Below are positions 1 to 64,000 of a stretch of DNA of 64,000 bases, one piece after another. The stretch covers positions 124,001 through 188,000 of the forward strand of contig NZ_JABFDF010000004.1 of the NCBI RefSeq assembly GCF_013403985.1, written 5' to 3'. The position numbers were made by a program, and so were the translations under genes. Under the pieces are notes generated by a model that did no database searches, was not told where the DNA came from, and worked only from the letters and a program-made list of their open reading frames with translations. The stretch is from Winogradskyella ludwigii. Its GTDB lineage: Bacteria; Bacteroidota; Bacteroidia; Flavobacteriales; Flavobacteriaceae. The first letter of the stretch is position 1, and every line of letters starts with the position of its first letter.

Positions 1-1393
1 ACATAAAGACGCCTAATTGCGAATACCGTTTTACCAGTTTCCAATGATTAGTGATCAAATTCAACTCGTCATCTTTAGTTTGGTTTTCAATATTTGAAAG
101 CAGTATATAACTATTGGTTTTTAAATTAAAACTCGTATAATGCTCTGTATCTGATAAGGCTCTAAATTCTGAGTCTCCGCGTTCATTTAACCTAATTCTA
201 GTTCCGATCTCAGAACGCTTTATTCCTTGGGAATCTATATACTGTTCCATTTGTTCCTCAACGGTATAACTATTTAAATAGGCTAAAGAACTGTCCCAAG
301 ATTGTGATATTGTCGCAGGATAAATCCAAAAATGACCAGAAAGAAACATCAATAGCACTACTCCATAAATCATAGGCTGTTTAGCCACCTTAAAATGCGC
401 TAACAAATTAATGAGCAATAGGGTTGCCAATAAATAACAGGTCATAAAATACCGATCGCTAAACGGATTAGAAAAAGGTACCATACCTATAAAATAGACA
501 AAGGCTAAAACAAAAAAGGCAATTGCAACCCTGTCGATCTTAGGATTTCTATTGGTTTTATCTTTTAGGTATTTTACGAGTAATGGCAATAAAATAATCG
601 CGATAATAAAGCGTCCGTATTCTAAAAAGCATTTAGCATACACAATAGTATTTATAGCAATTTGCTTTAATCCAACAGATTGTCTGTGTGCATTGTAATT
701 TTGATTTTTACTGACAATAAACCAACCGAGTTTATCATATTGAAAATAACAAAACACAGCAAAACTCACTAAAGCTACTGCATACCCAAAATAAATTCTC
801 TTATTGTTTTCTATTAATTTAAGTCGCGTGTAAATTCCATGAATTATGGCAATAGCCAAAATCACATGCAGACCTCTAAGGTTAGCAAACACCAAACCTA
901 TTAATGCCAAAGCAAAAAGTGCTGGTTTTGATTTCATTAGCGCATTAAAACTCAGTAGTGTAAAAAACAACAATAGCATATCGTTGTTTAAGTTGGTCGT
1001 TTGCGCAACAAAAGTAGGCTCTAAACACACCAAAAGCACCGCAACTGCAGCGACTGATTTTACAAAATTCTGCTTACAGAACAGTACAATTTGCCACACC
1101 ACTCCAATATTTACGATAAGCAACAACAATCGTGACGACCAAAGTGTTTTCTGAAAAACCGTCCAAAAGCTAGCTAATAAACCAATCCATAATGGTGGAT
1201 GGCCCGAATTATTATCTGTTGGCAATATAAATTCTGAAAGCCCATTATTATAAATCCAATTGGCACGACGCGATTTACTAATACCATCCCAAAAAAAAGG
1301 TGTGTGTCTTAGTAGTAAAAATTCAACTACTAAAACACACACCAAAAAAAATAAAATCTGCTTAAAGCTTATTCTTTTTAAAAATTCAATCAT
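1..1393 (-). CDS. Glycosyltransferase family 39-like polytopic membrane protein (partial, C-terminus outside window)
   Basis: The reading frame is open from an ATG at 1393 to the window edge, so about 464 residues are visible and the stop is missing. The N-terminus has one hydrophobic segment followed by a loop containing DGISKSRRANWIYNN and then GHPPLW, the arrangement seen in GT39/ArnT-like enzymes that use polyprenyl-linked sugars. Many further hydrophobic segments follow, then a soluble stretch near the edge. It starts 9 bases after the ychF stop on the same strand, so it may be cotranscribed. A role in transferring sugar to a surface polymer or protein is family inference; the substrate is unknown. 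Confidence 0.72.
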   Translation of the reverse strand, partial: MIEFLKRISFKQILFFLVCVLVVEFLLLRHTPFFWDGISKSRRANWIYNNGLSEFILPTDNNSGHPPLWIGLLASFWTVFQKTLWSSRLLLLIVNIGVVWQIVLFCKQNFVKSVAAVAVLLVCLEPTFVAQTTNLNNDMLLLFFTLLSFNALMKSKPALFALALIGLVFANLRGLHVILAIAIIHGIYTRLKLIENNKRIYFGYAVALVSFAVFCYFQYDKLGWFIVSKNQNYNAHRQSVGLKQIAINTIVYAKCFLEYGRFIIAIILLPLLVKYLKDKTNRNPKIDRVAIAFFVLAFVYFIGMVPFSNPFSDRYFMTCYLLATLLLINLLAHFKVAKQPMIYGVVLLMFLSGHFWIYPATISQSWDSSLAYLNSYTVEEQMEQYIDSQGIKRSEIGTRIRLNERGDSEFRALSDTEHYTSFNLKTNSYILLSNIENQTKDDELNLITNHWKLVKRYSQLGVFM

Positions 1394-1402
1394 TTATGCA
1401 AG

Positions 1403-2497
1403 TTACACATTAAACAAGAAATGCATAACATCACCATCTTTAACAATGTAATTCTTCCCTTCTACTTTCATTTTACCAGCTTCTTTTACTTTAGCTTCAC
1501 TTCCGTATTCTACAAAATCATTATAAGCAATAACTTCTGCTCTAATAAATCCTTTTTCAAAATCGGTATGAATCACTCCTGCTGCTTGTGGTCCGGTTGC
1601 ACCAATATTTACCGTCCAAGCTCTTACTTCTTTTACACCAGCTGTAAAATAGGTTTGTTGCTTTAACAGTTTGTAAGCTGATCTAATTAATTTTGCCGAA
1701 CCTGGCTCCTCTAATCCGATATCTGCTAAGAACATTTGGCGCTCTTCGTAATCGTCTAATTCGTTAATATCTGCTTCTGTACCAACAGCTAATACTAGAA
1801 CCTCTGCATTTTCGTCTTTAACCGCTTCTTTAACTTTATCTACATAAGCATTTCCTGTATTTGCAGCCGCTTCATCTACGTTACACACATACATTACCGG
1901 CTTATCTGTAATAAACTGAGAAGGCACCACGAAATCTTCGTAATCTTCTTCTGAAAATTCTAAAGCTCTAACAGAAACACCTGCTTCCAAGCCTGCTTTT
2001 ATTTTTAAAAGCACTGCTTCTTCTTTCTGTGCTTCTTTATTACCCGTTTTTGCAGCACGCTTTACTTTATCTAATTTCTTATCTACAGTATCTAAATCTT
2101 TTAACTGCAATTCCATATCAATGGTTTCCTTATCTCTAATAGGATCTACAGAACCATCAACATGAATAATATTTGGATCATCAAAACAACGCAATACATG
2201 TAAAATAGCATCGGTTTCTCTAATGTTAGCTAAAAACTGATTTCCTAAACCTTCCCCTTTAGAAGCTCCTTTTACTAAACCTGCTATATCTACAATCTCT
2301 ACAGTTGCTGGCAAAACACGTTCTGGATTTACCAATTCTTCTAATTTCTCTAATCTTGGGTCTGGTACATTTACCACACCAATATTAGGTTCTATAGTAC
2401 AAAACGGAAAGTTAGCACTTTGCGCTTTAGCGTTAGATAAACAGTTAAATAAGGTTGATTTTCCTACGTTTGGTAATCCTACAATTCCAGCTTTCAT
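1403..2497 (-). CDS. ychF: Redox-regulated ATPase/GTPase YchF (Obg-like OLA1 family)
   Basis: The 364-residue protein has the family's usual length. The P-loop GLPNVGKST lies at residues 7-15, the G3 region [14 protein letters not shown] starts at residue 70, and NVDE near residue 206 replaces the usual NKxD, the change that shifts YchF proteins toward ATP. The middle is a coiled-coil stretch (residues about 130-170) and the C-terminus is a TGS domain ending in [11 protein letters not shown]. YchF is a cytosolic ribosome-associated translation and stress factor. Its own -7 box is seen at 2553-2560. The glycosyltransferase-like gene follows after 9 bases. Confidence 0.96.
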
Positions 2498-2552
2498 TGA
2501 GTAAATTTATTTAGTGGTTTCCTATACAACGGAAATCTCTTTTTTGCGAGTG

Positions 2553-2560
2553 CAAATGTA
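2553..2560 (-). promoter_or_regulatory. Putative -7 box for ychF
   Basis: On the minus strand this reads TACATTTG, matching the Bacteroidota -7 consensus TAnnTTTG. It lies 56 bases upstream of the ychF ATG. No clear TTTG -33 box was found at the usual distance. Confidence 0.45.
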
Positions 2561-2805
2561 AGTTATTTGTGGAATAGTTTATTTAAAAGTTTTAGGAATA
2601 ATAATTTATATCAGCAAACAGAAATTACAGTTGGTGTAGTTTGTGGCTTTTCAAATTTCCAAAATACGGAATTACATTTTTTCGTTTTATAAAGTCATTA
2701 TTCCGCAATAATTTTTACTTTTTTTAAAAAATTAAGACTTTTTTATTCAATTTTTAGGGATTTCACTTTTTTTTGCTCAGTCATTTATTTTAGCTAACAG
2801 ATGCA

Positions 2806-2813
2806 TATCTTTG
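2806..2813 (+). promoter_or_regulatory. Putative -7 box for the hydroxyacid dehydrogenase gene
   Basis: The sequence TATCTTTG fits TAnnTTTG exactly and sits 22 bases before the ATG at 2836, implying a short leader. A well-spaced -33 TTTG is not evident. Confidence 0.5.
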
Positions 2814-2835
2814 TGTTTATAATCTAAAATTAAAT

Positions 2836-3717
2836 ATGAAAAAACCAACTATTGGATTTATCGGACTTGGCCTTATGGGCGGAAACATGGTTGAAAATCT
2901 ACAAAAAAGAGGATTCGAACTAACCGTTATGGACCTTAACAAGGACGAAGTTGCAAAAGTTATTGCACGTGGTAATGCTACTGAAGCGGCTTCTCCAAAA
3001 GAATTAGCTGAAAAGAGCGATATCGTAATGTTTTGTCTTACAACTTCTGCTGTTGTTGAAAAGATTGTTTACGGTGAAGACGGAGTCTTAGCTGGTATTA
3101 AAGAAGGTGCTGTTTTAATTGATTTTGGAACATCTATTCCTGCATCTACAATTAAAATAGGAAAAGCTTTAGCTGAAAAAGGTGCTGGAATGATTGACGC
3201 TCCACTTGGACGTACTCCTGCGCATGCAAAAGATGGACTACTTAATATTATGGCTGCTGGTAATGAAGAAACCTACGCAAAAGTAAAACCAGTTCTTGAT
3301 GAGCAAGGTGAAAATGTATTCTATCTTGGTGCTCTTGGTGCTGGACACACAACTAAGCTTATTAATAATTTTATGGGAATGACAACTGTTGTTGCTATGT
3401 CTCAAGCTTTCGCTGCGGCGGAACTTGCAGGTGTAGATAAACAACAATTATTTGATATTATGTCTTCTGGACCATCAAATTCGCCTTTCATGAAATTCTG
3501 TAAAAACTACGCTGTAGATAACGTAAGTGATTTAGGTTTCTCTATTGCAAATGCTAATAAAGATTTAGGTTATTTTGTGCAAATGATGAATGATCTTGGT
3601 ACAACTTCGGATATTGCTGAAGCAACTTCTGGCAACCTTAAGGCTGCTGTAAGTGAAGATATGGGAAGTGGTAACGTTCCTGAAATCTTTGATTATTTTG
3701 TATCTCTTAAGAAATAA
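2836..3717 (+). CDS. NAD(P)-dependent beta-hydroxyacid dehydrogenase (3-hydroxyisobutyrate dehydrogenase family)
   Basis: The 293-residue protein opens with a Rossmann dinucleotide motif (GFIGLGLMGGNM, residues 7-18). It continues with the family substrate loop DAPLGRTPAHAKDG (residues 121-134) and carries the catalytic lysine in GHTTKLINN (K174). This matches cytosolic enzymes that oxidise or reduce short 3-hydroxy acids such as 3-hydroxyisobutyrate, tartronate semialdehyde or succinic semialdehyde. The substrate-loop sequence departs from the usual DAPVSGG form, so the substrate is not assigned. It stands alone between a promoter at 2806 and a terminator at 3771. Confidence 0.88.
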   Translation: MKKPTIGFIGLGLMGGNMVENLQKRGFELTVMDLNKDEVAKVIARGNATEAASPKELAEKSDIVMFCLTTSAVVEKIVYGEDGVLAGIKEGAVLIDFGTSIPASTIKIGKALAEKGAGMIDAPLGRTPAHAKDGLLNIMAAGNEETYAKVKPVLDEQGENVFYLGALGAGHTTKLINNFMGMTTVVAMSQAFAAAELAGVDKQQLFDIMSSGPSNSPFMKFCKNYAVDNVSDLGFSIANANKDLGYFVQMMNDLGTTSDIAEATSGNLKAAVSEDMGSGNVPEIFDYFVSLKK

Positions 3718-3770
3718 GTCATCTCTTCTTTTAAGATAACACAAAATACGCAGAATACTATTTATATAAA

Positions 3771-3802
3771 AAAATCCTAAGCTTTTGGCTTAGGATTTTT
3801 TT
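3771..3802. terminator. Bidirectional intrinsic terminator
   Basis: A perfect 12-bp stem (AAAATCCTAAGC pairing with GCTTAGGATTTT) has a 5-base loop, T-rich flank on the plus side and A-rich flank on the other. It lies between convergent genes ending at 3717 and 3835. Confidence 0.88.
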
Positions 3803-3834
3803 TATGTGATAATTAGCAAACTAATTCTATTTTT

Positions 3835-4164
3835 TTACTCGCGCTCTAAAAGTTTTTTAGACACTTTGTAAGTTGCAGTATACGCTAAGCCTTCTTGGCC
3901 TTTCTTAAAATCTGCAAATGTTTTGGTATACCATTTGGCATCTGTAGCTTTCTTTTTCGCTTTTTCATGTCCTGAAGCACCAAAAACTTCACCTTCTAAT
4001 CGGGCTTGGATAGTATAAATACTAAGACCAAAATATTCTGCACGTTCTAAAACGGTTGCAAAATCTGATTCTGAAAAATAGAATGTATCTACCTTATCAA
4101 AGCCATCATTAATATTTTCTAAACCTGTAAATATATTTTTTTCTAAAAACTCTTTTTGTTCCAT
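3835..4164 (-). CDS. Hypothetical protein, 109 residues
   Basis: I do not recognise a named family. The protein is soluble and charged, with no signal peptide or membrane segment, and a lysine-rich middle (HEKAKKKATDAKW, residues about 71-83). It contains one SESDFATVLERAEYFGLSIYTI stretch that looks like a helix-strand unit. It has an ATG start and a good terminator just downstream, and codon use looks like that of its neighbours, so it is probably a real cytosolic gene of unknown function. Confidence 0.6.
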   Translation of the reverse strand: MEQKEFLEKNIFTGLENINDGFDKVDTFYFSESDFATVLERAEYFGLSIYTIQARLEGEVFGASGHEKAKKKATDAKWYTKTFADFKKGQEGLAYTATYKVSKKLLERE

Positions 4165-4339
4165 AGTGTAAAGTAACTTAAGTGATAATGGTCTGTTTTA
4201 AGATCTAAAACCAAACCGTACTGAAACGTCTTCAGTAAGCATTGGCAAAGTTAGTTGTTCTTTAGTTTATAGTGATAAACGGAAGCTATTTATTTACAAA
4301 ATAAAAATATAGCGTCTTATATAAACTGAATAGACCTCG

Positions 4340-4717
4340 TTATGCTTGTATTATGTTTTTAAAGGTTGGTGTACCTTCCGTAATTGTACCAATACCTTTT
4401 TTATTCACTTTAAACACCACATCTTTTGTAGTGCTAAATAATATAACCGATAAAAAAGCCGTTTTTAAATGTGATTCTATAATCACTAAAGCATCTTCCA
4501 AATCCATTTCTTCCTCGACATCTTCCGTCTCTCTTGGTCTAAAACTGTATTTCAGCATCACTCTAAAGTCGTCATCTACATAGATAGGTCTCAGAAAAAT
4601 ATTTTTTAATTCAGGTTTACCAATGGTTTTAGCCATGGTTAATTTTGCAAAAGTCCCTTCGTCTATACTTTCTGTAACCTGTTTCCAGAACTCCGTAAAA
4701 ACATCTTGATATGTCAT
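4340..4717 (-). CDS. Hypothetical protein, 125 residues
   Basis: No family is recognised. The protein is soluble, acidic in the middle (ETEDVEEEMDLEDAL, residues about 63-77), and shows alternating strands and helices (FLRPIYVDDDFRVMLKYSF). There is no signal peptide or membrane segment. It lies 56 bases downstream of the FAD oxidoreductase on the same strand, so it may be the last gene of that operon. It is short, but ATG-started and compositionally like its neighbours. Confidence 0.6.
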   Translation of the reverse strand: MTYQDVFTEFWKQVTESIDEGTFAKLTMAKTIGKPELKNIFLRPIYVDDDFRVMLKYSFRPRETEDVEEEMDLEDALVIIESHLKTAFLSVILFSTTKDVVFKVNKKGIGTITEGTPTFKNIIQA

Positions 4718-4773
4718 AAATTTATTTAAATATAATGATACTAAATTTTCGATTAAGCGCTTAGCTATTGTAA

Positions 4774-6207
4774 TTAAGCTTTCTCTATAACCAATCGAGA
4801 AAGTGCTTCAGGATAGCCGCGCTGAATAGCTAATGCACTAGCCAATTTATCAATTTCATTTTTAGAAATACTATCTAACACTACATTTTGATTAATTTTC
4901 TCTAAAATTGAAGGCATATTATGCGCTTCCTGAATGTTATTTATAATTTGATTTGCCACAGTTAAAGCAGATGAGGCTTTAATAATCTCACTTCGTGCAT
5001 AAGATGCACTAGGAAAACTAACCTCTCCCACTCTTAAGCTCGGATCGTCTCCATGAATTTGTTGCGCTCCATAAAATGGAGGTCCACCAACGGTTGCAGA
5101 TTTAAACGATGGTACAAACTTAGTCACATAATCGATGGCACTTTCCGTTCGTGTCTCAATATCTCCTGGTTCCCAACCACTATTTAATTTTTTATTAATA
5201 GCAGCTTCAAATTCAGGTTGAGATTCATTGCTTTTAGACTGTATTAATCCGTTTTTGAATAATGTAATCCCTTCCGTCATTCCATGAATCTGATAATAAT
5301 TATCGCAATAAGGAGTGAGTTGCATCATACCATGAGGTGTACCACGCATGCCATGAAAAATAAGTTCTGGTATTAATCCTAAAATAGGTTGCCATTTAGA
5401 CACATAAGCGGCTTTAAATTCAATTAGGCGTTCTGCAGTAATATCTAAAGAGGCATCAATAACGCCTGTCTTATAACCTGATGAATTCACCAAATAATTA
5501 ACTTTATATACATCGCTATTGGTGTGTATTTCCCAATTGTGTTCTAAATTTTGATAGCGAACATCTTTTATCGTGGTTACACTAGTATTTAGTTTCAGTT
5601 GGCATTTTTCAGTTCTCTGCAAAGCGAGTTGTGCTTGAGCTGCTAACCTAAACAAATTCCATCCGTACTCTTGAACTAAAATAATTGGTGTTTTTAATTT
5701 TTTGTAATCAATTAATTGAATGGCATTGGTCATCCATTCATCTGCTGTATTTGGATGCTTAACCGTTGGGTTATTTTCTAACGTTATTAAATCGGCTTTG
5801 TTATAGGTTTTATAATATGAACTTGGATCACCTAGAATTTCGTTTAAAGCATCTTCAGCTATTAATTCCTTGTAATAAGCCACTAACATTTCTAGCCGAT
5901 CTGTAATTTGATTGACTTCGTAATTTTCCGATTTAGGTACACTAATAAAAGTAGGTCTTTCGTCTATAGATTGCGGAAATAAGCGTGCCATATCTATGGA
6001 TTGCTTCATGAGCACTCTGCATTGCTCATCGGAAATATCGGGATACAAATTACCTCCAGCGTGTAAATGACAAAACGGCGGACCATTAACTACACTTTCT
6101 TCTTGTTCAAACAAAATAGAGTCTATACCATATTTAACCATTTCTAAGGCTGTAACCACACCAGATACTCCACCTCCAATAATACCAACGTTGTAAATTT
6201 TACTCAT
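4774..6207 (-). CDS. FAD-dependent oxidoreductase (DAO-type fold)
   Basis: The 477-residue protein begins with a Rossmann FAD-binding motif (VGIIGGGVSGVVTALEM, residues 7-23). It has a second conserved stretch, FCHLHAGGNLYPDIS, shortly after, and ends with GGPPFYGAQQIHGDDPSLR and RSEIIKASSALTVANQI, which close the FAD site. Overall it looks distantly like malate:quinone oxidoreductases, but I cannot assign a substrate. Its ATG is one base from the stop of the upstream HAD phosphatase gene, indicating translational coupling. No membrane segment is visible, so it is cytosolic or peripheral. Confidence 0.8.
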   Translation of the reverse strand: MSKIYNVGIIGGGVSGVVTALEMVKYGIDSILFEQEESVVNGPPFCHLHAGGNLYPDISDEQCRVLMKQSIDMARLFPQSIDERPTFISVPKSENYEVNQITDRLEMLVAYYKELIAEDALNEILGDPSSYYKTYNKADLITLENNPTVKHPNTADEWMTNAIQLIDYKKLKTPIILVQEYGWNLFRLAAQAQLALQRTEKCQLKLNTSVTTIKDVRYQNLEHNWEIHTNSDVYKVNYLVNSSGYKTGVIDASLDITAERLIEFKAAYVSKWQPILGLIPELIFHGMRGTPHGMMQLTPYCDNYYQIHGMTEGITLFKNGLIQSKSNESQPEFEAAINKKLNSGWEPGDIETRTESAIDYVTKFVPSFKSATVGGPPFYGAQQIHGDDPSLRVGEVSFPSASYARSEIIKASSALTVANQIINNIQEAHNMPSILEKINQNVVLDSISKNEIDKLASALAIQRGYPEALSRLVIEKA

Positions 6208-6208
6208 A

Positions 6209-6889
6209 TTAAAATAAGCCTTGTAGATCTGAAAAATGATCGACTACTTGTGTAGGATTGTAATCCGAAATATTTTCGTTGTAATTGTAACCATAACTCA
6301 CACCAACACTTTCCATATCTGCATTTTGAGCAGCAAGAATATCATTTTTAGAATCTCCAATCATGATGCTTTTTTCTATAGTAGCATGAAGCGTTTCAAC
6401 TAAATAAAAAAGCGGAGCTGCATTAGGTTTTTTTTCTGATAAAGAGTCTTCTCCAATCCAACATTTAAAAAATGTTTTGATCTCTAATTTATCTAGAATA
6501 GGCTCAATAAAACCAAATGGTTTATTGGTGCAAATCGCCATTTTATAACCTGCTTTATCTAAATAATTTAATGTTTCTAATACACCAGGATACATAAAAG
6601 TATCTTTACATGTTTCGGATTTATAAGCCGTTAAATACAGGTCAAAAGCTTCATCAAATAAATCTACAGATATATCTTGTTTAGGCATGTAATGCTCTAA
6701 AGAGCGTCTTACCAAAGGTTTTGCTCCATTACCAATAAAAGGAGTTACTTGATCAACGGTTAATGGAGATAAATTATAGTGTGCTAACATTTTGTTTACA
6801 GCCAACGTTAAGTCTGGAATACTATTAATTAGCGTTCCATCGAAGTCGAATATAATCAGTTCTTTGTCTTTAAAATTCACGATGCTCAA
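6209..6889 (-). CDS. HAD-superfamily phosphatase, phosphoglycolate phosphatase-like
   Basis: At 226 residues this has the size of Gph-type HAD hydrolases. Motif I is IIFDFDGTLINS (nucleophile and acid/base aspartates in DFDGT, residues 15-19). Motif II is ICTN near residue 120, motif III lysine follows in SEKKPNAAPL, and motif IV is MIGDSKNDILAAQNA. The cap helices lie between motifs I and II. Such enzymes dephosphorylate phosphoglycolate or other small sugar phosphates in the cytosol; the exact substrate cannot be read from sequence. It is the first gene of an operon with the FAD oxidoreductase. Confidence 0.85.
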   Translation of the reverse strand: MSIVNFKDKELIIFDFDGTLINSIPDLTLAVNKMLAHYNLSPLTVDQVTPFIGNGAKPLVRRSLEHYMPKQDISVDLFDEAFDLYLTAYKSETCKDTFMYPGVLETLNYLDKAGYKMAICTNKPFGFIEPILDKLEIKTFFKCWIGEDSLSEKKPNAAPLFYLVETLHATIEKSIMIGDSKNDILAAQNADMESVGVSYGYNYNENISDYNPTQVVDHFSDLQGLF

Positions 6890-7042
6890 TTTTAATGCAA
6901 AGATGCGGAAGTTTTAATCAAATAGTAAGCAATTATGATAATTTTGAGACCTTAACACCCTTCTTTTTTTTGAATTATTGTAATGTAAATAAGGGGTATT
7001 TTCTGTTTATTTTAATTTAAATTCTATTTTTTTATTTTAAAC

Positions 7043-7074
7043 AAAAAAATCCCAAGCCAAAGACTCAGGATTTT
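7043..7074 (-). terminator. Intrinsic terminator of the ferredoxin gene
   Basis: Read on the minus strand, AAAATCCTGAG pairs with CTTGGGATTTT over 11 positions with two G-U pairs, followed by a T run. It sits 27 bases after the ferredoxin stop. Confidence 0.75.
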
Positions 7075-7100
7075 CAAATATTATAACTGTATAAAGCTTT

Positions 7101-7457
7101 TTAGTGGCCTTCAGGATGCATAAAACGCTGTTTTCCTAGTAATTGTTCTTTAGTTTCAACATGATCCTCATCCGGAACACAACAATCTACTGGACAAACC
7201 GCTGCACATTGAGGTTCTTCATGAAAGCCCATACATTCTGTACATTTATCTGGTGCTATATAGTAAACTTCGTCACTAATAGGTTCTTGTGTTTCATCAG
7301 AATCTACTTCTTTACCATTTGGTAAAACAACTTTACCGTCTAAGCTTGTACCATCAGCATAGCGCCAATCATCAGCACCTTCGTAAATAGCGGTATTTGG
7401 ACATTCTGGCTCACATGCTCCACAATTTATACATTCGTCTGTGATTATAATTGCCAT
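7101..7457 (-). CDS. 4Fe-4S dicluster ferredoxin
   Basis: This 118-residue protein carries two cluster-binding sets: [12 protein letters not shown] (cysteines 9, 12, 15, 19), then CTEC followed by a longer spacer and [11 protein letters not shown] roughly 50-residue insertion separates the two, as in the Alvin-type 2[4Fe-4S] ferredoxins. It is a soluble electron carrier. Divergent from it is an acyl-CoA reductase gene, and the two share one control region; an electron-donor relationship is possible but unproven. A clear terminator follows. Confidence 0.92.
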
Positions 7458-7487
7458 AGTATTTTATCTTTTTCTTTTTACTTTCCG

Positions 7488-7495
7488 TAAATTTG
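7488..7495 (+). promoter_or_regulatory. Putative -7 box for the acyl-CoA reductase gene
   Basis: TAAATTTG matches TAnnTTTG and lies 44 bases before the ATG at 7540. Its position argues against any start codon upstream of it, including an in-frame one at 7441. Confidence 0.55.
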
Positions 7496-7501
7496 CAAGT
7501 G

Positions 7502-7509
7502 CAAAAATA
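7502..7509 (-). promoter_or_regulatory. Putative -7 box for the ferredoxin gene
   Basis: On the minus strand this reads TATTTTTG, fitting TAnnTTTG, 45 bases upstream of the ferredoxin ATG at 7457. It lies only 6 bases from the opposing plus-strand box. Confidence 0.5.
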
Positions 7510-7539
7510 AAGCCAAAACATCGTATAACCAAACCATAT

Positions 7540-8601
7540 ATGGATTTACAACAAAGAATTAACGCATTTGTAAAATTAGGTCACTTTTTAAATCAATTTC
7601 AACAAAAAAAAATCAGTAAAGATGCTACTATAGAAGCTAATGATTTATTTTTTGATGGTTTTAAACACCAACTAAAACTAGCTCAAGAACATAATGGTTG
7701 GTTTACAAATGAAAATGTATTTTTCACTTTAGAAAACTGGTCTAAATCACTGACAGAAAACAACATTAACCAATGGTTATCAAATTATAAGATTAATAAT
7801 ACTAATCCTCAGACTGTTGCCATAATTATGGCAGGAAACATTCCTTTGGTTGGTTTTCACGATTTTTTATGTGTGCTTATTTCAGGTCATAACGTACTAG
7901 TTAAGCAGTCTTCTAATGATAAACATTTGTTGCCTTTTTTAGCAAAATACTTAGAGGTTGTGGAACCAGGTCTTAAAGGAAAAATAAAATTCACGGAAGG
8001 AAAACTAGACAATTTTAATGCTGTTATTGCCACAGGAAGTGATAATACAGCGCGTTATTTTGAATTCTATTTTAAAAATAAACCGTCAATTATTAGAAAA
8101 AACAGAAATTCCGTTGCCATACTTACAGGCAATGAAACCGACGAGCAATTAGCAGCTTTATCTGATGATATTTTCATTTACTATGGTTTAGGTTGCAGAA
8201 ACGTCTCTAAATTCTTTATTCCTGAAGACTATAATTTTGATGCCTTTTTTAATGCGGTTTACAAATGGCATCCTATTATAAACGAATCTAAATACGCCAA
8301 TAATTACGATTATAATAAAGCGGTCTATTTAATGAGTGAGTTTGAAATGTTAGAAAATGGTTTTCTTATGATTAAAGAAGACGAAAGCTACTCCTCGCCT
8401 ATTGCAACGCTATTTTACGAAAAATATCAAAGCATCTCTGAATTACAGTCTAAACTAGAAACTGAAGCCAACAACATACAATGTGTGGTTGCTAAAGGTT
8501 TTAGCGATACAGAAATAGATTTTGGACAGACTCAAAAACCGAATCTTTGGGATTATGCAGACGATGTAGATACGATAGACTTCTTAGTGAACTTAGTCTA
8601 A
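7540..8601 (+). CDS. Acyl-CoA reductase, LuxC-like
   Basis: I take the ATG at 7540 (MDLQQRINAF), giving 353 residues. An in-frame start at 7441 would run through the divergent promoter and into the ferredoxin gene. The LuxC-type core is visible: IIMAGNIPLVGFHDFLCVLISGHN (residues about 90-113), then VLVKQSSND, and GLGCRNVSKFFIP with the likely catalytic cysteine. LuxC-family enzymes reduce an acyl thioester to aldehyde with NADPH; here it is probably a lipid or acyl-CoA enzyme, not bioluminescence, since no lux partners are present. The ferredoxin lies divergent and serC follows after 296 bases. Confidence 0.85.
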   Translation: MDLQQRINAFVKLGHFLNQFQQKKISKDATIEANDLFFDGFKHQLKLAQEHNGWFTNENVFFTLENWSKSLTENNINQWLSNYKINNTNPQTVAIIMAGNIPLVGFHDFLCVLISGHNVLVKQSSNDKHLLPFLAKYLEVVEPGLKGKIKFTEGKLDNFNAVIATGSDNTARYFEFYFKNKPSIIRKNRNSVAILTGNETDEQLAALSDDIFIYYGLGCRNVSKFFIPEDYNFDAFFNAVYKWHPIINESKYANNYDYNKAVYLMSEFEMLENGFLMIKEDESYSSPIATLFYEKYQSISELQSKLETEANNIQCVVAKGFSDTEIDFGQTQKPNLWDYADDVDTIDFLVNLV

Positions 8602-8897
8602 GTTACTTATTCAAATTAAAGCTAAAACTTATACGATTTTTATCTCGAGTTATTACAAATTTTCTTAATTACAGAATTAGTAAAAAAAGACAAAGTTAAA
8701 GTGTATTATAAAAAATCTGTTGTTAAAACAGAATACTGAGGTAGAATCTATAAAAATATAGCTTAAAAATTATTGAATTCGTAATACATAATAAATTAGA
8801 AATTAGCACCTTTGTATCGGTTTTAAAATTAATAAAATAAATTTCTGGTTTTACACTAAACGCAGTCATAAGAACAGAAAAAATAAACATAATTTTC
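8602..8897. other. Intergenic region before serC
   Basis: This 296-base, very AT-rich gap holds no convincing gene. A small hairpin (TCTGTT with AACAGA, near 8718) and CACCTTTG at about 8808-8815, one base off the -7 consensus, are the only features seen; the latter may drive serC. Confidence 0.35.
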
Positions 8898-9959
8898 ATG
8901 AAAATACATAATTTTAGTGCAGGTCCATGCGTATTACCAAAATCAGTAATGGAGCAAGCAGCAGCAGCAGTTTTAAACTTTGATGATGGGTTATCTCTTT
9001 TAGAAATCTCACATCGTAGTAAGCCATTTGTAGATGTAATGGAAAATGCAAGATCCTTAGCCTTAGAATTACTAGGATTAGAAGGAAAAGGTTATAAAGC
9101 CTTATTCCTTCAAGGTGGCGCAAGCACTCAGTTTTTAATGGTAGCTTTAAATCTTTTAGAAAAAAGAGCTGGTTACTTAAACTCGGGAACTTGGGCAGAT
9201 AAAGCTATTAAAGAAGGTAAAATCTACGATGACATTTATGAAGTTGGTTCTTCAAAAAGTGCTAATTACAATTATATTCCAAAAGGTTACGATATCCCTG
9301 AAGATTACGATTATTTTCATTGTACTTCTAACAACACTATTTTTGGAACTCAAATGAAAAGTTTCCCAAAAACATCGATTCCAACGGTTTGCGATATGAG
9401 TAGTGATATTTTTTCACGTCAGTTAGATTTTTCTCAATTTGATTTAATCTACGCTGGAGCTCAAAAAAACATGGGACCTGCAGGAACAACTTTAGTTGTG
9501 ATTAAAGAAGATATTTTAGGGAAAGTATCTCGTAAAATCCCTTCTATGATGGATTACAAAACGCACATTAGCAAAGGAAGTATGTTTAATACGCCTCCTG
9601 TGTTTGCGGTTTACGTATCTATGTTAACTATGGAATGGTTAAAAAACTTAGGTGGTATAAAAGCTATCGAAGAAATCAATGAAAAGAAAGCGAGTTTAAT
9701 TTATTCTGAAATAGATTTAAACCCATTATTTAAAGGTTACGCAGCAAAAGAAGATCGTTCTATAATGAATGCTACATTCACATTAGAAAACGAAAATCTA
9801 AAAGAAACTTTTGATGCTATGTGTACAGAAGCTGGTATTAATGGTATTAACGGTCACAGAAGTGTTGGTGGTTATAGAGCATCTATGTATAATGCGTTGT
9901 CTTTAGATAGTGTAAAAGCATTGGTTGAAATCATGAGCGAATTAGAAAGCAAAGCATAA
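8898..9959 (+). CDS. serC: 3-phosphoserine/phosphohydroxythreonine transaminase
   Basis: The 353-residue protein starts MKIHNFSAGPCVLP, the typical SerC opening, and carries the PLP-binding lysine in YAGAQKNMGPAG. Phosphate-binding residues appear in LQGGASTQF and the C-terminal GHRSVGGYRASMYNA. It transaminates 3-phosphohydroxypyruvate with glutamate to phosphoserine in serine biosynthesis, and may also act in pyridoxal phosphate synthesis. The serA-like dehydrogenase follows in the same direction after 130 bases, completing the first two pathway steps. Confidence 0.97.
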   Translation: MKIHNFSAGPCVLPKSVMEQAAAAVLNFDDGLSLLEISHRSKPFVDVMENARSLALELLGLEGKGYKALFLQGGASTQFLMVALNLLEKRAGYLNSGTWADKAIKEGKIYDDIYEVGSSKSANYNYIPKGYDIPEDYDYFHCTSNNTIFGTQMKSFPKTSIPTVCDMSSDIFSRQLDFSQFDLIYAGAQKNMGPAGTTLVVIKEDILGKVSRKIPSMMDYKTHISKGSMFNTPPVFAVYVSMLTMEWLKNLGGIKAIEEINEKKASLIYSEIDLNPLFKGYAAKEDRSIMNATFTLENENLKETFDAMCTEAGINGINGHRSVGGYRASMYNALSLDSVKALVEIMSELESKA

Positions 9960-10089
9960 TAAAATTTGTAGTAGGTCGTTACCTTTTAAATGGTTCATCA
10001 AAGCCATTACCAACTCCAATTAAAAATAATTATAATTTAAAGATTAACTATTGAAAGATGGTTAATCTTTTAAACTTTAAAAACATATA

Positions 10090-11040
10090 ATGAAAGTATT
10101 AGCAAACGATGGAGTTTCTCAAAGTGGAATTAACGCTTTAGAAGCTGCAGGTTACGAAGTAATTACAACCACAGTAGCACAAGAACAATTAGAAAACTAC
10201 ATTAACGAGAAAGATATTTCTGTGTTATTAGTAAGAAGTGCAACAACAGTAAGAAAAGATTTAATAGACAACTGCCCTAACCTAAAGATTATTGGTCGTG
10301 GTGGAGTTGGCATGGATAATATCGATGTTGAATACGCAAGAAGTAAAGGTTTAAACGTTATTAATACTCCTGCAGCTTCTTCACATTCAGTGGCAGAATT
10401 AGTATTTGGTCATTTTTATGGCTTAGCACGTTTTTTACACAACTCTAATCGTGATATGCCATTAGAAGGTGATGCTAACTTTAAAGGTTTAAAAAAATCT
10501 TACGCAAAAGGTATTGAGTTAAAAGGAAAAACTTTAGGTGTTTTAGGTTTTGGACGTATTGGCCAAGCGACGGCAAAAGTGGCTTTAGGTGCAGGAATGA
10601 AAGTTATTGCTTTCGATCCCTTTTTAGAAAAAGCAGATTTAGAATTGGATTTCTTTGATGGTCAGAAAGTAAATTTTGAAATCAAAACAATTTCTAAAGA
10701 AGAGGTTTTAAAACAATCCGACTTTTTAACACTTCACGTACCAGCACAAAAAGATTACGTTATTGACGAAGCAGAATTCAATTTAATGAAAGATGGTGTA
10801 ATTATCGCAAATGCTGCACGTGGTGGAGTTATAAACGAAATTGCACTTGTAAATGCTATAGAAAGCGGAAAAGTTACAGGAGCTGCATTAGATGTTTTTG
10901 AAAAAGAACCAAAACCAGAAATTCAGTTATTAATGAATTCTGCATTATCATTAACACCACATATTGGTGCTGCAACTAATGAAGCGCAAGACAGAATTGG
11001 AACAGAATTAGCACAACAAATTATATCTATTTTAGGATAA
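10090..11040 (+). CDS. serA: D-2-hydroxyacid dehydrogenase, D-3-phosphoglycerate dehydrogenase type
   Basis: This 316-residue cytosolic enzyme has the NAD motif GVLGFGRIGQATAKVAL near residue 152. The catalytic arginine is in NAARGGVINE and the histidine in LTPHIGAAT. It lacks the C-terminal ACT or ASB regulatory domains of long SerA proteins, so serine feedback through ACT is not expected. Its placement directly after serC makes 3-phosphoglycerate oxidation its likely job. A terminator follows at 11074. Confidence 0.9.
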   Translation: MKVLANDGVSQSGINALEAAGYEVITTTVAQEQLENYINEKDISVLLVRSATTVRKDLIDNCPNLKIIGRGGVGMDNIDVEYARSKGLNVINTPAASSHSVAELVFGHFYGLARFLHNSNRDMPLEGDANFKGLKKSYAKGIELKGKTLGVLGFGRIGQATAKVALGAGMKVIAFDPFLEKADLELDFFDGQKVNFEIKTISKEEVLKQSDFLTLHVPAQKDYVIDEAEFNLMKDGVIIANAARGGVINEIALVNAIESGKVTGAALDVFEKEPKPEIQLLMNSALSLTPHIGAATNEAQDRIGTELAQQIISILG

Positions 11041-11073
11041 TTTTAAAATTATGTGACCAAACAACAAAAAATG

Positions 11074-11099
11074 AGTCCTACTATTGTGGGACTTTTTTT
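11074..11099 (+). terminator. Intrinsic terminator after serA
   Basis: AGTCCTAC pairs with GTGGGACT (one G-U pair) around a TATT loop and is followed by seven T residues. Confidence 0.85.
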
Positions 11100-11146
11100 G
11101 TAACTTGAAATGTTTCAATTTATTAACCTTTAATTAAATAAAAAAA

Positions 11147-11782
11147 ATGGCAGGAATATTAGACTTATTAAACAGCGATTTAGGAAAGAATATTATTAGT
11201 GGAGTATCTGGTTCTACAGGAACTGATGAAGCTAAAACAAGTAGCGTATTAACTATGGCGTTACCTGTATTAATGAAAGCAATGCAACGTAACGCCTCTA
11301 CACCAGAAGGTGCAGCAGGACTTATGGGTGCTTTAAGCGGGAATAGCGGAAGTATACTTGACAACCTTGGTGGTTTATTTGATGGTGGTGTAGATGAAAG
11401 CGTAAAAAATGACGGATCAAAAATTCTTGGTCACGTATTAGGAAGTAAGCAGCAAGGTGTAGAACAAGTTATTGGTCAAAAATCTGGTTTAGATGCGGGT
11501 TCTGTAGCAAATATTCTTAAAGTAGCAGCTCCAATATTAATGGGTGTTTTAGGAAAACAAGCAAGTCAAAACAACGTGAGTTCTCAATCTGACATTAGCG
11601 GTCTTTTAGGAGGTTTACTTGGTGGAAATGATAGTGCAAATGAACAAAATTTCTTAGAAAAAATATTAGATGCAGATGGTGACGGAAGCGTTATAGACGA
11701 TGTTGCTGGTATGGTACTAGGAGGAGATAGCAAAAGTTCTGGAGGAATTGGTGGTCTTTTAGGAGGAATCTTCGGAAAATAA
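11147..11782 (+). CDS. DUF937 domain-containing protein
   Basis: The 211-residue protein is rich in glycine, alanine, serine and leucine and consists of helices broken by GG pairs. It starts with MAGILDLLNSDLGKNIISGVSGSTG and has TMALPVLMKAM and APILMGVLGKQAS repeats typical of DUF937. Near the C-terminus is DADGDGSVIDDVAG, an EF-hand-like calcium loop also common in this family, before a glycine-rich tail. No signal peptide is seen. The function of DUF937 is not established. It lies between two terminators, so it is probably monocistronic. Confidence 0.88.
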   Translation: MAGILDLLNSDLGKNIISGVSGSTGTDEAKTSSVLTMALPVLMKAMQRNASTPEGAAGLMGALSGNSGSILDNLGGLFDGGVDESVKNDGSKILGHVLGSKQQGVEQVIGQKSGLDAGSVANILKVAAPILMGVLGKQASQNNVSSQSDISGLLGGLLGGNDSANEQNFLEKILDADGDGSVIDDVAGMVLGGDSKSSGGIGGLLGGIFGK

Positions 11783-11806
11783 TAATTCCATTTTTATATA
11801 GATATA

Positions 11807-11840
11807 AGCAGTTCGTTAATAGCGAGCTGCTTTTTTTTTT
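11807..11840 (+). terminator. Intrinsic terminator after the DUF937 gene
   Basis: AGCAGTTCG pairs with CGAGCTGCT over nine positions (one G-U pair) around a 7-base loop, followed by a run of about ten T residues. Confidence 0.88.
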
Positions 11841-12079
11841 ATAAAATGTATAAACTTTCAAAAAGAACGGCTTCACGCATTCAAAAGGTAAGTTTACGTA
11901 TTCCTTATTTTATAATCTTAAAACAAGTGGTTACTTTGAAGTGTTAAAACCATATAAGCTTAATTTGGTAACAACATTTTTTTAATACCTTTAATACTTT
12001 TGAAACGTATATGTTTAATAGTATTTAATCTAAAGAATGATTAGTAAATAAACAATATATAGAACTAAAAAACAATTAC

Positions 12080-12517
12080 ATGAAAAAGACAATCCCTTTT
12101 ATTATCATCCTCATTTTAATTGCGAGTTGTAAATCTTACAATAATACACCTACAATTAATAATGATAACGACTACAGCTTTACACAAGGCGACACTGTTT
12201 CTATTAGTAGTGACGAAACCGATTATGAAATTATTATCATAGAACCAGGCTTTAATTCTTGGCTAATGAGCACAGCACGACCAGAAGGCTATTATTCTCA
12301 AGAATGGTTAGAATCTAGGAATGCTATACTTGTGCAAGGATGGAATCAAAGAAATCTTCAACCTTTAACATACGATCCTAATCTTTATGAAATCCGTATT
12401 GATTATGATACTAATTCAGATTATGGATATGACGTTAATTACAAGCTCTATAATTACTTTGTATATTTTCAATTAAAATACAAACAAAAGCTTTCCTCTT
12501 TTACAGCAAGAATTTAA
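12080..12517 (+). CDS. DUF6146-like lipoprotein
   Basis: This 145-residue protein has a lipoprotein signal peptide (MKKTIPFIIILILIASC, with the lipid-modified cysteine at residue 17). A low-complexity linker rich in N, T and D follows, then a compact domain containing EPGFNSWLMSTARPEGYYSQ and WNQRN. I recall this W-L-x-T-x-A-R-P-x-x-Y pattern from flavobacterial DUF6146 lipoproteins; no function is known. It should sit in the periplasm or outer membrane, facing inward or outward. The 240 bases upstream hold no other gene. Confidence 0.75.
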   Translation: MKKTIPFIIILILIASCKSYNNTPTINNDNDYSFTQGDTVSISSDETDYEIIIIEPGFNSWLMSTARPEGYYSQEWLESRNAILVQGWNQRNLQPLTYDPNLYEIRIDYDTNSDYGYDVNYKLYNYFVYFQLKYKQKLSSFTARI

Positions 12518-12540
12518 AGAATTAATACATCTTTATTCAC

Positions 12541-12548
12541 TAATTTTG
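12541..12548 (+). promoter_or_regulatory. Putative -7 box for the DUF6787-like gene
   Basis: TAATTTTG fits TAnnTTTG. It overlaps an in-frame TTG at 12546 and so supports the downstream ATG at 12567 as the real start. Confidence 0.5.
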
Positions 12549-12566
12549 CAGCACGTTAAATGTGTT

Positions 12567-13061
12567 ATGGAAAAATTTAAAAAACAATGGGAAATTCAAC
12601 ACAATTGGCAGTTGTTATTTCCCTTTTTTGGTTTGCTTATTCTGGGATATTCAGCTTTTAAAATTGCAAATGCTATTGTAAAAGATTATGGTTTATTAGT
12701 TACTATAATAATTTCAATCGTCATATTTGCTGGTCTGCTCAAATTCGTTTTATTCACTTTTAAAAAACTAGAAAAGAAATGGATTTTAGACTATAAATGG
12801 GAAATGATCCGTGTATTTATGGTATTTGCCTTCACAGGCTCATCTTCTTTGTTTGTTGGACGACCAATAATAAAACTTATAGGAATTACTAAAGAAAACT
12901 TAAATCCTGTTCTCTACTGGTTTTTATTCATTATCATTGGTCTTATTTTTTATCAAATCCTTTTAGTTAGCTTTGGATGGCTTTTTGGTCAATTCAAATT
13001 TTTCTGGGAATTTGAGAAGAAAATGCTAAGGAGATTTGGACTTAAACGTTTTTTAGATTGA
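12567..13061 (+). CDS. DUF6787-like membrane protein
   Basis: I choose the ATG at 12567 (MEKFKKQWEI, 164 residues) because a -7 box overlaps the upstream TTG. The protein has about four hydrophobic helices. The second half (YKWEMIRVFMVFAFTGSSSLFVGRPI, then YQILLVSFGWLFGQFKFFWEFEKK) resembles the DUF6787 family I know from flavobacteria, and the first half looks like a diverged copy of the same layout. It is an inner-membrane protein of unknown function. Its TGA overlaps the TTG start of the next gene, suggesting the metal-uptake-like operon begins here. Confidence 0.72.
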   Translation: MEKFKKQWEIQHNWQLLFPFFGLLILGYSAFKIANAIVKDYGLLVTIIISIVIFAGLLKFVLFTFKKLEKKWILDYKWEMIRVFMVFAFTGSSSLFVGRPIIKLIGITKENLNPVLYWFLFIIIGLIFYQILLVSFGWLFGQFKFFWEFEKKMLRRFGLKRFLD

Positions 13062-13399
13062 ATATAAAAACAGCAATTACATCTTTATTTAAAACATTAG
13101 CATTAGTGCTAGTGCTCGCTGTGCTATTTCCTTCTGCTGTAAAATTTTCACATGCTTTTACACATCATTCTCATAAAGTTTGTGACTCTGATAATGAGCA
13201 TAATACTCACTTTCACGAATCTGATTACGCTTGTGATTTTTATAAATTTAAACTCACAAACACACAGTTCTTGGTTGTCTATGACTATGATACAATAGCT
13301 CGTAACAAAACGACCAAGACATTTTCTACGCATTATATTTCTTTTAAAAATTATCAGCAATTAACAAGGTTTGTTAGAGGTCCGCCTCAAGTAAGTTAG
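13058..13399 (+). CDS. Small secreted His/Cys-rich protein preceding a TonB receptor
   Basis: The 113-residue frame starts with TTG overlapping the previous stop (TTGA), with no in-frame ATG before the hydrophobic segment. A signal peptide or anchor (LALVLVLAVLFPSAVKFSHA) is followed by a cluster of His and Cys residues (HHSHKVCDSDNEHNTHFHES). This is likely to bind a transition metal. The C-terminal part is basic and shows no known domain. Its position 39 bases before the TonB receptor suggests it assists or senses import of a metal ion at the cell envelope. Function is inferred from composition and context only. Confidence 0.68.
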   Translation: MNIKTAITSLFKTLALVLVLAVLFPSAVKFSHAFTHHSHKVCDSDNEHNTHFHESDYACDFYKFKLTNTQFLVVYDYDTIARNKTTKTFSTHYISFKNYQQLTRFVRGPPQVS

Positions 13400-13438
13400 A
13401 GTTTTAATTTTCTAATTACATTAATAAATCTATTCTTA

Positions 13439-15835
13439 ATGAAACGATTAATTATTGGTCTAGTTATAGCTATATCCAGCTTTAGCTATGGTCAAAATTG
13501 CACTTACACCTTTTTAAGCGAATTAAAAGATTTTCATGATGGGTCAGCTATCGAATCTGCAACTATCTATCAAAAAGAAAATGATAGCTATGCTTTTTCG
13601 GATTTGGATGGTAAATTCAAAATTGAAAATTTATGTGCAGGAACTTTAACATTAACTATTTCTCATGCCAATTGTGAAACTAAAACAGTGAGTTTTGAAA
13701 TCATTGGTGATACTTTTAAAACCATTTTAATAGAACATCACATTGAGGAACTCATGGAAGTTTCAGTCACAGCACATGTTGATAAAAAGGAAACCAAAAC
13801 AGCCCAAGAAACCGTACTTAAGGAGCTTACTCTAAAAAAGTATTCTGCTTTAAGTATTGGAGATGCGTTGAAGGAGGTTGCTGGAGTTTCTTCTATTAAT
13901 ACGGGGAGTTCTATCGTTAAACCTATGATTAACGGTATGCACAGTAGTAGATTAATTATGTTAAATAATAATGTAAGACTACAAGACCAAGATTGGGGAA
14001 TTGAGCATGCACCTAACATTGATGTTAATGCAGCATCTCAAATCTCTGTTATAAAAGGTGCTGGAGCACTCGCCTATGGAGGTGATGCCATAGGAGGAGT
14101 TGTTGTTGTAAATCCCGCTCGTGTATTTTTAAAAGATACATTATTTGGAAAAACAACATTGAGTGGTCAATCTAATGGTAGAGGCTATTCGGCTAATACA
14201 AAATTAAGTAAGTACACTAAAAAAGGTTGGTTTGCATCTGTACAAGCGTCACTAAAACAAAATGGTGATTTTGAAACTCCAGATTATGTATTAACCAATA
14301 CTGGATCTAATTCTAAAGGTTTTACTTTTCGTGGTGGAAAGCAAAATTTTGAGTCTGGATTTGAAGTTTTTTATAGTTATCTCAATAATGAAATAGGTAT
14401 TCTTAAAGCTTCTCATATTGGTAACATTGAAGATTTAGTAAGCGCTATCAATAGTTTAGAACCTTTAGTAATAGAAGATTTTAGTTATGATATAAACGCA
14501 CCTAAACAAGATGTAACGCATCAACTTGCTAAGGTCATGTATTACAAACGTTTTAATAATTTTGGAAAAGTAAATTTGCAATACGATTACCAAAATAATC
14601 AACGTTTTGAATATGATATTCGTGTAGGCGATGATAGAGATAAAGCCGCTTTAGATCTCAAGCTTCAAACCCATACCCTATCTTCAGATATTGTGCTAGA
14701 TGCCTTTTCTGACTATAAATTGAAGTTTGGAATTATGGGCAGATATCAAAATAATTTTGCCAATCCAGATACTGGTGTAAGACGCTTAATTCCGGATTAT
14801 GACAAGTATGATTTTGGTATTTATGCTACAGCAGAACATAATTTAAATTCTAAAATGACTTTAGATTTTGGTTTGCGTTATGATTTCAATCGTATTGATG
14901 CTAAGAAATTTTATTTTACATCACGTTGGGAAGAACGTGGTTATGATGAAGATTTTTCGGATCTTATTATTGATGATTTAGGAACACAATTACTAGTAAA
15001 CCCTGTGTTTGATTATCATAATTTTTCTGTTTCTGCAGGATTTAACTATCAACTTAATGAGCATAATAGTTTTATCGGAAACTATAGCTTATCTAGTAGA
15101 CCACCAAATCCTTCAGAATTATTTAGTGATGGCTTACACCACTCTGCCGCAAGAATAGAGCTGGGTGATTTAAATTTAACTAAAGAAACTTCTAATAGAG
15201 TTTCTGCAAGTTATAACTATAATTCAACTCAATTTAACTTAACAGCAGAAGCTTTTTATAATCACATTAATGATTATATGTATATAGAACCAACAGGTAT
15301 AGAGCAAACCATAAGAGGTGCTTTTCCTGTTTGGGAATATTTACAAACTAATGCCGAGTTATACGGTATCGATTTAAGTGCAAACTATAATTATAATGCG
15401 CATTTTAATTTTTCAAATAAATCTTCTTACACCGTAGGAAATGATATTGAAAATGATAGACCGCTTATAAATATACCTGCTTTTAATACTCGAAACAGTA
15501 TAACTTACACTAATGATTGGAAACAATTTTCAGCGTCATTGACAAGTGATTGGACTTTTGAACAAACCAGATATCCAGATAATAACTTTGAAACGTACAT
15601 TGCAGCTATAGACGAAACAGTTTTAGTGGATGTAAGTACACCTCCAAGTGCTTATCAATTGTTAAACTTTTATTCTGAAGTTACCTTAGAAACTTCAGCT
15701 AAAACCAATCTAAATATTGCTCTTAGCGTGAACAATTTATTAGACACTAACTACAGAGCTTACTTAAACCGCCTTCGTTATTTTGCTGATGACATGGGAA
15801 GAAATATAATGTTACAATTACAATATAACTATTAA
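13439..15835 (+). CDS. TonB-dependent outer-membrane receptor
   Basis: The 798-residue protein has a signal peptide ending near SFSYGQ (residue 19). A carboxypeptidase-like beta-sandwich follows (residues about 28-100), then a plug domain containing SALSIGDALKEVAGVSSIN and SQISVIKGAGALAYGGDAIGG. The rest is a long beta-barrel ending in an aromatic-terminated strand (MLQLQYNY). It imports a substrate across the outer membrane with TonB energy. The preceding His-rich peptide and following lipoprotein point to a metal ion or metal complex, not a glycan; no SusD partner is present. Confidence 0.92.
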   Translation: MKRLIIGLVIAISSFSYGQNCTYTFLSELKDFHDGSAIESATIYQKENDSYAFSDLDGKFKIENLCAGTLTLTISHANCETKTVSFEIIGDTFKTILIEHHIEELMEVSVTAHVDKKETKTAQETVLKELTLKKYSALSIGDALKEVAGVSSINTGSSIVKPMINGMHSSRLIMLNNNVRLQDQDWGIEHAPNIDVNAASQISVIKGAGALAYGGDAIGGVVVVNPARVFLKDTLFGKTTLSGQSNGRGYSANTKLSKYTKKGWFASVQASLKQNGDFETPDYVLTNTGSNSKGFTFRGGKQNFESGFEVFYSYLNNEIGILKASHIGNIEDLVSAINSLEPLVIEDFSYDINAPKQDVTHQLAKVMYYKRFNNFGKVNLQYDYQNNQRFEYDIRVGDDRDKAALDLKLQTHTLSSDIVLDAFSDYKLKFGIMGRYQNNFANPDTGVRRLIPDYDKYDFGIYATAEHNLNSKMTLDFGLRYDFNRIDAKKFYFTSRWEERGYDEDFSDLIIDDLGTQLLVNPVFDYHNFSVSAGFNYQLNEHNSFIGNYSLSSRPPNPSELFSDGLHHSAARIELGDLNLTKETSNRVSASYNYNSTQFNLTAEAFYNHINDYMYIEPTGIEQTIRGAFPVWEYLQTNAELYGIDLSANYNYNAHFNFSNKSSYTVGNDIENDRPLINIPAFNTRNSITYTNDWKQFSASLTSDWTFEQTRYPDNNFETYIAAIDETVLVDVSTPPSAYQLLNFYSEVTLETSAKTNLNIALSVNNLLDTNYRAYLNRLRYFADDMGRNIMLQLQYNY

Positions 15836-15848
15836 AAAAATCAAAAAC

Positions 15849-16421
15849 ATGAAAACAATTAAATACCTATTTTTATCTATATTAAGTTTATCTGCTTTAG
15901 TATCTTGTTCATCTGATGACGACACACCAGAAGTTGTAAATGAAGAAGAAGTAATTACAACCGTTCGTTTAGAATTAACAGCAACTAGTGGTGATATTGT
16001 AGTACTTCAAAGTCAAGATTTGGATGGAGAAGGACCTGATGAACCTGTTTATACTATTGAAGGAAGTATTTTAGCTAACACAGAATATGTTGGTGAAATT
16101 CAATTTTTAAACGAACTTGAAAGTCCTGCTGAAGATATTACCTTAGAAGTTTTAGAAGAAGCTTTAGATCACCAAGTGTTTTATATATATACTACAAATA
16201 ATGCTGGTAGTACTGTAACTTATACTGACCTGGATAGTGATGGCAACCCAATTGGTGTAGCTACGACATTTAATTCTGGTTCTGTTTCAACAGGTAATAC
16301 ATTAGTTGTTCAATTAATACATGAGCCAAACAAAACTGGAGACGGTGTAAGTAACGGAGACGTAACTAATGCAAATGGATCTATAGATGCTAATGTGACG
16401 TTTACATATGATGTTAACTAA
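15849..16421 (+). CDS. TonB receptor-associated lipoprotein
   Basis: This 190-residue protein has a lipoprotein signal (LSALVSCSSDDD, cysteine at residue 20) followed by an acidic linker. A domain of alternating strands then contains LTATSGDIVVLQSQDLDGEG and acidic loops such as TDLDSDGNPIG. It begins 13 bases after the receptor stop and ends at a terminator, so it is the last gene of the operon. Related flavobacterial proteins beside TonB receptors are sometimes named as periplasmic-binding-fold lipoproteins; that name is from memory and the function is unproven. Acidic surface loops would fit cation binding. Confidence 0.72.
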   Translation: MKTIKYLFLSILSLSALVSCSSDDDTPEVVNEEEVITTVRLELTATSGDIVVLQSQDLDGEGPDEPVYTIEGSILANTEYVGEIQFLNELESPAEDITLEVLEEALDHQVFYIYTTNNAGSTVTYTDLDSDGNPIGVATTFNSGSVSTGNTLVVQLIHEPNKTGDGVSNGDVTNANGSIDANVTFTYDVN

Positions 16422-16437
16422 AGTATCTTTTTAAAAT

Positions 16438-16469
16438 TAAAAAAAGCACTCAATTTGAGTGCTTTTTTT
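16438..16469. terminator. Bidirectional intrinsic terminator
   Basis: AAAAGCACTCA pairs with TGAGTGCTTTT around a short AT loop, with A and T runs on the two sides. It separates convergent genes ending at 16421 and 16468. Confidence 0.88.
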
Positions 16470-16746
16470 ATGCTTTTATTTCTGGTGTCACTTTTTTAAT
16501 AACGTAAGTATAAAACCACATCATTGTAAATGTTGGTATCACATCAAAACCAGGTAAAGCTTCTTCGACAAAAGTAATAACTCCTGCAATTTTCCCAGCC
16601 TTTCCTGCATATAGACGTGTCATTAACCAAGCTGAAATTGGTGCCCAAACAACATCTGAAAACTCACCAATTCCAGGAATTATAAATGAGACTAAACCTA
16701 AGGCATCAAAAAGAATACCTATTCCTAATTTTTTGTATTTATTCAT
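16468..16746 (-). CDS. Small conserved membrane protein, 92 residues
   Basis: The protein has about three hydrophobic segments (LGIGILFDALGLVSFIIPGI, WAPISAWLMTRLYA, TFTMMWFYTYVI) separated by short loops with a conserved-looking GKAGKIAG. Proteins of this shape are common in Bacteroidota but I know no function. It has an ATG start and a terminator directly downstream, and stands alone. Confidence 0.7.
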   Translation of the reverse strand: MNKYKKLGIGILFDALGLVSFIIPGIGEFSDVVWAPISAWLMTRLYAGKAGKIAGVITFVEEALPGFDVIPTFTMMWFYTYVIKKVTPEIKA

Positions 16747-16889
16747 ATAATGTATTAATTACTACTTTATTTAAAGCAATAATTATTCCAAAAAAATTAA
16801 CACTGTCACTTTTGTATTTCCGCTTCATAGCGAGACTTCAAACTTCATTTTTTAACGTTTAATTAAGAGTTTTGCTGAACATGAGAACT

Positions 16890-16897
16890 TAGCTTTG
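16890..16897 (+). promoter_or_regulatory. Putative promoter of the DUF5916 gene
   Basis: TAGCTTTG fits the TAnnTTTG -7 box, with TTTTG at 16870-16874 about 15 bases upstream as a possible, slightly close -33 box. The leader would be about 65 bases. Confidence 0.5.
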
Positions 16898-16966
16898 TAA
16901 ACATACAGATGTCATAACCGCTAAATAATTGCATCTATACCCTATTTTAAACGACCAAAACTAATT

Positions 16967-19408
16967 ATGAACACACGTTCTATATGTCTTTTGCTTAGCT
17001 TGCTTTGCTCTATTACCATTGCCTTTTCTCAAGATAAAAAACCTTTAAATATTCAGCGTACAGAACTTGCTCCAAAAATAGATGGTATCCTAGATGATAC
17101 TATTTGGAAAAATGCAGAGATTGCCACAGGTTTTGTTTCTAACAGACCAGAAATTGGTAAAGTAGCACCACAGGATCAGCGTACAGAAGTAAAAATGACT
17201 TATGATGATAAGGCCATTTACGTTTCCGCTTATCTTTATGACGATCCTACCAAAATCATGAAACAACTGACTAGTAGAGATAATTTTGGACAAACAGATT
17301 ATTTTATTTTAGTTTTAAACCCTAATAATGATGCCCAAAACGACACTGCCTTTTATGTTTTTAGTTCTGGTCAGCAAGCAGATGCAATTCAAAACCCAAC
17401 TATTGGAGAAGATTTTGGGTGGAATGCTGTTTGGGACAGTGCTGTTAAAATAATGGACGATGGTTGGGTTGTAGAAATGAAAATTCCTTATAGAACGTTG
17501 CGTTTCGCAGATCAAGAAGAACCAACTTGGGGAGTTCAATTTCATAGAGAATTTAGACGATCTAGATCCCGTTACACTTGGAATCCTATAGATCCAACGC
17601 AAGGTTATTCTGGATTATATCATGCTGAAGTTAAAGGTCTAAAAAATATAAAACCTCCTGTAAGGCTTAACCTCTACCCTTTTACTACAGGAATAGTTAA
17701 TGATTATGACGGAAAAACAGATACAGATTTAAAATTTGGACTGGATGTTAAATATGGACTTACCGATAATTTTACATTAGATGCCACTTTAGTTCCAGAT
17801 TTTAGTCAAGCCGGATTTGATAATGTGGTTTTAAACCTGGGGCCTTTTGAACAAACTTTCTCAGAACAACGCCAATTTTTCACGGAAGGAGTCGATTTAT
17901 TTTCAAAAGGAGGCTTGTTTTTTTCTAGACGTATTGGAAACAGACCAAGTGGTAATGTGAGTCTCAATGAAAATGAAGACGTAAATATTCCAAATGAGGT
18001 TAAAGTATTAAATGCACTTAAAGTTTCAGGAAGAACCAAAAGCGGATTAGGTGTTGGTTTCTTTAATGCCATCACAGAAAAAACAACTGCTAAAATAAAA
18101 AATACAATCACTGGAGACCAACGCACTGAGATAGTAGAACCGTTTACTAATTATAATATATTAGTTGTAGACCAACAATTTAATGGTAATTCTTCTGTGA
18201 GTTTAATTAATACTAATGTGCTTAGAGAAGGTAATTTTAGAGATGCCAATGCTACTGCTTTAGTCGCTAACATAATTAACAAGCGTAATACGTATAGTGT
18301 TGCTACAGACTTAAAAATGAGTAATGTAAATTACCAAAACACAACTAACGAAACAGGATTTAGTAGCTACCTAAAACTAGCCAAAATTCATGGAAATTTA
18401 CGTTATAGTATAGAGCACAATTTTGCAGATACAAATTTTAACATCAATGATTTAGGGCTATTATTAAGAAATAACTACAACAATTTTAGCTCGGACATTT
18501 CTTATGAAACCTTTGAACCTAGTGGTAATTTAAACAGCTACAGAATCAATGCTTTCTTTAATTATAACAGATTAGTAGAACCTAGTGTGTTTTCGCAAAC
18601 CAATTTTGGTGCGACATATAGAGCTACTACAAAACAATTGGACGGTTTTGGTTTTAGATTAAATATAGAACCAGGAGAACAAAAAGATTACTTTGAATCT
18701 AGAGATGGTAGACCATTTATTTATGAAAATGCTGTAAGCACAGGTGGTTGGATTTCTTCTAATTACAACCGAAAATTTGCATTAGATTTTAGTGTGAATG
18801 CAGATGCTTTATTTGAAAACGGAAGAGACTTATTTTCTTATGATATTAACGTTGAACCTCGTGTACGTCTTAATGATAAATTATTACTGATCTATCAATT
18901 ATACTATGATTTCACAAATGGTGGCCGAGGTTATGCCACAGAAGTAGACAACCAAGCTGTTTTTGGAGAGCGCAACAGACAAGTTGTAACCAATAGCTTA
19001 TCTGCGAACTACGCCTTTAACCCTTATAATTCTATAGCCTTAAGTTTTAGACATTATTGGGATACTGTAAATTATGACAATAATTTATTTACATTATTAG
19101 ATTCGGGACGTTTAACAACAGACTCTGGTTATACTACAGAAACTATTGAGGACGATCCTGATATTAATTTTAGCACATGGAATATTGATTTAAGTTACTC
19201 ATGGCAATTTGCTCCAGGCAGTTTCTTAACAGCATTGTATAGAAATCAATTATTTAATCTTAACGAAATGGCAGAAAATAACTATTCGCAAAGTTTAGAT
19301 AACTTATTTGATCAACCTAGTCAGCATACATTTTCTGTACGTGTTCAGTATTTTATTGACTTTAATGGTATTAAATCTCTCTTTGGAAGCAATAAAACGA
19401 CCTCTTAA
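16967..19408 (+). CDS. DUF5916 outer-membrane protein with CBM9-like N-terminal domain
   Basis: The 813-residue protein has a signal peptide ending at AFSQ (residue 22). A domain like carbohydrate-binding module 9 follows (IDGILDDTIWKNAE at residues about 37-50, and GWVVEMKIPYRTLRF). The rest is a long DUF5916 region of amphipathic strands, probably an outer-membrane barrel, with the signature QTFSEQRQFFTEGVDLF near residue 300. Proteins with this layout are widespread in Bacteroidota; their substrate and role are not established. A LolD-like ATPase gene follows after 40 bases but has no obvious functional link. Confidence 0.9.
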   Translation: MNTRSICLLLSLLCSITIAFSQDKKPLNIQRTELAPKIDGILDDTIWKNAEIATGFVSNRPEIGKVAPQDQRTEVKMTYDDKAIYVSAYLYDDPTKIMKQLTSRDNFGQTDYFILVLNPNNDAQNDTAFYVFSSGQQADAIQNPTIGEDFGWNAVWDSAVKIMDDGWVVEMKIPYRTLRFADQEEPTWGVQFHREFRRSRSRYTWNPIDPTQGYSGLYHAEVKGLKNIKPPVRLNLYPFTTGIVNDYDGKTDTDLKFGLDVKYGLTDNFTLDATLVPDFSQAGFDNVVLNLGPFEQTFSEQRQFFTEGVDLFSKGGLFFSRRIGNRPSGNVSLNENEDVNIPNEVKVLNALKVSGRTKSGLGVGFFNAITEKTTAKIKNTITGDQRTEIVEPFTNYNILVVDQQFNGNSSVSLINTNVLREGNFRDANATALVANIINKRNTYSVATDLKMSNVNYQNTTNETGFSSYLKLAKIHGNLRYSIEHNFADTNFNINDLGLLLRNNYNNFSSDISYETFEPSGNLNSYRINAFFNYNRLVEPSVFSQTNFGATYRATTKQLDGFGFRLNIEPGEQKDYFESRDGRPFIYENAVSTGGWISSNYNRKFALDFSVNADALFENGRDLFSYDINVEPRVRLNDKLLLIYQLYYDFTNGGRGYATEVDNQAVFGERNRQVVTNSLSANYAFNPYNSIALSFRHYWDTVNYDNNLFTLLDSGRLTTDSGYTTETIEDDPDINFSTWNIDLSYSWQFAPGSFLTALYRNQLFNLNEMAENNYSQSLDNLFDQPSQHTFSVRVQYFIDFNGIKSLFGSNKTTS

Positions 19409-19448
19409 ATAGTGTAGATTTAGGCATTAAGTATTATTTTCACAGCAT

Positions 19449-20126
19449 ATGAGTAAAACTGTTATTTCCGCAAAGCAAATTAAGAAAGCCTACAAAGATC
19501 TTCAGGTCTTAAAAGGTGTAGATTTAACTATTTTAGAAGGTGAAGTAATATCTATTGTTGGTGCCTCTGGTGCTGGTAAAACGACATTACTTCAAATTTT
19601 AGGTACGTTAGATAAACCCGATTATAAATCTGAAACAGAATTAATAATAAACGGCCAGTCTATAAAAACCTTAAATGAAAAAGCCTTAGCTAAATTTAGA
19701 AATAAGAATATTGGTTTTATATTTCAATTTCATCAATTATTACCAGAATTTTCTGCCTTAGAAAATGTTTGCATTCCTGCCTTTATTAATAATACACCAA
19801 AAGCAGATGCCGAAAAACGCGCTATAGAATTATTAGATTATTTAGGTCTAAAAGACCGTATACATCATAAACCAAACAGCATGTCTGGTGGAGAGCAGCA
19901 ACGTGTTGCAGTGGCTCGAGCATTAATTAATAAACCTAATATTATTTTTGCAGATGAACCATCAGGAAATTTAGATAGTGAATCTGCAGATCAATTACAC
20001 AATCTATTCTTTAAATTGAGTGAAGAATTTAATCAAACATTTGTAATTGTAACGCACAACCAAGAATTGGCTAATATGGCTCACAGAAAACTAACTATGG
20101 TCGATGGGAAGATTGTTAACCAATAA
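19449..20126 (+). CDS. ABC transporter ATP-binding protein, LolD/MacB type
   Basis: The 225-residue protein is a single nucleotide-binding domain. It has Walker [10 protein letters not shown] (residues 38-46), Q-loop [19 protein letters not shown], signature MSGGEQQR, Walker B IIFADEP and an H-loop in VTHNQE. The [10 protein letters not shown] pattern is typical of the LolD/FtsE/MacB group, which drives lipoprotein release or efflux with separate membrane subunits. No permease gene is adjacent, so LolD is the best guess but is not certain. It ends only two bases from the stop of a convergent gene. Confidence 0.88.
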
Positions 20127-20128
20127 AC

Positions 20129-21370
20129 TTACTCTGGTAATGGTTTCTTCAACATCTTTAATGTAAAACCACCAAGAAGCAAAATAATAACTCCAATCAT
20201 AGCCCAAAGCCAATACGCATTTTCAAATAGTGGTTTTGCTTTAATTTTTTCCTTTTTTACGATTGTTACTTCGTCACCTAAACTTAAGTCTTTTAATAAT
20301 TTTGGGATTTTAGAGGTGAATTTAGCAATATCGTAATTTGGTCGCACTGCTGAAGGATTACCATAAACCAACATATAGTCTGCTGATTCTGTAAATCGTC
20401 CAATTAATTGATACTTATAACCTTTTACAGATACATCTTCAATAGATAATGGCTGATTATCCCCATTATATATCGTTAACCTCAAATGCTTCGCAATAGT
20501 ATTATCAAAACTAAAACTATTAGCTTCTAGAGAATTTAATGTCCCATCAGTAATTGTTCTGTAATAATATTTCCAACCTTTTTCTGTTTTAACGCTATCA
20601 TTTTTAAATTCAATTTTAATAGGTCTGTAATAGTCAAACGTATCATTGACGTTAATAGCTAAATTACTTATAGACACAGATTGTTCTAACTCTAAATTAA
20701 TCGCTGTGGTCTTGCTGTTTTTATCCTCTTTGGTCTCAATCGTTTTTATAGTGTGGTTAATATAACTTCCGCCAGACGTTTCATATTTAGACAACTGAGC
20801 AGAAACTAGTTGTGGTTGTTCAGCTTGTTTTACAACAAGTCTAAAAAATCGATATTTCGCATCGGGAAACGACAGCTTGGTAAATTTAAAATTAGTTGTT
20901 TCGTTTTTAATTGACAAAATCCTGTAATCTTCAAGTATTGTAAACCATTCTTGCTGATTTTGACTGCCTTGCAATTCTACTTTCCAATCAAAATTTTGTT
21001 CTTTAAAATTTAAATTGATTTGATTTACTACAGCATCAGCATTCAACTGAAATGTAAAATAATAACCGTTACTACCTTTTGCTCTATTTATAATATCAAA
21101 ATCAATCGTTTTATTAATTGTTTTTTCTGAAAGAATTTTCAATAAATAAGGTGCTTCAATGGTATCTTTTTCTGCTGTTACTCCGTAAATTCTAAAGTCT
21201 GATAAATCGTATTTTACTTTTCCAAAAACAGCATCCGGTATGCTGAGTTGGTGCCAACCTTCATTGACATTCTTTAATGCTCTTTTGTAATTATAATGCT
21301 CTATTTGAGCAGAGCATAAAGTGCTACAACCTATAAGAAAACCTATAAATAGCCTAGTTGTTAACATCAT
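20129..21370 (-). CDS. DUF3999 family protein
   Basis: This 413-residue envelope protein has a signal peptide (MMLTTRLFIGFLIGCSTLCSA). A large periplasmic region of beta-strands contains FRLVVKQ and HLRLTIYNGDNQPLSI, resembling discoidin-like folds. One C-terminal transmembrane helix follows (WLWAMIGVIILLLGGFTL), then a short basic tail. It overlaps the upstream DUF2339 gene by 17 bases, and DUF2339/DUF3999 pairs are recurrent neighbours, so the two probably form one membrane complex. The function of neither family is known. Confidence 0.82.
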   Translation of the reverse strand: MMLTTRLFIGFLIGCSTLCSAQIEHYNYKRALKNVNEGWHQLSIPDAVFGKVKYDLSDFRIYGVTAEKDTIEAPYLLKILSEKTINKTIDFDIINRAKGSNGYYFTFQLNADAVVNQINLNFKEQNFDWKVELQGSQNQQEWFTILEDYRILSIKNETTNFKFTKLSFPDAKYRFFRLVVKQAEQPQLVSAQLSKYETSGGSYINHTIKTIETKEDKNSKTTAINLELEQSVSISNLAINVNDTFDYYRPIKIEFKNDSVKTEKGWKYYYRTITDGTLNSLEANSFSFDNTIAKHLRLTIYNGDNQPLSIEDVSVKGYKYQLIGRFTESADYMLVYGNPSAVRPNYDIAKFTSKIPKLLKDLSLGDEVTIVKKEKIKAKPLFENAYWLWAMIGVIILLLGGFTLKMLKKPLPE

Positions 21371-23750
21371 CTGTAATATGATTTTTGTATTTATTATATA
21401 AAAATGAAATGATTAAAAGCAGCAGACCTAGCGATACAAATACAATTGTTTTTGCAATGGTATTAAGATGTACAATATCGTAAAAGAATAGTTTTATTAA
21501 GGTAATACCAAAGAAAGCCATACCGCCAATTCTCAGATATACTTTATTTTTCCAAATCCCAAATGCAATTAACAAGAACGAATACACTCCCCAAAGTATG
21601 CTTAAACCTAGTTTATAAGACTGTGAAGAATCTGACATGTCCATCCAATGAATAAGTTCGCTACTTAAAACCCAAATAATTGAGACGTGTAATACAATAT
21701 CGTAAGCAATTTTAAACCCTTTAACTATGTCGTCGCGTTTAATAACCTTATAACACGTATATAAAGCACCTGCTAAGAATAGAAAAGACACATAGCGAAT
21801 CCACAAATAGAAACTATTCTCTGCAAAATATTCTGAAGGGTTTAAGTAGCTTTCTCTTAATTCACTTATAATAAGCAAACCTTGTGTTAAGAATACAAAA
21901 ATGCTAATAACGGTTAATCCTAAAGCGATTTTCTCAAATAATTTATGTTTAATAATCTTGAAATTAATCATAGATAACAATGTCGTAAACAATAAAGAAT
22001 AATTAAGAACCCAAATAATTTTAAAGTCTATTAAATCATAATTACTAAACGTTTCATCATAATTGTCTTCTGTAGGAATTATCAATTGAGAATTATAAAA
22101 TATCTGATCCCAATACATTTCAATTTCTAATCTAAACGCATAATAACCACTAAACAATAAAATTGCTGGAATGGCGTAAGTGAATAAACGGTTCCAAATA
22201 GAATTTGGCTTTAAAGCAGAGACATAATTTTCTTTTCTAGAGAGCCAAACTATAATACCAAATGCAACTACAAATAACATTGAAGTTAAAAAGTAGACAT
22301 TAAAAATAGAGCTTACATTATTTTCAGCATCAATAGTATAATATAAGCTATAACCATCAGACCAGTCATCTAGAAGACTCACAAAAGCTAACAGCATCAA
22401 TGGATACGATAGTTTTTCGTAAACTTTAATACCTTTTGTTCTTCCCAACCAAAATAATAAAGCCGCTTCACTTACCCATAAAAGCGTCACCCAATTACCA
22501 TTTAATTGCACAGGAATTGTAATGGTAATAAACACCAACACCATTGCTGAAGCTAAATAAAACAGGTTTTTATCTCCTAATTTTTTCTTGTAAAATATAA
22601 CGCTCACTATAAAATGAATCACTGCATTACCAAGGGTAAACAAACCTAATAAATGCGTTCCATAATCATGATGCTCTAAAATTGCTAAACCAAAACCATA
22701 GAACAAGAAGGAATTAAGAAGCAATAAAACAACATCGCTCGTTTTAAAAATTTCTTTTTTCAACATTTTATAGGCTAAAAATGTGATATAAAATATAAAG
22801 AAGAAAATACTCAGAAAACTCAATGCCAGACTAAAATGTTCGTCTTCATAATATTCAAAAAAGTACCACGATCCAAAAATGAGCCAAGTAAATATGAAGG
22901 CTGAATAATAAAGGGATTTCCAATATTTTTTAAAGGAAAGCACTAAAATTCCAATATTAATTATGGCCATATAACCAAATAATACTTCTACCTGACCTGA
23001 GCCACTACTCAACAAAAATGGTACTGCGTAAGCGCCAACCAAACCAAGATGTGCAATAATTTGTTTATTATAACTTATCGCTGCAACAACTGTAAAAGTT
23101 GTAAAAATTACCATCAAAGCAAATGTGGGAATCTGCTCAATTAAACCATAAAAACTGTAAGCAAAAAAGGTAATAAAGTATAAAATAACAATAGAACCAC
23201 TGACTAATACGGCACTATAAGATTCGTATTTTTCTTTGAGTTTAATTCCAAATCCTAATAAACCAATCGCAGTTAAATAACCCAAAACAATTCGAGTAAG
23301 CGGACTTATTAAATCATTTTCAATCGAATATTTTGCGCCAATGGCAACACCAATAATAGTAATAAGGATTCCTATTTTATTTAATAAGTTTTCTCCAATA
23401 AATTTTTCTAAACTCGATTTTTGTTTTGGCTCCTCTATAACTTCTTTTGGTGTCTCTGCTGTAACAAAATCAGATTTATGTTCAGTTTCTAAAACAGGAG
23501 CTGTTTCTTTATTTACACCATCTTCTACAACAGGTAAAATCTCTTCAGAGATTTCTTTAGCTTGTATTGGCAATGGTTGTTGTGTTATTTCCTGTTTAAC
23601 CTCTATAGGTTTTTCTTGAATTGTACCAGACTGTAAACGGTACAATTCGTCTTTAAGGCTATTAATTTCAGACGAAAACTCAGCTTGCTTTTTAAAAAGA
23701 AGTTCTAATTTTTCAATTAGTTTATTGATAAGCTCATCATTTGGTGCCAT
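21354..23750 (-). CDS. DUF2339 polytopic membrane protein
   Basis: The 798-residue protein starts with a soluble N-terminus. This comprises a coiled coil (LINKLIEKLELLFKKQAEFSSEINSLKDEL region, residues 6-40) and a Pro/Glu-rich linker to about residue 115. The DUF2339 marker KIGILITIIGVAIGAKYSIEND follows, then some 20 or more hydrophobic segments to the C-terminus. It is an inner-membrane protein of unknown function, translationally coupled with the DUF3999 gene by a 17-base overlap. The stretch 23751-23910 upstream carries no gene. Confidence 0.88.
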   Translation of the reverse strand: MAPNDELINKLIEKLELLFKKQAEFSSEINSLKDELYRLQSGTIQEKPIEVKQEITQQPLPIQAKEISEEILPVVEDGVNKETAPVLETEHKSDFVTAETPKEVIEEPKQKSSLEKFIGENLLNKIGILITIIGVAIGAKYSIENDLISPLTRIVLGYLTAIGLLGFGIKLKEKYESYSAVLVSGSIVILYFITFFAYSFYGLIEQIPTFALMVIFTTFTVVAAISYNKQIIAHLGLVGAYAVPFLLSSGSGQVEVLFGYMAIINIGILVLSFKKYWKSLYYSAFIFTWLIFGSWYFFEYYEDEHFSLALSFLSIFFFIFYITFLAYKMLKKEIFKTSDVVLLLLNSFLFYGFGLAILEHHDYGTHLLGLFTLGNAVIHFIVSVIFYKKKLGDKNLFYLASAMVLVFITITIPVQLNGNWVTLLWVSEAALLFWLGRTKGIKVYEKLSYPLMLLAFVSLLDDWSDGYSLYYTIDAENNVSSIFNVYFLTSMLFVVAFGIIVWLSRKENYVSALKPNSIWNRLFTYAIPAILLFSGYYAFRLEIEMYWDQIFYNSQLIIPTEDNYDETFSNYDLIDFKIIWVLNYSLLFTTLLSMINFKIIKHKLFEKIALGLTVISIFVFLTQGLLIISELRESYLNPSEYFAENSFYLWIRYVSFLFLAGALYTCYKVIKRDDIVKGFKIAYDIVLHVSIIWVLSSELIHWMDMSDSSQSYKLGLSILWGVYSFLLIAFGIWKNKVYLRIGGMAFFGITLIKLFFYDIVHLNTIAKTIVFVSLGLLLLIISFLYNKYKNHITDDVNN

Positions 23751-23910
23751 ATACAGTAGATTTGGTCATCTTTTAACAAAGACTAGGCTAAAATACTTTA
23801 TATATTTAGAATGGTCAACTATATAGGGATTTGAAAATTTTAATCTTAAAAATTAACGCAACCCTTTTGTACATTTCTCATCTTTAAAATAACCATTGTT
23901 ATCATCACTT

Positions 23911-24951
23911 TTGAAAAATATTATCATTGTTGTTTTAGTAGCTTTAATGCTCAATTCGTGTGCTACCCTTTTTAATGGAAAACGAACTAAAGTAAATGTT
24001 TACGCTCCAGAAAATACTATAGTCGTATATAAAAATAGCACGACACCTTTAAATGAGGGAAGAGCAAAATTACGTCCAGAGCGCTCAAAGGATTCCTTAA
24101 GCTTTACATTAATAAATGACAGTATTTCTACAGATTTTAAATTTAGACGAAAAGTTTCAGGTACCATATATGGCAACCTCTTCTTCCCTTCTGCTTTAGG
24201 TCTTGGGTTTCTAATAGATCTAACCAACCAAAGACGATTCACCTATAAACGGAATATGCATTTTGAAATTGACTCAACAACTAGTGAATTCAAAATTTTT
24301 AAAGGCACAAAAATGCCTATTAATCAACATACCACATTTATTTATACATCTCCGTTACTTGCCATAGATGTATTCTCGCAACCTATGATATCTCTTGGTG
24401 CAGAATATTTCCTTATTAAAAATTTTAGCATTAGTGCAGAGTATGCATCAATTTATACTGAAAAGTTAAGAGTAAATTCAGCATTAAGTCAAGCTAAAAA
24501 TAAAGGACGTTCCTTTAGATTTGAACTCAAATATTATAATCTAATAAGCATTACTGATAACCCTAAAATAAACGAATATATCGGTCTTGAAGCCCGTTTT
24601 ATTAGACAACTTTATAGTAAAAACATTAATTATTACAGATCTAATCAAGATATTAATTATGTTATTAGCGAACCTATTGCCGTACATAAGTCAGTTGATA
24701 TTTTCAACTTAAAATACGGTCTAAATTTTCCAATTGGTAAGCATTTATTTATAGATCTATATTCTGGTATTGGATTTAGAAACAAACACATTACAAATCC
24801 CAATGCACAATTTAATCCTGAAACAGATTACTTAAGCAATTATGATGATGATTCTCATTTTATTATTTTAGATGAAGATTATTTAGAAGGTAGCGATGAT
24901 AGGAAGCAATTTAATTTTGCTCTAGGTTTTAAATTCGGAATTAAATTCTAA
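23911..24951 (+). CDS. Orphan lipoprotein with C-terminal barrel-like region
   Basis: I take a TTG at 23911 as the start (MKNIIIVVLVALMLNSC in effect), giving a standard lipoprotein signal with the cysteine at residue 17. A second TTG at 23896 would add five residues. No named family is recognised. The first 120 residues carry a lipoprotein-like domain (ATLFNGKRTKVNVYAPENT), including a hydrophobic segment near residue 90. The rest has alternating strands (FIYTSPLLAIDVF, ISLGAEYFL, FNFALGFKFGIKF) as in small outer-membrane barrels. It appears monocistronic. Confidence 0.65.
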   Translation: MKNIIIVVLVALMLNSCATLFNGKRTKVNVYAPENTIVVYKNSTTPLNEGRAKLRPERSKDSLSFTLINDSISTDFKFRRKVSGTIYGNLFFPSALGLGFLIDLTNQRRFTYKRNMHFEIDSTTSEFKIFKGTKMPINQHTTFIYTSPLLAIDVFSQPMISLGAEYFLIKNFSISAEYASIYTEKLRVNSALSQAKNKGRSFRFELKYYNLISITDNPKINEYIGLEARFIRQLYSKNINYYRSNQDINYVISEPIAVHKSVDIFNLKYGLNFPIGKHLFIDLYSGIGFRNKHITNPNAQFNPETDYLSNYDDDSHFIILDEDYLEGSDDRKQFNFALGFKFGIKF

Positions 24952-25138
24952 AATCTTTGTTGATATCTGTTCAACTTTTTAGGGCGTCACTTGCCATAAA
25001 ATAGTATTTTCGCTTAGAATTCATTTAAACTATATTTTCAAGTAAAAATGAGCTATTTCTGAAGCTTTGGAAGCAGTTATAGAACGGTTTAAATATCATC
25101 AAATTTTACTCATTTCTTAGATTTTTGAAAATGATAAA

Positions 25139-25939
25139 ATGAATTCAGCACCTAAATTTAAATTTATGACAGTGACGGAGTTCGAACCTATAATAGAAGT
25201 TTTAGAAGAAGCTTACGAAATTCCACATCTTAATGCAACCAGAAAAATCTCTGCATTATTACCACATAATTATTACGAAACAGATAAGCGCTATCCTGTA
25301 CTATACTTACAAGATGGCCAAAATTTATTTAACCCTTCTGCTCCTTATGGAGATTGGGCTATTGATAAATCTATGGCGCAACTCGCAAAAGAAGGTTTTG
25401 GCGACCTTATAATTATTGCTGTAGATCATGGAAATGAAGAACGCATCAGTGAATATTTACCTTATTTCCATCCACGTTTTGGGGAAGGAAAAGGTAATTT
25501 CTACATCCAGTTTATGATCGAAAAATTGATTCCATACATCAATAGCCATTACAGAACTTTAACCGATTTTGAAAATACAGGAATTGGAGGCAGCTCAATG
25601 GGAGGTTTAATTAGTCTTCATGCAGGACTTAAAAACCCAAAAGTTTTTGGTAAAATGATGATTTTCTCTCCAAGCTTATGGATTTCTAATAAAATTTTTA
25701 AAAACACTAAAACTTTTCAACCTTTAGAAGAATCTAAAATATATTTATATTCTGGCGGAAAAGAAAGTGTAGAGCATTTACCTAACGCACAACGACTAGG
25801 AAGTATTATTAAAGAAAAAATGATAAAAGGGTATCATATCGATTTTCATTTTTCAATTAACGAACACGGAAATCATGCTGAAGCACATTGGCGAGAAGAA
25901 TTTCCGAAAGCCGTAAAATGGCTTTATTTTAAATCTTAA
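25139..25939 (+). CDS. Alpha/beta hydrolase-fold esterase (esterase D / enterochelin esterase-like)
   Basis: The 266-residue protein has the DUF/esterase D hallmarks. YPVLYLQDGQNLF precedes the oxyanion region, the nucleophile elbow is GIGGSSMGGL (GxSxG serine near residue 153), and a likely catalytic histidine lies in NEHGNHAEAHW. No signal peptide is seen. A shorter start at 25166 is possible. The leucyl aminopeptidase gene begins two bases after its stop, so the two are coupled. It is the first member of a region rich in peptide ligases and hydrolases, and may cleave an ester or thioester of the product; this is inference. Confidence 0.85.
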   Translation: MNSAPKFKFMTVTEFEPIIEVLEEAYEIPHLNATRKISALLPHNYYETDKRYPVLYLQDGQNLFNPSAPYGDWAIDKSMAQLAKEGFGDLIIIAVDHGNEERISEYLPYFHPRFGEGKGNFYIQFMIEKLIPYINSHYRTLTDFENTGIGGSSMGGLISLHAGLKNPKVFGKMMIFSPSLWISNKIFKNTKTFQPLEESKIYLYSGGKESVEHLPNAQRLGSIIKEKMIKGYHIDFHFSINEHGNHAEAHWREEFPKAVKWLYFKS

Positions 25940-25941
25940 TT

Positions 25942-27354
25942 ATGACGTACAAGCACAGTAAAACATTAGATACAACAAAAGATTTTATTCTACCTTGTAG
26001 AAAAGATCAACTAGAGGCTATCAAAGATTTCTTACCAATTGCAAAACCCGATTTTGATGGTAGTTTTTCCACCTATCAACAACTTTATGGTAAAGCTGGC
26101 AACAGAATTTATCTTGTAGGATTGGGCGAAGAAAAGCATAGTGCACAGTTAGAAAACACCTTTCAAAAGCTAGCCTTTGAGACACAAAAATATTGGGATA
26201 CATCTATTCAAGTTTATGCTGAAGATTTAACAGAAGACGAGATAAAAAAAGCAGTTATTGGTCTAGAAATGGCACAATATGAAATTGGTGAATTCAAATC
26301 TAAAAAAGAAAAACCCTGTAAAACTTCGGTTGCTATTACCACGTCTAAAAACATTACAAGTATAATAGACGAAGGAAAACATACAGGAAAAACCATCAAT
26401 AAAATTAAAGGATTAGTTGATGCTCCACCAAATATTAAAACCCCTGAATTCTTAGGGAAATGGGCAGAAAAATCAGCAAAAAAAGCCGATTATAAATGTA
26501 CCGTTTTAAAACATAAAGAACTTAAAAAACAAGGTTTTGATGCCGTTTTATCGGTTGGAAAAGGCAGTGTAAATAAACCTGTAGTAATCATTACGGAGTA
26601 CACACCAAAAACAGATAAAAAAGTAGATATCGCTTTAGTTGGTAAAGGAATTACTTTTGATTCTGGCGGATTATCTATTAAACCATCGACCAACTTACAT
26701 TACATGAAAAGTGATATGGGAGGAGCTGCTGTGGTTTTGGGTGTGGTAGAATTAGCTGCAAAATTAAAACTTAATATTAATATTGTTGGTATTGTTTGTT
26801 CTGCAGAAAATGCTGTGGATGCAAAAAGTTACAGACCAGGAGATGTGATTAACTCTTACTCTGGGAAAACTATTGAAATTATTGACACAGATGCAGAAGG
26901 CCGTTTGGTTTTAGCAGATGGCTTAAGTTATGCTGTAAAAAACATAAAACCAGAATATTTAATTGATTTAGCGACTTTAACAGGAAGTGTGGTAAGAACG
27001 TTAGGTTACGAAGCTGCTGGAATGTTTACACACAATACAGAAATGGCATGCGACATGTCTGAAATTGGTTACAAAGTGCATGAGCGCGTTTGGCAATTAC
27101 CAATGTTTGACGAATACAAAAGTGATTTGCATAGCGATATTGCAGACTTAAGAAATTTTAGTGGTTCGCCTTTAACAGGAGCCACCAATGCTGCTCAGTT
27201 TTTAGAATCGTTTATTGAAGATCATAAAAACTGGATGCATTTAGATATTGCAGGTGTTTCTTTTGGCGCATCGCCTTATGCTAAAATGAAAAGTGCCTCA
27301 GGTTATGGCATTCAATTAATTACTGAATTTATTAAGAAAAAAGCTTCAAAATAA
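25942..27354 (+). CDS. M17 leucyl aminopeptidase
   Basis: At 470 residues this has the normal M17 length. Metal-binding and catalytic motifs are present: VGKGITFDSGGLSIKP (lysine and aspartate ligands), MKSDMGGAA, and the signature DTDAEGRLVLADGL in which the usual N is D. The enzyme removes N-terminal residues from peptides in the cytosol using two divalent metals, and some members also hydrolyse Cys-Gly. It is translationally linked to the upstream esterase and is followed, after an inverted-repeat element, by an ATP-grasp ligase on the same strand. Confidence 0.95.
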   Translation: MTYKHSKTLDTTKDFILPCRKDQLEAIKDFLPIAKPDFDGSFSTYQQLYGKAGNRIYLVGLGEEKHSAQLENTFQKLAFETQKYWDTSIQVYAEDLTEDEIKKAVIGLEMAQYEIGEFKSKKEKPCKTSVAITTSKNITSIIDEGKHTGKTINKIKGLVDAPPNIKTPEFLGKWAEKSAKKADYKCTVLKHKELKKQGFDAVLSVGKGSVNKPVVIITEYTPKTDKKVDIALVGKGITFDSGGLSIKPSTNLHYMKSDMGGAAVVLGVVELAAKLKLNINIVGIVCSAENAVDAKSYRPGDVINSYSGKTIEIIDTDAEGRLVLADGLSYAVKNIKPEYLIDLATLTGSVVRTLGYEAAGMFTHNTEMACDMSEIGYKVHERVWQLPMFDEYKSDLHSDIADLRNFSGSPLTGATNAAQFLESFIEDHKNWMHLDIAGVSFGASPYAKMKSASGYGIQLITEFIKKKASK

Positions 27355-27401
27355 AATTGAGTTTTGTAAATTGATTCTTCAATATTTAAGTTAAGAACAA
27401 C

Positions 27402-27473
27402 TGTCACGTTGAGCGCTGTTAAAATGCTTTAATCATTCATTTTAAGAGATTTTTGACCGCGTTCAAATTGACA
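27402..27473. repeat. Degenerate inverted-repeat element (REP/MITE-like)
   Basis: Left arm 27402-27424 (starting TGTCACGTTGAGCGC) matches the reverse complement of the right arm, 27450-27473, at about 18 of 23 positions. Its core TGTCA-n2-TTGAGCGC is shared with the repeat units at 59.2 and 60.9 kb. It lies in the gap between the aminopeptidase and ATP-grasp genes. Confidence 0.7.
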
Positions 27474-27500
27474 TTCTAGTATAATTTACAAAAACCAACC

Positions 27501-28700
27501 ATGCCAAAGCAACCGCTTAATTTCCTCTGCGTATCTACCTATTTTAAAGGTGAAGATTTTCTGAAAAGTGTAAAAGCAGAAGGTAACAACGTCTATTTAT
27601 TAACCAAGAAAAAGCTGGAGCATGATGCTTGGCCATGGGAATTTATTGATGATACTTACTATATAGAAGAATGGAATCAAGAAGATGTTGCAAAAGGTAT
27701 TGCTTATAAATTTAGAACTATAAAATTTGATCGTTTTGTAGCACTAGATGATTTTGATGTAGAAAAAGTAGCACTACTCCGTGAGCATTTTAGAATGCCA
27801 GGTATGGGAAGAACCACAGCACATTATTTTAGAGATAAGCTTGCCATGCGCATGAAAGCTTTAGAAGAGGGTGTTAATGTCCCAGAATTTACCGATTTAT
27901 TTAATAACGATACAATTAACGATTATGCAGATCGCGTAAGTCCACCTTGGTTAATAAAACCAAGAATGGAAGCCTCTGCAACTGGGATTAAAAAGATTCA
28001 TAGTAAAGATGAATTATGGCAAGTTGTGAATGAATTAGGTGATGAACGCGATAATTATTTAGTAGAGCAATTTGCACCAGGAGATGTATATCATGTAGAT
28101 GGTTTAAACGTTGATGGTAAAGTGGTTTTCTCTAGAGTAAGTAAATACCTAGACACTCCCTTTGAAGTCGCTCATGGAGGTGGAATTTTTAGATCTGCGA
28201 GTTCTAAAATTGGATCTAAAATTGAAAAAGGCTTACAAAAAATGAATGCTGAAGTGATGAATGCCTTCGGAATGCAATTTGGAGCATCACATACAGAGTT
28301 TATACAATCGAAAGCCACAGGAGAATTATTCTTTTTAGAAACTTCCTCTAGAGTTGGGGGAGCTAATTTAGCCGAAATGGTAGAATATGCCTCTGGAGTA
28401 AATCTTTGGGGAGAATGGGCAAAAGTGGAAACTGCCAACCTAAGAAAAACAGTCTATAAGCTTCCAAAAATAAACAATCAATATGCAGGAATCGTGGTGT
28501 CGCTAAGCCGTTTTGAACATCCTGACACCTCAAGTTTTTCAGATAAAGAAATTGCTTGGAGAATGGACAAACCTTGGCATATTGGACTAATTGTAGTTTC
28601 TGACTCAAGTGAACGTGTTTTAGAATTATTAGATCAATATACAGAACGTATTGGACAAGAGTTTCATGCGAGTTTACCTGCACCTGATAAATCTGAATAA
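27501..28700 (+). CDS. ATP-grasp ligase-like protein
   Basis: The 399-residue protein has an N-terminal Rossmann-like part (FLCVSTYFKGEDFLKSVKAEGNNVYLLT). An ATP-grasp core follows: PWLIKPRMEASATGIKKIHS around residue 150, with the ATP-binding lysine, then YLVEQFAPGDVYHVDGL, and a metal-binding FFLETSSRVGG stretch. Such enzymes join a carboxylate to an amine, or carboxylate a substrate, using ATP through an acyl phosphate. No signal peptide or membrane segment is seen. The substrate is unknown. It lies between the M17 peptidase and, after two small membrane-protein genes, a convergent operon containing further ATP-grasp proteins. Confidence 0.85.
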   Translation: MPKQPLNFLCVSTYFKGEDFLKSVKAEGNNVYLLTKKKLEHDAWPWEFIDDTYYIEEWNQEDVAKGIAYKFRTIKFDRFVALDDFDVEKVALLREHFRMPGMGRTTAHYFRDKLAMRMKALEEGVNVPEFTDLFNNDTINDYADRVSPPWLIKPRMEASATGIKKIHSKDELWQVVNELGDERDNYLVEQFAPGDVYHVDGLNVDGKVVFSRVSKYLDTPFEVAHGGGIFRSASSKIGSKIEKGLQKMNAEVMNAFGMQFGASHTEFIQSKATGELFFLETSSRVGGANLAEMVEYASGVNLWGEWAKVETANLRKTVYKLPKINNQYAGIVVSLSRFEHPDTSSFSDKEIAWRMDKPWHIGLIVVSDSSERVLELLDQYTERIGQEFHASLPAPDKSE

Positions 28701-28751
28701 TTTTTAAATCAATCTTTTTTAATAGATCTTTATCTAAAATTGGAAAATAAT

Positions 28752-29360
28752 ATGCTGAAATTTTGGAAATTAAGTGATTCTAAAACCAATAAATTAATTT
28801 TAGTAAAAGACAACTGTATTTATAAAGGAAACCCAAAACCAGATGAATTAAATAAACTGAATTCAGATTCGTCTGATCTCGCATTTTTAAATCGCCTCTT
28901 TAGTATTCCATATTCATATATCACGAGTATTCAGAATCAAGACGGAAAGAATGAAATTAAAATATATTTTGGTAATGGCTCAGAAGATGAACTAATTATA
29001 AAAGATAAAAACACAAAAAAAGAAATTTTTGATTTCCTGAAACAAGATATTCCCCATTTTAAATATAGCTCTGAATTTCCAAGTGTATTGAGATATGCTA
29101 AACCTCAATTTTTCGCCTTATTATTTATGACCGTATTATTTATTTGGTCTTTATATTTAGCCATTCAAATTGAAAATGGTACTGAATACGAAATTATTGG
29201 AGGAGGAAGAAGTATTACCAGTATAGTCCTAGCCATAGCAAATTTAGGTGTTTTCAAAAATATTATAGGTTATATTATATTACTTGGAATAATATCAATA
29301 TCACTATTTGGAAAATTAAAATCACGTAGTGAAACAGAGTTTTTAATTAGACAGAAATAA
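28752..29360 (+). CDS. Membrane protein with cytosolic PH-like N-terminal domain
   Basis: I take the ATG at 28752 (MLKFWKLSDSKTNKL, 202 residues) over a TTG four codons earlier. The first 115 residues look like a soluble beta-rich domain (LILVKDNCIYKGN, IPYSYITSIQNQ, NEIKIYFGNG, ELIIKD), reminiscent of a PH-like fold. Two transmembrane helices follow (FFALLFMTVLFIWSLYLAI and NIIGYIILLGIISISLFG). No family name is known to me. It sits 14 bases before an RDD protein gene, so the two are likely cotranscribed. Confidence 0.65.
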   Translation: MLKFWKLSDSKTNKLILVKDNCIYKGNPKPDELNKLNSDSSDLAFLNRLFSIPYSYITSIQNQDGKNEIKIYFGNGSEDELIIKDKNTKKEIFDFLKQDIPHFKYSSEFPSVLRYAKPQFFALLFMTVLFIWSLYLAIQIENGTEYEIIGGGRSITSIVLAIANLGVFKNIIGYIILLGIISISLFGKLKSRSETEFLIRQK

Positions 29361-29374
29361 AAGACAATTATAGA

Positions 29375-30139
29375 ATGAACACAGAAACGAATAACCAATT
29401 TGCATTAGCAAGTAGAAAAAGAAGAATCGCAGCGTATATGATTGATCATTTTGCGATGAGTTTTTTAATCGTTTCAATTGCATTTTTGGCACTTGGATCA
29501 GATTTTTTAAATGAACCCGATTTTACTACCATCACAGCAACGATGCTAGTGGTTTTGCTTCCTGGTTTTGTTGTCTATTTTGGAAAAGATGCCATAAAAG
29601 GCATTAGTATTGGGAAATGGATTATGGGAATCATGGTAAGAGATGAGGCCAATCCTGAACATGTGCCTTCTTTTGGAAAACTTTTATTTCGTAATTTGTT
29701 TCTAATCATTTGGCCTGTTGAGTTTATTGTTCTAGCGGCAAGTAATGAGAAAAAACGATTAGGCGACAAAGTTGCTAAAACTATCGTAGTTCAAAATCCT
29801 AACAAACCTAGTAAAACACCTCGAGTCCTTGCTTTAATTGCCATTGGAATCGTTTTTATAACCTTTATGGTTTTATTTACAGGTTCTGCAATGAAAAATT
29901 CTGATGCTTATAAAGTGGCCGTTCAAAACATAGAACAAAATGAAAAAATATTAGAGGAAACAGGAGGAATAACAGGTTACGGCATGATGCCAACTGGCAG
30001 TATAAATATTAGTAATGGCTATGGCGAGGCTCAATTAGAAATTAAAGTTCTAGGAAACAATAATGATGTCAGTGTTGGTGCATACTTAACTAAGCAACCA
30101 AATGGTGAATGGGAATTGATAAACCTTTCTAAAGAATAG
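29375..30139 (+). CDS. RDD family membrane protein
   Basis: The 254-residue protein shows the RDD pattern: RRIAAYMIDHFAMSFLIV (arginine then aspartate, residues about 15-32), and later KGISIGKWIMGIMVRDE and KKRLGDKVAKTIVV. It has about four hydrophobic helices and a C-terminal extracytosolic region of about 80 residues (residues 175-254) that resembles a small lipoprotein-like domain (IKVLGNNNDVSVGAYL). RDD proteins are inner-membrane proteins proposed to act in transport or ion exchange. It pairs with the preceding PH-like membrane protein. Confidence 0.83.
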   Translation: MNTETNNQFALASRKRRIAAYMIDHFAMSFLIVSIAFLALGSDFLNEPDFTTITATMLVVLLPGFVVYFGKDAIKGISIGKWIMGIMVRDEANPEHVPSFGKLLFRNLFLIIWPVEFIVLAASNEKKRLGDKVAKTIVVQNPNKPSKTPRVLALIAIGIVFITFMVLFTGSAMKNSDAYKVAVQNIEQNEKILEETGGITGYGMMPTGSINISNGYGEAQLEIKVLGNNNDVSVGAYLTKQPNGEWELINLSKE

Positions 30140-30241
30140 TTAATCTTTATTCGAATAGTAACCTTACCACTGTTAATATGCTTAATCATCAATATAACAA
30201 TAACTTGTGGCTCGAAAACATCAACAATGGCAACTAAACAT

Positions 30242-31444
30242 TTATTCCTCAAAAAAACCAGTACTTCCTCCAACCCAAGTTTTATCCTTATTGTACTTTA
30301 CTCCTACCATTTCGCCTTTACTTAATCGCATTAAGTTACTCACGATTTCTGTTTTGTTCGTTTTAGAATTGTGAAGTAGCATCATTCTAATTTCACATTT
30401 TGCAGGATCATCCATGGTTTCTATCACAGGTGCATAAGCCACTTTTTCTTGTAATAAGTAGTTGGCTTTATTTGTAACCTTATCAATCATATCTTTTGTG
30501 ACATGAATCTCTACTCCTGCTCCAGCGAAAGAATACAACGGTTTTAAAACGTAATTTTCTAAATCTTCTGGAATGATTTCTAATGCATTTAAATAATAGG
30601 ATTTTGGTACGTAATCTCCTTTTAATAAAGGCATGGTGTATTTACTAATTCTGTAAAACCAGTTTGGGTGACCAATCCATTCCGCATCAATCTCATCTTG
30701 AAAGCTAAATTCAGTTTTAAGATCTGTACGTTGGTGTAGCTCATCAAAAATAATACGATTGTATATTTTTAAGACTTCAACTTCACTTCCATTGTCATCA
30801 TTATAAAAGAGCGTTTTTCCTCTTTTCATTAAATCGGTAATACAAAGCACTTTTATACCAAGTTTTGCTGCTGTTGCATAAAAATCTATAGCTGTTGCTT
30901 GTAATTCTGGTTCAATTTCTAATAAAATAACCTGTTTAGGATCTGTATCTCCAACAATTTCTTGTTGGAGTAAACCTAAATAATTATCTGAGGTCATACC
31001 GTTTAAATGCTGAGAAAAACCCTTAGGAATTACATTTCCAAAATGTTCTTTGTATTTACCACCTAAAAATTCTTGAAAATAATATAACGAAGGAAAGCCC
31101 TGAAGCTCAATTAACTTTGGTGTTAAATTCCCCACATCATCTTTACATATCCCAAAATCTAATTGAATAAACTTAGAGTGTTCATCTTCATTTGGTACAA
31201 TGGTATTCTTATCAAAAAAAGCACCATTGGTTAATTCCTTAAAATTAGGTTGATTAATAACCTTCATGACATCGCTACAAGCTTCAACCAATTTCATTTT
31301 TAATGCTTTAGGCAAAAAAACTGGTGTTTCTGCAATTTTAAACTTCACCTTATAATCAAAAGAAGTATCAATGTCCTTTAAAAACGCAGTATATTTTTCT
31401 TCTGAAAAATTGGTATTATAGACGTCTCTTATTTTTTTAATCAT
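30242..31444 (-). CDS. Glutathione synthase-like / atypical ATP-grasp protein
   Basis: This 400-residue soluble protein has an ATP-grasp-like C-terminal half. LENYVLKPLYSFAGAGVEIHV (near residue 296) carries the lysine and glycine-rich loop, YLLQEKVAYAPVIE follows, and then AKCEIRMMLL with likely metal ligands. The N-terminal half contains KLIELQGFPSLYYFQ and VILLEIEPELQ, which resemble substrate-domain elements of the glutathionylspermidine and glutathione synthase groups. It is the last gene of a five-gene minus-strand operon, 6 bases after the class I amidotransferase gene. I infer an amide ligase; the substrate is unknown. Confidence 0.72.
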   Translation of the reverse strand: MIKKIRDVYNTNFSEEKYTAFLKDIDTSFDYKVKFKIAETPVFLPKALKMKLVEACSDVMKVINQPNFKELTNGAFFDKNTIVPNEDEHSKFIQLDFGICKDDVGNLTPKLIELQGFPSLYYFQEFLGGKYKEHFGNVIPKGFSQHLNGMTSDNYLGLLQQEIVGDTDPKQVILLEIEPELQATAIDFYATAAKLGIKVLCITDLMKRGKTLFYNDDNGSEVEVLKIYNRIIFDELHQRTDLKTEFSFQDEIDAEWIGHPNWFYRISKYTMPLLKGDYVPKSYYLNALEIIPEDLENYVLKPLYSFAGAGVEIHVTKDMIDKVTNKANYLLQEKVAYAPVIETMDDPAKCEIRMMLLHNSKTNKTEIVSNLMRLSKGEMVGVKYNKDKTWVGGSTGFFEE

Positions 31445-31450
31445 GATAAT

Positions 31451-32269
31451 TTATGACATTACAGGTTCCTTAATTTGAATAATTGCATTCTTAATAAACT
31501 TGGGTAGAATGGTATTGTATGTTAATTCAATCTTTTCAGGATCATCCATACGATCCATCATTTGAGCATACTTTTCTTCACCAAAACTATCAATAACCTT
31601 CTTTTTATTTTCTTCCTCGCCAAAATACGCTTCCATACTCACTGGTTCTGCTTCAGGATGAAATTGTGTACCAACAAACTCATTAGAAAAACGAACAGCC
31701 ATAATAGCACGTTCTAATTCTACATGTGTTCTAATTTTTTCTTTGCTTAATATTTTTGCACCATGCTTTTTAAACACTTTTAAATCTGGTTGAATTAATT
31801 GCCAATCGCGAGAATCTACAGCAAAAAACGGATCATTAAGTCCTTCTAAAATTAAATCTTTTTTACCTGCTTTTGTTTTATGCACACGCAGAATCCCGAA
31901 AGAAGTACTACGCCTTGGTTTTAATTCGCCTAATTGAAAATAATCGCAAATAACTTGAAACGAATAACAAATAAAGAATACCGACTTCTTGGCTCCAAAT
32001 GTTGTTTTATTATGATCCCAAAGATTTTGCATCAACTTTAAATAAGGCTTTCTCCATGTACCTTCATCTAATGGACTTCCTGGTCCACCACTTGAAATAA
32101 AGATATCGAATGACATATCAGGCAATTCATTATTGGCTCTAACGTTAAAAATTTGGTAATCAACATCAGTATTAAAGGTGCTAACAATTTCTTTGATACA
32201 ACGTAACCCTTGATTAGGTTGGTCATTGTTCATGTCTAAAATGGCTAATTTCAATTTATTTTTTGTCAT
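31451..32269 (-). CDS. Class I (type 1) glutamine amidotransferase-like protein
   Basis: The 272-residue protein has the GATase1 frame. It has an oxyanion-region FISSGGPGSPLDEG (residues 53-66), a nucleophile segment FFICYSFQVICDYF with the cysteine in CYSFQ, and the histidine/glutamate pair in GTQFHPEAEPVSM. The elbow lacks the usual GxCxGxQ glycines, so it may hydrolyse a gamma-glutamyl bond instead of supplying ammonia; that is inference. It lies between the GCS2 ligase and the atypical ATP-grasp gene on the same strand. Confidence 0.82.
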   Translation of the reverse strand: MTKNKLKLAILDMNNDQPNQGLRCIKEIVSTFNTDVDYQIFNVRANNELPDMSFDIFISSGGPGSPLDEGTWRKPYLKLMQNLWDHNKTTFGAKKSVFFICYSFQVICDYFQLGELKPRRSTSFGILRVHKTKAGKKDLILEGLNDPFFAVDSRDWQLIQPDLKVFKKHGAKILSKEKIRTHVELERAIMAVRFSNEFVGTQFHPEAEPVSMEAYFGEEENKKKVIDSFGEEKYAQMMDRMDDPEKIELTYNTILPKFIKNAIIQIKEPVMS

Positions 32270-32280
32270 AATAATCTTCG

Positions 32281-32299
32281 CCTTTCGACTTCGCTTAAG
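32281..32299 (-). repeat. Single copy of the GAGCGAAGTCGAAA-type repeat
   Basis: On the minus strand this reads CTTAAGCGAAGTCGAAAGG, matching the core of the units in the 59 and 60 kb clusters with two or three changes. It sits in the leader of the amidotransferase gene. Confidence 0.55.
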
Positions 32300-32332
32300 A
32301 TAAACTTAAGTGATAATATATTAAATAGGTTT

Positions 32333-33427
32333 TTATAATCCTAAAATAGTCTGTTCTGTAATATAATCAACGACTTTAGTAAGGTCCTTAGTTTGTTTAA
32401 AAATTTCTAATTGCCTATCTGCTCCTGTACCGTTTTTAAGAATTTCGTGAATGTATTCTATTTCTTTACGTGATCCTAAATCATCAACGACATCATCAAT
32501 AAAATCTAGCAATTCTAACATTAACAACTTCGTTTCTACTTCAGCTTCTTTTCCAAAATCAATCATTTTACCATCAATACCGTAACGTCCTGCTCTCCAT
32601 TTATTCTCGTTAATTAAAGCACGATGATAATTCATAAAGTTAAGATTATGAGTTCTTAAATCATATAACTTAGCCACCAAAGCTTGTATTATTGCTGTGA
32701 TACAAATGGTTTCATTAACCGTTAATGGCACGTCACAAATACGCACCTCTAAAGTTGGAAAAAAGGGATGTACTCTAATATCCCACCATATTTTCTTTGG
32801 ATTGTCTATACAATTTGTTTTTACAAGAATCTTAACGTAATTCTCGTATTGCGCATAATTATCGAAAATACTAGGAATTCCGGTTCTAGGAAATTTATCA
32901 AAAACTTTAGACCTAAAAGATTTAAATCCTGTATTTCTACCTTCCCAAAATGGTGAGTTTGTAGATAAAGCATACAAATGCGGTAAAAAATAACGCATAG
33001 CATTTACAAGATGTATGGCCATTTCTTTATCTTCCATACCAACGTGCACGTGCAACCCAAAAATTAAGTTAGAACGTGCTGTGTCTTGTAATTCTGTTAT
33101 AATTTCATCATAACGTGGATTCGGTGTAATAAGTTGATGTTCCCATTTTGAAAATGGATGCGTACCTGCTGCACCTATTTTAAAACCCAAATCATTAGCA
33201 ATACCTGAGATTGATTTTCGTAAATGTGTAATCTGTTCTCTTGCGTCAGTAATATCTTGGCAAATATTAGTACCAACTTCTACAACAGCTTGATGCATTT
33301 CTGCCTTAACTTGATCATTGAGAACCTTAGCAGCTTCAGATACAATTTGTTGATCGTGTGAAATTAATTCACGCGAAACAGGATCTATAATTTGATATTC
33401 TTCTTCAATACCTAAAGTAAACTTCAT
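32333..33427 (-). CDS. Carboxylate-amine ligase, GCS2/YbdK family
   Basis: The 364-residue protein opens with KFTLGIEEEYQIIDP, the ATP/metal-binding start of the GCS2 group. It contains NLIFGLHVHVGMEDKEMAIHLVNAMR (residues about 114-139) and SRHPFFPTLEVRICDVPL-like wording (WWDIRVHPFFPTLEVRICD). These are glutamate-cysteine ligase-type cytosolic enzymes; YbdK itself has weak gamma-glutamylcysteine ligase activity, so the true substrate of most members is unsettled. It is central to a five-gene operon with two ATP-grasp proteins, an amidotransferase and an esterase. Confidence 0.92.
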   Translation of the reverse strand: MKFTLGIEEEYQIIDPVSRELISHDQQIVSEAAKVLNDQVKAEMHQAVVEVGTNICQDITDAREQITHLRKSISGIANDLGFKIGAAGTHPFSKWEHQLITPNPRYDEIITELQDTARSNLIFGLHVHVGMEDKEMAIHLVNAMRYFLPHLYALSTNSPFWEGRNTGFKSFRSKVFDKFPRTGIPSIFDNYAQYENYVKILVKTNCIDNPKKIWWDIRVHPFFPTLEVRICDVPLTVNETICITAIIQALVAKLYDLRTHNLNFMNYHRALINENKWRAGRYGIDGKMIDFGKEAEVETKLLMLELLDFIDDVVDDLGSRKEIEYIHEILKNGTGADRQLEIFKQTKDLTKVVDYITEQTILGL

Positions 33428-33487
33428 ATAAGTGAGGTGATTAGATTAAACCTGACTATTAAAAAAACAGTCAGGTATTTGAAATAT

Positions 33488-34570
33488 CTATTTTTTTGCT
33501 GCTTTCTTCTTTACTATCGGCTTTTTAGCTGTTGTTTTTTTAGCAACGGTTTTCTTTGTAACGGCTTTTTTTACAGGTGCTTTTTTAGCAACAGTTTTCT
33601 TTTTTGGTGCTTTTGGACTTTCAATTTGATCTCTAACAAAACTTCCCCAGGTCAGGTTCATTTGACCTTTCTTATATTGTTTTGCTTTTTCTAGTGCCAT
33701 ATTAGCAGCGTTTTCTACAATCCAATCAAAGTTTTCTTGTCCTACAGAATTAATATCGGCATCTGGTGCAGGATTACAAAAATCAATAGCGTAAGGAATA
33801 CCATCTCTCACGGCAAATTCAACCGTATTAAAATCGTAACCTAAAGCGGTGTTTAATTTAATACAATAAGATTCAACTAAATCTAATAATTTTTGGTCAA
33901 CAGGTGGTCCGTCAATAACATAACGCAGGTGATGAGGATTTCTAGGTTCATATTGCATAATATGAATCTGGTCAGTACCTAAAGCATAACATCTAAAATA
34001 ATGCGTAAAATTAATTTCTTCCTGAAGCATCATCACCAGATGCTCAGTTTCGCCATGCTTTGCCCATAAATCTTCCGGACTCTCTACACGATAAACACTT
34101 TTCCAACCACCACCATCATGTGGTTTCATATATGCAGGAAAACCAATAGTAGAAAACATTTTCTCCCAATCAAATGGAAATTTCATGTTTCTAAAAGAAT
34201 TGGCATCTGTATCTGGTGGACGATGAGATGATGGTAAAATAAACGTTTTAGGCACTGGAACTCCAATAGATTCAGCGAGTGCATTATTAAAAAACTTTTC
34301 GTCTGCACTCCACCAAAACGGATTATTAATTACAGCTGTTCCTGTAATTGCAGCATTTTTTAAATACGCTCTGTAAAAAGGAACATCTTGAGATATTCGG
34401 TCAATTATTACAACATATTCATCAGATTTTGCTTGTTCTACAGTATCAATAGAGACCGCTTCTGCAATCATATCTTTGATGCCTTGCTCCTTAATTTTTT
34501 CGTTAACTCTATCAATAAATGCCCAAGGGAAGGTATTTTCTTGACCGAATAAAATGCCTATTTTTTTCAT
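33488..34570 (-). CDS. RimK-like ATP-grasp ligase with histone H1-like tail
   Basis: The first 320 residues of this 360-residue protein form an ATP-grasp enzyme. IGFPAYMKPHDGGGWKSVYRV near residue 142 has the lysine and glycine-rich loop, LVMMLQEEINFTHYFRCYAL holds the adenine-binding segment, and YDFNTVEFAVRDGIPYAIDFCNPAPD carries the metal-ligand E and N. From about residue 322 the rest is almost wholly K, A, T, V and P in AKK/VKK repeats, like bacterial H1-type tails. Such a tail normally binds nucleic acid or polyanions and is odd on a ligase. It follows the esterase gene by 121 bases and precedes the GCS2 gene by 60. Confidence 0.85.
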   Translation of the reverse strand: MKKIGILFGQENTFPWAFIDRVNEKIKEQGIKDMIAEAVSIDTVEQAKSDEYVVIIDRISQDVPFYRAYLKNAAITGTAVINNPFWWSADEKFFNNALAESIGVPVPKTFILPSSHRPPDTDANSFRNMKFPFDWEKMFSTIGFPAYMKPHDGGGWKSVYRVESPEDLWAKHGETEHLVMMLQEEINFTHYFRCYALGTDQIHIMQYEPRNPHHLRYVIDGPPVDQKLLDLVESYCIKLNTALGYDFNTVEFAVRDGIPYAIDFCNPAPDADINSVGQENFDWIVENAANMALEKAKQYKKGQMNLTWGSFVRDQIESPKAPKKKTVAKKAPVKKAVTKKTVAKKTTAKKPIVKKKAAKK

Positions 34571-34691
34571 GTGTTTGTGTTTATTGTTATTTTAATTAGC
34601 ACATGCTATTAATTATCAATCAGTCATTTGACCATTTATATTTTTAGCATGTTTGTTTCATTTGAAAGTAAATTTTATGGTTTAATTAATT

Positions 34692-35396
34692 TTATAGTTT
34701 TGATAAGTAATGTGGAAACATTTTGTTCCATAATGGCCAATCGTGTTCTGCCCACTTATGTTCATCATACCAGAAAGGTATGTTTTTTTCTGTTAAAATG
34801 CTAGCTAGATTTTTGTTAGCCTCTAGACAAATATCCCACTCTCCTACTCCAAGAACTATTTTCATGTTCCATAGATCTGGATGATTAGCTCCTGGTAAAA
34901 AATCTACTGGATTATTATAAAACACATTATCATCGTAATGATCTCCGACAAAAGATTTAATATCAAATGCACCACTCATACTAAACATATGGCTTACACG
35001 CTCTGGATGTTTAAATGCAAAATTTGCCGCATGATAACCTCCAAAACTCGGTCCTGCTACAGCTACTTTTTGCAGGCCTTTTTCATCACAGATTTTATTG
35101 ACAACTTCGTTCATTATAAACTCATCATACCAAGCATGATTTTTAGCACGGTTTGCAGGATGAATACCTTTATTATACCAACTTAATTCGTTAATACTGT
35201 CTGGACAATATATTTGTACCAAACCTTGCTCTACAAACCATCTTACAGATTCTATAAGTTGCATATCTCTGCATTCGTTATGCTTTCCGTTAGTTGTAGG
35301 AAACAGAACTACAGGATAGCCTGCATGCCCAAAGACAAGCATTTCAATATCCATGCTTAGTGTTGGTGAGTACCATTTAAAATGTTCTTCTTTCAT
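34692..35396 (-). CDS. Alpha/beta hydrolase esterase (EsterD-like), first gene of ligase operon
   Basis: This 234-residue soluble protein starts MKEEHFKWYSPTLSMDIEMLVFGH. The nucleophile elbow is VAGPSFGGYHAANFAF (serine in GPSFGG, near residue 116). A catalytic acid is likely in LGVGEWDICLEAN and the histidine lies in WAEHDWPLWNKMFP. No signal peptide is present, so it acts in the cytosol. It begins the minus-strand operon that continues with the RimK-like ligase, GCS2 ligase, amidotransferase and atypical ATP-grasp gene. A role in hydrolysing an activated or esterified intermediate is inferred. Confidence 0.85.
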   Translation of the reverse strand: MKEEHFKWYSPTLSMDIEMLVFGHAGYPVVLFPTTNGKHNECRDMQLIESVRWFVEQGLVQIYCPDSINELSWYNKGIHPANRAKNHAWYDEFIMNEVVNKICDEKGLQKVAVAGPSFGGYHAANFAFKHPERVSHMFSMSGAFDIKSFVGDHYDDNVFYNNPVDFLPGANHPDLWNMKIVLGVGEWDICLEANKNLASILTEKNIPFWYDEHKWAEHDWPLWNKMFPHYLSKL

Positions 35397-35845
35397 GTAT
35401 TTTTATCTATAATTTTACAGCGTAAAAGCAATCATAACACCTCAAAAATTAGAGGATTCGTATTTAAAGACGAATAATCCAATTGCTTAATTTTTAGTCA
35501 GTTAATTAAAAAATAAGTTAAAAAAAATTACACTGTTTACATCAATTTGCTTAAGTTTTATAGTCGCACTAACACCTACAAATCAAAGCAATACTGTCTT
35601 TAAATATCGTTATTTTATATTATTTAAACTAACACGCGTCGTCGTTCTGTTGCTTTTTAATGAATAAGTATAAAAATAGACTATTATTTATCATATTCTT
35701 AAAAACAATACAATCTACAATGCTCAAAAATGAAGATTAAAACTTAGTAATTCTTTAAATAAAAAACTGTTCAAATAAATCCCTCTTTAATATCCTATTA
35801 GACTAACAAAACCTTTAAATTTGTAGTACATAAAATACAATACTC
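35397..35845. other. Divergent intergenic region, ligase operon / fumC
   Basis: This 449-base AT-rich gap contains no convincing gene. A hairpin with arms GGATTCGT and ACGAATAATCC lies at about 35454-35480, inside what would be the leader or promoter of the minus-strand ligase operon. The fumC -7 box is near the right end. Confidence 0.5.
35816..35823 (+). promoter_or_regulatory. Putative -7 box of fumC
   Basis: TAAATTTG matches TAnnTTTG and lies 22 bases before the fumC ATG, giving a short leader. Confidence 0.55.
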
Positions 35846-37243
35846 ATGAATTACAGAATAGAAAAAGACACAATGGGTGAGGTTAAAGTACCTGCCGACA
35901 AACTTTGGGGAGCGCAAACAGAACGCTCTCGTAATAATTTTAAAATTGGAGCTCCGGCATCAATGCCTTTAGAGATTGTTTATGGTTTTGCATACTTAAA
36001 AAAAGCAGCTGCTTACGCTAATTGTGATTTAGACGTTTTATCTAAAGAAAAACGTGATTTAATAGCTCAGGCCTGCGATGAAATTTTAGAAAAAAAATAC
36101 GATGACCAATTTCCTTTAGTGATTTGGCAAACAGGTTCTGGTACACAAAGTAACATGAACGTGAATGAGGTTGTTGCTAACAGAGCGCATCAAATTGCAG
36201 GTAAAGTTATTGGTGAAGGAGAAAAAACAATTCAACCCAATGATGATGTCAATAAATCTCAATCATCTAACGATACGTTTCCTACAGGAATGCATATTGC
36301 AGCTTACAAAAAAGTTGCAGAAACAACGATTCCGGGAGTCATTAAGTTACGTAATGCATTACATAAAAAAGCATTAGAATTTAAAGATGTTGTAAAAATT
36401 GGTCGTACACACTTAATGGATGCTACACCTTTAACCTTAGGACAAGAATTTTCTGGTTATGTATCTCAATTAGATCACGGCTTAAAAGCTTTACAAAATA
36501 CGTTAGCGCACTTAAGCGAATTAGCTTTAGGAGGAACAGCTGTTGGTACAGGAATGAACACACCTAAAGGTTACGATGTGCTTGTTGCTAAATACATCGC
36601 TGAATTCACTGAATTACCTTTTATAACTGCAGAAAATAAATTTGAAGCTTTAGCGGCTCACGATGCCATAGTTGAAACTCATGGTGCTTTAAAACAATTA
36701 GCGGTATCTTTAAATAAAATTGCTAATGATGTTAGAATGATGGCTTCTGGTCCTCGTTCTGGAATAGGTGAAATTATAATTCCTGCAAATGAGCCAGGAA
36801 GTTCAATTATGCCTGGAAAAGTAAATCCTACGCAATGTGAAGCACTGACTATGGTTTGTGCACAAGTAATGGGTAACGATGTTGCTATTTCTGTTGGTGG
36901 TACTCAAGGTCACTATGAGCTTAATGTATTTAAGCCAATGATGGCTGCAAACATTTTACAGTCAGCACAATTAATTGGTGATGCTTGTGTTAGTTTTGAA
37001 GAGCACTGTGTCATTGGAATAGAACCTAATCACCAAGTCATTAAAGAGTTATTAAACAACTCATTAATGTTAGTAACGGCTTTAAACACTAAAATTGGTT
37101 ATTATAAAGCTGCTGAAATTGCAAATACGGCACATAAAAATGGAACCACTTTAAAAGAAGAAGCTGTAAACTTAGGTTATGTTTCTGCAGAGGATTATGA
37201 CGAATGGGTAAAACCAGAAAATATGGTTGGAAACTTAAAATAA
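35846..37243 (+). CDS. fumC: Class II fumarate hydratase
   Basis: The 465-residue protein has the full class II fumarase layout. [14 protein letters not shown] binds substrate, [18 protein letters not shown] and [17 protein letters not shown] carry active-site residues, and the superfamily signature [15 protein letters not shown] includes the flexible catalytic serine loop. It interconverts fumarate and malate in the citric acid cycle as a cytosolic tetramer and needs no iron-sulfur cluster. It is monocistronic, with its own -7 box and terminator. Confidence 0.98.
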
Positions 37244-37257
37244 CGCTGAAATGACTA

Positions 37258-37292
37258 AAAAATCGACGAAATACATGTTTTGTCGATTTTTT
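37258..37292 (+). terminator. Intrinsic terminator after fumC
   Basis: AAAATCGACGAAA pairs with TTTTGTCGATTTT over 13 positions (one G-U pair) around a 6-base loop, followed by further T residues. Confidence 0.85.
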
Positions 37293-37320
37293 AGTATATT
37301 AGCATATAAATCAAAACATT

Positions 37321-38736
37321 ATGAAAAAAAAACTACTCGCATTTTTAATTATTGTTGCAATTAGCAATTTAAACTACGCTCAAGATTGGGTATTAAATAA
37401 CATAGATCCAAACACTGGTGAAGAGCCTTACGAAATCGATTCTGGTGATATTGACGGAGATGGTGATATAGATATCGTAATGGCAACTTATGATTCTACA
37501 GCCCCTTTTATTAAATGTTACCTTAATGATGGTAGTGGAAACTTCCCTATAGAAATAATAGTCTCTACAACTATGGAAAATGTAGATGGTTTAATTCTTG
37601 CTGATGTTAATGAAGATGGAGCCTTTGATATTATTGCAACAGCATCTACACAAAGTAAGTTAGTATATTATTTAAGTGCAACAAGTATGGATGCCTCTTA
37701 TATGTATACAGAAACGATAATTGATGGTGCTATTGCAGGACCAGGACAAGTTGTTTCTGGAGACATCAATAATGACGGCCATGTAGATTTAGTTGTAGCA
37801 GCTTACGATAACAATAGAACACAATGGTATTCTGGTGATGGTTCTGGTAATTTCGTTGCACAACCTGATGTAGAGAACACTATTCTTAACGGTCCTTATT
37901 ATGTTGATATTGCGGATTTTGATGCGGATGGAGATCTAGATGTATTAGTTGGATATTATAATGACGGAGCCATAGAGATCTACTATAACCAATATGATGG
38001 TAGTGATCCAGATCCTGCTACTACTGTATCATGGATTAAAGATACACAGACTGTTGATAGCGGCGCTAATTTAATATTAGCTATTGCCTTTGCTGATGTA
38101 AATAATGATGGTACAATGGATGTAGTTAAATTAGACTACAGCTCTGGAGACGTAGAATGGTTCAATAAAGTAAAAAACGGTACCTCTACGGCTAATACAA
38201 TTTCAGATGCTAGTATTATCGATCATCCTGGAGCAATGCTCATTACTGATATTGATGAAGATGGTTTAAACGATTTTATCTTAACTGATTTTGGAGCTGC
38301 AGATAATGCGATTATTTGGTTCAAAGGTGCGGCAAATGCATCTCCAAGCACTACAGCGCAATTAATAATTGAAAATAATTATCAAATGCAAGATATTACT
38401 GCTGCAGATTTTGATGGAGATTCAGATATTGATATCGCTATTGTAGGTAATTCTAGTGATACCGTAGATTGGATAGACAACAGACTTAATGTATTAAGCA
38501 TTACCAATACTGAGTTAACAACTTTAAGCATATATCCAAACCCAGCTTCAGATGTTTTACGTATAGAAGGTTATAATTTAGCCTCAATTAACGTTGCTGT
38601 ATATGATGCTATTGGTAAAAGCATCATAAAACAAACCTTAACTAATGGTGAGACTCTAGATGTTTCAGAATTAGCAACTGGTATTTATACTATTAAAATA
38701 AATAATGAAGTGACTTCCAAATTCATAAAAGAATAA
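37321..38736 (+). CDS. Secreted FG-GAP/VCBS repeat protein with T9SS type A sorting domain
   Basis: This 471-residue protein has a signal peptide (MKKKLLAFLIIVAISNLNYAQ, cut after about residue 20). Around six FG-GAP-like repeats follow, each with a calcium-type acidic loop such as DGDGDIDIV, NNDGHVDLV, DADGDLDVL, DEDGLNDFI and DGDSDIDIA, predicting a beta-propeller. The C-terminus (LSIYPNPASDVLRI to GIYTIKINNEVTSKFIKE) is a type A sorting domain, so the protein is exported by the type IX system and attached to the surface or released. Its ligand is unknown. It stands alone between two terminators. Confidence 0.92.
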   Translation: MKKKLLAFLIIVAISNLNYAQDWVLNNIDPNTGEEPYEIDSGDIDGDGDIDIVMATYDSTAPFIKCYLNDGSGNFPIEIIVSTTMENVDGLILADVNEDGAFDIIATASTQSKLVYYLSATSMDASYMYTETIIDGAIAGPGQVVSGDINNDGHVDLVVAAYDNNRTQWYSGDGSGNFVAQPDVENTILNGPYYVDIADFDADGDLDVLVGYYNDGAIEIYYNQYDGSDPDPATTVSWIKDTQTVDSGANLILAIAFADVNNDGTMDVVKLDYSSGDVEWFNKVKNGTSTANTISDASIIDHPGAMLITDIDEDGLNDFILTDFGAADNAIIWFKGAANASPSTTAQLIIENNYQMQDITAADFDGDSDIDIAIVGNSSDTVDWIDNRLNVLSITNTELTTLSIYPNPASDVLRIEGYNLASINVAVYDAIGKSIIKQTLTNGETLDVSELATGIYTIKINNEVTSKFIKE

Positions 38737-38760
38737 AATTTCACACTACAAAATATATAA

Positions 38761-38794
38761 AAACGCTAGTAAATTGTTACTAGCGTTTTTTTTT
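38761..38794 (+). terminator. Intrinsic terminator after the T9SS cargo gene
   Basis: AAACGCTAGTAA pairs perfectly with TTACTAGCGTTT around an ATTG loop, followed by a T run. Confidence 0.9.
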
Positions 38795-38834
38795 GTTCAA
38801 AAAAATAGCAATCTTTACAAAAACAACAACCAAT

Positions 38835-40070
38835 ATGTCTCTACTAATTACCAATATTAAACAGCTCATTCAAGTGCATGATTACAATACCACTATTATT
38901 AAAGGTAGTGATATGAAAAAATTACCAATTATAGAAAATGCTTACCTCTATATAGAGAATGACACTATAATTGAATTTGGAGATATGAATGACTGCGAGG
39001 GCTTTGATGCAGAAACCATAATTGATGCAACTGGTAAATTAGTTTTACCTTCTTGGTGTGATTCTCATACTCATATTGTATATGCAGGTGATCGAACTTC
39101 TGAATTTGTAGACAGAATAAATGGCCTTTCTTATGCTGAAATTGCCAACAAAGGTGGTGGTATTTTAAATTCCGCTAAAACACTTCAAGAGACCTCGGAA
39201 GAGGAACTATTTGAACAATCCATAAAACGACTGAACCAACTTATAGCCATGGGAACTGGTGCTGTAGAAATAAAAACAGGCTATGGGTTAACCGTTGAAG
39301 CAGAATTAAAAATGCTTCGTGTTATAAAACGTATGAAACAGGAAAGTTTAGCGATAATCATTCCAACATTATTAGCCGCTCATGCTATTCCTGAAGAATT
39401 CAAAACAAAAAAGGAAGACTATATAAACTATATCACAGAAGAATTGATTCCTAAAGCGGCAGCGTTACACATCACAAATTATATTGATGTGTTTTGTGAA
39501 GAAGGTTATTTTGACATAAAAGATACTGAAGCGATATTAGAAGCTGGAGAAAAATTTAATTTACGACCAAAAATTCATGTTAACCAATTTAATATTCTAG
39601 GCGGTATTGCACTTGGCGTAAAACACAATGCTTTATCTGTAGATCATTTAGAAGAACTAAATGACGATGACATTGAAGCATTAAAAGGAAGTGACACCAT
39701 TGCTGTTGCTTTGCCAGGTTGCTCTTATTTTTTAAGTATTCCATATACACAAGCTCGTAAAATTATTGATGCAGGTTTACCTTTAGCAATCGCTACAGAT
39801 TATAATCCTGGATCTTCACCTAGTGGAAATATGAATTTTGTAGTTAGCGCTGCTTGCGTAAAATTAAGGTTAACTCCAGAAGAAGCTATAAACGCAGCTA
39901 CTGTAAATGGTGCTTATGCCATGGGAATTAGTAATATGTATGGAAGTATTACTCGAGGAAAAAAAGCAAATCTCATTATAACCAAACCAATGGATCATTA
40001 TAGTGAAATTCCATACGCCTTTGCTCATAACCCTGTTGAGCAAGTTATTATAAACGGCCGATTATTATAA
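38835..40070 (+). CDS. hutI: Imidazolonepropionase
   Basis: I start at ATG 38835 (MSLLITNIKQL, 411 residues, the family's usual length); an in-frame TTG at 38793 lies inside the previous gene's terminator. Amidohydrolase metal and active-site motifs are clear: SHTHIVYAGDRTSEF (residues about 77-91), LAAHAIPEEF, HVNQFN, VDHLEEL and ATDYNPGSSP. It opens the ring of imidazolone-5-propionate to N-formimino-glutamate, the third step of histidine degradation. hutG lies 1.1 kb downstream beyond a convergent unknown gene; hutH and hutU are not in the window. Confidence 0.96.
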   Translation: MSLLITNIKQLIQVHDYNTTIIKGSDMKKLPIIENAYLYIENDTIIEFGDMNDCEGFDAETIIDATGKLVLPSWCDSHTHIVYAGDRTSEFVDRINGLSYAEIANKGGGILNSAKTLQETSEEELFEQSIKRLNQLIAMGTGAVEIKTGYGLTVEAELKMLRVIKRMKQESLAIIIPTLLAAHAIPEEFKTKKEDYINYITEELIPKAAALHITNYIDVFCEEGYFDIKDTEAILEAGEKFNLRPKIHVNQFNILGGIALGVKHNALSVDHLEELNDDDIEALKGSDTIAVALPGCSYFLSIPYTQARKIIDAGLPLAIATDYNPGSSPSGNMNFVVSAACVKLRLTPEEAINAATVNGAYAMGISNMYGSITRGKKANLIITKPMDHYSEIPYAFAHNPVEQVIINGRLL

Positions 40071-40072
40071 AC

Positions 40073-40106
40073 AAGAAAATCCAGAAGCGAACTTCTGGAT
40101 TTTCTT
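40073..40106. terminator. Bidirectional intrinsic terminator
   Basis: A perfect 15-bp stem (AAGAAAATCCAGAAG with CTTCTGGATTTTCTT) around CGAA separates convergent hutI and the coiled-coil protein gene. Confidence 0.9.
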
Positions 40107-40129
40107 TATAAATTAACGTATTAATTTTC

Positions 40130-41017
40130 TTATTTCAATTCAAACTCTGAAGAAGAGATTAATGCTTTATCATTAAAAACATTAATTTTATAACGTCCTT
40201 TTTCAAAATTAGAATCTTCCAATTCATTAATATATTCACAGATATTTAAGTTTCTATTCTCGTAATTAAATCTACTAATTAAACTGTAGTTTAAGACTTG
40301 ATCATCAAATGCAATTTGTGCATTAGCGCCTAAGACATTATTTTTAGGATCGATTACTTGAACATATAATTCTTTATCACCACCTTCAGCAAGCATATTT
40401 TTAGCAACTGTAAAGCATACTTTAATTTTATCACTTCGTTTTGCACGTTCTGTTGGTATTTGCTTACCACTACTTCTTTCTATTACACCCATACCTAATA
40501 ATCCAACAGTCTGCAATGCTGCTGCATCTTTAACAACTGTAGTTAGTTGTGTATTTTGTACAAGAAGTGAATCTGTAAACATGGTACGTTCAGCCAACTG
40601 AATTTGTGTACTATCTAAAGATGTTGCCAAATATTGATTTTCCCCTTTAAGACGATCATTTTCTGTTAACAGCACATCCATTTCCTCTTGCATAGCCATA
40701 TATTTCTTTTTATAACTCCACAAATTACCAACGCTATTCTGAGAAACTTTTAAAGAATCCATTAAACCTTGGATACGCGCTCTCGCCATTACTAAATCTT
40801 GATTCTTAACGTCACTTTCTGCTATAGCTTCATCATAATCTTTGGCCATATTATTAAGATCAGACATGACTTGTTGCTTTTCACTCATCAAAGTTTTTTC
40901 ATTCTCTTGCTTTTCGCTATAAAGCTTAGAAGTGTAGAACGCTGTTCCTAAAAATAATACGACTAGTATGCCTAAGCCTACTTTTAATCCTGTGTTTGAG
41001 TTTTGTGAACCTTCCAT
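40130..41017 (-). CDS. Membrane-anchored coiled-coil protein of unknown function
   Basis: The 295-residue protein has one N-terminal transmembrane helix (LKVGLGILVVLFLGTAFYTSKLY, residues 11-33). A long heptad-rich coiled coil runs from about residue 35 to 165. A C-terminal beta-rich domain (DKIKVCFTVAKNMLAEGG, ELYVQVIDPKNNVLG, RYKINVFNDKALISSSEFEL) probably lies in the periplasm. I know no family name. It lies between hutI and hutG on the opposite strand, with its own terminator, so a link to histidine catabolism is not implied. Confidence 0.72.
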   Translation of the reverse strand: MEGSQNSNTGLKVGLGILVVLFLGTAFYTSKLYSEKQENEKTLMSEKQQVMSDLNNMAKDYDEAIAESDVKNQDLVMARARIQGLMDSLKVSQNSVGNLWSYKKKYMAMQEEMDVLLTENDRLKGENQYLATSLDSTQIQLAERTMFTDSLLVQNTQLTTVVKDAAALQTVGLLGMGVIERSSGKQIPTERAKRSDKIKVCFTVAKNMLAEGGDKELYVQVIDPKNNVLGANAQIAFDDQVLNYSLISRFNYENRNLNICEYINELEDSNFEKGRYKINVFNDKALISSSEFELK

Positions 41018-41127
41018 AAATGTTTAATATTTAGTATTGTTAATTCTAGTTTATTAATGCCTATTTGAGGTCAAAGTAATTAAATAAAACTGTACTTTTA
41101 AATTTATTATTGTAATTATTTATCCAA

Positions 41128-42150
41128 ATGGAGCATCTTATTTTATTTACAGAAAAAGAAAAACAACATCTTCTAAAGAAACGAAAAGGTGAAACTAAAT
41201 TTGGTGAGCATATTCAGTTATTGCCCAACCTCATTAACATATACGATGATATTGTTAATTTAGACGTTGATTATGTAATTATAGGTGTTAATGAAGACAT
41301 TGGAGTTACTGCAAACTACGGAAACACAGGTACAAACAAGGCTTGGGATGCCACTCTAAAAGTTTTGTTAAATATACAAAGCAACAATTTAACACCTGCT
41401 AAACGTGTTTTAGTTTTAGGTCATTTAGAGTATGAAAAGCAACGTAATACCATAAAGAACTTCGATTTATCAAAAAATAAACAAATTTCTAAAGTTAGAG
41501 AAATCGTAGGTACAATTGATAAAGATGTTACGCACTTAGTTTCTTTAATTGTAAAAGCAGGTAAAATCCCGATAATTATTGGAGGTGGACATAATAATGC
41601 CTACGGAAATATTAAAGGTTGTGCTTTAGCAAATAACGAAAGAATTAACGTAGTAAACTTCGATGCACATTCTGATTTTAGAAGAGAAGAAGGCAGACAT
41701 AGCGGAAATGGTTTTAGTTACGCTTATGCTGAAGGTTTTTTAAAGTATTATTTTATCTTCGGTTTACATGAAAATTATACATCTGAAGCGTTATTTCAAA
41801 AGATTAAAAAAGTAAAATCTATTAAGTTTAATACTTACGAAGCTATTGAAGTTAGAAATGAACTTGTTTTTAAATCTGAAATGAAAATAGCCTTAGACCA
41901 TGTTTCTAATAGACACTTTGGAATTGAAATAGATTGCGATGCTATTAAAAATATACCAAGTAGCGCTAAGACACCTAGTGGTTTTAGTGTAAAAAAAGCT
42001 AGACAATTTGTAAATTACTTTGGTAAGCATCCCAATGCTTCATACCTTCACATTTGTGAAGCTGCACCAACCAAAGGAACTGAAACTAAAATAGGAAAAC
42101 TAATCACGTATTTAATTACAGATTTTATGAGATCAAATATGAATAAATAA
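41128..42150 (+). CDS. hutG: Formimidoylglutamase (arginase/ureohydrolase family)
   Basis: The 340-residue protein carries the two-metal ureohydrolase motifs: IIGGGHNNAYGN (histidine ligand, residues about 151-162), VNFDAHSDFR (aspartate and histidine ligands), and GIEIDCDAIKNIPSSAKTP near residue 270. In flavobacteria this divergent member accompanies hutI, and the reaction is hydrolysis of N-formimidoylglutamate to glutamate and formamide. The usual SxDxDxxDP is changed to EIDCDAI, so assignment rests partly on the neighbouring hutI. Confidence 0.85.
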   Translation: MEHLILFTEKEKQHLLKKRKGETKFGEHIQLLPNLINIYDDIVNLDVDYVIIGVNEDIGVTANYGNTGTNKAWDATLKVLLNIQSNNLTPAKRVLVLGHLEYEKQRNTIKNFDLSKNKQISKVREIVGTIDKDVTHLVSLIVKAGKIPIIIGGGHNNAYGNIKGCALANNERINVVNFDAHSDFRREEGRHSGNGFSYAYAEGFLKYYFIFGLHENYTSEALFQKIKKVKSIKFNTYEAIEVRNELVFKSEMKIALDHVSNRHFGIEIDCDAIKNIPSSAKTPSGFSVKKARQFVNYFGKHPNASYLHICEAAPTKGTETKIGKLITYLITDFMRSNMNK

Positions 42151-42172
42151 TCCGTTATTTATTCTAAACAAC

Positions 42173-42206
42173 AAAAAAACCCTTATCAAATTGAAAAGGG
42201 TTTTAA
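42173..42206. terminator. Intrinsic terminator between hutG and the channel-like gene
   Basis: AAAACCCTT (42176-42184) pairs with AAGGGTTTT (42196-42204), with A and T runs outside, placed between convergent genes. Confidence 0.8.
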
Positions 42207-42264
42207 ATACATCAAGTACATGCAGTATCAAACTTTATTTAACCATAAATCTATAACCCTAACA

Positions 42265-43077
42265 TTATAGCTGATCCTGCATTTGTACTTGATTTTCTAC
42301 GATATCTTTAATAGGAACAATAAGTTTTCCTTTTGAATTTTTTAGTATCACTGAAATACTTTGTACAGCTTCTACTGTATATATTTCATCATTAAAAACA
42401 ATCTTTTGTCCTACTTCATAAATCTTACGAGCATAGAATGTATTCAATAATTTACCTACTACTTCCCTTGCTCCTAACCCAAACGCGATAGCGAATGCAA
42501 GTAAAAAAGCAGCAATAATCATATTAATATTATTAGTAATGATCTCTGTATCTATCCCTGCTTGATTTAAAGCTGTAACAGAAATAAATGTTAGCAATAA
42601 GAAAAACACTACTTGGCTGATGGCTTTTCCACCAGACATATCCATGGATTCAAATAATGACTTTAAACCATTTTTTACAAAATTTGCAAAAAGCAAACCA
42701 AAAACAAATACTAATACAGCAGAAATTAACTTTGGTGCATAAGAAATTAAATCACTAATTTGATTTGATATGATCTCTAAGCCTAATGTCTCAGAAGCTA
42801 TCATTACTAAAAGAACATATAAAATGTATTTAATAAAGGTTGAAATAATTTTAATTGAATCGATTTTCAATTTTTTACCTTCTATTATTTCTATATCGTT
42901 TAGCTTAGCGTCTAGCTTATAAATTTTGGCTAAATTTAAAAGCTTTATAATTATTTTAACGATCACTTTGATAAGATATAACGCTACGATTATACCAATA
43001 AAACCAAACACAATTTTTAATAAAACTGGCCAAGATGATGACATAATATCTGTTATAAATTCTTTAGAATCTTCCAT
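42265..43077 (-). CDS. Mechanosensitive ion channel-like membrane protein
   Basis: The 270-residue inner-membrane protein has about five hydrophobic helices, including the conserved-TM-helix repeats seen in MscS-related proteins (ISAVLVFVFGLLFANFVKNGLKSLFE, and AAFLLAFAIAFGLGAREVVGKLLNTFYARKIYEVGQKI). The latter resembles the pore helix and the start of the beta domain, which ends in KNSKGKLIVPIKDIVENQV. The large MscS C-terminal cage is missing. It could be a small channel or a stress-response accessory. The ECF sigma factor and its partner gene lie just upstream on the same strand. Confidence 0.78.
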   Translation of the reverse strand: MEDSKEFITDIMSSSWPVLLKIVFGFIGIIVALYLIKVIVKIIIKLLNLAKIYKLDAKLNDIEIIEGKKLKIDSIKIISTFIKYILYVLLVMIASETLGLEIISNQISDLISYAPKLISAVLVFVFGLLFANFVKNGLKSLFESMDMSGGKAISQVVFFLLLTFISVTALNQAGIDTEIITNNINMIIAAFLLAFAIAFGLGAREVVGKLLNTFYARKIYEVGQKIVFNDEIYTVEAVQSISVILKNSKGKLIVPIKDIVENQVQMQDQL

Positions 43078-43116
43078 TTATAATAAGGTTTATTTTAGGG
43101 TTTTATAAATATTGGT

Positions 43117-43290
43117 TTACTTTTTTCTTTTACTACTTACACTTTCAATTATATAACTTAGATTATACGAAAACAGCTCAGCTAACTCCATAAATAACTT
43201 AGCCATAGCAATATCATGCATAACTCTGCTCTTCAGTTCCGCTGGAACTTCCTTTAAAGGCTGGTCTATTTGTTTAAATGGATTTTCCAT
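43117..43290 (-). CDS. Small conserved-type protein overlapping the ECF sigma gene
   Basis: This 57-codon frame starts with ATG at 43290 and ends TAA at 43117. It overlaps the last 17 bases of the sigma factor gene in another frame, a sign of translational coupling. The product begins MENPFKQIDQPLKEVPAELK, continues with a helical segment HDIAMAKLFMELAELFSYNL, and ends in a basic tail (SSKRKK). I remember similar short proteins after sigma factors in flavobacteria, but no function is known. An antagonist or partner of the sigma factor is one possibility. Confidence 0.7.
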   Translation of the reverse strand: MENPFKQIDQPLKEVPAELKSRVMHDIAMAKLFMELAELFSYNLSYIIESVSSKRKK

Positions 43291-43867
43291 CTTTCGTATA
43301 ATTTGTGTACTTAAGTACTAGTTTTTCTTTTGCTCTTTTTAATCGCATTTTAACTGCGCTTTCTCCTAATTCTAAAGCTTCAGCTAATTCTTTTATTGAT
43401 AAATTATCTTGGTATTTTAGTAATAAAATCATTTTCTCGTCTGGAGAAATCAACTCCATTACTTTCTTCAAGTGCTCTACTCTCATGTTTTCAAACTCTA
43501 CAGTAGAATCTATATCTTCTCCTATATTCTCTATATCAACAATCTCAGAACTTATAGATTTTTTTTCAAACTTCTTAGCCGTATTTCTGGTCACATAATT
43601 TACACAATGATTATACGTAAATGCATATAACCATGTGGAAAATTTAGATTTGCCTTTAAAACTCGCTAATTTGATAAATACTTTTAAAAATACATCTTGA
43701 GTTAAATCCTTAGCTTCATCCACTCCATTTGCAAAGCCATAACATTTGTTATAAACCATGCTTGAATATCTATCATACAAAACCTCGAACAACATAGTGT
43801 CGTTAGTTTTTACGATTGCTTCTACAAGCGCTTCATCGGTTAGGTTATGAATAGCGTCTTTTGTCAA
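43274..43867 (-). CDS. ECF-type RNA polymerase sigma-70 factor
   Basis: The 197-residue protein has sigma region 2 (FEVLYDRYSSMVYNKCYGFANGVDEAKDLTQDVFLKVFIKLASFKGKSKFSTWLYAFTYN, residues 26-85) and region 4 (LSIKELAEALELGESAVKMRLKRAKEKLV, residues about 157-185). It directs RNA polymerase to a specific promoter set, usually in envelope or stress responses. No classic membrane anti-sigma gene follows. Instead there is the 57-residue overlapping gene and a mechanosensitive channel-like gene on the same strand, which could be its targets or regulators. Confidence 0.93.
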   Translation of the reverse strand: MTKDAIHNLTDEALVEAIVKTNDTMLFEVLYDRYSSMVYNKCYGFANGVDEAKDLTQDVFLKVFIKLASFKGKSKFSTWLYAFTYNHCVNYVTRNTAKKFEKKSISSEIVDIENIGEDIDSTVEFENMRVEHLKKVMELISPDEKMILLLKYQDNLSIKELAEALELGESAVKMRLKRAKEKLVLKYTNYTKDGKSI

Positions 43868-43950
43868 GGTAATTTTTAAGCTTTATTAATTGGTTTTCAG
43901 TTTTAAGACACTAAACATTTGAATAGGTCACAATATTTATTAAAAAATAA

Positions 43951-44355
43951 TTATTTATTTAAATGATCTTCTATATCGCCTAAATGGTGTTGTAATGAGC
44001 GTGCAGATATTTGTATTTCCCAGATAAGAAATAATAAAGACACGATGAGTAAAACCAAGCCTAATCCAAAGGCCCAAACGGCAATAATATTAAAATTCAC
44101 ATAAATTAAAAACATGGTTACAACACAAAACAACAAACTACTAATACCAGAAATTTGCATGTACCTAGTTAATTTTACGCGCAATCTTAAATTCTTAATT
44201 TGCTTAAGAATAGAATTATCTTGACGCTCTAGATATTGATCTCTTAAATTCCGAATTATAGCAGCATAGGCTAAAAATCGGTTAGTATATGCCAACATAA
44301 TTAAAGATATCGCCGAAAACAGAAGTGCTGGTGTTGTTAGAGTTAATTCTTCCAT
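43951..44355 (-). CDS. DUF2721 membrane protein
   Basis: The 134-residue protein has three transmembrane helices (ALLFSAISLIMLAYTNRFLAYAAII, ISSLLFCVVTMFLIYVNF, IAVWAFGLGLVLLIVSLLFLIWEI). Between the first two is the conserved basic loop with RNLRDQY and LKQIKNLRLRVKLTRYMQ, the DUF2721 pattern. It is an inner-membrane protein of unknown function. It has its own -7 box at 44369 and ends 84 bases before the sigma factor start on the same strand. Confidence 0.85.
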   Translation of the reverse strand: MEELTLTTPALLFSAISLIMLAYTNRFLAYAAIIRNLRDQYLERQDNSILKQIKNLRLRVKLTRYMQISGISSLLFCVVTMFLIYVNFNIIAVWAFGLGLVLLIVSLLFLIWEIQISARSLQHHLGDIEDHLNK

Positions 44356-44368
44356 ATTAGAGTTTGTG

Positions 44369-44376
44369 CAAAATTA
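44369..44376 (-). promoter_or_regulatory. Putative -7 box for the DUF2721 gene
   Basis: On the minus strand this reads TAATTTTG, fitting TAnnTTTG, 14 bases before the ATG; the leader would be very short. Confidence 0.5.
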
Positions 44377-44652
44377 AAGAATTAAACGACTAGACATAAG
44401 AAAAGCGAACATTTTAAAGCGTTCAAGTCATATATTTTTAATCTAAATTTTATCCCTTCTTTTCATCATTTAAACACCATCTGAAAATCAGAACTTATCT
44501 TACCTTATTCCTATGAGGAGTTATTACAAGAATAATAACAAAAATAAATTTTAAAACAATTAGAAAATTATTAACTTTAGATAATTAAAACCCTAAACCT
44601 TACGTTATATTAGCAACAGCTTTACACATACAACTGATTGAAAAACCGCTGA

Positions 44653-45243
44653 ATGAACGATTACCTTCACAACACTATTCCTAATTTAAAGCCTTTTAAT
44701 TTTGAGCATCATCATGACGCGCTTTTAATAAATCAGCAATGGGTTTTGGTGAATGGTATTTCTAATAAAAAATCGGTTTACACGTTTAAAGCAGATAATG
44801 TTCTTGAAATATCTACCAAAGACAATGAAATTATAACGTCTTGGAACATTAATATTCAAAATACATTTACGATCGAAACCGAAGATGGTTCCATAACTGT
44901 AGAAGCTTATTTTAAAGATGATGATATCTTGGTACTCAATAACCAAGCAAAAGAAGAGTTTGCGCTTTATATTAATACTACAACGTACAAAGACGAACTA
45001 AATTCTATTGAAGACATCAATACCTTTTTAAGAGAAAAGTATAAAAAGAAAGTGAGTACTATTATCTATGATCACGAGTTCTATTACATAGAACAATCCA
45101 AACAATTTGGTCCTTTTAAAGTTGAAGAACTCGCCGAAAAAGTAAAATCTGGTGAGATTAGCGCCTATTGTTTTGTAAAAGATGTTAATGAATATGATTA
45201 CAGCAAACGTATGCGCATTGAAGATTTAATTAGGGAATTGTGA
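44653..45243 (+). CDS. Protein with C-terminal GYF_2/DUF4339-like domain
   Basis: The 196-residue soluble protein has an N-terminal beta-rich half (HHDALLINQQWVLVNG, SVYTFKADNVLEIS, NTFTIETEDGSITVEAYF). Its C-terminal segment, FYYIEQSKQFGPFKVEELAEKVKSGEISAYCFVKD, matches the usual start and GPF-x-x-x-EL core of GYF_2 domains (residues about 139-175). Those domains bind proline-rich peptides or occur in membrane-associated proteins. No signal peptide is seen and no partner is evident. The 297 bases upstream hold no gene. Confidence 0.65.
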   Translation: MNDYLHNTIPNLKPFNFEHHHDALLINQQWVLVNGISNKKSVYTFKADNVLEISTKDNEIITSWNINIQNTFTIETEDGSITVEAYFKDDDILVLNNQAKEEFALYINTTTYKDELNSIEDINTFLREKYKKKVSTIIYDHEFYYIEQSKQFGPFKVEELAEKVKSGEISAYCFVKDVNEYDYSKRMRIEDLIREL

Positions 45244-45477
45244 TCCTCAATCACTGAAACCAATGACTTCTTTATCGCTTTACATACCCTAAATATTTAG
45301 TTAAACGACTTCAACCCTTTCCTAGGTTTCTTTTAACAGTTAAGTCGTCTAAGCATTTCTCTTTAAAATTTAGCGTTCCCATCTTTCTAACTATATAATA
45401 TGGAATTGTGCCCTCTTTATTTAATAGGATTAACCATTAAATTTTTGTTAATAATTCATTTTTAATAGTATTACTAT

Positions 45478-45485
45478 TATATTTG
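45478..45485 (+). promoter_or_regulatory. Putative -7 box of the TetR/ABC/HlyD/TolC operon
   Basis: TATATTTG matches TAnnTTTG and ends 18 bases before the ATG at 45504. It overlaps an in-frame TTG at 45483, ruling that out as start. Confidence 0.55.
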
Positions 45486-45503
45486 CAATCAAATTATTCA
45501 AAT

Positions 45504-46178
45504 ATGATAAATTTACTTTCGAACCTAAAAATTTCTGTACCAGATAAAATCTATCTTAAAGATCCAGAATCTTCAAAATTAGGGAAACGTATTATTGAAA
45601 ACAGTATTCTTTTAATAGATGACATAGGTTTTGACAGTTTCACTTTTAAGAAATTAGGCGTAAAAATCGGTTCTAATGAAAGTTCTATTTACCGTTATTT
45701 TGAAAGTAAGCATAAGTTACTATTATACCTCACCTCTTGGTATTGGGCTTGGATAGAATATCAAATGGTATTTGCAACATTTAATATGCCAGATCCAAAA
45801 GATAAATTATTAAAAGCTATAGAGGTTATCACAAAAAGTATTGAAGAAGACGTCACCTTTTCACATATTAACGAAATAGTGCTCAATAAAATTATTATTA
45901 ATGAAAACTCTAAATCGTACTTAACAAAAGAAGTAGACAGTGAAAACAAAGACGGCTATTTTATAATTTATAAACGTATGATTCAGCGTTTACGTGATAT
46001 GATTATTGCTATTAATCCTAATTATAAATTTGCTTCAAGTCTTGCCAGTACAGTTGTCGAGGGAGCACTGCATCAACATTTTTTAAAGGAACACTTCATA
46101 TCAATCACAGATTGTAATGACCATGTTACTCCTACAGATTTTTTTAAAGAACTCACCATAAATGCTATTAGTAAGTAA
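45504..46178 (+). CDS. TetR/AcrR family transcriptional regulator
   Basis: I start at the ATG 45504 (MINLLSNLKI, 224 residues), just after the -7 box. The N-terminal helix-turn-helix is FDSFTFKKLGVKIGSNESSIYRYFESKHKLLLYL (residues about 44-77), typical of TetR; the rest is a helical ligand domain. The ABC transporter gene starts 5 bases after its stop, so it is the first gene of an export operon. It most likely represses that operon until its effector, perhaps the exported compound, binds. A possible operator, the inverted repeat at 45301-45352, lies upstream. Confidence 0.9.
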   Translation: MINLLSNLKISVPDKIYLKDPESSKLGKRIIENSILLIDDIGFDSFTFKKLGVKIGSNESSIYRYFESKHKLLLYLTSWYWAWIEYQMVFATFNMPDPKDKLLKAIEVITKSIEEDVTFSHINEIVLNKIIINENSKSYLTKEVDSENKDGYFIIYKRMIQRLRDMIIAINPNYKFASSLASTVVEGALHQHFLKEHFISITDCNDHVTPTDFFKELTINAISK

Positions 46179-46183
46179 ATATT

Positions 46184-47842
46184 ATGAATAAAAAAGAAAT
46201 CATGTCTCCATGGCAACGTCTTGTTGGCCTTTTAAAATTAGAGAAACGAGACTTAATGCAAGTTATCTATTATGCCATTTTTTCCGGAATACTAGCACTA
46301 ACATTACCTTTAGGAATTCAAGCCATTATTAACCTACTTCAAAGTGCTCAAGTGAGTACCTCTTGGATTGTTTTAGTAATTTTAGTGACTACAGGTGTCA
46401 CGTTTGTTGGTATTCTGCAACTGATGCAAATGCGAATTATAGAAACTATCCAACAACGTATTTTTACCAGAGCGTCTTTTGAATTTACGTATCGTTTTCC
46501 TAAAATAAAAATGGACGAATTACGCGATAATTATCCTCCAGAATTAGCCAATCGATTTTTCGATACTTTAAATATTCAAAAAGGCTTATCAAAAATATTA
46601 GTAGATATTCCAGCTGCTTTACTTCAAATTGTTTTTGCCCTCATTCTACTATCATTTTACCATCCGTTTTTTATTGCTTTTGGATTTTTATTACTCCTAT
46701 TAATTTACATCGTTTTTAAGTTTACAGCTCAAAAGGGAATGCAAACGAGTCTTATGGAATCTAAACATAAATATAAAGTGGCACATTGGATACAAGAGGT
46801 TGCAAGAGCCGTTATAAGCTTTAAACTTTCTGGAAAAACAAGTTTAGCCATTGATAAAAATGACGAATTGGTTAACGAGTATTTAAAAGCAAGAGAAAGC
46901 CACTTTAATGTGTTGGTAATTCAATTTATACAAATGATTGGTTTTAAAGTCATAGTTACTGCTGGACTTTTACTTATTGGTGGACTACTCGTTTTAAATC
47001 AAGAAATGAATATTGGTCAGTTTGTTGCTGCAGAGATTATTATTTTACTCGTAATTACTTCTGTAGAGAAATTAATTTTAGGTTTAGAATCCTTTTACGA
47101 TGTATTGACGTCTTTAGAAAAAATGGGACAAATAGTAGATAAAGAGTTAGAAAACCAACAGGGTGAAAAACCTGAGTTTAAAGAGGACTTTAGCATAGAA
47201 TTAGACAACGTTTCGTTTAATGTGCCAGGTAGAGAAGCGCATATTATTAAAAATGTTTCGCTAACTATTAAACCTAAAAGCAGACTTTTAATTAGAGGTG
47301 AAAGCGGGTCTGGAAAATCGAGTTTATTGCGTTTAATTGGTGGTATTTTAGAACCTTCTAAAGGTAAAGTGTATCTCGATAAATTTATGCTCAATAATAT
47401 AAATCTTAATCATTACAGAGCAAATTTAGGCATGTCTTTAGTTGATGAAACACCTTTTGAAGGCACAATTAGAGAAAATATCACTTTTGGAAACAAAGAT
47501 ATCTCAGACGACCAATTAATGTGGGCTATTGATATTGCTGGACTTTATCAGTTTGTAAAAGAAAGTGCTCATGGTTTAAACACTATTTTATATCCAGAAG
47601 GAAAACAAATTTCTTTCACCATAGCTAAAAAAATAATTTTAGCAAGAGCTATTGTAGGCAAACCAAAAGTCCTCATTTTAGAAGATCCATTAGATTATTT
47701 TGCTGAAAGAGAGGTCAAAAGAATCATTTCATTTTTAACTGACGAGGCTAATCCTTGGGCTTTAGTTGTAGTGAGTAGAGCAAACGAATGGTCGCAGAGT
47801 TGCACGCAAGTGGTAACATTAAAAGACGGCGAAATTATTTAA
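46184..47842 (+). CDS. ABC exporter (membrane + ATPase domains) with degenerate ATPase motifs
   Basis: The 552-residue protein has an N-terminal six-helix transmembrane domain (to about residue 320) and a C-terminal nucleotide-binding domain, the half-transporter layout of HlyB-type exporters. Walker A is intact (GESGSGKSS, residues 372-380). Other motifs are not: the Q-loop reads GMSLVDETPFEGTIREN with no glutamine, the LSGGQ site reads GKQISFTIAKK, Walker B reads VLILEDPLD with E and D in swapped order, and the H-loop reads VVVSRANEW. Together with the following HlyD and TolC genes it should form a tripartite exporter, with unusual or absent ATP hydrolysis. Confidence 0.88.
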   Translation: MNKKEIMSPWQRLVGLLKLEKRDLMQVIYYAIFSGILALTLPLGIQAIINLLQSAQVSTSWIVLVILVTTGVTFVGILQLMQMRIIETIQQRIFTRASFEFTYRFPKIKMDELRDNYPPELANRFFDTLNIQKGLSKILVDIPAALLQIVFALILLSFYHPFFIAFGFLLLLLIYIVFKFTAQKGMQTSLMESKHKYKVAHWIQEVARAVISFKLSGKTSLAIDKNDELVNEYLKARESHFNVLVIQFIQMIGFKVIVTAGLLLIGGLLVLNQEMNIGQFVAAEIIILLVITSVEKLILGLESFYDVLTSLEKMGQIVDKELENQQGEKPEFKEDFSIELDNVSFNVPGREAHIIKNVSLTIKPKSRLLIRGESGSGKSSLLRLIGGILEPSKGKVYLDKFMLNNINLNHYRANLGMSLVDETPFEGTIRENITFGNKDISDDQLMWAIDIAGLYQFVKESAHGLNTILYPEGKQISFTIAKKIILARAIVGKPKVLILEDPLDYFAEREVKRIISFLTDEANPWALVVVSRANEWSQSCTQVVTLKDGEII

Positions 47843-47858
47843 AAAAGACAAGACTACT

Positions 47859-49208
47859 ATGTTAAATATATCTAATAATCAATTACATAAATCGGTAAAC
47901 CTTAACGAATCCAAATCCGGAAAACGCGTATTTCACAACCGTTATTATAAGAGTTTTAATCGCTTATTATTGGTCTTTACCATCATTGGTATTATCGTTT
48001 TATTCTTGCCCTGGACGCAGAATATCACAAGTCGTGGTAATGTAACCACCTTAACACCAGACCAAAGACCACAAACCATACAATCACCAATTCCTGGTCG
48101 TATTGAACAATGGTTTGTTCGCGAAGGTGATTTTGTGGCCAAAGGCGATACTATAATGAAAGTTTCAGAAATTAAGAGCGAATATTTTGACCCAAATTTA
48201 GTAGAACGTACAGCGCAACAACGTGATGCCAAAGCACAATCTGTTGGTTCTTATGGCGAAAAAGTAAAAGCGCTAAACCGTCAAATAGGTGCTTTGTCTA
48301 ATGAACGTGGCTTAAAATTAGAACAAGCAAGAAACAAACTCATTCAGTCACGTTACAAAGTGCAAAGTGATAGTATTGATTTAGAAGCGGCTATTACCAA
48401 TAAAAAAATTGCAAAACTTCAGTTTGATAGAACAGTAACCTTGCAAGAAGAAGGTTTTAAGGCTACAAAAGATGTAGAAGATAAACGCTTAAAACTACAA
48501 GAAACTGAAGCTAAATTAATATCGCAACAAAATAAATTGTTATCTAGTAAAAACGAAATTATAAACGCTCAGGTAGAAATTTCTAGAGTTAATGCAGCTT
48601 ATGCAGATAAAATCTCAAAAGCGCAAAGTGATAAATACACAGCGCAATCGAGGCAATTTGATACAGAAGCGCAAGTTTCAAAATTAGATAATCAATATTC
48701 TAATTATCAAATGCGAAGCGATTTACAATATATTAAAGCACCTTTTGATGGTTATATAAATAAAGCTATTAGAGGTGGTGTTGGGCAAACGTTTAAAGAA
48801 GGAGAAGCCTTAGTTGGTATGATGCCTGCTCAAGTAGATTTAGCTGTAGAAACCTTTGTAGAACCTATAGATTTACCATTAATAAACATTGGCGAAAAAG
48901 TACGCGTACAGTTCGATGGTTGGCCAGCAATTGTATTTAGTGGTTGGCCAGATATCACTTACGGAACCTATGGTGCTAAGATTGTTGCTGTTGAGAATTT
49001 TATTAGTCCTAACGGTAAATTTAGAGTGCTTTTAGCTCCGGATGAAGAGGCTTATAAATGGCCCAAAAGCATCAGAGCAGGTTCTGGTGCCTATACAATG
49101 GCATTACTCGAAGATGTGCCAATTTGGTACGAGCTTTGGAGAAAACTTAATGGTTTTCCTCCAAATTATTATCAGCCAGCAACCACTACTAATGCTAAAA
49201 AGAAATAA
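47859..49208 (+). CDS. HlyD-type membrane fusion protein
   Basis: The 449-residue protein has a short cytosolic N-terminus and one transmembrane helix (LLLVFTIIGIIVLFLPW, residues about 34-50). A lipoyl half (QSPIPGRIEQWFVREGDFVAKGD) precedes a long coiled coil (residues about 115-270, AQQRD to LDNQY). The second lipoyl and beta-barrel part follows (YIKAPFDGYINKAIRGGVGQTFKEGE). It bridges the inner-membrane ABC protein and the outer-membrane channel. It begins 16 bases after the ABC gene and is followed by the TolC gene after 3 bases. Confidence 0.92.
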   Translation: MLNISNNQLHKSVNLNESKSGKRVFHNRYYKSFNRLLLVFTIIGIIVLFLPWTQNITSRGNVTTLTPDQRPQTIQSPIPGRIEQWFVREGDFVAKGDTIMKVSEIKSEYFDPNLVERTAQQRDAKAQSVGSYGEKVKALNRQIGALSNERGLKLEQARNKLIQSRYKVQSDSIDLEAAITNKKIAKLQFDRTVTLQEEGFKATKDVEDKRLKLQETEAKLISQQNKLLSSKNEIINAQVEISRVNAAYADKISKAQSDKYTAQSRQFDTEAQVSKLDNQYSNYQMRSDLQYIKAPFDGYINKAIRGGVGQTFKEGEALVGMMPAQVDLAVETFVEPIDLPLINIGEKVRVQFDGWPAIVFSGWPDITYGTYGAKIVAVENFISPNGKFRVLLAPDEEAYKWPKSIRAGSGAYTMALLEDVPIWYELWRKLNGFPPNYYQPATTTNAKKK

Positions 49209-49211
49209 GAG

Positions 49212-50615
49212 ATGCGACACATTTTTACACTAGCATTTTTAAGTTTTACTTTATTAAGCTTTTCGCAAGCCTCAGATCTATCAAACGTTTTAAGATTTGA
49301 TGAATACTTAGGCTTTGTAAAAAAGTTTCATCCTATTGTAAAACAGGCCCAATTAGTTATTGACAAAAGTCAAGCTAAACTTTTGAAATCTCGTGGTGCT
49401 TTTGATCCTAAATTCGAAGTAGACTATAACCGTAAAAAGTTTAAGAGCACAGAATATTACGATAAACTGAATGGTACGTTTAAAATACCAACATGGTTTG
49501 GGGTAGAACTAAAAGCAGCATTTGAAGAAAATTCTGGTGAATACCTAAACCCAGAATCCTACGTTCCAAAAGAGGGGTTGTATAGTGCAGGTTTTTCTGT
49601 ACCATTAGCACAAGGCTTATTAATTAATAATAGAATGGCTTCCCTAAAACAAGCCAAATTATTTAGAGAACAAGCTAAAGCTGATCGCGATATTTATGTA
49701 AACAACATACTTTTTGAAGCCTCATTAGTTTATTTTAAATGGTTGCAAGCCTATAACGAATTGCTATTATTTGAGAACATTTTAGAAAATGCAGATCTAA
49801 GATTTAGAGGGATTAAAAAAGGTGTAGAAGTTGGCGAAAATGCGCAAATTGATGAAACCGAAGCGCGTATTGCTGTAAATAGCAGAAAGCTAGGGTTAGA
49901 GCAATCTAAAGTAAAACTGATGAAAGCTGCCTTAGAATTGTCAAACTTTTTATGGCTAGAGAATAATATTCCTGTTGAGCTTCAGCCCAATATAATTCCT
50001 GATGTAAATTCAGAATCCATTATAGACACGACATTTAGTATTAACCAATTACAAACCGAAGCTATGGCTTTAGAAGCACATCCAAAAATGCGTTCTTTAG
50101 ATTATAAACTACAAGGTTTGGAAGTTGACAAACGCCTAAAAGCCAATAAATTATTACCTAAAATTAACTTAGAATATAATTTCTTATCAGAAACACCAGA
50201 AACAGCACAGACTTTTAATACAGGAGAATATAAAAGCGGACTAAACGTGAGTTTACCTCTATTCTTAAGAAAAGAAAGAGGGGATTTAAAATTGGCAAAA
50301 TTAAAAGTACAGGACACTGAATACGAAAGAAATGCCACACGAGTAACGCTTGAAAATAAAATTTCAGCCTTAAAACAAGAACTCGAATCTTATGTTATGC
50401 AAAATGAAATTACAACAGAAATGGTATCAGATTACGAATTAATGCTTACTGCAGAAGAACGTAAATTCCAATTAGGAGAAAGCTCATTGTTTTTTGTAAA
50501 TTCTAGAGAATCTAAACTCATAGATGGACAATTAAAAGCTATCGCTATTCAGAATAAATTTTTCAACACCAAAGCAAAATTATTTAATGCTATGGCCGTG
50601 AACCCCAATATATAG
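49212..50615 (+). CDS. TolC-family outer-membrane efflux channel
   Basis: The 467-residue protein has a signal peptide (MRHIFTLAFLSFTLLSFSQA). It shows the long helical hairpins of TolC proteins, with two related halves around RAQLVIDKSQAKLLKSRGAFDPKFE-type and ENKISALKQELESYVMQ segments. Strand-rich parts include YSAGFSVPLAQGLLINNR and GLNVSLPLFLRKERGDLK. It forms the outer-membrane duct for the exporter encoded immediately upstream. The operon ends at a strong terminator. Confidence 0.92.
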   Translation: MRHIFTLAFLSFTLLSFSQASDLSNVLRFDEYLGFVKKFHPIVKQAQLVIDKSQAKLLKSRGAFDPKFEVDYNRKKFKSTEYYDKLNGTFKIPTWFGVELKAAFEENSGEYLNPESYVPKEGLYSAGFSVPLAQGLLINNRMASLKQAKLFREQAKADRDIYVNNILFEASLVYFKWLQAYNELLLFENILENADLRFRGIKKGVEVGENAQIDETEARIAVNSRKLGLEQSKVKLMKAALELSNFLWLENNIPVELQPNIIPDVNSESIIDTTFSINQLQTEAMALEAHPKMRSLDYKLQGLEVDKRLKANKLLPKINLEYNFLSETPETAQTFNTGEYKSGLNVSLPLFLRKERGDLKLAKLKVQDTEYERNATRVTLENKISALKQELESYVMQNEITTEMVSDYELMLTAEERKFQLGESSLFFVNSRESKLIDGQLKAIAIQNKFFNTKAKLFNAMAVNPNI

Positions 50616-50633
50616 AATAGTCTTAAAAGACAT

Positions 50634-50671
50634 AAAAAAAGCGAAAATCAATTGAGATTTTCGCTTTTTTT
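50634..50671. terminator. Bidirectional intrinsic terminator
   Basis: A stem of at least 16 pairs (A-run plus GCGAAAATC with GATTTTCGC plus T-run) around AATTGA separates convergent tolC-like and fabV genes. Confidence 0.92.
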
Positions 50672-50694
50672 AAAGTATTTAATTTCAAAATAAT

Positions 50695-51885
50695 TTACTC
50701 CTGTAATCCAGGAATTGCAACCATTTCATTAACGTCTTTATCATAATCAACTCCTTCGACATTGAAACCAAAAAGATTAAAGAAATCAGTTTTATAACCT
50801 TCTAAATCTCCAATATTTGGTAATGTTTCCGTGGTTGCTTCTTTCCAAAGTTCTAAGACTTTAGCTTGTATATCGTCGCGCATTTCCCAATCGTCAATAC
50901 GAATTCGTCCTTCATCATCTAAAGGAATTTCATTTTCATATAAACGCTCACTGAATAAACGTTCAATTTGCTCTATACAACCTTCATGAATACCTTCTTC
51001 CTTCATCACTTTATATAACAATGAAATATATAAAGGAATTACGGGAATTGCAGAACTCGCTTGCGTCACCAAAGCTTTATTTACAGAAACATAACCTTTT
51101 CCGTTAATGTCTTTTAAAGCATCTGTAATTTTAAATGCGGTTGCTTCTAAATGATCTTTAGCACGACCAATAGTTCCTTTTCTATAAACGGCTTCTGTTA
51201 GTGAAGGGCCAATATATGAGTACGCTACAGTTTTAAAATCTTTAGCTAATACATTTTCAGATTTTAATAAATCAATCCACATTTGCCAATCTTCACCTCC
51301 CATTACAGTGACTGTATTTTCAATATCGTCACCAGAACAAGGTTCTATGGAAATCTCTTTAACTTCACCGGTATGAAAATCGACCGTATTATTGGTAAAT
51401 GCATCACCTATGGGTTTTAAAACCGACTTAAAACGTTCTCCTGAATCTGGATGTGTTCTTACTGGTGATGCTAAACTATATATTACTAAATCAATCTGAC
51501 CTAAATCTTCTTTGATCAATTGTAAAGTTTGCGCTTTTATTTCGTTAGAAAACGCATCTCCATTTATACTCTTAGCATACAAACCGTCTTTATGAGCCTG
51601 AGTCTCAAAAGCAGCACTATTATACCAACCTGGTGATGCTGGACGACCTGCTGTTGGTGGCTTTTCGAAAAATACACCAATTGTAGAGGCGTTAGATCCG
51701 TAAGCACTTGTTATTCTAGATGCCAAACCAAATCCGGTTGAAGCTCCTATTACCAACACCTTTTTTGGTGTATCTGTTGTTGGTTTTGATTTTATATAGT
51801 CAATTTGATTTAATACATTTTTTTCACAACCTGTTGGGTGCGATGTTAAACATATAAATCCTCTAGTTCTTGGTTCTATAATCAT
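50695..51885 (-). CDS. fabV: Trans-2-enoyl-CoA/ACP reductase FabV
   Basis: The 396-residue protein has the FabV length and opening (MIIEPRTRGFICLTSHPTGCEKNV). A Rossmann glycine motif follows (VLVIGASTGFGLASRI, residues about 43-58). The hallmark catalytic pattern of tyrosine, eight residues and lysine is seen in YRKGTIGRAK. It reduces the enoyl double bond in the last step of fatty-acid elongation, using NADH, and FabV enzymes are typically insensitive to triclosan. It lies 11 bases after lpdA on the same strand. Confidence 0.96.
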   Translation of the reverse strand: MIIEPRTRGFICLTSHPTGCEKNVLNQIDYIKSKPTTDTPKKVLVIGASTGFGLASRITSAYGSNASTIGVFFEKPPTAGRPASPGWYNSAAFETQAHKDGLYAKSINGDAFSNEIKAQTLQLIKEDLGQIDLVIYSLASPVRTHPDSGERFKSVLKPIGDAFTNNTVDFHTGEVKEISIEPCSGDDIENTVTVMGGEDWQMWIDLLKSENVLAKDFKTVAYSYIGPSLTEAVYRKGTIGRAKDHLEATAFKITDALKDINGKGYVSVNKALVTQASSAIPVIPLYISLLYKVMKEEGIHEGCIEQIERLFSERLYENEIPLDDEGRIRIDDWEMRDDIQAKVLELWKEATTETLPNIGDLEGYKTDFFNLFGFNVEGVDYDKDVNEMVAIPGLQE

Positions 51886-51896
51886 AGTTTAATTTT

Positions 51897-53297
51897 CTAA
51901 ACGTGTAATGCTCTATCTTCTGTTGCTGCTAAAGCGGCTTCTTTTACGGCTTCTGCAAATGTTGGGTGTGCGTGAGACATGCGAGAAATATCTTCTGCAG
52001 AGGCTCTAAATTCCATTGCTGTAACGGCTTCTGCTATTAAATCGGCACAACGTGCACCAATCATGTGTACACCTAATACTTCATCTGTTTTTTTATCAGC
52101 TAAGATTTTTACAAATCCGTCTAGATCTCCACTTGCTCTTGCGCGTCCTAAAGCTCTAAATGGAAACTGACCCACTTTATAGTCTACATTATCTGCTTTT
52201 AATTCTTCTTCTGTTTTACCAACAGCAGCCACTTCTGGCCATGTGTAAACAACTCCTGGAATTAAGTTATAATCGATATGTGGTTTTTGTCCTGCCATCG
52301 TTTCAGCTACAAAGACACCTTCTTCTTCGGCTTTGTGTGCTAACATCGCTCCTTTAATAACATCACCAATCGCATAAATATTTGATGCAGATGTTTGTAA
52401 ATGTTCGTTTACTTCAACTTGACCTCTATCGTTTAATTTTACTCCTGCAGCTTCAGCATTTAAGCCTGCTGTATAAGGTTTACGACCAACAGAAACTAAA
52501 CAGTAATCTCCTTTGAATTCTACAACGTCTCCTTTTTTGTTTTCAGCTTTTACAATAACCTCATCTCCATTACGCTCTACAGACTGCACTTTGTGAGATA
52601 ACATCATTTTGCATTTTGCTTTCTTAAAGACTTTATTTAATTCTTTAGACAAACCAGCATCCATCGTTGGTAAGATTCTGTCCATATATTCAATAACAGT
52701 CACCTCAGCACCTAAACGACGATACACTTGTCCAAGCTCTAAACCAATAACTCCACCACCAATAATAATGAGATGTTTTGGAATTTCTTTTAATTTTAAA
52801 GCTTCCGTTGATGTTATGACGCGTTCTTTATCTAAAGTAATAAAAGGTAATGTTGAAGGTTTAGATCCTGTTGCAATAATGATCTTTTTTGCTTCAATCT
52901 CTTGAGCATCCTTCCCTTCTATCTTAATATGTGTCGCATCTTTAAAAGAGCCTAAACCTTCAAAAACATCGATATTGTTTTTCTTCATTAAGAAATCAAT
53001 GCCACCTGTAGTTTGATCTACAACAGCTTGCTTACGACCAATCATCTTCTCAAGATTCACTTTAATTTCACCTGGAATCTCAATCCCATGCTCTTCAAAA
53101 TGTTTTGTCGCTTCTTCGTAATGATGTGAAGAGCTTAATAAGGCTTTACTTGGAATACAACCAACGTTTAAACACGTTCCTCCAAGTGTTGAATATTTTT
53201 CAATAATAGCTGTTTTCATGCCTAATTGTGCACAACGAATTGCTGCTACATATCCTCCAGGTCCAGAACCTATTATTGCTACATCATATGATTTCAT
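51897..53297 (-). CDS. lpdA: Dihydrolipoyl dehydrogenase
   Basis: The 466-residue flavoprotein has an FAD motif (VAIIGSGPGGYVAAIRCAQLG), the redox disulfide GGTCLNVGCIPSK (residues about 40-52), an NAD motif (LIIIGGGVIGLELGQVYRRLG) and the C-terminal active-site HAHPTFAEAVKEA. It reoxidises lipoamide in pyruvate, 2-oxoglutarate or branched-chain dehydrogenase complexes or the glycine system. Its -7 box is at 53331, and fabV follows in the same operon. Confidence 0.97.
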   Translation of the reverse strand: MKSYDVAIIGSGPGGYVAAIRCAQLGMKTAIIEKYSTLGGTCLNVGCIPSKALLSSSHHYEEATKHFEEHGIEIPGEIKVNLEKMIGRKQAVVDQTTGGIDFLMKKNNIDVFEGLGSFKDATHIKIEGKDAQEIEAKKIIIATGSKPSTLPFITLDKERVITSTEALKLKEIPKHLIIIGGGVIGLELGQVYRRLGAEVTVIEYMDRILPTMDAGLSKELNKVFKKAKCKMMLSHKVQSVERNGDEVIVKAENKKGDVVEFKGDYCLVSVGRKPYTAGLNAEAAGVKLNDRGQVEVNEHLQTSASNIYAIGDVIKGAMLAHKAEEEGVFVAETMAGQKPHIDYNLIPGVVYTWPEVAAVGKTEEELKADNVDYKVGQFPFRALGRARASGDLDGFVKILADKKTDEVLGVHMIGARCADLIAEAVTAMEFRASAEDISRMSHAHPTFAEAVKEAALAATEDRALHV

Positions 53298-53330
53298 AAA
53301 AATATTTTTTGTCTAATTAAAAATCTAAAA

Positions 53331-53338
53331 CAAAAATA
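53331..53338 (-). promoter_or_regulatory. Putative -7 box of lpdA-fabV
   Basis: On the minus strand this reads TATTTTTG, fitting TAnnTTTG, 34 bases before the lpdA ATG. Confidence 0.5.
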
Positions 53339-53427
53339 CAATATTGAATGATTAATGCCGAATGAAGATTGACGTTTTTTTTTAGCTGATTAAGAAATGG
53401 TAAAGCCCGTTATTTTTAGATGATAAC

Positions 53428-53472
53428 AAAAAAAAGTGTCTACCTAAATTAATGAAAATTTTAGTAGACACT
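53428..53472 (-). terminator. Intrinsic terminator of the PAS-LuxR gene
   Basis: AGTGTCTAC (53435-53443) pairs with GTAGACACT (53464-53472), extended by TAAA/TTTA inside. On the minus strand it is followed by a run of eight or more T residues. It is 103 bases after the regulator stop. Confidence 0.8.
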
Positions 53473-53574
53473 GTTACAACAATTCCCCTAAGAATTTAAT
53501 TAATAACTAAATCAAAGGTCTTAATAAACAAATTAACGTGCAATACTCAATTTGAGTAATTTTAGTCTGTGTTT

Positions 53575-54345
53575 TTAAATGAAGTTTTGGTTCATTTTTA
53601 GCATCCCTATAAGTTCTCCTGTTGAGGATACATTTAATTTTTTCAAAATATTTCGGCGATGCGTATCTACAGTATGCGAACTTATATTCAGCTTTTTAGA
53701 AATTTCTTTACTACTGAGATCTAAAATTAAAAACCGAACAACATCTCTTTCCCGATTACTAATCCCTGAACCTAATATTTTTTGTCCAAAATTATTAAAA
53801 TAGATCGTCTCATATTCATTGTTTTCATTTAGAAGTTTCGCAGAAGCAGAAATATCCATTTTTATATCAGAATGCAAAACGGTATAATGCGCCAAACCAA
53901 TAATAGGTTTTCCATGACTATCAAAAGCTAACGGAGTGGTATTCTGAATTAAATTTACATACACACCTTCTGCGTTTTTAAATCTATAGTTCCATGTATA
54001 ATTAGCATTCTGGCGGTTATCTTTACTAATCTTTCCTAAGGTAAACTCCATTAATTCATTAAGGGCTTTTATCCATATTTCGAGATCATCAGGATGAAGT
54101 CTACTCCAAAAATAACGCATACCTCCTTTTTCTAATAAATCAGAATCTAAACCTAAACACGCTTTAAAATTTTTACTGATGTATTCAAATTCTAAACTTT
54201 GCGTATTGGTGATGCAGAAAAAAGTAGAACTATAAGGCAAATACTGATCTAAGTCTATAAGTCTTTTAATGTGAGTTTCTAATGAAGGTTTGTCATAAGA
54301 CTTAAATATAGACTTATACATATCCTTAATATGAGTGTATTTCAT
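53575..54345 (-). CDS. PAS domain LuxR-family transcriptional regulator
   Basis: The 256-residue protein has a PAS-like sensor region (STFFCITNTQSLEFEYISKNFKACLGLD to about residue 160, including YFWSRLHPDD and NYTWNYRFKNAEGVYVNL). A C-terminal LuxR helix-turn-helix follows (SNRERDVVRFLILDLSSKEISKKLNISSHTVDTHRRNILKKLNV, residues about 195-240). No receiver domain or phospho-site is present, so it probably binds a small ligand directly. It is monocistronic; its targets are unknown. Confidence 0.9.
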   Translation of the reverse strand: MKYTHIKDMYKSIFKSYDKPSLETHIKRLIDLDQYLPYSSTFFCITNTQSLEFEYISKNFKACLGLDSDLLEKGGMRYFWSRLHPDDLEIWIKALNELMEFTLGKISKDNRQNANYTWNYRFKNAEGVYVNLIQNTTPLAFDSHGKPIIGLAHYTVLHSDIKMDISASAKLLNENNEYETIYFNNFGQKILGSGISNRERDVVRFLILDLSSKEISKKLNISSHTVDTHRRNILKKLNVSSTGELIGMLKMNQNFI

Positions 54346-54548
54346 AAAATAATGATCTTATTGTCAGTTAAAAGGAATTATAAACAGCGCGATTACTATA
54401 TATATTCTAAAAATAGAAATAAATTATGAATTTACATAATAAGAATTACAGGTGTAAAACTTAACATTCACGTAGCAAATACGTTATACATTTTTAGATT
54501 GTAAATTTTACTTTGCCAACACCAGTAACCACACTAATGCGCTTTATG

Positions 54549-55007
54549 CTACAAGGAAATTTCTGTAGTATGCTTCACTTCATTAATCATAAACATACTA
54601 TGCGTGCTCCCTATATGATTGATTTTAGTGAGTTTTTCAACCATAAATTCTCTAAACGCTTTCATGTCTTTTACCAAAACTTTAAGCAAGTAATCATAAT
54701 CTCCACTGAGATGATAACATTCTAAAACCTCATCAAGTTTTTTCACTTCGCGCTCAAACATGACGACATAATCTTGAGAATGCTGTATCAGTTTAACATG
54801 ACAAAAAGCGACAAAATCTTTGTCGACTTTAGTTTTATCTACCAAAGCCACATACTGTTTTATGATGCCATTTTTTTCAAGTTTTCTAATGCGTTCATAA
54901 ACTGCCGTTACAGACAAATTTAACTGAAGCGATAAGGCTTTATTAGTTTGCTTACTATCCGTTTGAAGTAAATGCAACATTTTTTTATCTATCTGATCAA
55001 AAATCAT
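54549..55007 (-). CDS. Lrp/AsnC family transcriptional regulator
   Basis: The 152-residue protein has the N-terminal helix-turn-helix (LDKKMLHLLQTDSKQTNKALSLQLNLSVTAVYERIRKLEKNGII, near residues 6-50) and the RAM ligand domain (VECYHLSGDYDYLLKVLVKDMKAF-like wording near residue 98). It is divergent from the PLP lyase gene with a 166-base shared control region, the usual layout for an Lrp protein regulating amino-acid catabolism. Methionine or a related amino acid is a reasonable guess for its effector. Confidence 0.93.
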   Translation of the reverse strand: MIFDQIDKKMLHLLQTDSKQTNKALSLQLNLSVTAVYERIRKLEKNGIIKQYVALVDKTKVDKDFVAFCHVKLIQHSQDYVVMFEREVKKLDEVLECYHLSGDYDYLLKVLVKDMKAFREFMVEKLTKINHIGSTHSMFMINEVKHTTEISL

Positions 55008-55071
55008 ACCTGCTGTTTTTTCTAAAATTAGTATCCAATATTTAAATCTACCCTAAATAAAACTATTAAAA

Positions 55072-55079
55072 CAAAAATA
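55072..55079 (-). promoter_or_regulatory. Putative -7 box of the Lrp-family gene
   Basis: On the minus strand this reads TATTTTTG, fitting TAnnTTTG, 65 bases before the ATG. Confidence 0.4.
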
Positions 55080-55173
55080 AACAGATAAATAATCTATATC
55101 TAACCTAAAGTATTGACTAATCATCTAAAACAATCGAATTTTGAATGCACTAATTAATAAAATCAAAATCATT

Positions 55174-56373
55174 ATGGCTTTTAAACCGGCAAACAATATT
55201 CAAGACTTACAGTACTTTGGCGAATTCGGTGGTGTTAATCCATCTATCTCTGATTCATCTACGTACACCTTTATATCGGCAAAAACCATGTTCGATACTT
55301 TTGAAGGCAATGCAGATGGTTGTTATTTATACTCACGGCATTCTTCTCCTTCTAATCTATACTTAGGGGAAGCCTTAGCCGCTATGGAAGGAACCGAAAC
55401 CGCTACTGTTACAGCCTCTGGCATGGGAGCCATTACTCCGGTGTTATTGCAACTTTGCAATGCTGGCGAGCATATAGTAAGTAGCAGAACCATTTATGGT
55501 GGCACGTATGCGTTCCTAAAAAACTTTGCTCCACGCTTAGGTATTGATACCACTTTTGTTGACATTACGAAATTAGATGTGGTGGAAGCAGCAATTACTC
55601 CTAACACTAAAGTATTATATTGCGAATCGGTTAGTAATCCGTTATTAGAAGTTGCTGATATTAAAGGTTTAGCTGCTATTGCTAAAAAGCATAATTTAAA
55701 ACTCATTGTAGATAACACCTTTTCTCCGTTATCTATTTCACCAATTAATCTTGGTGCTGATATTGTCATCCATAGCTTAACCAAATTCATCAATGGATCT
55801 TCAGACACAGTTGGCGGAGTTATTTGTGGCACACAAGAACTCATAGACAATTTACGAAACGTCAACAGCGGAGCAGCCATGCTATTAGGTTCTACCATGG
55901 ATAGTCTGCGCGCTGCTTCTGTGCTAAAGAATTTAAGAACATTGCACATTAGAATGATGCAACATAGCCATAATGCCAGTTATTTAGCAGAACGCTTTGA
56001 AAAAGGCGGCTTAAAAACAGTCTATCCTGGTTTAGCTTCTCACCCATCTCATGAGCTATTCAAAGCGATGATGAATGAAAAATACGGTTTTGGTGGCATG
56101 TTAACTATTGATGTGGGCTCCTTAGATAAAGCCAATGCACTAATGGAATTAATGCAAGAACGAAATCTAGGGTATTTGGCAGTAAGTCTAGGCTTTTACA
56201 AAACCTTATTTAGTGCTCCTGGTAGCTCTACCTCTTCTGAAATTCCTGAAGATGAACAAGCAGAAATGGGATTAAGCGATGGCCTAATTCGGTTTTCTAT
56301 TGGTTTGGATGCAGACATTGAACGCACCTATAATATGATGAAAACCTGTATGACGGAATTAAATATTCTTTAA
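55174..56373 (+). CDS. Cys/Met metabolism PLP-dependent enzyme, methionine gamma-lyase-like
   Basis: I start at ATG 55174 (MAFKPANNIQDLQYFGEFGG, 399 residues) instead of a TTG at 55141. Family motifs are ATVTASGMGAI, YCESVSNPLLEVADI, and the PLP lysine in VIHSLTKFINGSSDTVGG. SRHSSPSN replaces the usual SRxxNPT. The region equivalent to the YGCTFAFL loop of methionine gamma-lyase reads YGGTYAFL, so the cysteine tied to that activity is glycine here. It may cleave methionine or a related thio-amino acid. An Lrp regulator is divergent and an NhaC antiporter follows. Confidence 0.85.
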   Translation: MAFKPANNIQDLQYFGEFGGVNPSISDSSTYTFISAKTMFDTFEGNADGCYLYSRHSSPSNLYLGEALAAMEGTETATVTASGMGAITPVLLQLCNAGEHIVSSRTIYGGTYAFLKNFAPRLGIDTTFVDITKLDVVEAAITPNTKVLYCESVSNPLLEVADIKGLAAIAKKHNLKLIVDNTFSPLSISPINLGADIVIHSLTKFINGSSDTVGGVICGTQELIDNLRNVNSGAAMLLGSTMDSLRAASVLKNLRTLHIRMMQHSHNASYLAERFEKGGLKTVYPGLASHPSHELFKAMMNEKYGFGGMLTIDVGSLDKANALMELMQERNLGYLAVSLGFYKTLFSAPGSSTSSEIPEDEQAEMGLSDGLIRFSIGLDADIERTYNMMKTCMTELNIL

Positions 56374-56399
56374 GTTCAAAATCAACCTATATAATTAAT

Positions 56400-56441
56400 G
56401 GTTAGATTCTTACACATTAGTAAGCGTCTAACCTTTTTTTT
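56400..56441 (+). terminator. Intrinsic terminator after the PLP enzyme gene
   Basis: GGTTAGA pairs with TCTAACC and CTTAC with GTAAG inside it, with a small internal loop, followed by eight T residues. Confidence 0.82.
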
Positions 56442-56519
56442 GTATCACATTCCATGATTCGTATTCAATTTGCAAATGGCTTAACAAAATCGTAACATTA
56501 CAGAACTAAACGGATTAAA

Positions 56520-57989
56520 ATGCAAGAAAACGACGGACTAAATGAGATTAAAATAGAAGATCAAAAGATTATTGATAATAAAGAACTTAGTTTTTTTGAA
56601 GCCCTTATTCCTGTTGTGATTCTAATGGCCATGTTGGCTTATAACATCTTTTTTGTTGAAGACCAAGAATGGTTTGGCGGTTATACTAATCAAATTATTT
56701 TATTATTAGGTGGTGGTGTCGCTGCAGCTGTTGGTTTTTTTAATAAAGTAAGTCTTTCAGTAATGCTCAAAGAGGTTTGGGAAAACCTTAAAAGCGTTTT
56801 TGTACCCATCATGATTTTATTTTTAGTGGGTGCTTTAGCTGGTACTTGGTTAGTAAGTGGTGTCATTCCTGCAATGGTCTACTATGGCTTACAAGTCTTA
56901 AGTCCCGAAATATTCTTACCGGCTTCCGTTATTATTGCAGCTGTCATCTCCATTGCAACAGGCAGTTCTTGGACCACCTCGGCAACCGTTGGTATTGCTT
57001 TAGTTGGTATTGGTACCGCTTTAGGTATTAATCCTGGGATGATTGCTGGTGCTGTAATTTCTGGTGCGTATTTTGGAGATAAAATGTCGCCTTTAAGTGA
57101 TACCACAAATTTAGCGCCTGCTATGGCTGGTACCGATTTGTTTACGCATATTAAATATATGGCCATTACAACTGTGCCTACCATTATTATAACGTTAATT
57201 GTTTTCGGAATTATTAGTTTCAATATAGATACCACCGGAAGTGCAGATATTAGTAACCTCCTCGCTTCTATAGATCATACTTTTAATATCTCTCCATGGT
57301 TGTTTTTAGTGCCTGTTGGTGTAGTAGCCTTAATCTTACTAAAAACAAAGCCTTTAGTTGCCTTAGCTTCAGGAATTCTTCTAGCAATTATATTTGCCTT
57401 CGTATTTCAAGGTAATATTTTAGAAGGACTATCTCAATCTAAATTTTCTGCAATTATAAATTCAATTTTTACAGAAACATCTATTGTTACAGACAACGAG
57501 AAATTAAACGATCTGTTTTCAGCTGGTGGTATGGAAGGCATGCTGTGGACCATCTACTTAATCATTTGCGCTATGGTTTTTGGTGGCATCATGGATGGCA
57601 TCGGAGCACTCTCCAGAATCACAAAAGCTTTATTATCTATAGCAACATCTATATTCGGATTATTTGCAAGTACGGTGTTAAGCTGTTTAGGCTTAAACCT
57701 TATTGCATCAGACCAATATTTAGCCATCGTTATTCCTGGCAAAATGTTTAAAAAAGCTTACGAAGATAAAGGCTTGGCTCCTGAAAACTTAAGTCGTACA
57801 CTAGAAGATGCTGGTACCGTAACCTCAGTGCTTATTCCTTGGAACACTTGTGGTGCTTACCAAAGTGGTGTTTTAGGCGTTGGCGTGGGAGAATACATTG
57901 GCTATGCCATTTTTAACTGGCTCAGTCCATTTACAACATTACTCTTTGCGGCATTAAATCTTAAAATTAAGATGCTAAAAGATAAATAG
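56520..57989 (+). CDS. NhaC family Na+/H+ antiporter
   Basis: The 489-residue inner-membrane protein has about eleven hydrophobic helices. It carries NhaC-like motifs ATGSSWTTSATVGIALVGIG (residues about 145-164), ISGAYFGDKMSPLSDTTNLAPAM and, near the end, DAGTVTSVLIPWNTCGAYQSGVLGVG. The family includes sodium/proton antiporters and some organic-acid or amine exchangers. It follows the PLP lyase gene after a terminator, so it is probably separately transcribed, but the pairing may point to exchange of a product or substrate of that enzyme. Confidence 0.92.
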   Translation: MQENDGLNEIKIEDQKIIDNKELSFFEALIPVVILMAMLAYNIFFVEDQEWFGGYTNQIILLLGGGVAAAVGFFNKVSLSVMLKEVWENLKSVFVPIMILFLVGALAGTWLVSGVIPAMVYYGLQVLSPEIFLPASVIIAAVISIATGSSWTTSATVGIALVGIGTALGINPGMIAGAVISGAYFGDKMSPLSDTTNLAPAMAGTDLFTHIKYMAITTVPTIIITLIVFGIISFNIDTTGSADISNLLASIDHTFNISPWLFLVPVGVVALILLKTKPLVALASGILLAIIFAFVFQGNILEGLSQSKFSAIINSIFTETSIVTDNEKLNDLFSAGGMEGMLWTIYLIICAMVFGGIMDGIGALSRITKALLSIATSIFGLFASTVLSCLGLNLIASDQYLAIVIPGKMFKKAYEDKGLAPENLSRTLEDAGTVTSVLIPWNTCGAYQSGVLGVGVGEYIGYAIFNWLSPFTTLLFAALNLKIKMLKDK

Positions 57990-58084
57990 GTTTTATTTAT
58001 TAAAAACAAAATTCATCATAGCAAAAATCTATCGCTTTATAAAAAATTAAAATTTGCTTAACGTATAAATTCCCTAATGAAAAG

Positions 58085-58092
58085 TATCTTTG
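58085..58092 (+). promoter_or_regulatory. Putative -7 box of the peroxiredoxin operon
   Basis: TATCTTTG fits TAnnTTTG, 38 bases before the peroxiredoxin ATG. Confidence 0.55.
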
Positions 58093-58130
58093 TAGTCGAA
58101 AATTAACAATCAATTTAAAACTATAAAAAC

Positions 58131-58769
58131 ATGGCATTAGTAGGAAGACAATTTCCAGATTTAAACGTAAACGCAATGAACGATATGGGCGACACTTTTA
58201 AAGTGAACGTTCTAGAAGAAGCGAAAAACAACAACAAAAAAGTAGTATTATTCTGGTACCCAAAAGATTTCACTTTTGTTTGTCCAACTGAATTACACGC
58301 ATTCCAAGCGGCTTTAGGTGAATTCGAAAAAAGAAACACTGTAGTTATTGGTGCATCTTGTGATACGGCCGAAGTACACTTTGCTTGGTTAAGCACATCT
58401 AAAGATAATGGTGGAATTGAAGGCGTAACATACCCAATTTTAGCAGATTCTAACCGTAACCTAGCCTCAGCTTTAGGGATCTTAGATACATTCAACGAAC
58501 AATTTGATGAAGAAACAGGATTGGTAACGGTTGAAGGTGATAACGTAACGTACAGAGCAACATACATCATTGACGAAGAAGGAACCATCCAACACGAAAG
58601 CGTTAACAACATGCCTTTAGGTAGAAACGTTAACGAATACTTGAGAATCATCGATGCCTTAACACACGTACAAAAAAACGGTGAAGTTTGTCCTGCAAAC
58701 TGGGAAGAAGGTAAAGAGGCTATGCAAGCCAATGCAAAAGGAACTGCTGCTTATTTAGCAACGCACTAA
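58131..58769 (+). CDS. Typical 2-Cys peroxiredoxin (AhpC/Prx1 type)
   Basis: The 212-residue protein has the peroxidatic cysteine in DFTFVCPTEL (C51) with the conserved threonine. The resolving cysteine is in NGEVCPANWEEGK near residue 187. An extra cysteine appears in GASCDTAEVHF. It reduces peroxides in the cytosol and should be recycled by thioredoxin; the thioredoxin-like gene lies 92 bases downstream. The gap between them holds a hairpin and repeat that may lower downstream expression. Confidence 0.95.
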   Translation: MALVGRQFPDLNVNAMNDMGDTFKVNVLEEAKNNNKKVVLFWYPKDFTFVCPTELHAFQAALGEFEKRNTVVIGASCDTAEVHFAWLSTSKDNGGIEGVTYPILADSNRNLASALGILDTFNEQFDEETGLVTVEGDNVTYRATYIIDEEGTIQHESVNNMPLGRNVNEYLRIIDALTHVQKNGEVCPANWEEGKEAMQANAKGTAAYLATH

Positions 58770-58778
58770 AATCTTACC

Positions 58779-58807
58779 GTCATTGCGAGCAAAGCGTGGC
58801 AATCTCA
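58779..58807. repeat. GTCATTGCGAGCAAAGCGTG-type intergenic repeat
   Basis: This 29-base stretch (GTCATTGCGAG followed by CAAAGCGTGGCAATCTC) has internal complementarity between ATTGC and GCAAT. It resembles a repeat I know as common between genes in Bacteroidota. One copy was seen in the window. Confidence 0.6.
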
Positions 58808-58812
58808 ATTAA

Positions 58813-58841
58813 ACCTGACAGGTTTCAAACACCTGTCAGGT
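58813..58841. terminator. Hairpin between peroxiredoxin and thioredoxin genes
   Basis: ACCTGACAGGT pairs perfectly with ACCTGTCAGGT over 11 bp around TTCAAAC. There is no strong T run, so it may act as an attenuator or RNA stabiliser and not a full terminator. Confidence 0.6.
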
Positions 58842-58861
58842 CTATTTAAAATTCAAGAATT

Positions 58862-59170
58862 ATGATACAAGAATTAGAACAAGATAATCTACAAGAGATT
58901 ATCAATAGTAACGATACAGTGATCGTACAATATTCAGCGACGTGGTGTGGAAATTGTAGAATAATGAAACCTAAGTTCAAGAAATTAGCAACAGAGCACG
59001 AAGGCGCAACCTTTGTAATTGCTGATGCTGAAAAATTTCCTGAAAGTAGAAAATTAGCAACCGTTGATAATTTACCAACCTTTGCAACCTTCAAAAACGG
59101 TGAATTTAAAGGTCAGGTACAAACGAATAAGTTCGATGTGTTAAAAGAATTGGTGGACGACGCCTTATAA
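58862..59170 (+). CDS. Thioredoxin-family protein with CGNC active site
   Basis: The 102-residue protein has a thioredoxin fold with active site ATWCGNCRIMKP (CGNC in place of CGPC, near residues 28-31) and the cis-proline in DNLPTFATFKNGE. It is soluble and cytosolic. It lies between a 2-Cys peroxiredoxin and a DUF6952 gene on the same strand, so its likely job is to reduce that peroxiredoxin. The change of proline to asparagine in the active site would be expected to alter its redox potential; that is inference. Confidence 0.92.
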   Translation: MIQELEQDNLQEIINSNDTVIVQYSATWCGNCRIMKPKFKKLATEHEGATFVIADAEKFPESRKLATVDNLPTFATFKNGEFKGQVQTNKFDVLKELVDDAL

Positions 59171-59178
59171 CAAAAGTC

Positions 59179-59351
59179 TGTCAGGTTGAGCGCAGTCGAA
59201 ACCTATTTATCCAGTTGAGCACAGTCGAAACAAGGGGTGTCAGGTTGAGCGCAGTCGAAACCTCTTTATAACGCAAAACTATTTGGTTGAGCATTAACGA
59301 GATCAAAATATATGTTGAGCGAAGATAGCTTACAACGTAAGTCGAAACCTC
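59179..59351 (+). repeat. Repeat cluster A: TTGAGCGCAGTCGAAAC units
   Basis: Units at 59179-59204 and 59238-59263 start TGTCAGGTTGAGCGCAGTCG. A variant lies at 59212-59234 (CAGTTGAGCACAGTCGAAAC). A longer unit at 59285-59351 has TTGAGCGAAG split from TCGAAACCTC by an insertion (ATAGCTTACAACGTAAG). The cluster fills the space before the DUF6952 gene and is closely related to cluster B near 60.9 kb. Confidence 0.85.
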
Positions 59352-59396
59352 AAACAATACCCAATTTGCCCTTTATAACACAAAACACCATTAGCA

Positions 59397-59654
59397 ATGA
59401 AACTACCTGTAATAAAACACCTAACGCAATTCATTGAAGACAATGACGAAGATTACATCATTGAAACCATTGAAACTTTAGAAGCGTTAACTGAAGTACC
59501 ATCACTTAAAGATGAAGAACTAGACGTGATTGGAGAATTAATCTCTAATATGTATGGTGCCATTGAAGTGAATAAAATGATTAAAGAAGGCACGCCTAAA
59601 AAAGAAGCCGTTAACGGATTTATGAAACGCGTCTTAGGATCTATTGATAAATAG
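59397..59654 (+). CDS. DUF6952 family protein
   Basis: The 85-residue acidic, helical protein begins MKLPVIKHLTQFIEDNDEDYI and continues with TLEALTEVPSLKDEELDVIGELISNMYGAIEVNKMI. There is no signal or membrane segment. Proteins of this family occur beside peroxiredoxin and thioredoxin genes in flavobacteria, so a redox-linked role is plausible, but none is known. The repeat cluster separates it from the thioredoxin gene by 226 bases. A truncated copy of its 5' end lies at 61149. Confidence 0.85.
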   Translation: MKLPVIKHLTQFIEDNDEDYIIETIETLEALTEVPSLKDEELDVIGELISNMYGAIEVNKMIKEGTPKKEAVNGFMKRVLGSIDK

Positions 59655-59673
59655 TAAGCGTAAAGAACATCAT

Positions 59674-59705
59674 AAAATCTCAAGTGAAAGCTTGAGATTT
59701 TTTAG
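59674..59705 (+). terminator. Intrinsic terminator after the DUF6952 gene
   Basis: AAAATCTCAAG pairs with CTTGAGATTTT around TGAAAG, followed by T residues. It lies between convergent genes. Confidence 0.88.
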
Positions 59706-59706
59706 T

Positions 59707-60765
59707 TTATAGAAACTGTTGTTCTAATTGAAGTGCTATTTGATGGCCTCTATAAATAGCTCCTTCCATATAACCTCCATAACTTGGAGACGTTTCAGAA
59801 CCTGCAACGATAAATTTACCATTCAAATACGCCTTTTGAAAAATAGGATGCCCATTATTGGCATGCGGAGTTAAATACGTATCAGTTACTGTAGTCGTTA
59901 GTGGCGCTTGACTCCATACCTTCTCTTCATAAGACAAGTAGTTTTCACCATCGTCTCCAAAAAACTTTAAAAGCTGGGTTTTAACCAGTAATTCTCGCTG
60001 AGCTTTGGTTTCAGTGGCTAAGTTGCCATTTAAAAACCCCATTAAGGCAAACCTTTTATGAGTAAAATCTGAATGATCATAAATTTCTGTAAACGGACCA
60101 ACATGACTAAAACCAGTGCCAGATAAGCCCTTCGTTTTCCAAAAGGGAGTGTTATAGACCACTGCAAATTTTATAGAATCTTTCATCCAAGTATGGCAGT
60201 GGTTAGCCACCTCTACGAGATCTTTATCTAATGCTATAGGAAAATGAATAGAATGCACTAAAAGCTGAGGTGGTATTGTAGACACCACACGATCGGCTAT
60301 AAATGTCGAATGTTCCGTAATAACTTCAATGGCGTTATCCTGCTCCTGAATGGTATTTACAGCGGCATTCAGTAGAAGTTCGTCTTCAGAAAAATGAGCC
60401 GCTAATTGCTCTAAGAGCGCTGCCGTACCTCCTGCTATTCTATAACTTATCTCCTGATTTTCAGGAAGCTTAAAACGTTGCACAGTAGCTGCAGCTGTGG
60501 CTTCAAACAAAGCCTCTCCTGCCATAGCTTGTTCAAATAGAGTCAGCTTTAATTCTTGGCACAACTCCATTAAGTCTTTGTTATACCTCCAAAGCCAAGT
60601 GGCACCTAATTCTACAGAGGTATCATGAGTCTTTTTTGTAAAAATACGGCCACCAATGCGATCATTTGCTTCTAATATTTTAATAGTAAAACCTGCTTTT
60701 TTAAGGAGATACCCTAAATATAATCCCGAAAGCCCAGCTCCTATGATAACGATGCTTTTATTCAT
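59707..60765 (-). CDS. FAD-dependent amine oxidase family protein
   Basis: The 352-residue flavoprotein has the FAD motif IVIIGAGLSGLYLGYLLKKAGFTIKILEA (residues 5-33), followed by NDRIGGRIFT. Near the C-terminus it has FIVAGSETSPSYGGYMEGAIYRG, the second FAD-binding stretch of monoamine-oxidase-type proteins. It is about 100 residues shorter than typical amine oxidases. There is no signal peptide, so it acts in the cytosol on an amine or related substrate not identifiable here. Its -7 box lies just upstream. Confidence 0.88.
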   Translation of the reverse strand: MNKSIVIIGAGLSGLYLGYLLKKAGFTIKILEANDRIGGRIFTKKTHDTSVELGATWLWRYNKDLMELCQELKLTLFEQAMAGEALFEATAAATVQRFKLPENQEISYRIAGGTAALLEQLAAHFSEDELLLNAAVNTIQEQDNAIEVITEHSTFIADRVVSTIPPQLLVHSIHFPIALDKDLVEVANHCHTWMKDSIKFAVVYNTPFWKTKGLSGTGFSHVGPFTEIYDHSDFTHKRFALMGFLNGNLATETKAQRELLVKTQLLKFFGDDGENYLSYEEKVWSQAPLTTTVTDTYLTPHANNGHPIFQKAYLNGKFIVAGSETSPSYGGYMEGAIYRGHQIALQLEQQFL

Positions 60766-60770
60766 GCTAT

Positions 60771-60778
60771 CAAAGATA
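60771..60778 (-). promoter_or_regulatory. Putative -7 box of the amine oxidase gene
   Basis: On the minus strand this reads TATCTTTG, fitting TAnnTTTG, only 5 bases upstream of the ATG; the transcript would be nearly leaderless. Confidence 0.5.
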
Positions 60779-60858
60779 GATAAGTTAACCGCAATCCACC
60801 AATAGTTTTTATGGAGGAACGTCTAGTGGTAAGCAACCTAAACCTTATATAACAAAAA

Positions 60859-61104
60859 TGTCTGGTTGAGCGCAGTCGAAACCTCTATAACAAGTTGAAC
60901 ACTGTCTAAACAAGGGATGTCAGGTTGAGCGCAGTCGAAACCTCTATAACAGATTGAACACAGTCGAAACCTATTTGTCTGGTTGAGCATTAACGAGAGC
61001 AAAATATATGTTGAACGAAGATAGCTTACAACGTAAGTCGAAACCTCTATAACAAGTTGAACACAATCAAACCGAGTTGTCAGGTTGAGCGCAGTCGAAA
61101 CCTC
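60859..61104 (+). repeat. Repeat cluster B: duplicated TTGAGCGCAGTCGAAAC units
   Basis: Units at 60859-60885, 60918-60944 and 61078-61104 have the GGTTGAGCGCAGTCGAAACC core. Diverged units lie at 60892-60915 and 60951-60973. The long unit at 60981-61047 carries the same ATAGCTTACAACGTAAG insertion as cluster A. It continues at 61105 into sequence matching the leader and first codons of the DUF6952 gene, so the whole block appears to be a copy of 59.2-59.46 kb. Confidence 0.85.
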
Positions 61105-61148
61105 AATCAATACCCAATTGCCCTTAACAAACAAAACACCACTAGCAC

Positions 61149-61274
61149 ATGAAACTACCCGTAATAAAACACCTAAAGCAATTCATAGAAGACAAAGACT
61201 ATAACAATAAACCTATTCAAACCACGTTGCACAAACAAAATGATTGTTGCGATTCTTACAGTTTCATAGGCTAA
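61149..61274 (+). pseudogene. Truncated copy of the DUF6952 gene
   Basis: An ATG at 61149 opens MKLPVIKHLKQFIEDKD, nearly identical to the first 17 codons of the intact gene at 59397. It then diverges into unrelated residues and stops at 61272-61274 after 41 codons. The upstream 44 bases also match the leader of the intact gene. It is a 5' fragment carried along with repeat cluster B. Confidence 0.8.
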
Positions 61275-61323
61275 AATTTTCAGCTATCTTCGTAAAACAG
61301 CTACGTTGATTAAAAACACACCC

Positions 61324-61893
61324 ATGAACAACTTACACCACTATATACAATCGCGATGTAACATATCCCAAACCGATAGCAGTTTAGTGGAAACCTATTT
61401 TACCTCCCAAAATGTACCAGCCAACACCCTACTCTTAGAAGCCGGAAAAACAGAACGCTATGTGTATTTTCTAAGTGAAGGCATTGTAAAAGGCTATCAA
61501 AATGTAGAAGGTAAAATTGTAGTACAACATTTAGTCGCCGAGCACGACTTCTTCACCTCTCTAGAAAGTTTTATGAGTGAAACTCCAGCTCCAGACTATT
61601 ACGAAACCATTACCGACTGTAAACTTCTTAAAATCTCGAAACCAGATTTCGAGCTCATCCAAGCGCAATCCACCTTTTGGAGCGACTTTATAAAAACGGT
61701 CACCAACGAGCACCTCAATTGTAAAATAGAACGGGTTAAAGATTTCCAGGTATTAACAGCAAAAGAACGCTATCTAAAGTTTATAACACAACAGCCTAAC
61801 CTAGCGCTAAACGTCTCTGTAGACAATATCGCCTCCTTCTTAGGTATGGAACCGCAATCCTTAAGCCGGATTAGAAAACAGATCACTATCTAA
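61324..61893 (+). CDS. Crp/Fnr family transcriptional regulator
   Basis: I take ATG 61324 (MNNLHHYIQSRCNIS, 189 residues); a TTG six codons upstream is possible. The cyclic-nucleotide-binding-like barrel spans roughly residues 20-115 (LLLEAGKTERYVYFLSEGIVKGYQ, VVQHLVAEHDFFTSLESF). A C-terminal helix-turn-helix follows (LNVSVDNIASFLGMEPQSLSRIRKQI). Flavobacterial members of this group usually lack the residues that bind cAMP. The epimerase gene follows after 62 bases and may be its target. Confidence 0.9.
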   Translation: MNNLHHYIQSRCNISQTDSSLVETYFTSQNVPANTLLLEAGKTERYVYFLSEGIVKGYQNVEGKIVVQHLVAEHDFFTSLESFMSETPAPDYYETITDCKLLKISKPDFELIQAQSTFWSDFIKTVTNEHLNCKIERVKDFQVLTAKERYLKFITQQPNLALNVSVDNIASFLGMEPQSLSRIRKQITI

Positions 61894-61955
61894 CATTTGT
61901 TATTTTTCAACACGGCATTACGGCAGACCTTTACGCAAACAAAAAAACAATAGTG

Positions 61956-62957
61956 ATGAGTAAAGACTTAGCCTTAGTAACCGGTGGCAATGGCCATTTA
62001 GCAAACAATCTAATCCGTTTGTTGCTATCCAAAAACCAAAACGTAAGAACAACCGTTAGAGATGTAAATAACACCGCACCGTTTAAAGGTCTAGATGTCG
62101 AGGTGGTACAAGCAGATCTTCTAGACAAAGCAGCCCTAAGAAAAGCATGTAAAGACGTCACGCACATCTATGCCGTGGCCGCCAACTTTAGCATGTGGGC
62201 AAAAGACCCAAAAACGGAGATTTACGACAACAACCTAAAAGGCACCCAAAACCTGTTCGATAGCGCCAAAGCATGTGGCATTAAAAACATCGTCTATGTA
62301 AGTTCTGTAGCCGCTTTAGACTTTAACACCTTACCAGCCAACGTAGATAATGGGTATAACACAGACCGAAGAAACTGGTATTACAATTCTAAAAACGATT
62401 CTGATAAACTGGCTTTAGCCTTGGGTGAAACATACAACATCAGAACCGTTCTCATTTTACCATCGGCAATGATTGGCAGCCAGGCCCACAAACTCAGTTA
62501 TTCTAACAACTTAGTCTATCAAATTTTAAAAGGCGAAATCCCTGTAGACACCAACGTCACCTTAAACTGGGTAGATGTAAAAGATGTGGCTTTTGGCGCG
62601 TACCAAGCCATGCTAAAAGGCAAAGACCAAGAACGCTATATACTCTCTAACCCAACACACACCACATTACAAGACAGTGTAAACATAGCGGCTAAGTTGT
62701 ATCCAGAATTAAAACTAAAAACCCCTAAAAAAGTACCCAAATGCCTATTGTACACAGTGGCTGGTCTTATGGAGTTTAGCAGTAAACTCACAGGAAAAGA
62801 ACCCTTATTGCAACGGCATTATTTAGATATGTTTTATGGACTAAAACAAGATTATGATATTAGTAAATCTAAAGAAGAACTCAACTTTAATCCTAAACCA
62901 TCAAAACAAGCTTTAGAAGAGGCACTGACCTATTTAAAAACGGACTGGAAAATGTAG
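61956..62957 (+). CDS. NAD-dependent epimerase/dehydratase-like (extended SDR)
   Basis: I start at ATG 61956 (a GTG lies one codon earlier), giving 333 residues. The nucleotide-binding motif is ALVTGGNGHLANNLIRLLLSKN (residues about 6-27). The catalytic YxxxK-like site is YYNSKNDSDK, and VSSVAALDF supplies the serine. It resembles dihydroflavonol-4-reductase-type extended SDRs that reduce ketones or aldehydes with NAD(P)H. The substrate is unknown. It is probably cotranscribed with, or controlled by, the preceding Crp-like gene and ends at a terminator. Confidence 0.87.
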   Translation: MSKDLALVTGGNGHLANNLIRLLLSKNQNVRTTVRDVNNTAPFKGLDVEVVQADLLDKAALRKACKDVTHIYAVAANFSMWAKDPKTEIYDNNLKGTQNLFDSAKACGIKNIVYVSSVAALDFNTLPANVDNGYNTDRRNWYYNSKNDSDKLALALGETYNIRTVLILPSAMIGSQAHKLSYSNNLVYQILKGEIPVDTNVTLNWVDVKDVAFGAYQAMLKGKDQERYILSNPTHTTLQDSVNIAAKLYPELKLKTPKKVPKCLLYTVAGLMEFSSKLTGKEPLLQRHYLDMFYGLKQDYDISKSKEELNFNPKPSKQALEEALTYLKTDWKM

Positions 62958-62988
62958 TGGATGTAATCCATAGTTATAATATGAATAT

Positions 62989-63019
62989 AAAACCACTTGG
63001 CGAATGCTTGGTGGTTTTT
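62989..63019 (+). terminator. Intrinsic terminator after the epimerase gene
   Basis: AAAACCACTTGGC pairs with GCTTGGTGGTTTT over 13 positions (three G-U pairs) around GAAT, followed by T. Confidence 0.8.
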
Positions 63020-63044
63020 GCATTTTACATCTTAGTTTTTGCTA

Positions 63045-63060
63045 TTACGGATTACCGTAA
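63045..63060. promoter_or_regulatory. Inverted repeat TTACGG-n4-CCGTAA
   Basis: TTACGG and CCGTAA flank ATTA in the gap before the nuclease-domain gene. It has the size of a dimeric regulator site. Confidence 0.35.
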
Positions 63061-63109
63061 GTGATTTACCATAGAAGGTTTTAACTTGGCTTTTGATGAG
63101 GAGGATCTG

Positions 63110-63125
63110 TACGTAACTTTACGTA
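63110..63125. promoter_or_regulatory. Palindrome TACGTAA-CT-TTACGTA
   Basis: A perfect 7-bp inverted repeat with a 2-base spacer lies 157 bases before the nuclease-domain gene. It shares TTACG with the inverted repeat at 63045. Confidence 0.4.
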
Positions 63126-63281
63126 TAGATTTTCTGACAAATAACGATTATGTTTGTTGGATGTCTATTTAATGTATTAATGTTATGATTAACTGACTAT
63201 ATTTAGGGGATATGAGTCATAATAGTTATTATATAACGAGTTAGGCAAAATAAAAACAGAGCTTCATTACATAAAAAATAT

Positions 63282-64000
63282 ATGAAAAGAATAACAGAAG
63301 AGAAATTAGCGGAAATAAAAAATAATGCATTAAAACCAACAATTTATAATGGTAATTTTCCGCTCAATGAAATATCTGATAGGGAATTTGAAGCTCTTTG
63401 TTATTTGCTTTTTAAAGAGCGTATAAAATATGATGATATTGAGCTGTCTGGTAAGTTTGACAAAATAGACTTAATGTCTGGAATTGGCGAAAAAGGGTTT
63501 GACTCAACGTTATATTTAAATAATAAAATTGTTGGTTTAATTCAATGTAAAAAATATAAAACTAGATTAACTAAACCTCTTGTAATTAAAGAATTTTTAA
63601 AATTTGTCCTAAATGCAATATTGAACCCTGATTTATTGCCAGATAAAAATAACTTCACATATTATATTATCTCTAGTTCTGGGTTTGCAAATACCACTAT
63701 TGCGTTATTATCTAATTTTAATAAAAAAATAGAAAAAGAAGATGTAAAAAAAATATGTTGTGAAATTATAAGTCAAAATAAGGGCTTAAATACAATTGAT
63801 ATTGAAGTTGAATTAAGTTCAGTTTATGATATTATCAAATTAATAAAAGTTAAAAAAGTAATACCTGAAGACTTAAATCTTCAACTTAAAGAATACTCAA
63901 TAATTGCTAAGAGTTTCTTTAAAGTTTACACTGCAACAGACAATACTCTTATTGAAAAAGTAATTACTAAATATCTTGAACCTTTAATAAATAGTATGTC
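63282..64000 (+). CDS. Mrr-like restriction-endonuclease-domain protein (partial, C-terminus outside window)
   Basis: The frame opens at ATG 63282 and stays open for 239 codons to the window edge. The visible part begins with a helical stretch (NEISDREFEALCYLLFKER, residues 29-47). GEKGFDSTLYLNN follows, with an aspartate at residue 74, then KIVGLIQCKKYKTRL (Q88, K90). Acidic residue E36, D74 and QxK fit the PD-(D/E)xK pattern of Mrr-type nucleases. YYIISSSGFANTTIALL then resembles the following region of such proteins. Local DNA is more AT-rich than neighbours. Proteins with this N-terminus often continue into a large NTPase in antiphage systems, but that part is not visible. Confidence 0.7.
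   Translation, partial: MKRITEEKLAEIKNNALKPTIYNGNFPLNEISDREFEALCYLLFKERIKYDDIELSGKFDKIDLMSGIGEKGFDSTLYLNNKIVGLIQCKKYKTRLTKPLVIKEFLKFVLNAILNPDLLPDKNNFTYYIISSSGFANTTIALLSNFNKKIEKEDVKKICCEIISQNKGLNTIDIEVELSSVYDIIKLIKVKKVIPEDLNLQLKEYSIIAKSFFKVYTATDNTLIEKVITKYLEPLINSM

What the first reader, a model, noticed from the sequence alone, without database searches (positions are those of the whole stretch)
63282..64000. Start of a probable defence gene at the window edge
The truncated protein has a PD-(D/E)xK pattern (E36, D74, Q88-x-K90) in an Mrr-like N-terminus, in a region more AT-rich than its surroundings. N-terminal Mrr-like nucleases are known effector domains of large STAND/Avs-type antiphage NTPases. 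The visible 239 residues do not reach an NTPase domain, so the identity is open.
Basis: partly seen in the sequence, partly recalled or inferred. Interest (0 to 1): 0.62.

Follow-up and report, generated by a model that had tools for sequence, protein, structure and literature searches.

The report
Nuclease-armed bacterial NLR-like defence gene
The gene cut by the window edge encodes an 861-residue bacterial relative of animal NLR immune receptors, with a DNA-cutting domain at one end and a fast-changing probable sensor at the other; it sits where related bacteria carry other antiviral genes, so it is most likely a suicide-type virus defence.

Summary
The visible 239 residues form an Mrr/LmuA-type PD-(D/E)xK domain; the Glu is E37, not E36. 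Read on in the contig, the gene ends at 861 aa. Behind the nuclease lie a NACHT NTPase (above Pfam's cut-off) and a C-terminal domain remotely like SNaCT5. A model of the 67%-identical homologue matches NLRC4 and NLRP3 across the core. So it is a bacterial NLR-related (bNACHT-like) protein rather than an Avs. Its closest nuclease-free relatives are short SNaCT5-type NACHT proteins. The six nuclease-fused proteins found form one group (support 100/99), as one effector gain would give. The C-terminus changes much faster than the rest. The nuclease-NACHT gene was not found in 98 other genomes searched. In six same-genus genomes with the left flank it is missing at this site; four hold Lamassu, ABC-3C or other defence-type genes instead, a fifth has one further on. 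Best reading: a one-gene antiphage NLR whose nuclease destroys DNA in the infected cell. Defence, trigger and cleavage are inferred. Nuclease-NACHT and SNaCT-NACHT proteins are each known; this combination I did not find in the papers held, but the founding bNACHT paper was not readable.

The parts
63282..64000 (+). 5' part of the nuclease-NACHT gene (residues 1-239 of 861); it continues to window-equivalent 65867, i.e. G000:C24:187282-189867 (stop included), read as L003:7282-9867
63282..63926 (+). PD-(D/E)xK (Mrr/LmuA/Cap4-type) nuclease domain, residues 1-215
   Evidence: PADLOC LmuA E 3.6e-9 over residues 28-292; Pfam Mrr_cat E 0.15, below cut-off; AlphaFold2 model pLDDT 90.5; LmuA 9hr5 Z 8.7, Avs4 8dgf Z 8.0
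63390..63392 (+). E37, predicted catalytic Glu
   Evidence: invariant
63501..63503 (+). D74, predicted metal-binding Asp (GxD)
   Evidence: invariant
63543..63551 (+). Q88-C89-K90, QxK motif
   Evidence: Q88, C89 and K90 invariant
63927..64000 (+). start of the helical linker (residues 216 on) that aligns with the N-terminal residues of nuclease-free relatives; the NACHT NTPase (residues 323-457) and the C-terminal domain (about 653-861) lie beyond the window
   Evidence: BLAST starts, Pfam NACHT E 6.7e-7, C-terminal profile tests
63142..63256 (.). left boundary of the variable site: identity to four close relatives ends here, just before the gene
   Evidence: L003 7142, 7242, 7244, 7256; window = L003 + 56000
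61953..62957 (+). left neighbour (334 aa, NAD-dependent epimerase-like by reading only), part of the shared flank used to find the site in relatives

Best explanation
A single-gene antiphage immune receptor of the bacterial NLR-related (bNACHT) kind. The C-terminal domain senses a phage-linked signal (inferred). The NACHT NTPase then switches from a closed to an open state and oligomerises (inferred from the family). This brings the N-terminal PD-(D/E)xK nuclease domains together so that they cut DNA, host DNA included, and the infected cell stops before phage is released (inferred from bNACHT25/32 and LmuA). Shown here: the three-part architecture, conserved active-site and NTPase motifs, a grouping that fits one origin of the fusion, fast change of the C-terminus, absence at this site in relatives, and location at a site where relatives hold other defence-type genes.
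For: Full ORF of 861 aa. NACHT above Pfam cut-off; NACHT matched in 40 of 40 members of alignment A2, this protein included, at E<=0.1. The model of the 67%-identical L011 (pLDDT 85.2) aligns with NLRC4 4kxf, Z 28.0 over 433 residues, and NLRP3 7vtp, Z 27.1 over 390. Nuclease. FFFDGYDE at 390-397 and WAHKTLQEYF at 608-617 present; H610 is invariant in A2 (that it is the switch His of the winged helix is recalled). Fused proteins on one side of one branch, 6 of 6, support 100/99. Site. Precedent: bNACHT25/32 need their nuclease for defence and degrade DNA on infection (PMC12169576: abstract, introduction, one results section and passages seen).
Against: No experiment; no sequence of a tested bNACHT was in hand to place it on their tree. 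Pfam finds no SNaCT domain in this protein itself. The position of the P-loop's usual first Gly (recalled consensus) is Asp here (DHGGMGKST), as in all six fused proteins. Mrr_cat is below cut-off, and fold matches of the nuclease part are middling (best Z 9.4, to a protein of unknown function, 1y88; Foldseek none at E<=0.001). None of the six genes tested downstream in its own genome matches PADLOC (at E<=1, at E<=0.01).
Confidence: 0.82

Rival explanations
1. An anti-plasmid or general anti-mobile-element receptor: same machine, but the trigger is plasmid or other foreign DNA rather than phage.
For: Lamassu, which shares the nuclease family, also acts on plasmids (passages of PMC10586767); two relatives hold Lamassu-type genes at the same site (the LmuA and LmuB of one of the two were scanned).
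Against: The NACHT-type precedents read about are antiphage (PMC12169576).
Confidence: 0.1
2. An Avs-type receptor (Avs3/Avs4 class) that binds a phage protein such as portal or terminase directly.
For: The nuclease model aligns with Avs4 8dgf (Z 8.0, 132 residues) and Avs3 8dgc (Z 6.4); the same nuclease family sits on 1493-1522 aa frames in three other genomes, of which the one tested has an AAA/STAND-like domain.
Against: No Avs model among PADLOC matches at E<=1; the NTPase scores as NACHT, the protein has 861 aa, and the homologue's model has a short mixed alpha/beta C-terminus rather than a long repeat sensor.
Confidence: 0.05
3. A prophage- or element-derived gene without a present defence role, or decaying.
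For: Nuclease-free relatives lie on 16 viral contigs; 174 plasmid records match some part of the protein.
Against: Frame intact; catalytic and NTPase residues invariant; pN 0.11-0.23 against pS 0.61-0.72 in nuclease and NACHT NTPase among the three closest proteins (synonymous change is close to saturation).
Confidence: 0.03

Closest known systems
bNACHT25 and bNACHT32 (clade 6 bNACHT, tested in E. coli)
   Same: N-terminal PD-(D/E)xK DNase, central NACHT, C-terminal sensor (PMC12169576)
   Different: Those have an NCH1 C-terminal domain and bNACHT25 needs DnaJ; here the C-terminus is SNaCT5-like and no NCH1 match appeared. Direct sequence comparison was not possible.
Clade 14 bNACHTs (such as bNACHT02, 11, 12) with SNaCT domains
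   Same: NACHT core followed by a short C-terminal domain; 17 of 40 members of A2 match Pfam SNaCT5, including 3 of the 6 nuclease-fused ones
   Different: That clade is described as lacking readily discernible effector domains (PMC12169576); this one has a nuclease in front.
LmuA, nuclease effector of Lamassu
   Same: Same nuclease family: PADLOC LmuA matches residues 28-292; LmuA structures among the best fold matches
   Different: LmuA works with the SMC-like LmuB; here the nuclease is fused to its own NTPase switch.
Avs4 (nuclease-STAND)
   Same: An N-terminal nuclease-like domain and an NTPase in one protein; fold match of the nuclease part Z 8.0
   Different: Nearly twice the length (8dgf chain 1534 aa); this one's NTPase scores as NACHT and its C-terminus is short.

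Membership tests
bNACHT (bacterial NLR-related proteins) | Central NACHT module | tested here: met
   Pfam NACHT 29.7 bits against cut-off 26.7; homologue model aligns with NLRC4/NLRP3, Z 27-28
bNACHT (bacterial NLR-related proteins) | N-terminal effector and C-terminal sensor around the NACHT | tested here: met
   Architecture only: nuclease model, separate C-terminal domain. Sensing and cutting were not tested
bNACHT (bacterial NLR-related proteins) | Protects against phage | not testable with these tools
   -
bNACHT clade 14 | SNaCT C-terminal domain | tested here: inconclusive
   No Pfam SNaCT match in P0001, L011 or L012 at E<=1; fused relatives L013-L015 match SNaCT5 (E 1e-9 to 1.5e-16). 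Profile comparison 99.1% with the conserved start, 93.9% over 96 columns without it, reversed control 0.5%; a plain HMM without the start does not list P0001 and gives L011 E 5.7
bNACHT clade 14 | No readily discernible effector domain (as described in PMC12169576) | tested here: not met
   A nuclease domain is present
bNACHT clade 14 | Placement in one clade with bNACHT02/11/12 | not tested
bNACHT clade 6 (bNACHT25/32) | N-terminal PD-(D/E)xK DNase | tested here: met
   By fold and motif class, not by comparison with bNACHT25 itself
bNACHT clade 6 (bNACHT25/32) | NCH1 C-terminal domain | tested here: inconclusive
   No NCH1 among Pfam matches at E<=1; I did not check that the library holds an NCH1 model
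Lamassu (LmuA) | Nuclease of the LmuA family | tested here: met
   PDLC03852 E 3.6e-9, residues 28-292; the LmuA of L065 scores E 1.9e-109 with the same model
Lamassu (LmuA) | Adjacent SMC-like LmuB | tested here: not met
   No SMC-like frame next to the gene by reading; 0 of 6 downstream genes tested match PADLOC
Avs3/Avs4 | Matches an Avs protein model over its length | tested here: inconclusive
   No Avs model at E<=1 in PADLOC; only the nuclease end was seen to match by fold

The most novel reading that the evidence does not exclude
A Bacteroidota sub-clade of SNaCT-type bNACHTs, otherwise without a recognisable effector, has gained an LmuA-type nuclease in one event, placed directly in front of what is the N-terminus of its nuclease-free relatives. 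If so, the short proteins probably use a separate or hidden effector that works through the same linker of about 100 residues, and this fusion shows what that output is: DNA destruction.
Probability: 0.35. Interest if true: 0.6.

Novelty: new variant of a known kind. Interest (0 to 1): 0.42.

Why it matters
Tested SNaCT-type bNACHTs (bNACHT02 and 12) protect against phage, yet no effector is apparent in their clade (PMC12169576), so how they stop infection is open. A natural fusion of a similar core to a recognisable nuclease gives a readable output (DNA breakage) with which the trigger can be sought. It also shows one nuclease family on a NACHT receptor, on ~1500-aa proteins, on ~490-aa prophage-type proteins and, more distantly, on Lamassu, and it marks a chromosomal site where related species hold different defence genes.

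Tried and rejected
Tried without result: phmmer of P0001 against solved structures (0 matches at E<=1); hmmsearch with the six fused proteins (one match, E 0.93, taken as chance); tRNA genes as an insertion mark (none in the window or the next 32 kb); a partner nuclease beside the short relatives (a profile of 10 nuclease rows against frames of 80 aa or more in loci L011-L051 found only the five fused proteins at E<=1); retrieval of named bNACHTs through plasmid hits (six regions read, none carries an accession listed).

Considered and rejected: a Lamassu gene (no LmuB beside it); a restriction enzyme alone (it is fused to a NACHT NTPase); a gene ending soon after the edge; a core gene of the genus.

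Results against the reading: the six genes tested downstream in its own genome have no PADLOC match, so no multi-gene island was seen there. Of six relatives with the left flank, one (L068) has only a weak PDC-S18 match (E 2e-6) among the five genes tested, and in another (L067) two other genes precede the KAP/PifA-like gene. In the four positive relatives, small genes without a defence name also lie in the stretch. I ran no control at random sites for how often defence genes turn up. The C-terminal HMM without its conserved start does not list P0001 and gives L011 only E 5.7. The tree is unrooted: a fusion that was older and lost in the others is less simple but not strictly excluded.

Full report
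What was given.

The observation. The frame is real and equals residues 1-239 of the complete protein. The Glu is E37 rather than E36; D74 and Q88-x-K90 are right. All four residues are invariant in six fused homologues and in ten nuclease-domain rows. The AT-rich claim holds.

The rest of the gene. The window is G000:C24:124001-188000. The contig continues and the gene ends at 861 aa (L003:7282-9867). Pfam finds NACHT at 323-457 above its cut-off and Mrr_cat at 29-106 below its cut-off. PADLOC finds LmuA at 28-292, E 3.6e-9. NCBIfam gives a weak match to EruA, a NACHT antiphage protein (22.8 bits, cut-off 1000).

Structure. A model of the visible part from ten sequences has mean pLDDT 90.5. 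Foldseek found no match at E<=0.001. The second look gave first a protein of unknown function (1y88, Z 9.4), then MspJI (Z 8.7), LmuA 9hr5 (Z 8.7, 151 residues, 3.6 A) and, lower, Avs4 8dgf (Z 8.0, 132 residues) and Cap4 (Z about 7). These scores lie near the level that unrelated folds can reach, and RNA polymerase subunits and other proteins are also listed; but many rows are nucleases of this superfamily and the catalytic residues fit. For the whole chain I modelled the 67%-identical homologue L011 (pLDDT 85.2). It aligns with NLRC4 (Z 28.0, 433 residues) and NLRP3 (Z 27.1, 390 residues) from about residue 240 on. Confidence dips at 211-220, which marks the joint between nuclease and NACHT part.

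Relatives and the fusion. A scan of the species genomes gave 25 loci, of viral contigs 16; both look for exact peptide patterns first and miss relatives. Five loci (L011-L015, 42-67% identical) share the whole nuclease-NACHT layout. The others match from residue 178-267 or later. Eleven different ones (L017, L018, L021-L023, L036-L038, L040, L041, L045) align from residue 196-223 of ours, at their own residues 4-29. So the nuclease lies directly in front of what is the N-terminus of the short relatives. The nuclease profile hits 6 of 40 members of A2 (E<=1e-99); the next best is E 0.028. On a tree of the NACHT core (40 rows, unrooted) the six fused proteins are one side of a branch with support 100/99, so one gain is enough.

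C-terminus. 17 of 40 members match Pfam SNaCT5, 5 SNaCT9 and 4 SNaCT13 at E<=0.1; among the fused ones L013, L014 and L015 match SNaCT5, while P0001, L011 and L012 do not. Profile comparison links the C-terminus of P0001/L011/L012 with SNaCT5-type ones at 99.1%, and at 93.9% over 96 columns without the conserved first part, with a reversed control at 0.5%; a plain HMM without that part does not list P0001. I call it SNaCT5-like, remote. It changes much faster than the rest: identity to L011 and L012 is 41% and 34% for residues 660-861 against 78% and 75% for 240-690; pN is 0.39-0.43 against 0.11-0.23 elsewhere. Synonymous change is near saturation, so this shows relaxed or diversifying change, not which. 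It is what a sensor in an arms race would show.

Genomic site. Of 99 genomes searched (own included), 5 have any match: own plus 4, with partial matches only; none of the 98 others shows nuclease plus NACHT (84 of the 99 are at least 90% complete and at most 5% contaminated). Of 60 genus genomes (own included), six others share most of the left flank and three more have fragment matches that I did not follow. In the four at more than 90% identity the match ends at L003 7142-7256, 26-140 bases before the start codon. Apart from short repeat matches it resumes in G005 and G031 at 9959 and 10147, just behind the gene, in G002 at 14975 and in G055 at 18674. The DNA in between: L065 (G002) has LmuA (E 1.9e-109) and LmuB (E 1e-143); L066 (G031) has near-identical genes by reading (not scanned) and, in front, a DUF6602/NucC-like nuclease (scanned); L064 (G055) has ABC-3C genes (CTD9, MC5) and an LmuB-like protein; L063 (G005) has PDC-M48B (metallo-beta-lactamase fold) and PDC-S49. 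L067 (G032) has a KAP/PifA-like NTPase after two other genes. L068 (G003) has only a weak PDC-S18 match. The six genes tested downstream in the own genome have no PADLOC match. I read this as a variable site that takes defence genes; no random-site control was run. I noticed no integrase or transposase among the frames read around it (by eye, no profile search), so how genes move in is unknown.

The nuclease module elsewhere. A profile of the nuclease domain (A3) matched 3 of 395 genomes drawn from the phylum and 3 of 397 from the family, own included in both. Of the four others, three are frames of 1493-1522 aa (one, G851, with a stop inside) and one is a weak match in a 362-aa frame. The one read in full (G436, 1518 aa) has an AAA/STAND-like domain. 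Six viral contigs carry the nuclease, five in frames of 488-506 aa and one in a 235-aa frame; the one tested (L072) has no Pfam match. In plasmids, 0 of 174 matching records cover 80% of the protein; of 60 listed, one E. coli record has the nuclease end only.

Literature. PMC12169576 (abstract, introduction, one results section, accession list and passages) states that bNACHT25/32 (clade 6) have an N-terminal PD-(D/E)xK DNase that is needed for defence, and that clade 14 has SNaCT domains without readily discernible effectors. PMC10586767 and PMC10952713 were seen as passages only. Searches that could have shown a nuclease-SNaCT NACHT (listings only) showed none by title or abstract, but the founding bNACHT paper is not held, so prior description is not excluded.

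Verdict. A nuclease-armed, NLR-related, probably single-gene defence receptor. It is ordinary in kind and a variant in its combination. Defence, trigger and DNA cleavage are inference.

Noticed in passing
L080:8534-8998 and 8950-10518 (genome G011, same genus): A SNaCT-type NACHT relative is split into two overlapping frames of 154 and 522 aa just after its P-loop, so it looks frame-broken or is an assembly error.
   Followed up: partly
L003 9886-10044, 14892-15050, 10535-10614, 13307-13386 and others: Dispersed repeats of about 60-160 bases (78-89% alike), mostly between genes, downstream of the gene; right-hand junctions of the variable site in G005 (L003 9959) and G002 (14975) fall inside two copies, so they may serve for recombination.
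   Followed up: partly
L072-L077 (viral contigs), L084:5001-6467 (E. coli plasmid record, WP_000723924.1): The same nuclease family (30-35% identical) forms the N-terminus of ~490-aa proteins in prophage-like DNA with an unknown C-terminal half (no Pfam match for the one tested): perhaps another defence gene.
   Followed up: partly
L078:5766-10322 (G436), L082 (G851), L083 (G516): Frames of about 1500 aa carry this nuclease in other genomes of the family; the G436 one has an AAA/STAND-like domain, the G851 one a stop inside.
   Followed up: partly
L036, L037, L039, L040, L042 (viral contigs): SNaCT5-type NACHT genes lie directly in front of a run of genes of 226-260, 409-450 and 473-506 aa, possibly phage packaging genes: perhaps a fixed defence slot in these prophages.
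   Followed up: no
L012:6923-7876: A SIR2-like gene (Pfam SIR2_2, E 6.4e-6) lies directly upstream of the fused homologue in Flammeovirga.
   Followed up: no
window 60848-61199 and 59166-59447: Blocks of short repeats (72% alike over 355 bases) in largely non-coding DNA.
   Followed up: no
L066:2473-5799 (G031): In front of the Lamassu-type genes, three further genes: a 415-aa protein without PADLOC or Pfam match, a DUF6602/NucC-like nuclease and a 326-aa protein not tested; perhaps an undescribed defence cassette.
   Followed up: partly
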